From an uncultured Saprospiraceae bacterium (lineage in GTDB: Bacteria > Bacteroidota > Bacteroidia > Chitinophagales > Saprospiraceae): a DNA stretch of 35,703 bases. A program made the position numbers and the translations under genes. The DNA is taken from NCBI GenBank assembly GCA_937921595.1, contig CAKZTD010000211.1, forward strand, positions 1 through 35,703, written 5' to 3'. Below the pieces are notes generated by a model. That model did not search any database and was not told where the DNA came from. It was given only the letters and a program-made list of their open reading frames with translations. Within the stretch, counting starts at the first letter, position 1; the number at the start of each line of letters is the position of its first letter. Shown one piece after another: positions 1 through 35,703 of this stretch.

Positions 1-1364
1 GCAGCTTCTTGAGCTTTAGCCATGTCATCTTTGATCTCATCAACTTTCTCTTCGATCTTATCACCAACAACTTCTGCTACTGCTTTAATCGTATCAACAA
101 CATCTTCTAAGCTTTCACTGATAGTAGCACCAATTGCACCAAGTAAAGATTCATCAGTAGTTTTCTCTTCTTTCTCCTTTTTATCTTTGAGTGCCTCAGC
201 AGCTTTCTTGATTTTTTCAGAATCCTCTTCAGAGATTGAACTTTCTGCTTCTTTCATTTTTGAAGCGATCTTTTCTTTAGCTGCTTTTTTAGCGGCTTCC
301 ATTTCTTCTTGCTTCGCTGCTTTGGCTTTTAAAGAAGTTATCTTCGCTTCCAATTCTTCCTTTGTTTTGAGCATGTCATTAAGCTTTTCTTGCTTAGACT
401 TTACTCGCTCATCGACCATTTTTATTTTTGCCTGACGGATTTGTGCTTCAAGCTGTCCTTCAGAAGTTTCTACTTTTCTATTTTGAAAAGCAAGATCCTC
501 TTTGTCTCGATTGATAGAGCGATCCATTTTTTGAATGGCATTCATCAGACCATCATACCTTCTTTGAATTCGATCTAATGGAGTCGTTTCATTGTAAGCA
601 TTGTTACCAAAACGCTTTTCTTTGACTATTTTAAATGTGTCATCTATCTTTTGCCAAATCTTGGATCTATGTTCTTTATTAAAACGAGTTTCTTTAAAAT
701 CTCGTTGTATCTTCTTTAGCTCTTCGAAAATAACAGTCAGATTCATTCCTTCCGAAACTTTCTTTTCAATGCCTTCTAGGATGCCGTTGAATTTTTCGAA
801 ATGCTCTTTCGAAACACTGTTGAATTCTTCGTCAAGAGTACTCCGCATTTCTTTCATTTTGGTAAAAAGCGCATTGGTGCCATCACGCAAATGATCTGCA
901 TGCTCACGAAAGAGATTTTTTTCTCTAACTTGATTTTGCACCTTGCTCCAAAATGTTTTTAAAGATTCCCAGGTTGGAGAATCATAAGAAGAAAGTTGTT
1001 CAACCTTTTCTTTTAACTCAGCATATTCTTCCTGATACACCTGATTTAATTTTGCGGAAAGTACCACAAAATGCCACTCTGCCTGAGCTCTTTGAATCAA
1101 ATCTCCACGACTAACTTTTATGTCGTCAGGAAGTAAGCCGTCTGTAATCGATAATTCTCTTTCCAGATGTGTGTTTCCTTCCAGAAAATCTAGATCCTTG
1201 CCATTCCGCCAATCTTCCATTAACTTCTTTTCAAATTCTTCGGTTACAATACTTTCGGGGAAGGTCCAAATGTCTACCTTGTTTTCAAGAGATCGCAGGC
1301 TGATAGCAATTAATATTTTTTGCTCTTCAGCATTTGTTCCCCATAATACTAGCTTGGTTTTCAT
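1..1364 (-). CDS. DUF349-like coiled-coil protein (partial, 3' end outside window)
   Basis: The frame is open on the minus strand from the ATG at 1364-1362 to the window edge, giving 454 codons without a stop. The N-terminus (MKTKLVLWGTNAEE) has no signal peptide. Residues about 90-290 are helical, with W/F/R-rich stretches such as WESLKTFWSKV and FKETRFNKEHRSKIW that resemble DUF349 repeats. Residues about 290-420 are a strongly charged K/E/A coiled coil, and an acidic-amphipathic tail runs off the edge. It is probably cytoplasmic, and no enzymatic motif is visible. The DUF349 assignment is by eye and uncertain; a generic coiled-coil scaffold is the alternative. Coding character is clear from codon use over the whole length. 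Confidence 0.8.
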   Translation of the reverse strand, partial: MKTKLVLWGTNAEEQKILIAISLRSLENKVDIWTFPESIVTEEFEKKLMEDWRNGKDLDFLEGNTHLERELSITDGLLPDDIKVSRGDLIQRAQAEWHFVVLSAKLNQVYQEEYAELKEKVEQLSSYDSPTWESLKTFWSKVQNQVREKNLFREHADHLRDGTNALFTKMKEMRSTLDEEFNSVSKEHFEKFNGILEGIEKKVSEGMNLTVIFEELKKIQRDFKETRFNKEHRSKIWQKIDDTFKIVKEKRFGNNAYNETTPLDRIQRRYDGLMNAIQKMDRSINRDKEDLAFQNRKVETSEGQLEAQIRQAKIKMVDERVKSKQEKLNDMLKTKEELEAKITSLKAKAAKQEEMEAAKKAAKEKIASKMKEAESSISEEDSEKIKKAAEALKDKKEKEEKTTDESLLGAIGATISESLEDVVDTIKAVAEVVGDKIEEKVDEIKDDMAKAQEA

Positions 1365-1683
1365 GATTGAAATTCAGTTTCGTTAGTAAAAAAATCGTCA
1401 ATTAACTGTGAGTGTATTCAAAGCGATTGGTTTTAAATTATTAGTTTTCTAAACCATTCGTTTTGAGGGTATACCGATAAGAATAGGGTTTACTTTTTAA
1501 AAATTTAATCCCGTATCGGTATATATTCTATTATTACACGTAATATTTTAATTTATATATCAAGGCATTAAAGAGTCATCTGACTCCATTAATCTTCTTA
1601 AAGCTAAACTAATCTATTATTAAAAATAGACATTTGAAAGATAAACCTCAAGTTTTATTCTTTTTTTTAGACAAGTGAGAAGA
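1365..1683. other. Gene-free region with two dyads
   Basis: This AT-rich region of 319 nt lies upstream of the coiled-coil gene and downstream of asd; both are on the minus strand. It holds a perfect 10-bp inverted repeat, TATACCGATA (1470-1479) and TATCGGTATA (1514-1523), with a 34-nt spacer. A second dyad has arms GAGTCA (1573-1578) and TGACTC (1581-1586), extended by ATTAA/TTAAT to 1567-1593. I found no TAnnTTTG box for the minus gene and no convincing U-tract terminator for asd. Confidence 0.5.
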
Positions 1684-2694
1684 TTACGATGACACAATAT
1701 TCGCACCAACTAGGGCATTTTCGACTAGGTATTCTGCAATTTGTACCGCATTGGTAGCAGCTCCTTTTCGCAAATTATCCGAAACGATCCACATGTTTAA
1801 AGCATTAGGCCTAGAAGTATCTCGTCGGATTCGACCTACAAAAACTTCATCCCGATTATGCGCATGTAAAGGCATTGGATAAATATTATTAGCAGGATCA
1901 TCCTGTACAATTATACCAGGAGTAGCTTTTAAATCTGCGATAATGGTTTCTAATTCAAAAGGAGTTTTAGTTTCTATATTTACTGATTCAGAATGACCAC
2001 CCACAACAGGAACTCTTACGACTGTTGCCGTTATTTGGATAGAATCATCACCAAGAATTTTTCTAGTCTCGGTGACTAGTTTTACCTCTTCTGTCGTATA
2101 ACCATCTGCTCCAAAATCACCTCCATGAGGCAAACAGTTTTTATCAATTACATGCGGATAAACTTTTTCACCATCCACGCCATTTCGTTCATCTTCCATT
2201 TGTTTGACAGCTGCGACACCAGTTCCTGATACACTTTGATAAGTAGAAATAACCAATCTTTCAATACCAAACTTTCTATGAATAGGTAATAAAGCGAGTA
2301 CCATTTGAATTGTACTACAATTCGGATTTGCTATAATTTTATCAGATGTGCTTAGCTCTGGGGCATTGATTTCAGGAACAACCAATTTTTTATAATTATC
2401 CATTCTCCAGGCACTACTATTATCAATTACAGTTGTTCCTACAGCTGCAAACTTAGGTGCCCATTCTTTAGAAGTCCCTCCACCAGCAGAGAAAATTGCA
2501 ATATCTGGCTTTTGATCGATAGCATCCTGCATACCAATGATTTTATAGGTCTTACCATTGAATGTTATATCTTTCCCTACAGAACGAGGGGAAGCAACCG
2601 GTAAAAAGTCAGTGATTGGAAATTTACGTTCTTCTAATACTTGACACATTACTGTTCCTACCAAACCTGTAACACCAACTATAGCAACTCTCAT
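1684..2694 (-). CDS. asd: Aspartate-semialdehyde dehydrogenase
   Basis: It catalyses the NADPH-dependent reduction of aspartyl-4-phosphate to aspartate-4-semialdehyde, the branch point to lysine/diaminopimelate, threonine and methionine; it acts in the cytoplasm. The 336-aa product has the usual family length. The N-terminal Rossmann motif GVTGLVG (7-13) binds NADP. The catalytic cysteine is C126 in NPNCSTIQ. Downstream come the GTG and GGHSESVNIE segments and the substrate-side GRIRRD motif typical of the family. The ATG at 2694 places the GxxGxxG motif at the normal distance from the N-terminus. It stands alone on the minus strand. A perfect -7 box about 180 nt upstream would give a long leader. 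Confidence 0.96.
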   Translation of the reverse strand: MRVAIVGVTGLVGTVMCQVLEERKFPITDFLPVASPRSVGKDITFNGKTYKIIGMQDAIDQKPDIAIFSAGGGTSKEWAPKFAAVGTTVIDNSSAWRMDNYKKLVVPEINAPELSTSDKIIANPNCSTIQMVLALLPIHRKFGIERLVISTYQSVSGTGVAAVKQMEDERNGVDGEKVYPHVIDKNCLPHGGDFGADGYTTEEVKLVTETRKILGDDSIQITATVVRVPVVGGHSESVNIETKTPFELETIIADLKATPGIIVQDDPANNIYPMPLHAHNRDEVFVGRIRRDTSRPNALNMWIVSDNLRKGAATNAVQIAEYLVENALVGANIVSS

Positions 2695-3046
2695 GTTATT
2701 TTAAATTTTAACGTTCTTTGACAAACTCCGTGGACATTCGTAAATAAGATCAAAAGCGACCAAAGGAAGGGAAGTATTGATATTGTTTATTGCTGTGTCT
2801 CAAACACGGAATTAGTAAAAGAACCCAATTATTAATATAAAGTGATAAACGTATCGCATAATAACGATAAGTGAGGTGCAAAGATACGGGCATTTGTATT
2901 TTATTGCTATTTTTGAAATCAAAATAATTTGACATTTGTATCATTTTTTTAATAGCCCCATCTAATTTGATGTTTTCTTTGGAAAGATTCATTCTAATAA
3001 AAATCAGATGAAGTGATACACTCAAAATCATATTAAACTACTGTTA
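2695..3046. other. Divergent intergenic region asd / lamin-tail protein
   Basis: This 352-nt spacer lies between divergent genes. It contains the minus-strand -7 box at 2886-2878. The predicted asd leader (about 2870 down to 2695) holds a small hairpin, GTGTttgagACAC, but no riboswitch I can recognise. No clear TAnnTTTG box was found for the plus-strand gene. A 93-codon open frame here (2750-3031, minus) lacks coding character. Confidence 0.45.
2878..2886 (-). promoter_or_regulatory. Candidate -7 box for asd
   Basis: The minus strand reads TATCTTTGC, an exact match to the Bacteroidota -7 consensus TAnnTTTG. No clear TTTG -33 box is visible at the expected distance. If used, the transcript starts near 2872 and carries a leader of about 175-180 nt. 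Confidence 0.4.
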
Positions 3047-6000
3047 ATGAAAAAGATCCTTTTTTGGATATTCTTAATATTGAGTTGTGCATCCATAAGC
3101 GCACAGGATTTTCAGGATAATTTTGATGATTTAAGTTTCCCGAATAATCCTGATTGGTTTGGGAATACAGATATATACGAAGTAAATGCTGCTACTGAAT
3201 TACAGCTGATGGATACTGCAGCTGGAGAATCTTTTGTTTATGTGTCAGCGCCTACGGCTGATAGCACCACCTGGGAATTTTTCTTTCGATTAGAATTTGA
3301 CCCTTCAAGCACAAATTTTCTAAGAGTTTATTTACAATCCGATTCTCCAGATTTGAATGAAGACCTGAATGGTTATTACTTACAAATTGGTTTGTCAGGA
3401 TCTGAAGATAGTCTTGCATTACGGAGACAAGATGGTAGTTCTTTTGAAACATTGTTGGCTGGAGTTCCGGGAGGAGTAGCAAATGAACCTGCGGTGAGAG
3501 TTCGGGTAATAAGAGATAACAATGCAAATTGGGAATTATTTGCAGATTATACTGGAGGTACAAATTTTCAATCAGAAGGAAGTGCCAATGATAATACTTA
3601 TTCGAGTGGAGATTATTTTGGATTTAAATGTAAATACGGAGTTACTCGGAAAGACTTATTTTATTTCGATGATGTAAACATAGGTCCTCTTGTTCAGGAT
3701 GAAACACCTCCGAATCTTTTAAATACAACAGCAATAGATGCCAATACGGTCAGCCTCCAGTTTGATGAACCATTAGGTCAAACTTCGGCAGAGCTAATCA
3801 CAAATTATTCATTGGATAATGGAGTGACAATAAATGCTGCAAATTTAAACGTTGATCCTTCGATTGTTAATTTATCTGTTTCAACATTGACTAGTGGTAC
3901 GGATTATATTCTTTCAGTAGCAGGAGTTGAGGATGTTAATGGCAATGCTATTCTAAATGATCAAGGAATGTTTTCTTATTTTTTAATAGAGGAGGCTGTT
4001 CCATTTGATATTTTAATCAATGAGCTATTTCCAAATCCTGATACGGAAGTCACTTCACTTCCAGATGCAGAATTTATTGAATTGTATAATCAAAGTAATA
4101 AAGCCATAGATTTAGAAGGCTATGAAATTTTTGATGCAAGTAATTCTAAAATTTTACCATCGTATATTTTTGCTCCTCAATCCTACCTAATTATTTGTGA
4201 TGAAGATGATGTAAATGATTACGTTTCTTTTGGAAATGTAATTGGCGTCTCAGGATTATTTGCTTTAAATGATGGAGGAGATGATGCAGGTTTAAATGAT
4301 AATAATGGCCTTGAAATTCATAAAGTGTCTTTTACAACACAAACTTATCAAGACGAAGATAAATCAGATGGAGGCTGGACGATTGAATTAGTGAATCCAA
4401 ATTTATATTGCCAAGGAGAACAAAATTGGAGAGCTTCGAATAATCCAATTGGTGGAACTCCGGGACAAGAAAATTCTGTTTTTAATAATACACCTGACAC
4501 AGAAGCGCCTTTACTTTTAGATGTGATTGCGATTTCTGAAAATCAATTAAGGGTGTTTTTCAATGAGACCATGAATTCAATTTCAGAGGATGCTTCTATC
4601 TACTCTATTGCAAATACGGGAGCAGTAATTGATGCAGAATTGGAAGAGAATTTACAATCTGTTTTATTGACGATTGAAGCTCCATTGTTTATTGATCAAG
4701 TAAACTATACGCTATCGATTAGTAATCAACTAAGTGATTGTTCAGGAGTAAGTATTGTGCCATTAGATTTCGAGTTTGGTTTTTTTCTAGCACAACCAGC
4801 AAATCGTTATGATATTTTAATCAATGAATTTTATCCAGATTTTTCTCCTTCTTTTGGCCTTCCCGAAAGTGAATATGTAGAGTTATATAATCGAAGCAAC
4901 AAGACGATTAACCTCGAAGGTTTTGAAATGATAAACGGAACAACAAATATCATTTTACCTTTTTATTTATTGCAGCCAGATTCCTATGTTACTTTATATG
5001 AAGTTGGAGTGATTGGGTTTGGAATATTAGGAGATACTTTGCCACTTCCTAATTTTATTGGTTTAGGAAATGAAGGAGATGAGTTTGAATTACGAGATCC
5101 ATTCGGTCAAGTTATTCATTCGGTAGATTATGATAAAAGTTGGTATCAGGATAATGATAAACAAGATGGAGGATGGGCAATCGAATTGATAAATCCTGAG
5201 AACCCTTGTACTTTTCAATCAAATTGGCGAGCCTCAGAAAATCCTGTTGGAGGAACACCTGGACAACAGAATTCGGTTTTTGAATTGACACCTGATGAAA
5301 CAACTTTGGATTTGATCAGAGCATTTCCCAATGGGCAAAATGCGGTCAATTTATTTTTTAATAAAGCATTGGATGAAAATACGGTAAGCGATCTTGCAAA
5401 TTATGAAGTGGATGGATTGACGATTTTAGATGCTGAATTATTGGCTCCTTTTAATGTCGTTCTTTTACAATTTGTAGAAGATTTAGAACCAGGTGTAATT
5501 TATGAAGTCAGTGTAAAAGCGGATCTAAAAGATTGTATCGGTAATGGAGTAGGAGATATAAATACTTCAAGATTTGGGCTTTCGGAAACTATTGAAATTG
5601 GAGAAATAATTATCAATGAAGTTTTATATGATCCACAAACCGGAGGCGCTCGATTTGTAGAATTAGTCAATCGTTCCAATAAGGTTTTTAATCTAAGAGA
5701 TTTGAATATAGGAGATCGAGATGACGATGGTCTTGATGTCGATGCTAATATTGAAATAGAAACAGATTACTTATTTTTCCCAGGAGATTATGTCGTATTG
5801 ACTCCGTCTCCTCAAAATATTCTGGAGCTGTATACGGTTGAAAATCCTTCTGCACTGATTCAAAGTAGCTTACCTTCTTTTGATAATGTAGAAGATGCTG
5901 TTGTTATTTTTAGACCAGAAATTTTAGGGCCACTGGTTATCGATGAACTAAAATACACCAGAGATTTTCATAATGCATTATTGGATAATGAAGAAGGTGT

Positions 6001-6448
6001 TTCTTTAGAAAGAATAAATATTAATGGAGAAACACAAGATCCTGCGAATTGGCAATCAGCAGCAGAGACCGCAGGTTTTGCGACACCTACTTATTTGAAT
6101 TCTCAATATTTTGAAAATGAAGGAACGACAGAAAATATTTTTGAAATACCAAATAATACTCTTTCTCCTGATGGAGATGGCTTTGAAGATTTCTTATTGA
6201 TTAATTATAATGCTAGCCAAGGAGGCTGGGTAGCGAATATTCAGATCTTTGATGCAAATGGTAGATTAGTTAAGAGGTTGATACAAAATCAAACATTGGC
6301 AAGTAATGGTACTTTTAAATGGGAAGGAGATACAGATAATGGGACCAAAGCTAGAATTGGTATCTATATTCTCTGGATTGAAATATTTAAAGCTGATGGT
6401 GAAGTGCAGCAAATTAAAAAGACTTTGGTGGTAGCTGGACAGTTTTAG
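3047..6448 (+). CDS. Large secreted protein with three lamin-tail domains and Ig-like domains
   Basis: The 1133-aa product is exported: residues 1-19 form a Sec signal peptide ending in SISAQ. Residues about 20-215 look like a beta-sandwich of laminin-G/jelly-roll type. After that, SbsA-like Ig (Big_5) modules start near 217, 483 and 748. They alternate with lamin-tail (LTD) modules starting near 319, 587 and 849, each opening with a DILINE/EIIINE-type strand followed by an EFIELYN/EYVELYN/RFVELVN motif. The modules end in near-identical WRASxNPxGGTPGQ segments. Residues about 1035-1133 (NTLSPDGDGFEDF and FKWEGDTDNG) match the CHU_C/FlgD-like C-terminal domain used as a T9SS cargo signal. It is probably a cell-surface or secreted adhesin, with no catalytic motif. 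The ATG at 3047 directly precedes the signal peptide. Confidence 0.88.
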   Translation: MKKILFWIFLILSCASISAQDFQDNFDDLSFPNNPDWFGNTDIYEVNAATELQLMDTAAGESFVYVSAPTADSTTWEFFFRLEFDPSSTNFLRVYLQSDSPDLNEDLNGYYLQIGLSGSEDSLALRRQDGSSFETLLAGVPGGVANEPAVRVRVIRDNNANWELFADYTGGTNFQSEGSANDNTYSSGDYFGFKCKYGVTRKDLFYFDDVNIGPLVQDETPPNLLNTTAIDANTVSLQFDEPLGQTSAELITNYSLDNGVTINAANLNVDPSIVNLSVSTLTSGTDYILSVAGVEDVNGNAILNDQGMFSYFLIEEAVPFDILINELFPNPDTEVTSLPDAEFIELYNQSNKAIDLEGYEIFDASNSKILPSYIFAPQSYLIICDEDDVNDYVSFGNVIGVSGLFALNDGGDDAGLNDNNGLEIHKVSFTTQTYQDEDKSDGGWTIELVNPNLYCQGEQNWRASNNPIGGTPGQENSVFNNTPDTEAPLLLDVIAISENQLRVFFNETMNSISEDASIYSIANTGAVIDAELEENLQSVLLTIEAPLFIDQVNYTLSISNQLSDCSGVSIVPLDFEFGFFLAQPANRYDILINEFYPDFSPSFGLPESEYVELYNRSNKTINLEGFEMINGTTNIILPFYLLQPDSYVTLYEVGVIGFGILGDTLPLPNFIGLGNEGDEFELRDPFGQVIHSVDYDKSWYQDNDKQDGGWAIELINPENPCTFQSNWRASENPVGGTPGQQNSVFELTPDETTLDLIRAFPNGQNAVNLFFNKALDENTVSDLANYEVDGLTILDAELLAPFNVVLLQFVEDLEPGVIYEVSVKADLKDCIGNGVGDINTSRFGLSETIEIGEIIINEVLYDPQTGGARFVELVNRSNKVFNLRDLNIGDRDDDGLDVDANIEIETDYLFFPGDYVVLTPSPQNILELYTVENPSALIQSSLPSFDNVEDAVVIFRPEILGPLVIDELKYTRDFHNALLDNEEGVSLERININGETQDPANWQSAAETAGFATPTYLNSQYFENEGTTENIFEIPNNTLSPDGDGFEDFLLINYNASQGGWVANIQIFDANGRLVKRLIQNQTLASNGTFKWEGDTDNGTKARIGIYILWIEIFKADGEVQQIKKTLVVAGQF

Positions 6449-6639
6449 CAAGGTTAGAAAAGTGGAGTAATAACAAAAGTGCTAAACCAATGAGGTCGTT
6501 CTTGATTTATTATATTAAAAAAATATTTAATAAAAGCATTAAAACTTGTTAATCAAGTATTTATGTAGTAAAATTGTGACTGAAGTGAAGATTTAAAGTC
6601 CAAAGTAGTATACGTTTACGTACATATTGTAAAAAGTTT

Positions 6640-6648
6640 TATCTTTGC
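6640..6648 (+). promoter_or_regulatory. -7 box decides the start of the EEP gene
   Basis: The sequence TATCTTTGC matches TAnnTTTG exactly. A TTTACG about 21 nt upstream (6615-6620) could be a weak -33 element. The box overlaps the in-frame TTG at 6645, which makes that TTG an unlikely start. The ATG at 6657 begins only 8 nt after the box, so the mRNA would be almost leaderless. Confidence 0.6.
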
Positions 6649-6656
6649 GATCGACT

Positions 6657-7616
6657 ATGATAACGAAAATCTTAAATTTAAAATACATACACCTATCACT
6701 AAGTGTTCTGATTATCCTCGGAGCATTGGTTTGTGTCTTTCCTCCCGATTTTTTTATTTTTAAAATGAGTGCACGATTTGCAGTTCAAATCATGTTATCT
6801 TATCTCGCGCTAGGTTTAATTTTTCTATCATTTAAGAGTTATAAATTGATGTTTACCAGTTTCGCTTGCTGTGCTGGTCTATGTCTATTTTTAAAATATA
6901 CAACGAATAGCGACCTGGCTTTAGCAGCACCAAGCAATGAAGAAGCAATAAGCATCGCTCATTTTAATGTTTCTGCTTCTGATGATTATGATTTCATTAT
7001 TGATGAAATATTAAAAGCAGATGCAGATTTGATTTCTCTTCAAGAAGTCACTCCTGATTGGGGCATTGTTTTAAAAGAATCTTTAATTGAAAAATATCCA
7101 TATTCTAAAACTGTTGTTCGTTTTGATCCTTTTGGATTAGCAATTTATTCGAAATTACCTTTTAGCAATATAGATACTTTTGTATGTGATAACGTTCCTA
7201 ATATTTTTGGAACCTTGAAGTTGGAAGAATCAAACAGGGAGATTTGCTTTATTACATCACATGCCTTACCACCATTTTATACAAGTGATTATCAAAAACT
7301 TAGAAAACATCTTCGTCGAATAGCTTCCTTTTCTAACGAGTCTGATTGCCCAGTCATTACTATGGGAGACTATAATGCTGTTCCATGGTCCTATGAAATT
7401 CAGGATTTCAGATCGGTTTCAAATCTAAGTGATAGCCGACGTGGGTTCTTCCCAAATTCAAATGGCTCATTTTCTATCTTTCAGTTACCTTCTGATCATA
7501 TCTTTTATTCCAATCAATTGAAATGTATTCATTTTGAAGATATGGAACATACAGAAGCAGGACATTTGGGAGTGAAAGGAGCTTATCAGTTTAACGCCAA
7601 TTATTCCTCTTTATAA
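6657..7616 (+). CDS. Membrane-anchored endonuclease/exonuclease/phosphatase (EEP) family protein
   Basis: The product is 319 aa from the ATG at 6657. Three hydrophobic segments (about 12-30, 38-58 and 62-80) are followed by an extracytoplasmic EEP domain from about 97. The catalytic metal/phosphate residues visible are N104 in HFNVS, E130 in SLQEV, and the Asp/Asn pair in MGDYNAVPW, followed by SDHIFYS. The usual final SDH motif appears to be replaced by AGHLGVKG, which keeps the His but loses the Asp. The family hydrolyses phosphodiesters or phosphomonoesters; the substrate here is unknown. One base separates its stop from dgkA, so the two are cotranscribed. A link to lipid phosphate turnover is plausible but unproven. 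Confidence 0.85.
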   Translation: MITKILNLKYIHLSLSVLIILGALVCVFPPDFFIFKMSARFAVQIMLSYLALGLIFLSFKSYKLMFTSFACCAGLCLFLKYTTNSDLALAAPSNEEAISIAHFNVSASDDYDFIIDEILKADADLISLQEVTPDWGIVLKESLIEKYPYSKTVVRFDPFGLAIYSKLPFSNIDTFVCDNVPNIFGTLKLEESNREICFITSHALPPFYTSDYQKLRKHLRRIASFSNESDCPVITMGDYNAVPWSYEIQDFRSVSNLSDSRRGFFPNSNGSFSIFQLPSDHIFYSNQLKCIHFEDMEHTEAGHLGVKGAYQFNANYSSL

Positions 7617-7617
7617 A

Positions 7618-7983
7618 ATGTTACGAAAGCGTATTGAAAGTTTCAAGTTTGCTTTTAAAGGCATTAGTCATTTTGTCAAATCTGAACCCAATGTTATTAT
7701 TCACCTGATTGCTGCAGTCTTTGCAGTAGGTATGGGCTTCTTTTTCTCAATAGATACGATGGAATGGTGCTTGGTCGTTTTCGCTATCGGAATGGTTTTA
7801 AGTGCCGAAGCTTTTAATACCTCATTAGAGTATCTCACCGATTTGGTTTCGCCAGATTATAATGAGCTTGCGGGAAAAACAAAAGACGTTGCCGCTGCCG
7901 CAGTTTTGTTGACAGCTATCGCTGCTGCTATCGTTGGTTTAATTATCTTCCTCCCAAAAATTCTCAATTGGTTAAACCTTTAA
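7618..7983 (+). CDS. dgkA: Diacylglycerol kinase / undecaprenol kinase family protein
   Basis: This small integral membrane lipid kinase phosphorylates diacylglycerol or undecaprenol with ATP at the inner membrane. The 121-aa length is typical. The N-terminal amphipathic helix (RKRIESFKFAFKGI) is followed by three transmembrane helices. The signature AEAFNTSLE (about 62-70), carrying the catalytic Glu and Asn, and the KDVAAAAVLL segment are both present. It starts one base after the EEP gene stop, so translation is probably coupled. The family cannot be resolved to DAG or undecaprenol by eye; Bacteroidota members are often closer to the undecaprenol type. Confidence 0.93.
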   Translation: MLRKRIESFKFAFKGISHFVKSEPNVIIHLIAAVFAVGMGFFFSIDTMEWCLVVFAIGMVLSAEAFNTSLEYLTDLVSPDYNELAGKTKDVAAAAVLLTAIAAAIVGLIIFLPKILNWLNL

Positions 7984-8462
7984 TCAAAAAAAGCTGGATG
8001 ATTACAACGGAAATCCACATTCGAAAACTCATTCAATAACGAATCTAAATTAAATTCCAAATCACAAATTCTGTACTCTAATGTTACCTCATGTGGTTCA
8101 AAAAATATGATATTGAATAAAGAGAAGCTTCTTAATTTGTCCTCAAATAAACTAATAAATTAAGTATTCCTCCAGCTTGTAGTAAAAGAGTTTAATTCCA
8201 AATACCTCTTCTCCTTCGCAATATTTCTAAAGCCCTTTTCGTCTTAATTCCCAATCTCTAAAATTACCCATATTACCCGTTAAATTGACTTTGCAAAGAC
8301 TCATTTTATTAATGCGGAATACTTTTTGAAAATACTAGTCATTGTGCTCCCTTCTTAAAGTATCCCCCTGTAAATTAGTTTGAGTAATTCTGATCAGGTC
8401 TGGCAAAATAACCTATTGGTCAACTCATGCTATTGATTCTTGAACATTAAAAGACACACATT
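7984..8462. other. Gene-free region, 479 nt
   Basis: No open frame with coding character was found on either strand, and no strong hairpin with a U-tract. A short palindrome AGAAGCTTCT (8123-8132) and two copies of a TTCCAAAT-type string near 8055 and 8197 are the only repeats noted. A TGACTTTGC string near 8290 is one base off the -7 consensus but lies about 170 nt upstream of the next gene. Confidence 0.4.
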
Positions 8463-9902
8463 ATGAGAGTTTTAAAGGGCTTTGCTTTAATAGCGTTTTC
8501 ATTTTTATTTATCCAATCATCTTTCTCGCAAGAACAATTAGGTCTACGCTTGGAATCATATTCTGGTGTAAACAGCTTGGCGCTTAACCCAGCGAATAAT
8601 TTAACAGGTGCATTTAAATGGGATATAAATCTAGTTGGTGCAGGAGCTTTTGGCCAAACAAACTATGGATTTATTTACAATACAAATATCTCTGAAATTA
8701 TTCGATTATCGCCGAATGGAGATGTTGCTTCTAATTATACTAGTGAAAGTCAGTATCCGTCAGATATGTTGATTGTTGATTTTTATGACGATAGTAAGAA
8801 AAAATATTTGAATGGTAGCGCAACGATTCTTGGCCCTTCTGTCTCTGTGAAATTAGAAAGCGGTCATACTTTTGGTGTTTTTACGAATGTTAGAACAGCG
8901 GTTAGTGCACAAGGAATTCCTTCTGCACTCAATTACTATTTCTTTGATCGTCAGGCTTTTGGAGAGGAGTTTGAAATTGCACCATTTATTGGAGCAGGGA
9001 TGTCTTGGAGTGAATTAGGAATAAATTATGGAAGAAGAATTGAGATGGCATCAGGAAATTTAGATGTAGGAGGTTCTTTAAAATTCTTGAATGGTTATGA
9101 GGCATTTTTTATGAATAATAATAAATCCTTCGGTTTGACTCAGTTTCCTGGAGATACTTTAGCATTTTCTAACCCAGATTTTGAATATGGTTTGACGACT
9201 TCTAATGCAACAGGAGAAGATGTTTCTTTAAGTAGAAATGGGGGAGGAGTAGCAATAGATCTCGGAGCAGTTTTCACTATTGATGGATATGAAGGAGAAA
9301 GTTACCAATGGAAATTTGGAGCAGCTTTATTAGATATTGGAAAAATCAATTTTACCAAAGATGCTCAAAGTCACAAGATTGATGGAATAACAAGTTTCTC
9401 AATTCCTTTTGGAGATTATGATAATGTTGAAGATGTGGATGATGTTTTAGAAATGCTAAGTGAGCAATCCATTGGAACGCCAGGAGCTAGTTTGCAAGGT
9501 CGAAATTTTGATATTTGGTTACCAGGAGCTTTGAGTTTACAAGCAGATTATAATGTTATTCCAAATGTATTTGTCAATGCCACTTTGATTCAAAGGATGC
9601 CTTCTAAAAAGAATGCAATCAAAAGAGGAAACCTATTGGCTATTACGCCGAGGTTTGAACATCGGTGGCTAAGTGCAGCCTTGCCTGTGAGTTTATATAA
9701 TTATCAAAAATTAAGAGTTGGAGCTGCGATACGATTGGCTTTCATTTCTATAGGGACCGAAAACCTCACTAGTTTTATTGGAAAATCGAATTTCACAGGC
9801 TCTGATATTTATTTTGCTGTAAAAGTAAACCCATTTAATATAGGCTTGGGAGGAGGAGGACGTATTCGCGGAGGTAAAAGTGTGAAATGCTACGATTTTT
9901 AA
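8463..9902 (+). CDS. DUF5723-type outer-membrane beta-barrel protein
   Basis: The 479-aa product begins with a Sec signal peptide (residues 1-22, ending SSFSQ). The start of the mature protein contains a SYSGVNSLALNPAN segment, as expected for DUF5723 proteins. That is a Bacteroidota-specific family predicted to form outer-membrane barrels. The body alternates polar and aromatic residues, with many G/N turns and motifs such as FGVFTNVRTAVS and LSLQADYNVIPNVFVNATLIQR that fit beta-strands. The end, GGGGRIRGGKSVKCYDF, is glycine-rich. There is no catalytic motif and the function is unknown. It appears monocistronic, with a hairpin terminator about 150 nt downstream. Confidence 0.8.
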   Translation: MRVLKGFALIAFSFLFIQSSFSQEQLGLRLESYSGVNSLALNPANNLTGAFKWDINLVGAGAFGQTNYGFIYNTNISEIIRLSPNGDVASNYTSESQYPSDMLIVDFYDDSKKKYLNGSATILGPSVSVKLESGHTFGVFTNVRTAVSAQGIPSALNYYFFDRQAFGEEFEIAPFIGAGMSWSELGINYGRRIEMASGNLDVGGSLKFLNGYEAFFMNNNKSFGLTQFPGDTLAFSNPDFEYGLTTSNATGEDVSLSRNGGGVAIDLGAVFTIDGYEGESYQWKFGAALLDIGKINFTKDAQSHKIDGITSFSIPFGDYDNVEDVDDVLEMLSEQSIGTPGASLQGRNFDIWLPGALSLQADYNVIPNVFVNATLIQRMPSKKNAIKRGNLLAITPRFEHRWLSAALPVSLYNYQKLRVGAAIRLAFISIGTENLTSFIGKSNFTGSDIYFAVKVNPFNIGLGGGGRIRGGKSVKCYDF

Positions 9903-10337
9903 TTATTAGGTTCAAGTTTAGTGCGATTACCATTTTGAGTTTAGTAAAAGAATGAGACCCCTGCAGGGTTTAGGTATAAGAACCTCAAATTTAAATCGGG
10001 ATAATTACCTCTTTTAATTAAAGACCATATCATATTACAGAGAATAGCGCTGTTTTTAACAAATCAATGTAAAAACGGCAACCTTTTTGTATAATCTAGA
10101 GTAGACAGTTAATTCAACTGTATTTTCCAACAACATAACCATCCACAGTAAATTCTAAGCTAGCAGTTAAAAATCTGTTAAGTAAAAGAATGCCGTTGTC
10201 ACAAAAAATACGTACCAAATTTCATTAAAAGCAATTAAAGTTGCAATTCCCTGGCTTTGTAATGTCACAAATCGAAATTATCGATTAAAAATATGACTTG
10301 CAATTCCTATAGTTTTAGGTATATAATTAAACAGAAA
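9903..10337. other. Gene-free region, 435 nt
   Basis: The region contains the hairpin described at 10049-10088, a CCCTGCAGGG palindrome near 9960, and two copies of AGTAAAAGAATG (near 9943 and 10179). No coding frame and no -7 consensus is evident. An open frame beginning at 10293 leads into the next gene, but its first 15 codons lack signal-peptide character. Confidence 0.4.
10049..10088 (+). terminator. Probable terminator of the DUF5723 gene
   Basis: GCTGTTTTTA (10049-10058) pairs with TAAAAACGGC (10070-10079), giving 10 bp with one G-U pair and an 11-nt loop. The hairpin is followed by AACCTTTTTG. The stem is AT-rich, so termination is likely but not certain. Confidence 0.5.
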
Positions 10338-11186
10338 ATGAAATTTAACTTAATTCCAAAAATGTCTGTCTCAGTAGCTTTGATGCTTTTTGCATCTGTT
10401 TCTTTCGCACAGGAAGAATTAGCTATGTTAGTTGGTCACAGTGAAGAGGATCCAACAGAGAAGGTTGAAAAAGTAAAGACAGCAGACAGGCAAGTTTCAA
10501 TTCCTAGAAAGTTAACTCGTAAGTTTAAAAGAGATGCAGCTCGACTAGCTTTGAGAATGGAATCAAAGCAAGAAGATCTACGATATTTAAATATTGTTAT
10601 TCCTAAAGATAATATTGAAAACATTTACAACATCCTTACGACGATATATACAGATAATGAAGTAGCTAAGTCTATTGCAGATTGTAATGTACATACTTTT
10701 CCAAATCCATCTATTGATCACCTAGTGATTATTTTTGATAGAAATATTGATTGGGCTCAACCTTTGAGAGAAGGGATTAGCGAAACGGATAATGATGAAA
10801 TCAATGATTTACTGGATGATTATGATTTGATTATTGAAAAGCACATCCAGTGGAATGACACTAAGGATGCCATTACAATTAGATCAAAAGAGCCATTAAA
10901 TATGGCAGCATTAGCAAATGAGTTTTATAACATCGAAGGAGTAAGCTCAATTGATCTTGGAGTTCCAGAAATCGGTGGAAATGATATCAATATTGAAAGA
11001 ATCAATAATGGTTGGGAAGTACAATATGTATTAAGATTCGGATCCTATATTAGTGGGAAAGGAAAAGTGCACATATGGAAATTCAATGCACTTGATGATG
11101 GAAGTATTGAGATGATTTCTGAAGGTGGAGATCCAGTTCCTGAGTGGATGCGTTGTGAAGAAGAAGAGCTCGTTTCAAAAATATAA
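10338..11186 (+). CDS. Unrecognised exported protein
   Basis: The product is 282 aa from the ATG at 10338, preferred because it immediately precedes a signal peptide (MKFNLIPKMSVSVALM..., cleavage after SFAQ). An ATG at 10293 would add 15 residues of unlikely sequence. After a basic linker (RKLTRKFKRDAARLALRM) come alternating alpha/beta segments: LRYLNIVIPKDNIENIYNILTT, a strand pair near HLVIIFDRN, and a C-terminal region (GWEVQYVLRFGSYISGKGK) that looks like beta-sheet. There is no known motif and no lipobox. It probably resides in the periplasm or is surface-associated. A strong terminator follows it and it is single. I do not recognise a family. Confidence 0.75.
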   Translation: MKFNLIPKMSVSVALMLFASVSFAQEELAMLVGHSEEDPTEKVEKVKTADRQVSIPRKLTRKFKRDAARLALRMESKQEDLRYLNIVIPKDNIENIYNILTTIYTDNEVAKSIADCNVHTFPNPSIDHLVIIFDRNIDWAQPLREGISETDNDEINDLLDDYDLIIEKHIQWNDTKDAITIRSKEPLNMAALANEFYNIEGVSSIDLGVPEIGGNDINIERINNGWEVQYVLRFGSYISGKGKVHIWKFNALDDGSIEMISEGGDPVPEWMRCEEEELVSKI

Positions 11187-11231
11187 TAATAAGTATATAA
11201 GATATTCAAACCTTTTTTAGAACAAATTCAA

Positions 11232-11267
11232 AAAAAAGCTTGACTACGAAAGTAGTTGAGCTTTTTT
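11232..11267 (+). terminator. Intrinsic terminator
   Basis: AGCTTGACTAC pairs over 11 bp (two G-U pairs) with GTAGTTGAGCT across a GAAA tetraloop. It is flanked by an A-run and a T6 tract. It ends the upstream gene and lies over the TTG at 11266, which rules that codon out as the start of elaA. Confidence 0.88.
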
Positions 11268-11322
11268 GTTTTTATCACTCCTTCTTCTCTCTCCATATTC
11301 CATTTTTTTTCTATTTTTCAGC

Positions 11323-11781
11323 ATGATTCAATTTAAATGCAAAAAATTTCAAGAGCTATCTCTGGAAGAATTATATGCCACGATGGTCCTCCGCCAAGAA
11401 GTCTTCGTAGTCGAACAAGATTGCGTCTACCTAGATGCAGATAATAAAGATCAGGATTCTTGGCATTTGATGGGATTTGATGAAACAGAAAGCTTGGTTG
11501 CCTATCTTCGACTGATACCAAAGGGGCTATCGTATGAAAAGTATCCTTCCTTTGGTCGAGTAGTCACATCAGAAAAAGTAAGAAGAGGAGGAGCAGGAAA
11601 GGCTTTGATGAATGCAGCTTTAAAAGAAGCTGAAAAATACTTTCCAAATCAAACCATTAAAATATCTGCACAGGTTTATCTAATTCGATTTTATCAATCT
11701 TTTGGATTTGAGCCGATCGGAGAACATTATCTGGAAGATGGAATTCCGCATGTTGCCATGCTGAGGGAATCAGGAGTGTGA
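11323..11781 (+). CDS. elaA: ElaA-type GNAT acetyltransferase
   Basis: The 152-aa GNAT-fold protein starts at the ATG at 11323. Upstream in-frame codons run into the preceding terminator. It has the ElaA signature: LEELYATMVLRQEVFVVEQ near the N-terminus, then LVAYLRLIP, the acetyl-CoA loop region around FGRVVTSEKVRRGGAGKALM (about 80-100), and the C-terminal YLIRFYQSFGFEPIGEHYLEDGIPH. Family members transfer acetyl groups from acetyl-CoA, but the ElaA substrate is not established. It is cytoplasmic and monocistronic, convergent with the phosphohexomutase gene. Confidence 0.9.
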   Translation: MIQFKCKKFQELSLEELYATMVLRQEVFVVEQDCVYLDADNKDQDSWHLMGFDETESLVAYLRLIPKGLSYEKYPSFGRVVTSEKVRRGGAGKALMNAALKEAEKYFPNQTIKISAQVYLIRFYQSFGFEPIGEHYLEDGIPHVAMLRESGV

Positions 11782-11811
11782 GGGTGAAAGATAGTGAAGA
11801 ATGAAGATTAA

Positions 11812-11849
11812 CCATTCGTTAATTAACAGTACTGCAAATCAACGAATGG
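11812..11849. terminator. Possible bidirectional terminator between convergent genes
   Basis: CCATTCGTT (11812-11820) and AACGAATGG (11841-11849) form a perfect 9-bp inverted repeat with a 20-nt loop, between the convergent elaA and phosphohexomutase genes. There is no strong U-tract on either side, so its role is uncertain. Confidence 0.4.
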
Positions 11850-11861
11850 CTAAAATAATAT

Positions 11862-13268
11862 TTACACATTTACCGCTGAAAGCGTTTCATGTGTAGCTGC
11901 AAGTAAGGCTCTTACTCCTTCCATTGTAGGTGCTTGAGCATATACTCTTAATACAGGTTCTGTACCAGAAGGTCTAATCATTACCCATTCATCATCACTT
12001 AGGTAAAATTTAAAACCATCCGTAGTTTCTATTTTTTGAACCTCATAAGAACCTAATTTCTTATAAGGAGCGGTTTTACAAGTATTGATAATCGCTTGCT
12101 TTTGCTCTTCTTTGATATGTAAATCATCTCGATCAAAAGAAAATGGACCAACAAGATCGTAAACCTCTTTGATCAATTCTTTTAAAGATTTTCCCGTCTT
12201 AGCCATAAATTCAAGAATCAATAAACCAATCCAGATGCCATCTCTCTCAGGAATATGACCAGCGACAGCAAGACCTCCAGATTCTTCTCCTCCAACTAAT
12301 ACTTCCTCTTGCGTCATGATCTCTGCGATATATTTAAATCCAATTTTGGTAACCACACATTCAAGACCAAACAAGTTTGCAAGTTTTTTCATCTTGTCGG
12401 TTACAGAGAAAGTAATGACTACTTTTCCAGTCTTGTTTTTGTATTTATACATGTACAATAACAAGAGTAAAAGAATATGGTGAGAATCAACAAATTTTCC
12501 ATCTTCATCATACATTCCTATACGATCGGCATCTCCATCATTTGCAATACCTAAAGCAATTTTAGGATCGTTTTTGATTAATTCTGATAGCTCTCCGAGA
12601 TTTCTGTGTATAGGCTCTGGAGCTTGTCCTTTGAATGAAGGATCATCATCACAATGCAAAAGCACTGCATCCGGTAATATCATCTGCATCGCTCTTTGAC
12701 CAGCACCATACATGGCATCGTAAGCAACTTTTACATCAGCCTTCTTGATCATATCCAGATCAAAATTAGTTTTTACATGGTCGATATAAATAGTTTCAAG
12801 ATCGATATAGTTTAGCAAACCGTTTTCAAACATTTCATCTAAAGAAGGTAAACCGGACATCACAGCATCTGGTAAAACATCCTCAACTTCCGCAATATGA
12901 ATTGGAATAGTTGGTCCACCATAAGCTGATTTTAATTTAAAACCATTATAACTTGGTGGATTGTGGCTAGCAGTAATAACAACACCTAGGTCAGATTTTG
13001 TTTTTACAACACCCAATGAAACCATCGGAGTAGAAACAAAACCTTTAGCTAAATTTACTTTTATATTATAAGCTCCAAAAACCTGAGCTGCGGTTTGTGC
13101 AAACATCTGTCCTCCAAATCTGCAATCGTGACCGATCACTACTTTTGAATAATTATTTTGCTGCATCCATTTTGCAGTACCTTCCGTAACACGGATAACA
13201 TTATCGACCGTATATTCTTTAGCAATAATTGCTCGCCATCCGTCAGTTCCAAATTTAATTTTTGTCAT
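11862..13268 (-). CDS. Phosphoglucomutase/phosphomannomutase family protein
   Basis: This alpha-D-phosphohexomutase interconverts hexose 6- and 1-phosphates in the cytoplasm for nucleotide-sugar synthesis. All four family motifs are present: the catalytic phosphoserine loop TASHNPPSYNGFK near residue 100, the Mg2+ loop NDGDADRIG near 245, the sugar-binding GGEESGGLA, and the C-terminal phosphate-binding RPSGTEPVLR. Length is 468 aa from the ATG at 13268; an ATG at 13280 would add MFTN. The shorter start is chosen because relatives begin MxKIKFGTDGWR. Substrate preference (glucose, mannose or glucosamine) cannot be told from sequence alone, so no gene symbol is given. Confidence 0.93.
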   Translation of the reverse strand: MTKIKFGTDGWRAIIAKEYTVDNVIRVTEGTAKWMQQNNYSKVVIGHDCRFGGQMFAQTAAQVFGAYNIKVNLAKGFVSTPMVSLGVVKTKSDLGVVITASHNPPSYNGFKLKSAYGGPTIPIHIAEVEDVLPDAVMSGLPSLDEMFENGLLNYIDLETIYIDHVKTNFDLDMIKKADVKVAYDAMYGAGQRAMQMILPDAVLLHCDDDPSFKGQAPEPIHRNLGELSELIKNDPKIALGIANDGDADRIGMYDEDGKFVDSHHILLLLLLYMYKYKNKTGKVVITFSVTDKMKKLANLFGLECVVTKIGFKYIAEIMTQEEVLVGGEESGGLAVAGHIPERDGIWIGLLILEFMAKTGKSLKELIKEVYDLVGPFSFDRDDLHIKEEQKQAIINTCKTAPYKKLGSYEVQKIETTDGFKFYLSDDEWVMIRPSGTEPVLRVYAQAPTMEGVRALLAATHETLSAVNV

Positions 13269-13298
13269 ATTAGTAAACATATGTTTTATAAGAAATTC

Positions 13299-13306
13299 TA
13301 GATTTG
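13299..13306 (+). promoter_or_regulatory. Candidate -7 box for pcm
   Basis: TAGATTTG matches TAnnTTTG. It would give a pcm leader of about 185 nt. That leader contains CAATC/GATTG (near 13316-13332) and GAGCTTTT (13348-13355) with AAAAGCTC (13367-13374) as possible hairpins. No clear -33 element is seen. Confidence 0.3.
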
Positions 13307-13499
13307 ATATACATCAATCATGCCTTTGATTGTAGAATCTTTACAAGGAGCTTTTTAGTCTGATAGAAAAGCTCTATTATGAGCAGCATTGGAATTGATA
13401 CTATAATTTTACGACAGTTTTTTTAGAAGGTTTGTTTAAATCGTAAAAAATCAATACCCTAGTTATACTATATTTTAAAACTATAAAAATATTCTGATT

Positions 13500-14153
13500 C
13501 TGCAAGATACCTATCGCCATAAAGGACTGAGACGCAAACTTATAGCTTCTATTAGAGAAAAAGGGATTACAGACGAAAGAATTTTGAATGTGATGGGATC
13601 ACTCCCACGTCATTTTTTTCTGGATAAAGCTTTTGAAGAGCTAGCTTATGAGGACAAAGCTTTTCCAATTGGGAAAGAGCAGACTATTTCTCAGCCTTAT
13701 ACCGTCGCTTATCAAAGTCAACTTTTGGATATAAAAAAACGTGATAAAGTATTGGAAGTAGGAACAGGATCTGCTTATCAAGCAGTCGTATTGGCGATGT
13801 TAGGAGCGAGGGTTCATACCTTGGAAAGACAGGAAGCTTTATACATTAAAGCTAAAAAAATGGTGGAAACGCTAAGGGTCAATAATATTCGGGTATATCT
13901 CAAGGATGGTTTTAAAGGTCTACCTGAATTTGCTCCTTTTGATAAAATATTAGTTACAGCGGGTGCTACAGATATTCCTCAAAATTTAGCACAACAATTG
14001 GCGATTGGCGGAATAATGGTCGTTCCTGTTGGTCCAAGAACCGTTCAAACTATGATGAAGATTACTCGAATTTCTGAAAAGAAATTTGAAATTGAAAAAT
14101 TAGAAAAATTCCGTTTCGTTCCTTTTTTGAAAGGACTGAATAAGGAAGGATAG
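13500..14153 (+). CDS. pcm: Protein-L-isoaspartate O-methyltransferase, apparent CTG start
   Basis: It repairs proteins by methylating isoaspartyl residues with S-adenosylmethionine. Visible motifs are PRHFFLDKAFEELAYED, PIGKEQTISQPYTVA, and SAM motif I, VLEVGTGSAYQA. The first ATG/GTG/TTG codons in frame lie at 13584-13593. However, the 27 codons before 13584 encode the conserved family N-terminus (QDTYRHKGLRRKL, then IREKGITDERI). Upstream of that, the frame offers only ATT and CTG codons back to a TAA near 13476. CTG at 13500 sits exactly where homologs have Met and gives 217 aa, the normal family length. Initiation at CTG or ATT, or an unnoticed base change in the start codon, are the options. 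The gene is convergent with the following lipoprotein gene. Confidence 0.88.
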   Translation: MQDTYRHKGLRRKLIASIREKGITDERILNVMGSLPRHFFLDKAFEELAYEDKAFPIGKEQTISQPYTVAYQSQLLDIKKRDKVLEVGTGSAYQAVVLAMLGARVHTLERQEALYIKAKKMVETLRVNNIRVYLKDGFKGLPEFAPFDKILVTAGATDIPQNLAQQLAIGGIMVVPVGPRTVQTMMKITRISEKKFEIEKLEKFRFVPFLKGLNKEG

Positions 14154-14170
14154 CAAGTAAATAAGTTAGT

Positions 14171-14220
14171 AAAGGAACAAGTTAGTAATCACAAATCTTT
14201 TATTGCTAACTTGTTCCTTT
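14171..14220. terminator. 15-bp perfect inverted repeat between convergent genes
   Basis: AAAGGAACAAGTTAG (14171-14185) and CTAACTTGTTCCTTT (14206-14220) are perfectly complementary with a 20-nt loop. An outer AAGTTA/TAACTT pair extends the stem past a bulge. It lies between convergent pcm and the lipoprotein gene and probably acts as a bidirectional terminator, although the U-tracts are short. Confidence 0.65.
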
Positions 14221-14230
14221 GTTAACTTGA

Positions 14231-14785
14231 TTAATCTATCTTTCTTCCTCCAGCTGTTCTAGATTTCACCTTCGTATCTCTGATTCTTTTCAGGTCAACC
14301 ATCAGTACTGCATAAGCACTTTCCGTTGGCGTGTAAAAAGTCTTTCCATCATAAGTAATCTTACCTCCTCGTCGGCCATTATCCCAATCCTTTGCTCTTA
14401 GAACATATCTGCCTCTGGCTTTTTTACTCGGCCCAAAAATTAAATATGGATCTTCGGATTCTGTTGATTCAAAACTAATTGCAAAACGTTCTTCTCGTGG
14501 TTGAAATAAGAAAACTCCAGGAGTTCCTTTTCTAATGACTATTTCTTCTACTCTTTTACCATCAACAATTTTGATCTCTCCTCGTTCAATTTTTGAAGTA
14601 CCTTTTGAAGCTTGTCGTCGAAGGACGATATCTTTTGAAACATAAAATTGAATTTTTTTAAGCTCTCTTTCTGACCAACCATTCTCTTCATAAAGATTTT
14701 CTGTGAAAGGAGTGAGCTTTGGACTACAGCTTGAAAGTAGTATTCCTAATAAGACGATGGGTAAAATGAATGTTATCTTTTTCAT
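14231..14785 (-). CDS. Hypothetical lipoprotein
   Basis: The product is 184 aa from the ATG at 14785. That start is chosen because it gives a standard type II signal peptide, MKKITFILPIVLLGILLSSC, with the lipobox LSSC at residues 17-20. An upstream ATG at 14821 would put 12 odd residues in front. The mature part is charged and beta-rich (IQFYVSKDIVLRR, GEIKIVDGKRVEEIVI, GKITYDGKTFY) and ends in a basic RTAGGRKID tail. It is probably anchored in the envelope facing the periplasm. No known domain is recognised. It is monocistronic, with a possible promoter at 14855-14862. Confidence 0.82.
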   Translation of the reverse strand: MKKITFILPIVLLGILLSSCSPKLTPFTENLYEENGWSERELKKIQFYVSKDIVLRRQASKGTSKIERGEIKIVDGKRVEEIVIRKGTPGVFLFQPREERFAISFESTESEDPYLIFGPSKKARGRYVLRAKDWDNGRRGGKITYDGKTFYTPTESAYAVLMVDLKRIRDTKVKSRTAGGRKID

Positions 14786-14854
14786 TGCTCTTTTAATTAT
14801 GGATGTTGTAATAAAAATCAAAGTGTGATTATATTCAAATTAACTCTATTTATA

Positions 14855-14862
14855 CAAAAATA
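14855..14862 (-). promoter_or_regulatory. Candidate -7 box for the lipoprotein gene
   Basis: The minus strand reads TATTTTTG, matching TAnnTTTG, about 70 nt upstream of the ATG. No good -33 box is seen and the surrounding AT bias makes chance matches likely. Confidence 0.3.
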
Positions 14863-15028
14863 TTGATTTTTTGAGGGGGATTAATAAGTCTTAACTGATA
14901 TTTAACCATTTGTAGCGTCACAGTTTTTTCTTTAACTATTTTTTAATATTCCAATTCGGAGACATTATTGCAGTAGTGCATGTAGCGTAAGTTATTTTAA
15001 ATCACGAAACTAAATTCTTTAGCTTACT

Positions 15029-15715
15029 ATGGATATCAAGAAAATCGTAAAAATTGCAGCTTTATTTGTTTTTCTCGCCTTAGAGACCGTGTCCCTAAAG
15101 GCTGTTGTTGTTTATTCTATTCCTTTGAAAGGGCAAGAACATCAGATTGGAAGTTTATTAAATTGGAATACCTCTAATGAGATTAATAGCCAGGTTTTCA
15201 TAGTCGAAAAATCTGCGGATGGTATTGACTATATGGTGATCGGAGAAGTAGAAGCGAAAGGAGAGTCTAATGCAGATAGTGGCTATCGGTTTTTAGATGT
15301 TGGTGTTAATAATGAGATGTCTTATTATCGATTAAGGCAAGTAGATACCGATGGAACTGCTAGCTTTTCGCAGACCATTCTGTTGAAAAAAACAATGAAT
15401 AATAATTACATGGTTTTGGCTATGACTAATACGGTAACGAATAATAATTTTACAATTACTTTGGATTCTTCGATTGATGATGAAATAGATTATGCTATAA
15501 AAAATCTTGCTGGTGAAACAGTTTTTATGTCAAAACAAGAAATTATTTTTGGTATTAATGAAATTACGGTGAATGTAGAAGATGAAGAAGAAGGTACTTA
15601 TTTCGTTGTTTTAAATATCAACGAAGAAGTTGAAAAGTTAGTCATTCGTAAGGTTGATGATGAAATCAAAAAGAAAGAAAATGTTGCTAGTAAAAAGCAA
15701 GCAAATGGCGGCTAA
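15029..15715 (+). CDS. Small exported protein, paralog 1 of a tandem pair
   Basis: The 228-aa protein has a signal peptide (about 1-25). The mature part begins with a fibronectin-like strand pattern (LLNWNTSNEINSQVFIVEKSADG, then YYRLRQVDTDGTASFS) that in Bacteroidota usually sits just before T9SS sorting domains. Residues about 125-210 (IDYAIKNLAGETVF to EEGTYFVVLNINEEVEKLVIRK) resemble a T9SS type A sorting domain. Unlike normal cargo, about 20 lysine-rich residues (VDDEIKKKENVASKKQANGG) follow it. There is no separate passenger domain. The neighbour at 15903 has the same layout, so the pair arose by duplication. The function is unknown. Confidence 0.8.
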   Translation: MDIKKIVKIAALFVFLALETVSLKAVVVYSIPLKGQEHQIGSLLNWNTSNEINSQVFIVEKSADGIDYMVIGEVEAKGESNADSGYRFLDVGVNNEMSYYRLRQVDTDGTASFSQTILLKKTMNNNYMVLAMTNTVTNNNFTITLDSSIDDEIDYAIKNLAGETVFMSKQEIIFGINEITVNVEDEEEGTYFVVLNINEEVEKLVIRKVDDEIKKKENVASKKQANGG

Positions 15716-15766
15716 GTCATGACTAGAACAACTCTGATGCAAGTGAAAGTTTAGTAAAACTAAAAT

Positions 15767-15818
15767 GCCATTCTATATTAAGTGTTTTCTATATGGCTTG
15801 ATGTTTGAAATATAGAAT
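15767..15818. repeat. Inverted repeat between the tandem paralogs
   Basis: ATTCTATATT (15770-15779) and AATATAGAAT (15809-15818) are perfectly complementary. A competing pairing, GCCAT (15767-15771) with ATGGC (15793-15797), overlaps it. There is no U-tract; this may be a weak terminator or an operator for the second paralog. Confidence 0.35.
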
Positions 15819-15902
15819 AACAATAAATATCCCTCCCTTTTAATTCTCCCCGTATTTTTTTCCCTCCCCGCTTATTTTAAACTGAAAAAACCAACTAACA
15901 TT

Positions 15903-16580
15903 ATGTCTAAGCCTACTTTGTCGAGACTGTTTCTTAGTCTTGTATGCCTAACGGTAATTAATTTTTCTAGCCTTTTTGCCGGAGTTATTTACGATAAAAA
16001 TTTTCAAGGAGAAGAACAAGAAGTCGGGATTGTCTTAACCTGGAGTACTTCTTCAGAAGAAGATAATTCATTATTTGTGATTGAAAAAGCAACAGATGGT
16101 GAAGATTTTGAAAGCATAGGAGCTGTAGGAGGAACTGGAGATTCTGATGTATTGACAGAGTATAATTTTTTCGATTTTAATGTTCATGGAACTTATATCC
16201 TTTATCGACTTAAACAATTAGATGAAGATGGAACCGTAAATTATTCTAAACCACTTTTTATCAATAAAGTGAATGAAAATAATTTTATGGTAGCAAGAAT
16301 GTCCGATGTGATGACCACTGGAAAATTTGAAGTAACATTTGATATGATGATTGATTCGAACATGGAATATCATTTGACAAATGCGAGAGGTGAAACGGTG
16401 GTTAAAGAAAATATGGATTTCAAAAAAGGAATCAATGACATTGTCATAGGAATGGAAGATGCTGAATCAGGAACTTATAAACTCAGTCTAAGAGTAGATG
16501 ACGAAGAGGAGATTATTACTTTTAAAAAGATAAAAAGCGAAGCTCAAAAAAATAAAGCGGTTACTGCAAAAAAAGATTAA
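15903..16580 (+). CDS. Small exported protein, paralog 2 of a tandem pair
   Basis: The 225-aa product has the same domain order as the upstream gene: signal peptide to about residue 26 (cleavage after LFAG or nearby), then IVLTWSTSSEEDNSLFVIEKATDG and YRLKQLDEDGTVNYSKP, then a sorting-domain-like part (YHLTNARGETVV to GTYKLSLRVDDEEEIITFKK) and a lysine-rich tail (IKSEAQKNKAVTAKKD). It matches paralog 1 in most structural positions but the two are clearly diverged, so the duplication is not recent. The 187-nt gap contains an inverted repeat but no good promoter; cotranscription is possible. A terminator follows at 16611. Confidence 0.8.
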   Translation: MSKPTLSRLFLSLVCLTVINFSSLFAGVIYDKNFQGEEQEVGIVLTWSTSSEEDNSLFVIEKATDGEDFESIGAVGGTGDSDVLTEYNFFDFNVHGTYILYRLKQLDEDGTVNYSKPLFINKVNENNFMVARMSDVMTTGKFEVTFDMMIDSNMEYHLTNARGETVVKENMDFKKGINDIVIGMEDAESGTYKLSLRVDDEEEIITFKKIKSEAQKNKAVTAKKD

Positions 16581-16610
16581 TCGATAGTAAAATATTAAAT
16601 GGTCTCAAAC

Positions 16611-16643
16611 CAAAAAAGGGTAGTCAGCAATGGCTATCCTTTT
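16611..16643. terminator. Bidirectional intrinsic terminator
   Basis: GGGTAGTC pairs with GGCTATCC (8 bp with G-U pairs) around an AGCAAT loop. An A6 run precedes it and a T4 run follows, so it can serve paralog 2 on the plus strand and the convergent acetyltransferase on the minus strand. Confidence 0.78.
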
Positions 16644-16662
16644 CTATTTGTCCAAGAACGTT

Positions 16663-17217
16663 CTATTTTTGAATATCGCCTTTCAATAAACTAAACAATT
16701 CCAAATCAAAATACTGTCCATGAATAAAATGGGCTTGACGTAAGGTCCCTTCATGTGTAAATCCTAGCTTCTTTGGAATTGCCAGACTCTTTAAATTAGG
16801 ACGAGCTATTCTGATTTCAACCCTATTGATTTCCATAGTGTTAAAAGTATAATTGATCAATCGTTGAGAAGATTGTGTAATAATTCCATTTCCTTGAAAA
16901 TCTTCTCGAAGCCAATAACCAATTTCCGCAATTTTATGCAGCTTATTTATTTTCACTAAAGCAATAGAACCAGCAATCTCATTATTCTTAAAAATAAATG
17001 TGGTAAGCTTTTGCCCTCCAGTATTAAAAGACTTAGTGCTACGGATAAATTCACGAATATGATCTACAGAATGAGTCTTATCTACCCAACTAAGCCAAGG
17101 CCTCAAATGCAATCTTTGGCGATCAATAATATCATATAATTCCTCCGCAAAAGCCAATTTTGGCAAACGAAGTTCTATTTGATCTGTAACCTTTAAAGAA
17201 GTTTTTCCGTTTTGCAT
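16663..17217 (-). CDS. RimJ/RimL-type GNAT N-acetyltransferase
   Basis: The product is 184 aa from the ATG at 17217. A longer frame to 17307 would add a hydrophobic, non-conserved stretch encoded by promoter-like DNA, so the shorter start is preferred. Visible features are QIELRLPKLAFAEELYDIIDRQRLHLRPWLSWVD (typical RimL N-terminus), FIFKNNEIAGSIALVKIN, EIGYWLREDFQGNGIITQS (acetyl-CoA loop Q/GxGx), and C-terminal NLKSLAIPKKLGFTHEGTLR. Relatives acetylate the N-termini of ribosomal proteins such as L7/L12, but many homologs have other substrates. It is divergent from parA. Confidence 0.9.
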   Translation of the reverse strand: MQNGKTSLKVTDQIELRLPKLAFAEELYDIIDRQRLHLRPWLSWVDKTHSVDHIREFIRSTKSFNTGGQKLTTFIFKNNEIAGSIALVKINKLHKIAEIGYWLREDFQGNGIITQSSQRLINYTFNTMEINRVEIRIARPNLKSLAIPKKLGFTHEGTLRQAHFIHGQYFDLELFSLLKGDIQK

Positions 17218-17223
17218 GGGTGT

Positions 17224-17278
17224 ATGTGTTAACCATTTGGCAATAAAAAGCCTATTTAATGTGTTAAAAACACATAGG
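17224..17278. promoter_or_regulatory. ATGTGTT heptad cluster upstream of parA
   Basis: ATGTGTTAA occurs at 17224-17232 and 17259-17267, and the inverted heptad AACACAT at 17269-17275. The last two form a 7-bp dyad with a 3-nt centre, extended by CCTA (17251-17254) and AGG. The cluster lies between divergent rimL-type and parA genes, upstream of the parA -7 box. It could be an operator or partition site for the RHH protein encoded after parA; that is inference. Confidence 0.35.
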
Positions 17279-17323
17279 AAATAAAAATAATTCAATATAA
17301 ATTCCAATAATGCTTAAATTAAT

Positions 17324-17332
17324 TAAATTTGC
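17324..17332 (+). promoter_or_regulatory. -7 box of the parA promoter
   Basis: TAAATTTGC matches the Bacteroidota -7 consensus. It lies 68 nt upstream of the parA ATG, in the intergenic space shared with the divergent acetyltransferase gene. The -33 element is not clear. Confidence 0.5.
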
Positions 17333-17399
17333 AATGGATAGAAGTAATATTGAACAATTATTGTTACATTCACTATCAAAGAAAACTTAAGCATACGAT

Positions 17400-18164
17400 A
17401 TGGGAAAAATTATCTCTTTGTTGAACCACAAAGGTGGTGTTGGTAAGACTACGAGCGCAATTAACATTGGTGCCGGTCTAGTAGAATTAGGAAAAAGAAC
17501 ATTATTAATTGATCTTGATCCTCAAGCCAACCTCACCCTTTCCTTAGGTATCCCACGTCAGAAAGTTACAATCTATGAAGCACTAAGAGGAGAAGCAGAA
17601 TTAGAACCTTTTACTTACAAAGAAGGTTTAGATGTTATCACTTCTTCTTTAGATCTATCCAGTGCAGAAATGGAATTGATTAACGAAGCTGGCCGTGAGT
17701 ATATTCTACGCGAATTATTCGAAACCGTAATCGAGGATTATGATTACATTATCATTGACTGTCCACCATCTCTTGGTCTATTGACTTTGAATGCGTTGAC
17801 TTGTAGTGATTATGTATACATTCCTTTGCAGACGGAATTTTTAGCCCTTCAAGGCTTAGCTAAAATCAAACAGATCATCGACAAGGTTCGATTCCGTTTG
17901 AATAAAAAACTACAGATAGGTGGCGTTATTGCTACGATGTTTGATAAGCGAAAAGTGCTGAATCGCGATGTTGTCGAAACCATCAGAAAGTATTTTGGTG
18001 AAAAAGTTTTTGATACAATGATCCGTGATAATGTTGCACTTGCTGAAGCTCCTGCACAAAGAATGGACATCTTTTCTTATAGCAAAAGAAGCAAAGGGGC
18101 TGAAGATTATTTGTCGCTTTGTAAAGAAATTTTACAAAGAACGCAGGTAAGTGTTGAAGCTTAG
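17400..18164 (+). CDS. parA: ParA/Soj-family ATPase
   Basis: This deviant Walker ATPase binds DNA non-specifically as an ATP dimer and positions chromosomes or other cargo on the nucleoid. The 254-aa length and motifs are standard: deviant P-loop HKGGVGKTTS (10-19) with the signature lysine, A' motif LIDLDPQANLT (D40), and Walker B DYIIIDCPPSLG (D120). There is no N-terminal DNA-binding extension, so it is the short Soj-like (type Ib) form. The usual downstream parB with a KorB/HTH domain is absent. A small RHH-like protein gene follows 59 nt later on the same strand. It may therefore be either the chromosomal ParA with a distant ParB or a cargo-positioning ParA. Confidence 0.94.
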   Translation: MGKIISLLNHKGGVGKTTSAINIGAGLVELGKRTLLIDLDPQANLTLSLGIPRQKVTIYEALRGEAELEPFTYKEGLDVITSSLDLSSAEMELINEAGREYILRELFETVIEDYDYIIIDCPPSLGLLTLNALTCSDYVYIPLQTEFLALQGLAKIKQIIDKVRFRLNKKLQIGGVIATMFDKRKVLNRDVVETIRKYFGEKVFDTMIRDNVALAEAPAQRMDIFSYSKRSKGAEDYLSLCKEILQRTQVSVEA

Positions 18165-18223
18165 GGTTTAAATTTACCCCCCAAATGAGAAAACCACATT
18201 TTAATTAATTAATCCAGAAGGGT

Positions 18224-18763
18224 TTGAGCAAGAAAAAATTTACAACAGGATTAGATAGCTTATTTGGAAATCTTTCTGAAAAAGCTTTCCAAGAAGAGAG
18301 TCCTTTTCTCGATGTAGAAGAGGAAACTCCTAAAAAGCGAGCGCGTAAGGAAGAGGCAGACCGATCTTCTAAAGGGGCATCTGCTGCTACTGCTGTTGCA
18401 AAACGCAGTAACAAAAATTTTACTTCGGATCTAGAATCACTGTTCGAACAAGCTATGTCGGAAACGATAGAGGAAAAACTCGAAGAGGCGAATCAAAAAG
18501 AGGTCGTAAAACGTAAAGCTCAGAAACGACGACGTCCACTCTCCGGTTTGGATGCTCTTATCCGTAGAACCGACGGAATGGATTTTGTCGAAGTTAATGT
18601 GCCGAATAAAAAACGCGTTACTTTTGTTTTCGATAAGAAGAAGCTAGAACAGCTTAAAGGCATTGCCAAAAGTAAGAAACTATATCTTAAGGATATTATC
18701 GGCGATGTGATGACTAGTTTTATTGAAAAATACGAAAATGGGGAAATAGGAGAAATCGCTTAA
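18224..18763 (+). CDS. Small RHH-like protein with three ParB-style LDxLF motifs, probable ParA partner
   Basis: The 179-aa protein starts with TTG (18224), preceded by AGAAGGG. A TAA lies six codons upstream and the first in-frame ATG is codon 78, so TTG is the only reasonable start. Its N-terminus, KKFTTGLDSLF (4-14), resembles the GLDALF-like N-terminal peptide of ParB/Spo0J that contacts ParA. Related motifs recur at 64-74 (KNFTSDLESLF) and 104-113 (RPLSGLDALI). They are separated by charged, low-complexity linkers with basic patches (PKKRARK, KRKAQKRRR). Residues 129-171 (KKRVTFVFDKKKLEQL and onward) fit a strand-helix-helix ribbon-helix-helix DNA-binding fold. No KorB or HTH domain is present. 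The partner role is inferred from context and motifs. Confidence 0.72.
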   Translation: MSKKKFTTGLDSLFGNLSEKAFQEESPFLDVEEETPKKRARKEEADRSSKGASAATAVAKRSNKNFTSDLESLFEQAMSETIEEKLEEANQKEVVKRKAQKRRRPLSGLDALIRRTDGMDFVEVNVPNKKRVTFVFDKKKLEQLKGIAKSKKLYLKDIIGDVMTSFIEKYENGEIGEIA

Positions 18764-18782
18764 TACTCATTTTAATTAAGAC

Positions 18783-18831
18783 AAAAAGAGAGCTAGGGCA
18801 ATTATTTATTAATTTGCTCTGGCTCTTTTTT
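18783..18831 (+). terminator. Intrinsic terminator of the parA unit
   Basis: GAGCTAGGGCAAA-type left arm (18788-18802) pairs with TTTGCTCTGGCTC (18813-18825) using two G-U pairs. It is flanked by AAAAAGA and TTTTTT. It separates the parA pair from the DUF3137-like gene. Confidence 0.75.
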
Positions 18832-18870
18832 GTTCAAACTCTTCCTTATCAAGCTCTAGAAATATTTTCC

Positions 18871-18879
18871 TACCTTTGA
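18871..18879 (+). promoter_or_regulatory. -7 box for the DUF3137-like gene
   Basis: TACCTTTGA matches TAnnTTTG and lies 26 nt upstream of the ATG at 18905, directly after the preceding terminator. A -33 box is not evident. Confidence 0.5.
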
Positions 18880-18904
18880 AATCCAACATACTTTATTTAT
18901 AACA

Positions 18905-19828
18905 ATGAAACGGCTGGAGGATTTTCGAATATTCTATAATCATACCATTCATCCCGAATTGATGAGATTGGAGCGAAAGCGGAAACGTTTATTGCTCTTG
19001 CTGTTTTCTGCATTATTTTTACTGGGGGCGACGCTCTTTTTGCAGTTTTATCTAAATATTCTGGTCGTTAGCCTTATTTTGATGCTTCCCTTCGGGTTTT
19101 ATATTACCTTCATTCTTTATCGGATCCAGCGTTTTAAAACGACTTTTAAACCTCATGTAGTCAATTTGATCCTAGATTTCATTGACGATGACTTAAATTT
19201 CGGTGCTTTAAAATATAACAGCAAACGTTTTATCCCTAAAGATCGTTTTCTAGCTAGTAAAATTTTTGTAACCAAAGCTCCCGAGTATCAAGGAGAGGAT
19301 TTTATCAGCGGTAAAATTGGAGAATTGGATTTTGAGATGTGCGAATTGAATGTAAAAGAGTTTTCTAAGGTTCGAAATCGTCTGAATTATGTTTTTAAAG
19401 GCGTTTTTTTACATACAAACTTTAATAGATCGTTAAGAGGAGAGATAATTGTATTGCCAGAAGAATTTAAACAATACCTTTCTCGTTCAATAAAGGCATT
19501 TAATGGTATTGGAGGTGTGAATGTTAGTGGTGCTTTATCGGAAAGATTCAATGAATATTTCATGACTTTTGCGACAAGAGATGCGAATGTGACCGGTATT
19601 CTATCTGAAGATATGCAAAATGCTATTGTCGATTACCGGATAACTTCAGGAAAGGAAATCTATGTTTCTTTTATTCAACAAGATATTTATATCGGAATTA
19701 CTGAACCAAAGGACATACTTGAACCTTATATATTCAGATCGAATATGAGCTTTGAATTGGTCAGAGAATTTTTTGAAGACATTCATGTATTGCTCAGTAT
19801 CATTGAAGATCTGGATAGAAATGATTAA
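18905..19828 (+). CDS. DUF3137-like membrane protein
   Basis: The 307-aa product has a basic N-terminal segment (HPELMRLERKRKR), then two transmembrane helices (about 29-50 and 52-72), then a soluble domain. In that domain, FKGVFLHTNFNRSLRGEIIVLPEEF (about 165-190) matches the pattern of DUF3137 proteins. Later segments, YFMTFATRDANVTGILSEDM and ISFIQQDIYIGI-like strands, also fit. The C-terminus is acidic (IIEDLDRND). No catalytic residues are evident and the function is unknown. It has its own promoter and is followed at 16 nt by the TraB gene, so the two form an operon. The family call is by pattern and moderately sure. Confidence 0.78.
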   Translation: MKRLEDFRIFYNHTIHPELMRLERKRKRLLLLLFSALFLLGATLFLQFYLNILVVSLILMLPFGFYITFILYRIQRFKTTFKPHVVNLILDFIDDDLNFGALKYNSKRFIPKDRFLASKIFVTKAPEYQGEDFISGKIGELDFEMCELNVKEFSKVRNRLNYVFKGVFLHTNFNRSLRGEIIVLPEEFKQYLSRSIKAFNGIGGVNVSGALSERFNEYFMTFATRDANVTGILSEDMQNAIVDYRITSGKEIYVSFIQQDIYIGITEPKDILEPYIFRSNMSFELVREFFEDIHVLLSIIEDLDRND

Positions 19829-19844
19829 TAAAAAAATAAAAAAA

Positions 19845-20828
19845 ATGTATAAACAATTATTCAACATTTTCCTTTTTGTCTTTATTGCTAATTGCTCATT
19901 TGCTCAGGTAGATGTAGAAAACCAGGTGGAAGAGGTCAAAAAGGATAAGAGCCAATATGCTCCTACAAAAGAAGAAAATTCTTTGCTTTGGGAAATCAGT
20001 GGTAATGATTTAGAATCGCCTTCCTATTTATACGGTACGATCCATATCATAGGAAAGGAAGATTTCTTTTTGACAGATCCAACGGTTGCTGCTTTTAATA
20101 AAAGTAAGAAAGTGGTTTTTGAAATCGACATGGAAGAGATGAACAATCCTTTGATGATGTTTTCTTTATTGAAAAATGTGATGATGCCAGAAGGGACGAC
20201 CTTGAAAACATTACTAAAGCCAGAAGATTATAAATTCGTTCATAAGAAGTTTGGAGAATTAGGATTTCCTCCATTTGTTACTGGAATGTTTGATAAAGTA
20301 AAACCTATGTTTCTAACCGCATTTGCTGGGGGAGATATGGATCCGGGAGGATTACAAAATGGGAGCATGGTTTCTTATGAAATGAAATTTATGGAAATGG
20401 CTCAAAACGAAGAATTAGAAATGGACGGATTGGAAACCATAGAATTTCAAATGAGTATTTTTGATAGTATTCCATATCAAGCACAGGCAGATATGTTATT
20501 AGAAAGTATGAGAGTTGAAGGAGAAGGAATGGATGAGTTGGATGTGATGGTTGAGTTGTATAAAAATCAAGACCTTATTGGCATGGAAGCAATGTTTAAT
20601 GCAGAAGCTGGTGGTCTTGGAGAATGGAATGATATTCTGTTGAATAAGCGAAATGAAAGCTGGATTCCAATTATGAAAACCATGATGCCTGAAAAAGTTA
20701 CCTTCTTTGCCGTTGGTGCCGGACATTTGGTTGGCGAAGAAGGAGTAGTGGCTTTACTTCGAAAAGAAGGGTATACCGTTAAACCATTGAAGGAAGGAAA
20801 ATTAAATAAATCTCCAAAAGAAGATTAA
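19845..20828 (+). CDS. TraB/GumN family protein (exported)
   Basis: The product is 327 aa from the ATG at 19845, which gives a clean signal peptide (MYKQLFNIFLFVFIANCSFA). An ATG at 19821 overlapping the stop of the upstream gene is an alternative and would lengthen the basic n-region. TraB/GumN proteins are Tiki-like metalloprotease relatives. Visible signatures are the first motif YLYGTIHIIG with its His, the FEIDMEEM segment, and the C-terminal FFAVGAGHLVGEEGVVALLRKEGY carrying the second conserved GxxH. The likely location is the periplasm. It is cotranscribed with the DUF3137-like gene. Proteolytic activity is inferred from family, not shown. Confidence 0.9.
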   Translation: MYKQLFNIFLFVFIANCSFAQVDVENQVEEVKKDKSQYAPTKEENSLLWEISGNDLESPSYLYGTIHIIGKEDFFLTDPTVAAFNKSKKVVFEIDMEEMNNPLMMFSLLKNVMMPEGTTLKTLLKPEDYKFVHKKFGELGFPPFVTGMFDKVKPMFLTAFAGGDMDPGGLQNGSMVSYEMKFMEMAQNEELEMDGLETIEFQMSIFDSIPYQAQADMLLESMRVEGEGMDELDVMVELYKNQDLIGMEAMFNAEAGGLGEWNDILLNKRNESWIPIMKTMMPEKVTFFAVGAGHLVGEEGVVALLRKEGYTVKPLKEGKLNKSPKED

Positions 20829-20864
20829 AATATCGTTAACTAAAATTCTTAGTCGAATTTTTGG

Positions 20865-20906
20865 AAATTGGCTTATCGAATAATTACATTTGATAAGCCA
20901 ATTTTT
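20865..20906 (+). terminator. Intrinsic terminator
   Basis: AAATTGGCTTATC (20865-20877) and GATAAGCCAATTT (20892-20904) form a perfect 13-bp stem with a 14-nt loop, followed by TT. It ends the DUF3137/TraB operon and lies 28 nt before the next ATG. Confidence 0.85.
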
Positions 20907-20931
20907 CATTTAATAAATATAATAATATCAC

Positions 20932-21453
20932 ATGGCTTTAGTCAAATCCGTCAAAGGAATCAAACCTAAATTTGGAAAAGATTGTTACCTCGCAGAAAAC
21001 GCAACCATCGTAGGTGATGTAGAAATGGGGGATGAGTGTAGCGTATGGTTTCAAGCTGTAATACGAGGTGATGTCCATCGCATCCGAATGGGGGATAAGG
21101 TGAATATTCAAGATGGAGCGATTGTCCATTGCACTTATCAACAAGCACCTACCACGATTGGTAATAATGTTTCGATCGGTCATCGAGCGATTGTTCATGG
21201 CTGTACGATTAAGGATAATGTTCTCATTGGTATGGGAGCGATAGTTATGGATCATGTGGTGGTTGAAGAGAATGTACTTGTGGCAGCAGGAGCAGTTGTT
21301 TTAGAAAATAGTATCTTGGAATCTGGTCATATTTATGCAGGTGTTCCAGCTAAAAAAATCAAGGCTTTAAGTCCGGAAACCTTCAGAGGAACCGTTCAAC
21401 GTATTTCAGATAATTACGTAATGTACAGTGGTTGGTTTAAAGAAGAGAGTTGA
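20932..21453 (+). CDS. Gamma-carbonic anhydrase family protein
   Basis: The 173-aa left-handed parallel beta-helix protein is built of hexapeptide repeats (for example IGDV-, IGNNVSIG-, IGMGAIV- and VAAGAVV-type turns). The three metal-ligand histidines are present as H66 (GAIVH), H84 (SIGH) and H89 (AIVHG). It resembles YrdA/PaaY proteins, trimeric zinc or iron enzymes of the cytoplasm, some of which hydrate CO2. The C-terminal helix (SPETFRGTVQRISDNYVMYSGWF) is typical. The actual activity of such homologs varies. It is single and lies between two intrinsic terminator-like structures. Confidence 0.92.
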   Translation: MALVKSVKGIKPKFGKDCYLAENATIVGDVEMGDECSVWFQAVIRGDVHRIRMGDKVNIQDGAIVHCTYQQAPTTIGNNVSIGHRAIVHGCTIKDNVLIGMGAIVMDHVVVEENVLVAAGAVVLENSILESGHIYAGVPAKKIKALSPETFRGTVQRISDNYVMYSGWFKEES

Positions 21454-21647
21454 AGTTTAACTTATAAAAATAATACTTAGAAATATCTAAAATATTTTTT
21501 ATTTGACCGTTATTTTTTTGTAGTTTTACAACGTAATCAAAACACATGTTCTCCCAGAACAATTCAAACTAAGAATAATCTTTCCAACATATTTTAGAGG
21601 TTAAACTCTCCCAACATATCTTTTTAGTAATCCCGTAATTTAAATGC

Positions 21648-21696
21648 TGTAAATCATGCATTTGCAATTAGTCTAGATGCAGTTGTATGATTTACA
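21648..21696 (+). repeat. Imperfect palindrome, possible RNA hairpin
   Basis: TGTAAATCAT (21648-21657) is perfectly complementary to ATGATTTACA (21687-21696). An alternative inner register pairs TGCAT on the left with ATGCA on the right, leaving a bulge. This gives a hairpin of about 50 nt in the gene-free region, with no U-tract after it. Confidence 0.5.
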
Positions 21697-21750
21697 ACAA
21701 TAGCAAAAGAGATCAAAGTTGTCTTTTTTGTAAAGAATTCTTAATTCCCA

Positions 21751-21829
21751 GAACCGACCCCTTCTCCCGACTTGTTGCCACCTGTAGCGAAGAAAGAGGA
21801 GGGGCTTTTTGGTTCAGTGGCAAGGGGAG
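21751..21829 (+). terminator. GC-rich terminator-like hairpin with an alternative fold
   Basis: Fold 1: CCCCTTCTC (21758-21766) pairs with GAGGAGGGG (21796-21804), followed by CTTTTT, with an outer GAACC/GGTTC pair (21751-21755 and 21811-21815). Fold 2: TTGCCAC (21775-21781) pairs with GTGGCAA (21817-21823) and CTCCC (21764-21768) with GGGAG (21825-21829). The two folds compete for 21764-21766. The large 29-nt loop and the alternative pairing are unusual for a plain terminator. Confidence 0.5.
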
Positions 21830-21961
21830 TCAATTTTAGTTTTTGAGAATAATAATTTATGTAGAATAGTTTTCTGTTTTTGAAACAGGCAATTCAATTT
21901 AAACAAGACCAACAGTAATTGAGCACCATCATCTCACCTCTCGCTCCTTACTCCTGTTTCT

Positions 21962-22354
21962 TCACTCTTGTTGATCAAACCAAACCTTTTCCTGGCTTTC
22001 CGAATCTCCGTTATAGTTGATCGTAATTTCTTTCCCAACTTCAATATCTTCTAATGCATAGAATCGGAGTGTTGCTGAATCGTAATCTGGTTGGTATTCT
22101 GCGTTTGGTTGGTAAGAATGATTGAACAATGATCCGTACCCTAATGCAATGGCTCCGCTTTCATCTTTTTCTATCCAATCAAAATAGTAATTATATAAAA
22201 CAGATTTTTTGATTCGTTTCATCTCTTCTTTTGGGATGACGATCACAGGACAGATTTCGATAATGCTACCTTTAGGAATTGGTTCAGTAGAAAAGACACC
22301 ACGATCGTCGATAGAACTGGAAGCAATATAAAGGTGTGGAATTCTTTGACTCAT
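21962..22354 (-). CDS. Small SET-domain protein
   Basis: The 130-aa protein is close to a minimal SET domain. The motifs are in order: DDRGVFSTEPIPKGSIIE (first SAM-contact region, about 16-33), FNHSYQPNAEY (77-87, the NHSxxPN motif of the SET pseudoknot), and EDIEVGKEITINYNGD (102-117, the ITxNY strand). SET proteins transfer methyl groups from S-adenosylmethionine to lysines; bacterial substrates are mostly unknown. The post-SET cysteines are absent. It lies 45 nt downstream of the EamA gene on the same strand and may be cotranscribed with it. Confidence 0.9.
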   Translation of the reverse strand: MSQRIPHLYIASSSIDDRGVFSTEPIPKGSIIEICPVIVIPKEEMKRIKKSVLYNYYFDWIEKDESGAIALGYGSLFNHSYQPNAEYQPDYDSATLRFYALEDIEVGKEITINYNGDSESQEKVWFDQQE

Positions 22355-22399
22355 TTTTTTAAAAAAGTATAATTTTGGTTAAAAAATAAGCAAGGTAAA

Positions 22400-23293
22400 T
22401 TATTTTTTAGAAAGATATACACCAATGAGAATTAAAATCATTCCAATAATATGATAAATGGTTATAATTTCTCCATCAATAAAACCCCAGCCTAAAGCGA
22501 CAATAGGGATCAAATAACTCACTAAAGATGCAAATAATGCATTCGTAGTTACCACTAATTTGAAAAATAAAATAGAACCAAGGAAGGTGCCGAAAAAAGA
22601 TAATAAAGTAATATAACCCAAGGAGGCCCAAGCCTGATCGTTGACTTGAAAAACTTCTGTAAAACCAGAAGAGAATAAATAGATACTTGCAGGAATTCCA
22701 ATAATAACAAAAGAGACGGCACTTGTGATTATTGGATCGATTTCTTTGAGAAATGTATTTATAGTGTTGAGGCTTGTTGCATAGAACAAACAGGCAAGAA
22801 CCACTAATAAAGCATAGATAACATTTCCTTCTATTCCTGCTTGTTTTCCAAACAAAAATAAAAAACTAGTTCCAAGCAATCCGATGAAAACCCCTATTAT
22901 TTTCAACCAAATAGGTTTGGCTTTAAAAAATAAAACACCAAGAAATAAAGTAAAAAGGGGAGTGGTTGAACTTAAGACACCAGTTAGGGAGCTACTAATT
23001 TTAGTCTGAGCATAAGCAAATAAAAAAGCAGGAAAGAGGCTTCCTAGAAATCCTACGACTGCAAAGTATTTTAATTTAGACCAAGTTATCTTTTTAAAAT
23101 ATAAAAGGAATAAAGGTAAAAACATCAAGGCTGTAATCGCAATTCTGAGGGAACCAACTTGCCCTGCATTAAAAGCAACTAGCCCTCTTTTTATGAGGAT
23201 ATAGGAGCTTCCCCATATTAATCCCAATAGTAAAATTAATATCCATTGGGAAAGTGAAGATGTTTGTTGTTGATTTATTTTTACTGGTTCCAT
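22400..23293 (-). CDS. EamA/DMT-family transporter
   Basis: The 297-aa inner-membrane protein has about ten hydrophobic helices arranged as two EamA repeats, typical of drug/metabolite transporters. The first repeat opens with WILILLLGLIWGSSYILIKRGL and contains GSLRIAITALMFLP. The second contains ALLVVLACLFYATSLNTINTFL and ends with IIGMILILIGVYLSKK. Members export amino acids, nucleosides or drugs; the substrate cannot be inferred here. The start at 23293 fits the -7 box at 23309-23301, only 7 nt upstream, so the transcript would be nearly leaderless. Confidence 0.92.
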   Translation of the reverse strand: MEPVKINQQQTSSLSQWILILLLGLIWGSSYILIKRGLVAFNAGQVGSLRIAITALMFLPLFLLYFKKITWSKLKYFAVVGFLGSLFPAFLFAYAQTKISSSLTGVLSSTTPLFTLFLGVLFFKAKPIWLKIIGVFIGLLGTSFLFLFGKQAGIEGNVIYALLVVLACLFYATSLNTINTFLKEIDPIITSAVSFVIIGIPASIYLFSSGFTEVFQVNDQAWASLGYITLLSFFGTFLGSILFFKLVVTTNALFASLVSYLIPIVALGWGFIDGEIITIYHIIGMILILIGVYLSKK

Positions 23294-23300
23294 ACGTTTT

Positions 23301-23309
23301 GCAAATGTA
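23301..23309 (-). promoter_or_regulatory. -7 box of the EamA gene
   Basis: The minus strand reads TACATTTGC, an exact TAnnTTTG match, ending 7 nt before the ATG. A TTTTTC about 19 nt upstream may be a weak -33 element. The transcript would have a very short or no leader. Confidence 0.6.
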
Positions 23310-23366
23310 GTCTTAACGCATGAAAAAGTATACAGTTTTGATTTATTTGAACTAATTGAAATTAAT

Positions 23367-23396
23367 AAAAAAAGGCAGCCAGCAATGCCGGCTACC
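23367..23396 (-). terminator. Intrinsic terminator of the flotillin gene
   Basis: On the minus strand GGTAGCC pairs with GGCTGCC (one mismatch) across a 9-nt loop and is followed by TTTTTTT. It lies about 150 nt after the flotillin stop and upstream of the EamA promoter. Confidence 0.75.
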
Positions 23397-23441
23397 TTAG
23401 GAACAAATAAACGAAAATTAATTTTTGGCTTTTTGAAGTAT

Positions 23442-23477
23442 GAAGCGCAGAGCCTCCAGAAAAGGCTCCACGGCTTC
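23442..23477 (-). repeat. GC-rich two-tier hairpin downstream of flotillin
   Basis: GAAGC (23442-23446) pairs with GCTTC (23473-23477), and GAGCC (23450-23454) with GGCTC (23464-23468). A 3/4-nt internal loop separates the two stems and the apical loop has 9 nt. The segment is much richer in G+C than its neighbours. It lies inside the minus-strand stretch 23531-23418, which reads as 37 sense codons (including KPEAVEPFLEALRF) but has no ATG, GTG or TTG at its start. It may be a structural element or a coding remnant. Confidence 0.45.
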
Positions 23478-23546
23478 CGGCTTAAGGAATTTTTTCACAG
23501 CTTTAGACGCAATGTTTTGATTGCATACTACCTATGTTCATGACTC

Positions 23547-24983
23547 CTAGTTGCCGTTATCTTCTTTCGGCAATTCCTTAGCTGCTGCTTCATTCCCGTC
23601 TTCTTCCGCACTTGCTTCAGGAGAACCTAGAAACTGAGGAAGATTCATTCCTGCCATGTTGAATAAGTCATTTAAAGGAGGTACCGATTTATACAATCCC
23701 GAGACAAAATTTGAGGTTGAGTTTCCATCACCATTTCCGTTACCACCTTCCCAAACCGTAACTTTGTCAATCTTGATGTTTTTAATTGCTTCTACTTGAG
23801 TTGCAACTAAGTCTTCCAATTTATCAGCAATCAACATCATTACTGCATCTTTAGAATTACCACCAGCAGCTTTCACGATTTGCTCAAAACCTTGAGCTTG
23901 TCTGCTAAGGATTTCATACATACCTTTCGCCTCTGCTTCTCTTTTCATAAAGATCGCATCCGCGTCCCCTTTAGCAAGACGTCGGGTTTGCTCTGCCTCT
24001 GCTTCTGCATCGATCTCCATCTTAAGTTTTGCGATTTCTGCCTGAACAATGACATCTGCTTGTCTCGTTGCCATCTCCCTTGCTGCACGAGCTTCCTCTG
24101 CTTCTTTCTCTGCTAAGTAAGCTTCCTCCAAACCTTTTGCTTTTTGGATTTGCTCTGCCGTCGTTGCTAATCTCAAAGCCTCCGCTTCTTTTACTTGTCG
24201 TTCTGCATTAGACTGAGCAATTAATATTTTAGCTTCATTGGCACCATTGATAGATTTTGCATCTGCATCAGCTTCTCCAATCCGTGCATCTGCATCCGCT
24301 GAAGAAACTTGAATTCTTTTGTCTTTATTTGCATTAGCTTCCCCAATCGATCCATCTCTGTTTTTCTCTGCTACGCTCATCTTCGCATCATTGATTGCTT
24401 TTGCAGCAGCCTCTTTTCCTAGTGCTTCGATATAGCCAGACTCATCTTGAATATCTGTAACATTTACGTTGATCAATAGAAGTCCGATTTTTCGAAGCTC
24501 GGCTCCTACATTTGAAGCAACGTTCGTTAAAAATTTATCTCGGTCAGAGTTTATTTCCTCAATGTCCATCGTTGCAACCACCAAACGCAATTGTCCGAAT
24601 ATGATATCTTTAGCAATGTCTCGAATTTGATCTTGCGTTTTGCCAAGAAGACGTTCCGCAGCATTTAGCATTGAGCCTTCCTGATTTGAAATACCAACTG
24701 TAAAACGAGAAGGTACATTGACTCGAATATTTTGTTTGGAAAGTGCACCTCTAAGATCTACATCAATAGAGATTGGCGTCAAGTCGAGGTATTCATAATC
24801 CTGAATGACTGGCCATACAAATGCGGCTCCACCTGCTAAACATTTAGCTGAGCCTCCACCTGTCTTTCCGTAGATAACTAATATTTTATCAGAGGGACAC
24901 CGTCGGTATCGGGTAACTGCCCAGAGCAGTGTAAACACTATTAGTGCTATGAACGCTACTGTAAGACCTGCAAATAATTCCAT
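23547..24983 (-). CDS. Flotillin-like SPFH protein
   Basis: The 478-aa protein has an N-terminal membrane segment (about 5-25), an SPFH/band-7 domain (about 30-200; GAAFVWPVIQDYEYLDLTPISID and VNVTDIQDESGYIEALG are typical of flotillins), and a long A/E/K/R coiled coil with repeated EA-rich heptads (about 200-370). The variable C-terminus contains KVTVWEGGNGNG and FVSGLYKSVPPLNDLF. It is the FloT/YqiK type that organises ordered membrane microdomains. The upstream NfeD-like gene is its usual partner. The gap between them is 301 nt, so a separate flotillin promoter may exist. Confidence 0.94.
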   Translation of the reverse strand: MELFAGLTVAFIALIVFTLLWAVTRYRRCPSDKILVIYGKTGGGSAKCLAGGAAFVWPVIQDYEYLDLTPISIDVDLRGALSKQNIRVNVPSRFTVGISNQEGSMLNAAERLLGKTQDQIRDIAKDIIFGQLRLVVATMDIEEINSDRDKFLTNVASNVGAELRKIGLLLINVNVTDIQDESGYIEALGKEAAAKAINDAKMSVAEKNRDGSIGEANANKDKRIQVSSADADARIGEADADAKSINGANEAKILIAQSNAERQVKEAEALRLATTAEQIQKAKGLEEAYLAEKEAEEARAAREMATRQADVIVQAEIAKLKMEIDAEAEAEQTRRLAKGDADAIFMKREAEAKGMYEILSRQAQGFEQIVKAAGGNSKDAVMMLIADKLEDLVATQVEAIKNIKIDKVTVWEGGNGNGDGNSTSNFVSGLYKSVPPLNDLFNMAGMNLPQFLGSPEASAEEDGNEAAAKELPKEDNGN

Positions 24984-25284
24984 AAAATTTTGATTTTGTG
25001 AGTTAATCTAAAATTGGTTAATAGTTGTTGTTTAAAATGTGTTTTTCTTAGCTTTAAGATTTTGACTGTTGTTAGCCTGTTTTATTTTATACCATGAGTT
25101 TGAAATTCGTCATAACGTTTTAGTAATTTTTTACATAGTAAATCCATGTTGAAAAGGTAACATTATCTTTTCAATTAAGGCAAATTCCTTAGCACATGAA
25201 CGAGGTTCAAGAAATGTTTAGAATAGACCTAAGAAGATTTATTATTGTAATTTTATTTTGAAACTTTTAAGCGTGTTTTAGCTT
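24984..25284. other. Spacer between NfeD-like and flotillin genes
   Basis: This 301-nt stretch on the minus-strand transcript has no coding frame and no TAnnTTTG box. It contains a perfect 8-bp inverted repeat, TTGAAAAG (25149-25156) and CTTTTCAA (25167-25174), and a small TGAAC/GTTCA dyad near 25198-25210. A flotillin promoter or processing site may lie here. Confidence 0.4.
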
Positions 25285-25887
25285 CTATAAAGCTATTGTC
25301 GGTTCTACTAAAAGTATGTCATTGTTTAATACTTCTACCACTTTGATCTTTGTACCAGTAGGTATTGCATCTCCATCAGTGACTGCATCCAATTCTTGAA
25401 TTGCGCCTTTGATTTTTAAATGTATTTTACCTTGGCCATTTTTATTGGCTGGAATCGGGATATAAACTTCACCATTTTTTAAAATGGCCTTTTTTAAATT
25501 TACCGTTCCAGATTCACTCATCTGATGAAAAAGGTACATCATATAAGCCACCAATAACATGGCAATAGTTCCGGCAGCGAAAGCCAAGGTTATTGCGAGC
25601 CAGGAAGCTCCACCACCATTTAATACTACAACTCCAGTCCAACCAAAGAAAGTGAAAAAAGCGATAATACCTCTGACCGATAATACAGAAAATCCAGGAT
25701 CTAAATCAAGACCAATTTCTGCATCTCCTCCGATATCGAGATCTGTTTCTCCATCGAAGTCCAAACCAATAATACTTAAGACAAATTGTATAAGGAAAAG
25801 CACACTGAAGATCAGGGCGATTGCCCAGAATACCTTCTCCGCATTGTTGAGCGGTTCCCACCATTCTTCTATGAATAATAATCCCAT
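25285..25887 (-). CDS. NfeD/YqiJ-like membrane protein, flotillin partner
   Basis: The 200-aa product has a first transmembrane helix at about 20-40, then an acidic, Gly/Asp-rich extracytoplasmic loop (DFDGETDLDIGGDAEIGLD), two further helices (about 70-90 and 95-118), and a C-terminal beta domain. In that domain, GEVYIPIPANKNGQGKIHLKIKGAIQEL and GTKIKVVEVLNNDILLVEP fit the OB fold of NfeD proteins. It lacks the ClpP-like protease half, so it is the short NfeD1b/YuaF/YqiJ type usually encoded beside flotillins. The next gene on the strand is a flotillin, supporting a joint role in membrane microdomains. Confidence 0.87.
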   Translation of the reverse strand: MGLLFIEEWWEPLNNAEKVFWAIALIFSVLFLIQFVLSIIGLDFDGETDLDIGGDAEIGLDLDPGFSVLSVRGIIAFFTFFGWTGVVVLNGGGASWLAITLAFAAGTIAMLLVAYMMYLFHQMSESGTVNLKKAILKNGEVYIPIPANKNGQGKIHLKIKGAIQELDAVTDGDAIPTGTKIKVVEVLNNDILLVEPTIAL

Positions 25888-26202
25888 GATCTTGATTAGT
25901 TGATACTTTTCAGAATATTAGAACTAGTCTGTTAATAATATTCTTTTTAATTTTTGGTTTCTTGGGTAAACGATTATTCGTTGTTAGTATAAATATGCAT
26001 CTAAAAGTTAAAATTATCCTAATCTATCGACAAATGACGTTGGAATTTCGGCAAATGATTCAGAATGAATAATTATTGACACTAATTTGATAAATAAGCT
26101 TAGAAGAATATCAATTAAAGGTTCCTAATTTTTAGTTATGGTATGAAAACTTATTAACTTTACGGGCATTCTTGCTGGACTTAGGAACACGTTATTTATT
26201 TC
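25888..26202. other. Divergent intergenic region NfeD-like / prs
   Basis: This 315-nt, very AT-rich spacer carries the prs -7-like box at 26155-26163 on the plus strand. No clear minus-strand -7 box for the NfeD-like gene and no hairpin worth listing were found. Confidence 0.4.
26155..26163 (+). promoter_or_regulatory. Near-consensus -7 box for prs
   Basis: TAACTTTAC differs from TAnnTTTG only at the last base of the TTTG part. It lies 39 nt upstream of the ATG at 26203. The -33 box is not clear. Confidence 0.4.
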
Positions 26203-27183
26203 ATGTTTTTAAAAGAATGCCCACCAGCAAATCACTTCAAAATCTTTTTCAAATTGGACGTTAAACTATTTTCAGGAATTAGTTCCGAATATCTTTCAGA
26301 GAAGATTGCGGACTACTACGGCTTTCCATTAGGAGAGAAAACTTTACTAAGATTCAGTGATGGTGAAATGCAACCGATCATCAACGAGTCTGTTCGGGGC
26401 TCTTATGTTTTCTTTATTCAATCAACTTTCGCACCTGCAGAAAACTTATTAGAGTTGTTATTATTAATAGACTCAGCTAAGCGGGCATCAGCAGGATATA
26501 TTACAGCGGTCATTCCTTATTTTGGATATGCACGTCAGGATCGAAAAGATAAACCACGAGTTCCAATCTCTGCTAAGTTATTAGCTACAATGATTGAAGC
26601 GGCTGGTGCTAATCGGATTATGACAATGGATTTTCACGCAGACCAGATTCAAGGATTCTTTGATATTCCTGTGGATCATTTGAAGAGTGAAGCCATTTAT
26701 ATTCCTTATTTCAAAGAGCAAGATCTTTCTAATGTGACTTTTGCTTCTCCAGATGTAGGAGGTGTAAAGAGAGCAAGAACCTATGCGAAGTATTTTGAGC
26801 GAGAATTAGTGATTTGTGATAAATACAGAAAGCGTGCTAATGAAATTGCTGGGATGACAGTGATCGGAGATGTAAAAGGAGCGGATGTCATTCTAGTAGA
26901 TGATATCGTAGATACTGCAGGTACTTTATGTAGAGCGGCAGATATACTGATGGAGAAAGGTGCGAAAAGTGTTCGAGCAATCTGTACTCACCCTGTTCTT
27001 TCAGGAAATGCTTATGACAATATTGAAAAATCAAAAATTCAAGAAATCATCGTTTGTGATACGCTTCCTTTAAAGAAAAAGTCGAAGAAGGTCAAAGTTT
27101 TATCTGTTGCTAAGCTATTTGCTAGAGCAATTAGAAATACACATGAGCATCGATCTATTTCTGCACTTTTTGTAGATGGATGA
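26203..27183 (+). CDS. prs: Ribose-phosphate pyrophosphokinase (PRPP synthetase)
   Basis: It makes phosphoribosyl pyrophosphate from ribose 5-phosphate and ATP for nucleotide, His and Trp synthesis. The 326-aa product contains KLFSGISSEYLSEKIA (substrate-binding N-terminus), the catalytic flexible loop start YARQDRKDKPR (109-119), MDFHADQIQGFF, and the PRPP-binding loop VDDIVDTAGTL near 233-243. The N-terminus has about 18 residues more than most homologs (MFLKECPPANHFKIFFKL). The true start could therefore be the in-frame TTG at 26251, but the promoter position suits 26203. A double terminator follows. Confidence 0.95.
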   Translation: MFLKECPPANHFKIFFKLDVKLFSGISSEYLSEKIADYYGFPLGEKTLLRFSDGEMQPIINESVRGSYVFFIQSTFAPAENLLELLLLIDSAKRASAGYITAVIPYFGYARQDRKDKPRVPISAKLLATMIEAAGANRIMTMDFHADQIQGFFDIPVDHLKSEAIYIPYFKEQDLSNVTFASPDVGGVKRARTYAKYFERELVICDKYRKRANEIAGMTVIGDVKGADVILVDDIVDTAGTLCRAADILMEKGAKSVRAICTHPVLSGNAYDNIEKSKIQEIIVCDTLPLKKKSKKVKVLSVAKLFARAIRNTHEHRSISALFVDG

Positions 27184-27255
27184 TCCTAATATTTAGAAAA
27201 TAGATGTATTAACACATCAACATAAAGGCCATTTCATAGTCTTGTTAATATGTCT

Positions 27256-27331
27256 AAGACGGTAAAGAAGGGATAAATCGTAAATATTTAGCCCTTCTTT
27301 ACCATCTTTAGCTCCTTTGAGCTTCTTTTTT
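27256..27331 (+). terminator. Tandem intrinsic terminators after prs
   Basis: GGTAAAGAAGGG (27261-27272) and CCCTTCTTTACC (27292-27303) form a perfect 12-bp stem, extended outward by AAGA/TCTT past a mismatch. Directly after, AGCTC (27310-27314) pairs with GAGCT (27319-27323), followed by TCTTTTTT. Confidence 0.85.
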
Positions 27332-27364
27332 ATTAAAATTCATGCAAAATTTATAGAAAATGAC

Positions 27365-27373
27365 TATCTTTGC
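27365..27373 (+). promoter_or_regulatory. -7 box for rplY
   Basis: TATCTTTGC is an exact TAnnTTTG match, 68 nt upstream of the ATG and directly after the prs terminators. The -33 region is weak. Confidence 0.55.
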
Positions 27374-27440
27374 GTGCATTTTCGTGAAATGTAGAATGAA
27401 ATCATTAAAAAATTAAGAATTTAGCATAAAGCTTTTTGTT

Positions 27441-28058
27441 ATGAAATCAATTGCGATTACAGGAAATCAAAGAACGGACTTTGGGAAAAAATCAACTAAG
27501 TTGACACGTCGTGAAGGTCTAGTTCCTTGCGTTATTTATGGAAGTGGAAATAATGTACACTTTACTTCTGATTCTAAGAGTTTTAAAAACTTAGTATACA
27601 CTCCAGATTTTAAAGTTGCAAATATTACTGTTGACGGTAATGATTACAAATGTATTGTAAAAGCAATTCAATTTCACCCAGTGACAGATAAGATTCAACA
27701 CATTGATTTCCTTCAATTAGTGGATGGTAATAAAATGAAAGTTGAAATTCCTATTCGTTTTAAAGGTGTCGCTCCAGGTACAAAAGCGGGTGGTAAACTT
27801 ACTCAGAAACTAAGAAGAGTAAAAATAAAAACTACTCCTGAGTATTTGGTAGATGAGCTTTTTGTTGATATCAGTGACCTACAATTAGGAAGTTCTGTAA
27901 AAGTAAAAGACATCGAATTAAAAGAAGGAATGGCTTTAGAAACTTCTGCAGGTATTCCTGTTGCTTCAGTTGAAGTACCAAGAGCATTACGTAGTGCTAT
28001 GGATGGTGTTGATGGAGAAGAAGCTGCTGAAGGAGAGGCTGCTACTGAAGGAGAATAA
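27441..28058 (+). CDS. rplY: 50S ribosomal protein L25 / general stress protein Ctc
   Basis: This 5S-rRNA-binding protein of the large ribosomal subunit occurs here in the long Ctc/TL5 form with two domains. The N-terminal L25 domain (about 1-93) contains TDFGKKSTKLTRREGLVPCVIYG and FHPVTDKIQHIDFLQL. The C-terminal beta domain (about 95-185) contains VEIPIRFKGVAPGTKAGGKL and LFVDISDLQLGSSVKV. It ends in an acidic E/A/G-rich tail, common in Bacteroidota. Length is 205 aa. It is a single gene with its own promoter and a strong terminator. Confidence 0.97.
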   Translation: MKSIAITGNQRTDFGKKSTKLTRREGLVPCVIYGSGNNVHFTSDSKSFKNLVYTPDFKVANITVDGNDYKCIVKAIQFHPVTDKIQHIDFLQLVDGNKMKVEIPIRFKGVAPGTKAGGKLTQKLRRVKIKTTPEYLVDELFVDISDLQLGSSVKVKDIELKEGMALETSAGIPVASVEVPRALRSAMDGVDGEEAAEGEAATEGE

Positions 28059-28080
28059 TTAAGATATTATTTTTATATTT

Positions 28081-28116
28081 AAAGGGACATAAGCCAATTG
28101 GTTTATGTCCCTTTTT
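28081..28116 (+). terminator. Intrinsic terminator of rplY
   Basis: AAAGGGACATAAGCC (28081-28095) pairs with GGTTTATGTCCCTTT (28100-28114) over 15 bp with one G-U pair, an AATT loop and a following T-run. Confidence 0.92.
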
Positions 28117-28154
28117 AGTTTTGTTTCGTCACTTATAAAAACTGAGATCATATA

Positions 28155-28928
28155 ATGAGTAACCTGAAAGTTTCCTTAATTCAAGCCTCTTTGCATTGGG
28201 AAGATGTATCTCGAAACTTATCAGCTTTTTCTAAAAAGATGATAGACCTGAAAGGACAAACAGATTTAATTGTACTTCCAGAAATGTTTACTACAGGATT
28301 TAGTATGAATGCGGTTTCGGTTGCAGAAGATATGAATGGAAAGACGATGGGGTGGTTGAAAGATCAGGCAAGTCAATTAGATTGTGCGATTACAGGTAGT
28401 TTTATTGCAAAAGAGAATGACCTTTTTTATAACCGACTTATATTTATGCAACCGGATGGGCAGTATTTTCAATATGACAAACGGCATTTATTCACCTTAG
28501 CAAAAGAGCATCATACTTATCAAGCAGGCAAAGAACGATTGATTGTGGAGTGGAGAGGCTGGAAAATTTGTCCACTAGTATGTTACGATCTTCGTTTTCC
28601 AGTGTGGAGTAGAAATACAGCGGATTATGATCTGTTAATTTATGTTGCTAATTGGCCTGAAACCCGAGCTTTACACTGGAAAGCATTGTTGAAAGCCAGA
28701 GCAATTGAAAATCAATCTTTTACCATTGGTGTTAATCGGGTAGGAACAGATGAAAAAGGTTTTATCTATAGTGGAGATACTTCATTGATTGATTACTATG
28801 GAACTGTTTTGTATCGCACCACGAAGTCGGAAGATGTGTTTACGACAAGCCTTTCTAAAGAAGAACTCTCAACTTATCGGTCTAAATTAGATTTCTTACC
28901 AGATCGCGATTCTTTCCGCATTATATAA
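28155..28928 (+). CDS. Nitrilase-superfamily amidohydrolase, omega-amidase type (YafV/Nit2-like)
   Basis: The 257-aa carbon-nitrogen hydrolase has the complete Glu-Lys-Cys triad: E43 in LPEMFTTGF, K109 in YDKRHLFTLAKEHH, and C143 in LVCYDLRFPVW. The segments NWPETRALHWKALLKARAIENQ and GVNRVGTDEKGFIYSGDTSLID match omega-amidases, which hydrolyse alpha-ketoglutaramate and alpha-ketosuccinamate in methionine and glutamine salvage. It is cytoplasmic. It sits between rplY and an NlpC/P60 gene with no apparent operon partner. Confidence 0.93.
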   Translation: MSNLKVSLIQASLHWEDVSRNLSAFSKKMIDLKGQTDLIVLPEMFTTGFSMNAVSVAEDMNGKTMGWLKDQASQLDCAITGSFIAKENDLFYNRLIFMQPDGQYFQYDKRHLFTLAKEHHTYQAGKERLIVEWRGWKICPLVCYDLRFPVWSRNTADYDLLIYVANWPETRALHWKALLKARAIENQSFTIGVNRVGTDEKGFIYSGDTSLIDYYGTVLYRTTKSEDVFTTSLSKEELSTYRSKLDFLPDRDSFRII

Positions 28929-29020
28929 TATCTCAACTTCTATTATCGTTTTTTGATCATTCTATGAACCTTAAAGCTTAAAATCAAGTATAAATACGAA
29001 TCAAGTTTGAGAGGTATTAA

Positions 29021-29155
29021 AATGACATCAGTACTTAATTTTAACCTGAGCCTAAACAGTATTCGACATTAGGAGAGTCCGAAAATCTAATAACTAATGC
29101 CGTTTTTCCTTAGCTTATAATAAATTTAACTAATGTTATTTAAACCCTGACTGGT
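29021..29155 (+). repeat. Dispersed intergenic repeat, copy A
   Basis: Box 1 is CTTAATTTTAACCTGAG (29034-29050). The middle box is CATTAGGAGAGTCCGAA (29067-29083). Box 2 is TAATGCCGTTTTT (29095-29107), followed by TTAGC and a ttAAACCCTGACTGG tail. Copy B shares boxes 1 and 2 exactly and the tail; copy C shares the middle box and box 2. Confidence 0.6.
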
Positions 29156-29180
29156 CTTATTAGTCAATAGATTAAATAAA

Positions 29181-29208
29181 AAAAGCGACTCAGAAAACTG
29201 AATCGCTT
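29181..29208 (-). terminator. Hairpin with minus-strand U-tract
   Basis: AAGCGACTCAG (29183-29193) pairs with CTGAATCGCTT (29198-29208), one mismatch, across AAAA. The A-run before it makes a good terminator only for minus-strand transcription, yet both neighbouring genes are on the plus strand. Confidence 0.5.
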
Positions 29209-29210
29209 AA

Positions 29211-29282
29211 ACTCGTTGAAAGCAATATTTTAAAAAATAACCCTATTAACTAACCTATTGACAACGAGTATTTTCTTTTTTT
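29211..29282 (+). promoter_or_regulatory. Long-spacer inverted repeat with U-tract before the NlpC/P60 gene
   Basis: ACTCGTTG (29211-29218) is perfectly complementary to CAACGAGT (29262-29269), which is followed by ATTTTCTTTTTTTC. The U-tract ends about 13 nt before the ATG at 29296. It could be a leader terminator (attenuator) or the real end of the nitrilase transcript. Confidence 0.4.
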
Positions 29283-29295
29283 CATAAGCCTATAT

Positions 29296-29799
29296 ATGAT
29301 AAAGAACGATTTTAAACTCATTATGTTGTTTGCTGTTTTGGCATTTTTTGTCTCTTCTTGCTCTGTCAACAAGCAAAATGTACAAAGAAAAAGCCCATTG
29401 TCTAGTAATGAAAGCCATCTTCGGAAGGATTTGGAGCGTTACGCAAAAAAGCAAATAGGAGTGAAATATAAATATGGAGGAAGCAGTCCCAAAGGCTTTG
29501 ATTGCTCTGGTTTTACCAGTTATGTGTTTGACAAAGCGAATGTTGCAGTATCACGAAGTTCTAAGCTTCAAGCCAAAGATGGGAAGTCTGTTAATATAAA
29601 ATGGGCAAAAAAAGGCGATTTACTATTTTTCGGTAGAGGAGGGACGATAAGTCATGTAGCTTTGATTTTGGAAAATACTAAAGATGGAATCAAAGTAATA
29701 CACAGTACTTCATCGAAAGGAGTAATCGTGGAGAATGTTTCAAAGTCCTCTTATTGGAAAAAGCGGATTATGTTTGCTAGAAATATATTGGTTAAGTAG
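29296..29799 (+). CDS. NlpC/P60-family lipoprotein, peptidoglycan endopeptidase
   Basis: The 167-aa product has a type II signal peptide with lipobox VSSC (C22). The NlpC/P60 domain covers about 45-165. The catalytic residues are visible: C70 in GFDCSGFTSYVF, H120 in GTISHVALIL and H136 in KVIHSTSS. Such enzymes cleave the gamma-D-Glu to meso-diaminopimelate bond in peptidoglycan stem peptides (Spr/MepS-like). It is probably anchored in the envelope. The gene has structured DNA on both sides and no operon partner. Confidence 0.94.
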   Translation: MIKNDFKLIMLFAVLAFFVSSCSVNKQNVQRKSPLSSNESHLRKDLERYAKKQIGVKYKYGGSSPKGFDCSGFTSYVFDKANVAVSRSSKLQAKDGKSVNIKWAKKGDLLFFGRGGTISHVALILENTKDGIKVIHSTSSKGVIVENVSKSSYWKKRIMFARNILVK

Positions 29800-29822
29800 G
29801 AATGCGAATTAGTCTTGAAAGC

Positions 29823-29930
29823 TATGACAGGATCATTAGAGCTTAATTTTAACCTGAGTAATGCCGTTTTTATTAGCGTGGAGCAAATTAAAAACTAAGA
29901 ATATTTTAAGCCCTGATTGAAAATAGGTAT
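29823..29930 (+). repeat. Dispersed intergenic repeat, copy B
   Basis: CTTAATTTTAACCTGAG (29842-29858) is immediately followed by TAATGCCGTTTTT (29859-29871). Both are identical to copy A, but copy B lacks the 44-nt middle part. The TTAGC and TTAAGCCCTGATTG tail is also shared. It lies between the NlpC/P60 stop and its terminator. Confidence 0.6.
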
Positions 29931-29945
29931 AACGATTTAAGAATA

Positions 29946-29990
29946 AAAAAAATGAAGAACTAAGGATAGCCTTAATTCTTCATTTTTGTT
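29946..29990. terminator. Bidirectional intrinsic terminator
   Basis: ATGAAGAACTAAGG pairs with CCTTAATTCTTCAT (one mismatch) across ATAG. It is flanked by an A-run and TTTTTGTTTT. It lies between the convergent NlpC/P60 and prohibitin-like genes. Confidence 0.82.
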
Positions 29991-30030
29991 TTAAGTCATT
30001 TGAAGATTAATTAAATCTTCGCAACATAGA

Positions 30031-30846
30031 TTAGTTATTCAAGATAAGAGGAAGTCCTCCATCTCCACCACCAACAATAACTACTTTAGAATTTGGAGAT
30101 TTTGCTAACTCAAGTGTTGCTTCAATTCCTTTATCCTGTAAAATCTTATCCGTCAAACTTGCATTAAGAATTCTATTCGCATCCGCTTTTGCTTGTGCTT
30201 CAATTACCCGACGTTCAGATTCTTTACGCTCTCTTTCCAAACGGAATTCATATTCTAATGAAGATTGTTCCTCTTTTAGTTTACGTTCGATTGCCGCTTT
30301 CAGCGTTTCAGGAAGTTCAACTTCTCTAATCAAAATCGCATCTAGGATAAGGTGTTTTTTAGTAATATTCTCTGATGTTCTTTGATAAATTTCATCTTGA
30401 ATAGCCTCTCTTTTACTAGAATACAATTCTTCAGGAAGATATTTACCGATCACCTCTCTGGTCGCAGAACGAATCTCAGGAATAATGATTCTGTTCAAAT
30501 AATTTGGACCAATTTCATCATGTAAGAATCCAATCTTATCACCAAGCGGGCTATAACGATAAGAAAGTTCGACATTAATCTGGAGACCATTTTTAGAAAG
30601 AACAGTCATTTTTTCTAATCCTTCATTAGTTCGTACATCGTAGATAAACATATGATTCCAAGGAGCGATTACATGGAATCCCTGGCCATAAGTAACTTCT
30701 GTGTCAAGTCCACCGCTAAATCTTTTAAAAAGAACTCCTTTTTGTCCTGGATCAATGGTTAGGAAAATACTACTAGAAAGGGCAAGAATAATGATCAATC
30801 CGATCATTGCCATAATACCGAAAGTGAATAGCTTATTTTGTTTCAT
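30031..30846 (-). CDS. Prohibitin-like SPFH protein
   Basis: The 271-aa membrane protein has an N-terminal transmembrane helix (about 8-30) and an SPFH/prohibitin domain (about 30-200). Within it, DPGQKGVLFKRFSGG, YGQGFHVIAPWNHMFIYDVRT and the helix EIRSATREVIGKYLPEELYSSKREAIQ match prohibitins. A coiled-coil tail follows (KLKEEQSSLEYEFRLERERKES to about 235). It ends with SPNSKVVIVGGGDGGLPLIL, as prohibitins often do. Prohibitins and HflK/C form large membrane rings that modulate the FtsH protease. No ftsH or hflK is nearby. It is the second SPFH protein in this window. Confidence 0.92.
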   Translation of the reverse strand: MKQNKLFTFGIMAMIGLIIILALSSSIFLTIDPGQKGVLFKRFSGGLDTEVTYGQGFHVIAPWNHMFIYDVRTNEGLEKMTVLSKNGLQINVELSYRYSPLGDKIGFLHDEIGPNYLNRIIIPEIRSATREVIGKYLPEELYSSKREAIQDEIYQRTSENITKKHLILDAILIREVELPETLKAAIERKLKEEQSSLEYEFRLERERKESERRVIEAQAKADANRILNASLTDKILQDKGIEATLELAKSPNSKVVIVGGGDGGLPLILNN

Positions 30847-31177
30847 GTTTTAATTAATTTACTTTTTTATGTTTTCTCAAAATATAACAGAAATAAAGAG
30901 AAGAGGTTCTCATATTTCTATCAATACCGTAATTATTTGGACTAAGATAGTTGTTATTGCTCGTAATTGAGGACTTCAGCAATGTAAATATTATTTTTGA
31001 ATGTTTACTGCATAGAAAGCCATACTTTTACGTATATATATTTGTAGTTGTTCAAAAAGAAATCAGTGATTTATAGGCAAGCCATGGACTCCTAATAAAT
31101 CAGTTGTTTTAATTTCCGCAGCTTTGGCTACGCAAAAAAATCAAAATACATTCTCGAACAAGTTATTTAAACCTATA
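30847..31177. other. Divergent intergenic region prohibitin-like / DUF2279
   Basis: This 331-nt AT-rich spacer carries a plus-strand -7 box at 31037-31045. A CAAAATATA string at 30878-30886 reads TATATTTTG on the minus strand and could be a stretched -7 box for the prohibitin-like gene. The frame open from a TTG at 31124 leads into the next gene but lacks signal-peptide features before 31178. Confidence 0.4.
31037..31045 (+). promoter_or_regulatory. Candidate -7 box for the DUF2279 gene
   Basis: TATATTTGT matches TAnnTTTG on the plus strand, about 130 nt upstream of the preferred ATG at 31178. No good -33 box was found. Confidence 0.35.
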
Positions 31178-32161
31178 ATGCCTTATAAAATTATTCTGAT
31201 CTTCTTATTTTTTTCATCTAGCCTTTTTGGACAACAAAAAGAACGACTTCCTTTTTTTCAACCAGCTGACACTTTGAACAACTGGCGATTTTGGGGAAGT
31301 GCAGCAACAGGGGCTAGCATCTACACTGGTGTGATGATAGGGTTGAATAATGTGTGGTATTCCGAATTTGAACAGAGTAAATTTCACTTGTTCAATGATT
31401 TGGGAGAGTGGGAAGATATGGACAAGGTGGGGCATGCGGTCACGGCTTATACAGAAGCGAACTGGATCTATAAAGGAGCGAAATGGACTGGATTGGAAGA
31501 ACGGAAATCTGTTTGGCTTGGGGTAGCGATGGGAACTTTGTTTCAAGCATCAATAGAAACCTTGGATGGGTTTTCTGCAAAATGGGGATTCTCCATTCCT
31601 GATATCGCTTTTAATACACTCGGCGTATCCGTATTTGCAAGTCAACAATTGATTTGGGAGGAGCAGCGAATTCACCTTAAGATTTCTTCTTATCATAAAC
31701 CTTATCCAGACTTTCCAGTTACCTCGGTAGACGGAGGCAATACAACTTTATTGAGTACAAGAACTTCTGATCTTTATGGAGATGGATATGCAACGAGATT
31801 TTTTAAAGACTATAATGCTATGACAGTTTGGGCTTCTGCAAATATCCATTCTTTCACAAAAAATGAAAATTCAAAAATTCCAAGATGGTTGAATGTTGCA
31901 GTAGGGTATGGAGCAGAAAATATGTTTGGTGGTTTTCGAAATGAATGGTTTGAAGACGAGGTGTTTTACGATTTTGATAATGAAGACTATCGAAGGTATC
32001 GACAATTTTATTTATCCTTGGATATTGATCTTTCTAAAATAAAAACTAAAAGTCATTTCCTGAAAACGATTTTTAATGTTGTAAATATTATAAAAATTCC
32101 TGCGCCAACATTGGAAATAAATACCTTAGGGAAGGTGCGTTTTCATCCAATCTATTTTTAA
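31178..32161 (+). CDS. DUF2279 (YfiM-like) exported protein
   Basis: The product is 327 aa from the ATG at 31178, which gives the signal peptide MPYKIILIFLFFSSSLFGQ. The upstream TTG at 31124 would bury it. The DUF2279 signature is visible in the segment EDMDKVGHAVTAYTEANWIYKG, with a conserved Asp-Lys-x-Gly-His, followed by hydrophobic helices (SVWLGVAMGTLFQASIETLDGFSAKWGFS and IPDIAFNTLGVSVF). The C-terminal half (YATRFFKDYNAMTVWASANIH, YRQFYLSLDIDLSKI) looks like outer-membrane strands. The function is unknown. A repeat copy follows directly after its stop. Confidence 0.83.
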   Translation: MPYKIILIFLFFSSSLFGQQKERLPFFQPADTLNNWRFWGSAATGASIYTGVMIGLNNVWYSEFEQSKFHLFNDLGEWEDMDKVGHAVTAYTEANWIYKGAKWTGLEERKSVWLGVAMGTLFQASIETLDGFSAKWGFSIPDIAFNTLGVSVFASQQLIWEEQRIHLKISSYHKPYPDFPVTSVDGGNTTLLSTRTSDLYGDGYATRFFKDYNAMTVWASANIHSFTKNENSKIPRWLNVAVGYGAENMFGGFRNEWFEDEVFYDFDNEDYRRYRQFYLSLDIDLSKIKTKSHFLKTIFNVVNIIKIPAPTLEINTLGKVRFHPIYF

Positions 32162-32167
32162 GCTGAT

Positions 32168-32235
32168 TGTAACCTATTTTAGATGTTTGGCATTAGGAGA
32201 ACCCGAATGCCTATTGCCATTTTTCAACAGCTTAA
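32168..32235 (+). repeat. Dispersed intergenic repeat, copy C
   Basis: CATTAGGAGAACCCGAA (32191-32207) matches the middle box of copy A at 15 of 17 positions. ATTGCCATTTTTC (32213-32225) followed by AGCTTA corresponds to box 2 and its flank. It starts just after the DUF2279 stop. Box 1 is reduced to TAACCT. Confidence 0.5.
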
Positions 32236-32251
32236 ACATAATTCTTTACGT

Positions 32252-32815
32252 CTACTTAGAAATGGTCTTCTTACGATAATTTTTTTTGAGAAACCTAAAT
32301 CGCTTAGGACCATACCAAAGCCAAAGTCCGGTAAGTATTAAAAACAATAAACCAAAACCGAGAAGGTTCATAGAAATTAATTTGAACAAATCACTAATAA
32401 TAGAACCATCATGAAGTGATTCAATCCAGTCAGAATGCCGTCTGGCAATTGACTTTATTTCTCCATTAGTACCATCAATTTGTACTTCCCAATATCCTTT
32501 ATCAAAAAGGACTTTTACAATACCTTTGGATGGGCGAACATCAAAACGATCGATTGGATTTTGATCTTGATCAGGATGAGCAGTATAAAATGCGACTTTT
32601 GCAATCGAATCAATTTGCTCTAAAGGAAGCCAAGTGCTGAGGTCTTTGCTGATACCTTTTGTGGTAGGAGGCTGAATGATATCGACATCTTTTTTTAAAG
32701 ATAATAGAATGCCTGTAACGGCACTTATAATCAGAAATGCAGACAAACTAGTGCCTAACAACTTGTGAAGTTTTCGGGACTTTCTTAGGTTTTGTATGTA
32801 TTTTCTAAATGCCAA
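32252..32815 (-). CDS. PepSY-associated transmembrane protein
   Basis: The 187-aa protein opens with a basic segment (FRKYIQNLRKSRKLHKLLG), typical of PepSY_TM proteins, then a first transmembrane helix (about 22-42). A periplasmic PepSY-like domain (about 45-145) contains WEVQIDGTNGEIKSIARRHSDWIESLHDGS. A second helix (about 150-168, FGLLFLILTGLWLWYGP) is followed by a basic tail (KRFRFLKKNYRKK). Histidines near both helices (RKLHKLLG and SLHDGS) are common in the family and may bind haem or metal. Relatives often work with siderophore uptake, but none is encoded nearby. The preceding fumarylacetoacetase has its own terminator. Confidence 0.87.
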   Translation of the reverse strand: MAFRKYIQNLRKSRKLHKLLGTSLSAFLIISAVTGILLSLKKDVDIIQPPTTKGISKDLSTWLPLEQIDSIAKVAFYTAHPDQDQNPIDRFDVRPSKGIVKVLFDKGYWEVQIDGTNGEIKSIARRHSDWIESLHDGSIISDLFKLISMNLLGFGLLFLILTGLWLWYGPKRFRFLKKNYRKKTISK

Positions 32816-32837
32816 TCGATTTGTTGTCTTTAAAAAG

Positions 32838-32867
32838 AACGATTTTACCCTGCAGGGTAAAATCGTT
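32838..32867 (-). terminator. 30-bp perfect palindrome, terminator of the fumarylacetoacetase gene
   Basis: All 15 base pairs match around the centre at 32852/32853 (CCCTGCAGGG core flanked by AACGATTTTA and its complement). On the minus strand it is followed by CTTTTTAAAG. It lies 52 nt after the fumarylacetoacetase stop and 22 nt before the PepSY start. A role as an operator for the PepSY gene is an alternative. Confidence 0.65.
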
Positions 32868-32918
32868 ATGAAATTTAAATATAATACTTTTTTTAATGAA
32901 TTAGCTTATCTCAAACTA

Positions 32919-34190
32919 TTACTTCAAAGCCGGTAAAACTTTTCCAGAAGCCTCTCCGAAGCCAATTCTTACGCCATCTTTTTCACACCAACCTTTCATA
33001 ATCACTGTATCGTGATCCTGAATAAATTTACGTTCTGAACCATCAGGCATCTTGATTGAATGTTTTCCACCCATAGAAATTTCTAACATTGAACCATAAG
33101 AATTTTTATTCTTACCACTAATTGTTCCAGAAGCCATCAGGTCTCCGACTTTGACATTACAACCATTTACGGTATGGTGAGCCAATTGCTGAGACATATT
33201 CCAATACATATATTTGAAATTTGAAAGACTCACTCTTTTTCCTTCTGAGTTTTCAGGCTGAATAAGTACTTCAAGATTTACATCGTAATTTTTTTCACCT
33301 TCGTATTGGAGATAAGGTAAAACGGCAGGTTTTTGCTTAGGCCCTTTTACCCGAAATGGTTCCAGCGCATCCATCGTTACAATCCAAGGTGCAATATGCG
33401 AAGCAAAGCTTTTTCCTAAGAATGGTCCGAGCGGCACATATTCCCATTTTTGAATATCACGAGCAGACCAGTCATTGAAAAGCGAAAGACCAAAAATATA
33501 ATTTTCTGCATCTTCTGTTTTGATTGGCTGACCAAGGTTAGATTCTTTTCCAATGACAAAAGCCATTTCCAATTCAAAATCTAAAAGTCGACAAGGACCA
33601 TAAACTGGTTTCTTTGCTCCGGCAGGCATTTGTTGACCTTTTGGTCGATGGATAGGCGTACCTGACACAACGATCGAAGATGCTCGACCATGATACCCAA
33701 CTGGAAGGTGTCGCCAGTTTGGAAGTAAGGCATTTTTAGGATCCCGGAATAATTTTCCAAGATTGGTCGCATGCTCGATACTAGAATAGAAATCAGTATA
33801 GTCACCCACTTTTACAGGAAGTAACATTTCTACTTTATTCGCGTCATGGGTAAAGTTTTTTACCAACTCTCTAGTATTCCATTTCTTGATCCGCGAGTTA
33901 AAAAGATCAGAGATCCGATTTCTAACAGCACTAGTCGTTTTTTTACCAAGAGCCATAAAATCATTGAGGAAGTTATTTCGAAAAACACTTTTAGAAATTC
34001 CTAGGTCGGCAAAATAACCTAGGTCATTCACTTTGGCTAAGTCGATAATGTAATCCCCAATTCGGGTACAAACTCTTCCTGCACCAGATCTATTTTTAAA
34101 AACACCAAAAGGGATGTTTTGGATTGGAAAATCACTATCAGCTGGAATGTCTAGCCAAGACTTTATTTTTGGATTATTAGCTTTTATCAT
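32919..34190 (-). CDS. fahA: Fumarylacetoacetase
   Basis: It hydrolyses fumarylacetoacetate to fumarate and acetoacetate, the last step of tyrosine/homogentisate degradation, in the cytoplasm. The 423-aa length equals that of animal enzymes. Highly conserved blocks are visible: DFYSSIEHATNLGKLFRDP, NWRHLPVGYHGRASSIVVSG, the metal-binding LDFELEMAFVIG, NDWSARDIQKWEYVPLGPF and LGKSFASHIAPW. Near the C-terminus come GDLMASGTISG and the final GFGEASGKVLPAL. The other homogentisate-pathway genes are not in this window. It is a single gene with a -7 box upstream and a palindromic terminator downstream. Confidence 0.97.
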   Translation of the reverse strand: MIKANNPKIKSWLDIPADSDFPIQNIPFGVFKNRSGAGRVCTRIGDYIIDLAKVNDLGYFADLGISKSVFRNNFLNDFMALGKKTTSAVRNRISDLFNSRIKKWNTRELVKNFTHDANKVEMLLPVKVGDYTDFYSSIEHATNLGKLFRDPKNALLPNWRHLPVGYHGRASSIVVSGTPIHRPKGQQMPAGAKKPVYGPCRLLDFELEMAFVIGKESNLGQPIKTEDAENYIFGLSLFNDWSARDIQKWEYVPLGPFLGKSFASHIAPWIVTMDALEPFRVKGPKQKPAVLPYLQYEGEKNYDVNLEVLIQPENSEGKRVSLSNFKYMYWNMSQQLAHHTVNGCNVKVGDLMASGTISGKNKNSYGSMLEISMGGKHSIKMPDGSERKFIQDHDTVIMKGWCEKDGVRIGFGEASGKVLPALK

Positions 34191-34221
34191 GCTTGTAAAT
34201 TTTGGTATTTTGATTAGGCCA

Positions 34222-34229
34222 CAAATCTA
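34222..34229 (-). promoter_or_regulatory. -7 box for fahA
   Basis: The minus strand reads TAGATTTG, matching TAnnTTTG, 31 nt upstream of the ATG and after the preceding terminator. A TTTG 11 nt further upstream is too close to be the -33 box. Confidence 0.45.
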
Positions 34230-34242
34230 AGAAATTCAAATT

Positions 34243-34274
34243 AAAAAAGGATGTAACCGAGGCTACATCCTTTT
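34243..34274 (-). terminator. Intrinsic terminator of the T9SS protein gene
   Basis: AAAAGGATGTA (34245-34255) pairs perfectly with TACATCCTTTT (34264-34274) across an 8-nt loop. On the minus strand it is followed by TT and an AT-rich tail. It lies about 30 nt after the stop of the T9SS gene. Confidence 0.85.
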
Positions 34275-34305
34275 CTAGAAAAAATTACTTAATCTGAATT
34301 GTATA

Positions 34306-35703
34306 TTATTTACTTAAGATAATTTTACGGGTTAAGACACTTTGCTCGTTTACCAATTTGAGCAAATATACACCATCTGGGTAATTACTCAAGTTTACAT
34401 CGAACTGAGTGACTCCAGTTCTGCGTTCTGACAATAGTCGCTGACCATTGATTCCGTAAACTTCTACCATCAAATCACCAGATAATAATCCGGATAATGA
34501 AATGTTCAATAAGCCTGATGTCGGATTAGGTCTAATGTCGATCAAGGTATTGTTTAATTCCACAACTTCGTCAATAATGATCGTTGTAAAGCTACGAACA
34601 TCAGAAGTTGAATTCCCGCAATCTCCGTTCGCAATCACTCGCCAATAATAAACAGTACTAGGAGCTAAATCACTTGGAACAGTGAACACGGTAATATTGG
34701 TTGTTGTTCCTTCTACAATATTAGTGAAATCTGAATCAGTTGCAATCTCGATGGTATAGTTTTGAGCATCACTACTTGGTACCCAAATGAATTGAGGTGT
34801 CTGCGCAATTTCAACGGCATTATCAGCCGGAGCATTCATACTAACTGGTAAAGGAGCTGCTTCGAGAAAAAGGCCAATGTTTCTAGTATTCGAATTGACA
34901 CCATCATCTACATTTATTGTGATAGTATAAGTTCCAGATGGATTACCTTCCAAATCAGAAATACTTACCGAAGTTGTTCCGCCAGCAGGCAATGGATTTT
35001 CATTAAAAGTGATAGAAACTCCCGTCGGTAAATTAGTAGCAGAAAGTGTTGCTCCTGACTCTGAAAAATCATTACCAATAGAGATGCTAAAGTTTGCAGT
35101 TTCAGTATCGCAAAGTGCGATGGAAACAGGATTAGCAATAACAGCTAAGTCCAATAAAGTCGTAAAACTTGAAATCTCAGAAACAGATTCTCCACATTGA
35201 TTAATCGTTGTAACTCTCCAATAATAAAGCGCACCATTGTCCAAGCCTCCAGCATTATAAGTAGAAGTTGTGACTGTAGCTTCGTTTACAATATCAGTAA
35301 ACGCTTCATCTGTCGCTACCTCAATGTAATAAGTACTTGCACTTGGAACACTATTCCAGAAGTAAGTTGGAGCAGTTCCAATATCAGTAGCATTATTACC
35401 TGGAGTGCTTAAAGTCGTAGCTAATGGTGTATCGATAACAGATAAAACAAGCATGCCTAAAGCTGAGTTTTCTGAATCAGAAGCATTGACATTAATGATA
35501 TAATCATCCAATGCTAAAGCACTAAGATTGCTAATGGTTAAATAAGTAGTATCTCCAGGAGTCACAGGATTTACTGATAAGGAAAAACTAGCTCCAGCAG
35601 GTACGTTTGTAATATCTAAAGTTACGTCACTGGTGAAATTTAAACTAGGGATAAGTGCAAATGTGGCTTCCTCATCAGGACAAGCTTGAAGGTTGGCTTG
35701 GAT
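34306..35703 (-). CDS. T9SS type A sorted multidomain surface protein (partial, 5' end outside window)
   Basis: The frame is open from the window edge for 465 sense codons plus a stop. A GTG at 35565 is only an internal codon, because the codons before it continue the same domain (ACPDEEATFALIPSL, FTSDVTLDITNVPAGASF). Fibronectin-III-like modules alternate with cadherin-like ones. The pairs YFWNSVPSASTYYIEVATD...YYWRVT and FIWVPSSDAQNYTIEIATD...YYWRVI are clear repeats. The last about 80 residues (IDIRPNPTSGLLNISL, then YGINGQRLL, YPDGVYLLKL and TRKIILSK) are a textbook T9SS type A sorting domain. In related proteins such modules follow a protease; that part would lie beyond the edge. Confidence 0.9.
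   Translation of the reverse strand: MQANLQACPDEEATFALIPSLNFTSDVTLDITNVPAGASFSLSVNPVTPGDTTYLTISNLSALALDDYIINVNASDSENSALGMLVLSVIDTPLATTLSTPGNNATDIGTAPTYFWNSVPSASTYYIEVATDEAFTDIVNEATVTTSTYNAGGLDNGALYYWRVTTINQCGESVSEISSFTTLLDLAVIANPVSIALCDTETANFSISIGNDFSESGATLSATNLPTGVSITFNENPLPAGGTTSVSISDLEGNPSGTYTITINVDDGVNSNTRNIGLFLEAAPLPVSMNAPADNAVEIAQTPQFIWVPSSDAQNYTIEIATDSDFTNIVEGTTTNITVFTVPSDLAPSTVYYWRVIANGDCGNSTSDVRSFTTIIIDEVVELNNTLIDIRPNPTSGLLNISLSGLLSGDLMVEVYGINGQRLLSERRTGVTQFDVNLSNYPDGVYLLKLVNEQSVLTRKIILSK

Follow-up and report, generated by a model that had tools for sequence, protein, structure and literature searches.

Genes and features of the locus

The window (the whole stretch of DNA that was analysed, 35,703 nucleotides from an uncultured Saprospiraceae bacterium) carries a gene for a second ParA, designated ParA2, followed by a gene for a small protein, here called the partner; the features of the locus are collected in Table 1. 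Both open reading frames (ORFs) were located where a preliminary description of this DNA, made from the sequence, had placed them. ParA2 gave a match to AAA_31 (E = 1.2e-57 over residues 3-173), with its Walker A motif at residues 11-17, and the partner had no Pfam family above the cut-off and no NCBIfam family listed.

Table 1. Features of the parA2 locus (positions are those of the window)
Feature	Position	Strand	Description
Leader immediately 5' of parA2	17364..17399	+	Alike in five sampled genus members
ParA2 (second ParA), 254 aa	17400..18164	+	Intact deviant Walker A KGGVGKT; without N-terminal DNA-binding domain
Shine-Dalgarno-like AGAAGGG	18216..18222	+	Directly 5' of the partner TTG; predicted from sequence, putative function
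Partner, 179 aa	18224..18763	+	Three ParB-type motifs, variable basic/acidic linkers, C-terminal RHH-like domain; TTG start
Motif 1, residues 6-14 (FTTGLDSLF)	18239..18265	+	Preceded by KKK; from alignment and profile scan
Motif 2, residues 66-74 (FTSDLESLF)	18419..18445	+	Preceded by K64; from alignment and profile scan
Motif 3, residues 105-116 (PLSGLDALIRRT)	18536..18571	+	D110, L112 and T116 invariant in 25/25
RHH-like domain, about residues 129-172	18608..18739	+	Strand KRVTF (R131 invariant) and two helices, by resemblance to ParG and CopG

The TTG of the partner lies 59 bases past the end of the ParA2 ORF in the window and is the sole usual start codon ahead of motif 1, in a frame which is open from position 18209. 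The preliminary description had called this start obligatory and had suggested that it might keep the partner at a low level. The first point holds for the window and fails for the family, where the partners start with TTG (9), GTG (7) or ATG (9) (n = 25). The second can be extended only as a bias away from ATG, which was found in 16 of 25 partners and in none of 25 ParA2 genes, all of which start with ATG (Fisher test, P = 8e-7, kinship ignored). Such non-ATG starts are consistent with a low partner-to-ParA ratio and are not proof of it. Full-length partners were 140-180 amino acids long (n = 25), a size which exceeds the usual range of type Ib partners.

Three ParB-type motifs in the partner

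The three motifs reported in the preliminary description were confirmed at residues 5-14 (KFTTGLDSLF), 64-74 (KNFTSDLESLF) and 104-113 (RPLSGLDALI), with basic residues upstream of motif 1 (K3-K5) and motif 2 (K64) in the window protein. They recur across an alignment of 25 partners (30-69% identity to the window protein), in which the linkers vary in both sequence and length. Motifs 1 and 2 share the consensus K-x-F-x-x-[GD]-L-x-x-L-F in many rows, and the majority form of motif 3 is S-G-L-D-A-L-I-R-x-T.

For each of the 25 partners, the remainder of the protein was searched with a leave-one-out profile of motif 1, and the scores were compared with composition shuffles (the scoring involved a division by zero for one residue absent from the set). 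The best match was significant at P <0.01 in 15 of 25 partners and the second-best at P <0.05 in 23. In 17 of the partners the two highest-scoring matches were motifs 2 and 3, and in the other 8 one of the two lay elsewhere. For the window partner the top two matches were exactly residues 66-74 and 105-113 (both P = 0.001). When a profile of 23 ParB motifs was used, a site with P <0.05 was found in 16 of 25 partners (motif 3 in 14, motif 2 in one and motif 1 in one), and 9 of 25 had no significant site.

According to the available sections of a study on Myxococcus xanthus (PMC12462528), ParB residues L11, L15, L18 and I19 dock into a pocket of the ParA dimer, and an R13A exchange nearly abolishes ATPase stimulation and moderately reduces ParA binding. 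The partner motifs match this hydrophobic pattern as given there, with the first hydrophobic position being non-hydrophobic in most copies of motif 3. The central Arg/Lys is absent from all three motifs of the window partner and, on visual inspection, from 74 of 75 motifs, the exception being motif 3 of one genome (G034). The possibility that this absence is the sign of a non-activating partner was considered and dropped, as K/R was also absent from that position in 16 of the 23 ParB motifs compared (a recognisable motif was present in 23 of 30 ParBs). Because just 7 of the 23 have a central K/R, the partner motifs, if activating, may use other residues instead.

The C-terminal domain

A profile of the partner family matched ParG (1p94, E = 9.3e-4) and ORF56 (2k9i, E = 0.0058), and a match to the PHROG 'Arc-like repressor' (E = 0.014) covered residues 127-172; as judged from sequence, the C-terminus of the partner is ribbon-helix-helix (RHH)-like. 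Strand residues R131 and T133 align with CopG and partly with ParG, in which the equivalent residues presumably contact DNA. The central claim of the preliminary description, namely that a ParA has as its partner an RHH-like protein with three ParB-like motifs, is upheld by the alignment, the motif scans and the ParG profile match.

Distribution and conservation of the pair

Using the window partner as the query, matches were obtained in 26 of 60 sampled genomes, all from its own family (26 of 37; Saprospiraceae, assigned by named relatives), and in none of the 23 sampled genomes from other families of the order. An orthologous ParA (at least 71% identity) was present in exactly the same 26 genomes, with the partner downstream of it on the same strand in every case, and co-conservation of the two genes, which had been proposed as a check, was thereby borne out. 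The partner starts between -4 and 176 bases past the ParA stop codon in 24 of the 26 carriers; the gap is 624 bases in one (G023), and in another (G030) a contig break divides the pair, ParA and the N-terminal half of the partner after it lying at one contig end and the overlapping rest at another. Stop codons were found in 4 of the 26 partner matches, each at an end where the match overruns the ORF, and none was internal.

A profile of 25 partners detected 87 of 396 genomes of the order, comprising 86 from the family (some already sampled) and one outsider, in which the RHH part alone was matched. The phylum-wide profile search detected 11 of 395 genomes, comprising 3 from the family and 8 from outside it, the latter being weak matches that in 7 cases covered the RHH part alone; a ParA-like gene, 35-45% identical, lies near 4 of these 8 loci.

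Among the best 80 named relatives of ParA2 (a list which overlaps the 26 carriers), 75 have a partner ORF, and 66 of these 75 partners have three sites by a permissive fixed pattern. In several of the other nine, visual inspection showed all three motifs with changed letters; truncation or a cut affects at least two (L229, L201). Where the partner was missing, three loci (L181, L187, L200) are cut by contig ends and two (L204, L208) are real misses. The relatives come mostly from Saprospiraceae metagenome-assembled genomes (MAGs) and from Neolewinella, Lewinella, Flavilitoribacter, Phaeodactylibacter, Saprospira and Aureispira, and some are labelled just Bacteroidetes, Bacteroidota, Bacteroidia or Chitinophagales. 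In the two real misses, one of which is a record labelled Saprospira grandis, ParA2 stands without an adjoining partner. An orphan ParA 59% identical to ParA2 was also seen in another family of the order (L062, G047:C182), on a contig which ends about 0.5 kb further on.

The pair is missing from 11 of the 37 family genomes, and the 26 genomes with it are larger than the 11 without (Mann-Whitney P = 0.003, from rounded sizes and with kinship ignored). Mean identity was 0.77 for ParA2 as against 0.685 for Soj, the chromosomal ParA of the same genomes (171 pairs); by this sequence measure, ParA2 is under strong constraint. It is extremely improbable that the pair represents the remnant of an integrated plasmid, either functionless or only autoregulated: such a remnant would fit with the absence from 11 genomes and with neighbouring genes which vary between genera, but the 26 matches contain no internal stops, the motifs are kept while the linkers drift, and ParA2 identity is high.

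Neighbouring genes, the ordinary parABS and the possible cargo

Gene clusters were compared around 27 loci (the 26 carriers and G047), with ParA found in 26 and the partner in 25 (the ORF calls missed the partner of L044). A cargo gene in the operon was sought and rejected, as no neighbour was conserved across genera and the next-best clusters reached 7 of 27 loci. A DUF3137 gene, at 18905-19828 in the window, is common to six loci, five of which are those of the genus. The operon looks like a free two-gene module in its sequence context. Two further observations were made in the surroundings: a gene of about 550 amino acids, cytochrome-like by eye (fragment QEKCVSCHSN), lies directly 3' of the partner in L047, L048, L051 and L060, and the window encodes tandem paralogous, secreted-looking proteins of 228 and 225 amino acids (15029-15715 and 15903-16580), which fall in one cluster.

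A chromosomal location is indicated by near-complete carriers, in 9 of 10 of which one contig holds both the pair and dnaA. In the window's genome, one ParB (the single ParB_N match) was found adjoining Soj on contig C414 and four perfect parS sites were found on C46, while no parS 16-mer was present on the window's own contig (C211, 35.7 kb) with up to one mismatch allowed. A separate canonical parAB with parS, for which the preliminary description had asked that the genome be searched, is thus present, and the case it had named against its own reading (ParA2 as the only ParA, in a pair not conserved together) does not hold. ParB is encoded elsewhere in 25 of 26 carriers and in 10 of 10 further near-complete carriers; the carrier with no ParB match (G009) may reflect a gap, because both of its genus-mates (2/2) have ParB.

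The distance from the pair to the main parS cluster was 0.55-1.34 Mb in eight near-complete genomes from four genera (G308, with pair and parS on separate contigs, was left out of the distance count). In G295, a 5.9 Mb genome which is not closed, the pair lies 2.69 Mb from the main parS cluster on the same contig; an origin-side location was dropped as contradicted by this genome, the pair having no fixed position. In three near-complete genomes (G203, G211, G334) canonical parB itself departs from the usual linkage with parS and lies at a great distance from the main parS cluster; in one example, parB is at 5.79 Mb and parS at 2.36 Mb in a 7.5 Mb single-contig genome. Two more divergent ParA-like genes were seen in the window's genome (L066, G000:C387, and L067, G000:C18), the first being followed by a 121-amino-acid protein starting MAKKKF, which we take to be, perhaps, a conjugative-element pair.

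The 250 bp upstream of parA2 contained no shared palindrome or k-mer enrichment, AT-rich noise being all that was found. With no centromere-like site found there and a canonical parABS already present, it could be proposed that the pair is a cargo-positioning system like McdAB or ParC, which carries a protein complex instead of partitioning DNA, its RHH domain acting mainly as a dimerisation or operon-repressor module; ParA/MinD ATPases position many protein cargos, according to the available sections of PMC10241942. This proposal is considered unlikely, as no neighbour conserved across genera offers itself as a candidate cargo, R131 and T133 of the strand can be aligned with CopG and, in part, with ParG, and the annotation of one plasmid cousin is that of a partition protein.

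Probable plasmid ancestry

The closest plasmid ParAs were up to 63% identical to ParA2, as against 42% for the genome's own Soj. In a midpoint-rooted tree of 68 ParAs, the 25 ParA2 sequences formed one clade (support 100/100) and, together with 11 plasmid and 4 other rows, were split from 25 Soj sequences at 99/93. Forks among the plasmid rows were weak to moderate, several of those nesting ParA2 among plasmids having support of 90/77, 93/80 and 91/85; three plasmid rows fell outside the ParA2/plasmid clade and seven rows had long branches. ParA2 had been described as Soj-like: it is a ParA, but its ancestry is of the plasmid type, the closest relatives found being plasmid pairs, and it groups apart from Soj. 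The ParA2 clade would fit with a single origin, yet 11 of the 37 family genomes lack the gene, through either loss or late gain. An argument for vertical inheritance from rank correlations of pairwise distances (ParA2-Soj 0.31, ParA2-ParB 0.34, Soj-ParB 0.37) was abandoned, as the ParA2 values are weak, yet that of Soj-ParB is weak as well.

The closest ParAs found in the plasmid collection belong to Bacteroidota plasmid pairs (pA5BP1 of Flavobacterium and plasmids of Tenacibaculum, Adhaeribacter and Bacteroides), which share with the chromosomal pair a partner after ParA, an N-terminal GLxxL-type motif near a lysine-rich start and an RHH-like end, and which differ in having one motif, a length of 85-122 amino acids and a location on plasmids. 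Nine of the 15 plasmid loci read (L136, L137, L138, L140, L142, L143, L144, L150 and the second small ORF of L141) encode, beside a ParA 53-63% identical to ParA2, a partner of this size which has an RHH-like end and in which visual inspection showed a single N-terminal motif. The motif is MAKKSFSGGLNSLL in L136 and GGLDSLIQST in L142 and L143, and the partner of L144 is annotated 'plasmid partition protein ParG'. In the other 6 of 15 loci, a complete RHH-like partner with one motif was not found beside ParA: L139, the same kind of Lawsonia locus as L150, is cut at the end of its record, and L145-L149 have other partners or no clear motif. The family profile detected the partners of L136-L138, L140, L142 and L143 but not the first ORF of L141 (seven tested). 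No match to the partner was obtained by tblastn among 72,556 plasmid records (E ≤0.1), nor by peptide patterns across the genome contig collection. In the sequences compared, one motif appears to be the plasmid state and three the chromosomal state, and the three may have arisen by duplication.

The grouping of ParA2 with plasmid ParAs, together with other plasmid-like pairs of a ParA and a small partner in the family (G013:C221, G018:C209, G019:C50), would also be in keeping with an interference device, in which a chromosomal plasmid-type par destabilises incoming plasmids with a related par; a precedent is ParI of Pseudomonas putida, as presented in the available sections of PMC9178275. We regard this as highly unlikely, since fast turnover would be expected of such a device, yet ParA2 is more conserved than Soj, and the three motifs are left unexplained by the device alone.

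The putative ParA2 pocket and DNA-binding residues

The pocket was placed on the window ParA via PDB 8ray, whose numbering reproduces the residues named in the available sections of PMC12462528 and which is on that ground taken as the published M. xanthus D60A construct. Pocket residues L125, L127 and L130 (window numbering) are conserved in 25/25 ParA2 sequences and L167 in 24/25. Position K162 (equivalent to M. xanthus L187) is Lys in 25/25 ParA2 and 9/12 plasmid-type relatives, and Leu/Ile in 23/25 Soj, while motif position 16 (after the central Leu) is acidic in 23/25 copies of motif 1, 16/25 of motif 2 and 25/25 of motif 3 (for motif 3 the search pattern itself required Asp, the invariance coming from the alignment); these counts are from related, hence not independent, sequences and use numbering obtained through 8ray. 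In 23 ParB motifs, position 16 is Arg/Lys in 14 and Asp in 3. K162 and the acidic motif residue may together form a specificity switch insulating the pair from Soj/ParB.

Motif 3 is the best by the ParB profile and differs from motifs 1 and 2 before GL, and position 16 varies most in motif 2, as might be expected if a single motif (1 or 3) contacted ParA2 and the others bound, for example, Soj (the second ATPase) or each other. This arrangement, which would be compatible with the rest of the explanation favoured below, is thought rather unlikely, as motif 2 of G032 is KLSGLDALF (the ParB form) and motif 1 of G009 is FSLGLDALF, such that all three positions can take the same form.

An exchange of R238 in M. 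xanthus ParA removes non-specific DNA binding, as described in the available sections of PMC12462528; the equivalent residue is Ala (22) or Ser (3) in the 25 ParA2 sequences. Soj R186 and R210 are lost in most ParA2 sequences and R184 is kept. New basic residues, K185, R189 and R209, occupy positions that are mostly Leu, Asn and His in Soj. On this pattern of residues, nucleoid binding by ParA2 is likely.

Comparison with known systems

The type Ib system ParF/ParG of TP228 (and delta/omega of pSM19035) resembles the pair in its ParA without an N-terminal DNA-binding domain, its small downstream RHH partner and its N-terminal ParA-contacting tail, whereas the pair is chromosomal, is present in much of a family and has a partner of 140-180 amino acids with three motifs; no centromere-like site was found in the 250 bp upstream of parA2. 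Measured against the definition of type Ib, ParA2 has no N-terminal HTH and a small partner, RHH by sequence profile, lies directly downstream; in place of a single basic ParA-activating element in the N-terminal tail there are three motifs, with no central basic residue in the window.

The chromosomal ParABS (Soj/Spo0J) of the same genomes has in common with the pair a GLxALL/F-type ParB motif and the conserved ParA pocket leucines, and differs in its ParB_N domain and parS, in the separate clade of Soj, and at K162 and the acidic motif residue. No ParB with a ParB/Srx CTPase domain lies next to ParA2, and no parS was found near the locus (C211, 35.7 kb).

In the available sections of PMC13170346, ParA/MinD systems other than PomXYZ are described as having a single activating protein, with one short peptide at or near its N-terminus. 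PomX/PomY/PomZ of Myxococcus is like the pair in having more than one ATPase-contacting element per positioning system, and PomY alpha5 is reported there to overlap the ParB site without a basic residue; the difference is that two proteins provide two sites in PomXYZ, whereas one motif is repeated in a single chain here. Among open-licence PMC papers, searched by title and start of abstract, none was found on this pair or on a ParA partner with three docking motifs.

Proposed function and significance

The pair is probably a ParA-type partition or positioning module with a multivalent partner, which an ancestor of a large part of the Saprospiraceae acquired from the ParA/ParG-like pair of a Bacteroidota plasmid and which has been retained on the chromosome alongside the ordinary parABS. 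This reading is based on co-conserved neighbouring genes, the grouping of ParA2 with plasmid ParAs, RHH profile similarity, and three motifs as against one in the plasmid cousins; from these we infer that the partner dimerises and has a DNA site, that each of the three motifs contacts ParA, and that the pair is insulated and produces movement. In such a module, ATP-bound ParA2 dimers would coat the nucleoid, and the partner would dimerise through its RHH domain and hold a DNA site (or, less likely, other cargo). Up to six motifs per partner dimer could then dock in the ParA2 pocket, such that one complex would bridge several ParA2 dimers, and the resulting avidity would allow few partner molecules (as suggested by the non-ATG starts) to suffice. 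Hydrolysis would free ParA2 and move or space the cargo by a diffusion-ratchet, while K162 of the pocket and the acidic motif residue would prevent mixing with Soj/ParB. The most likely function is diffusion-ratchet transport or tethering by ParA2, with a multivalent RHH protein as the adaptor and DNA as the favoured cargo.

A natural three-motif partner would allow a direct test of whether valency sets tethering strength and step, and the kinship between the one-motif partners of plasmids and the three-motif partners of chromosomes means that the change between them can be dissected. The K162/acidic swap suggests a rule, open to testing, by which cross-talk between two ParA systems could be avoided. 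For the family, it is plausible that a plasmid partition module has been kept by the chromosome across much of the Saprospiraceae. More tentatively, and with some doubt on our part, the Saprospiraceae may possess two insulated ParA machines, the second being a domesticated plasmid par whose partner went from one to three putative docking motifs (six per dimer), and whose avidity would crosslink nucleoid-bound ParA dimers with little or no ATPase activation per motif, so as to tether or space chromosomal sites rather than only pull a centromere.
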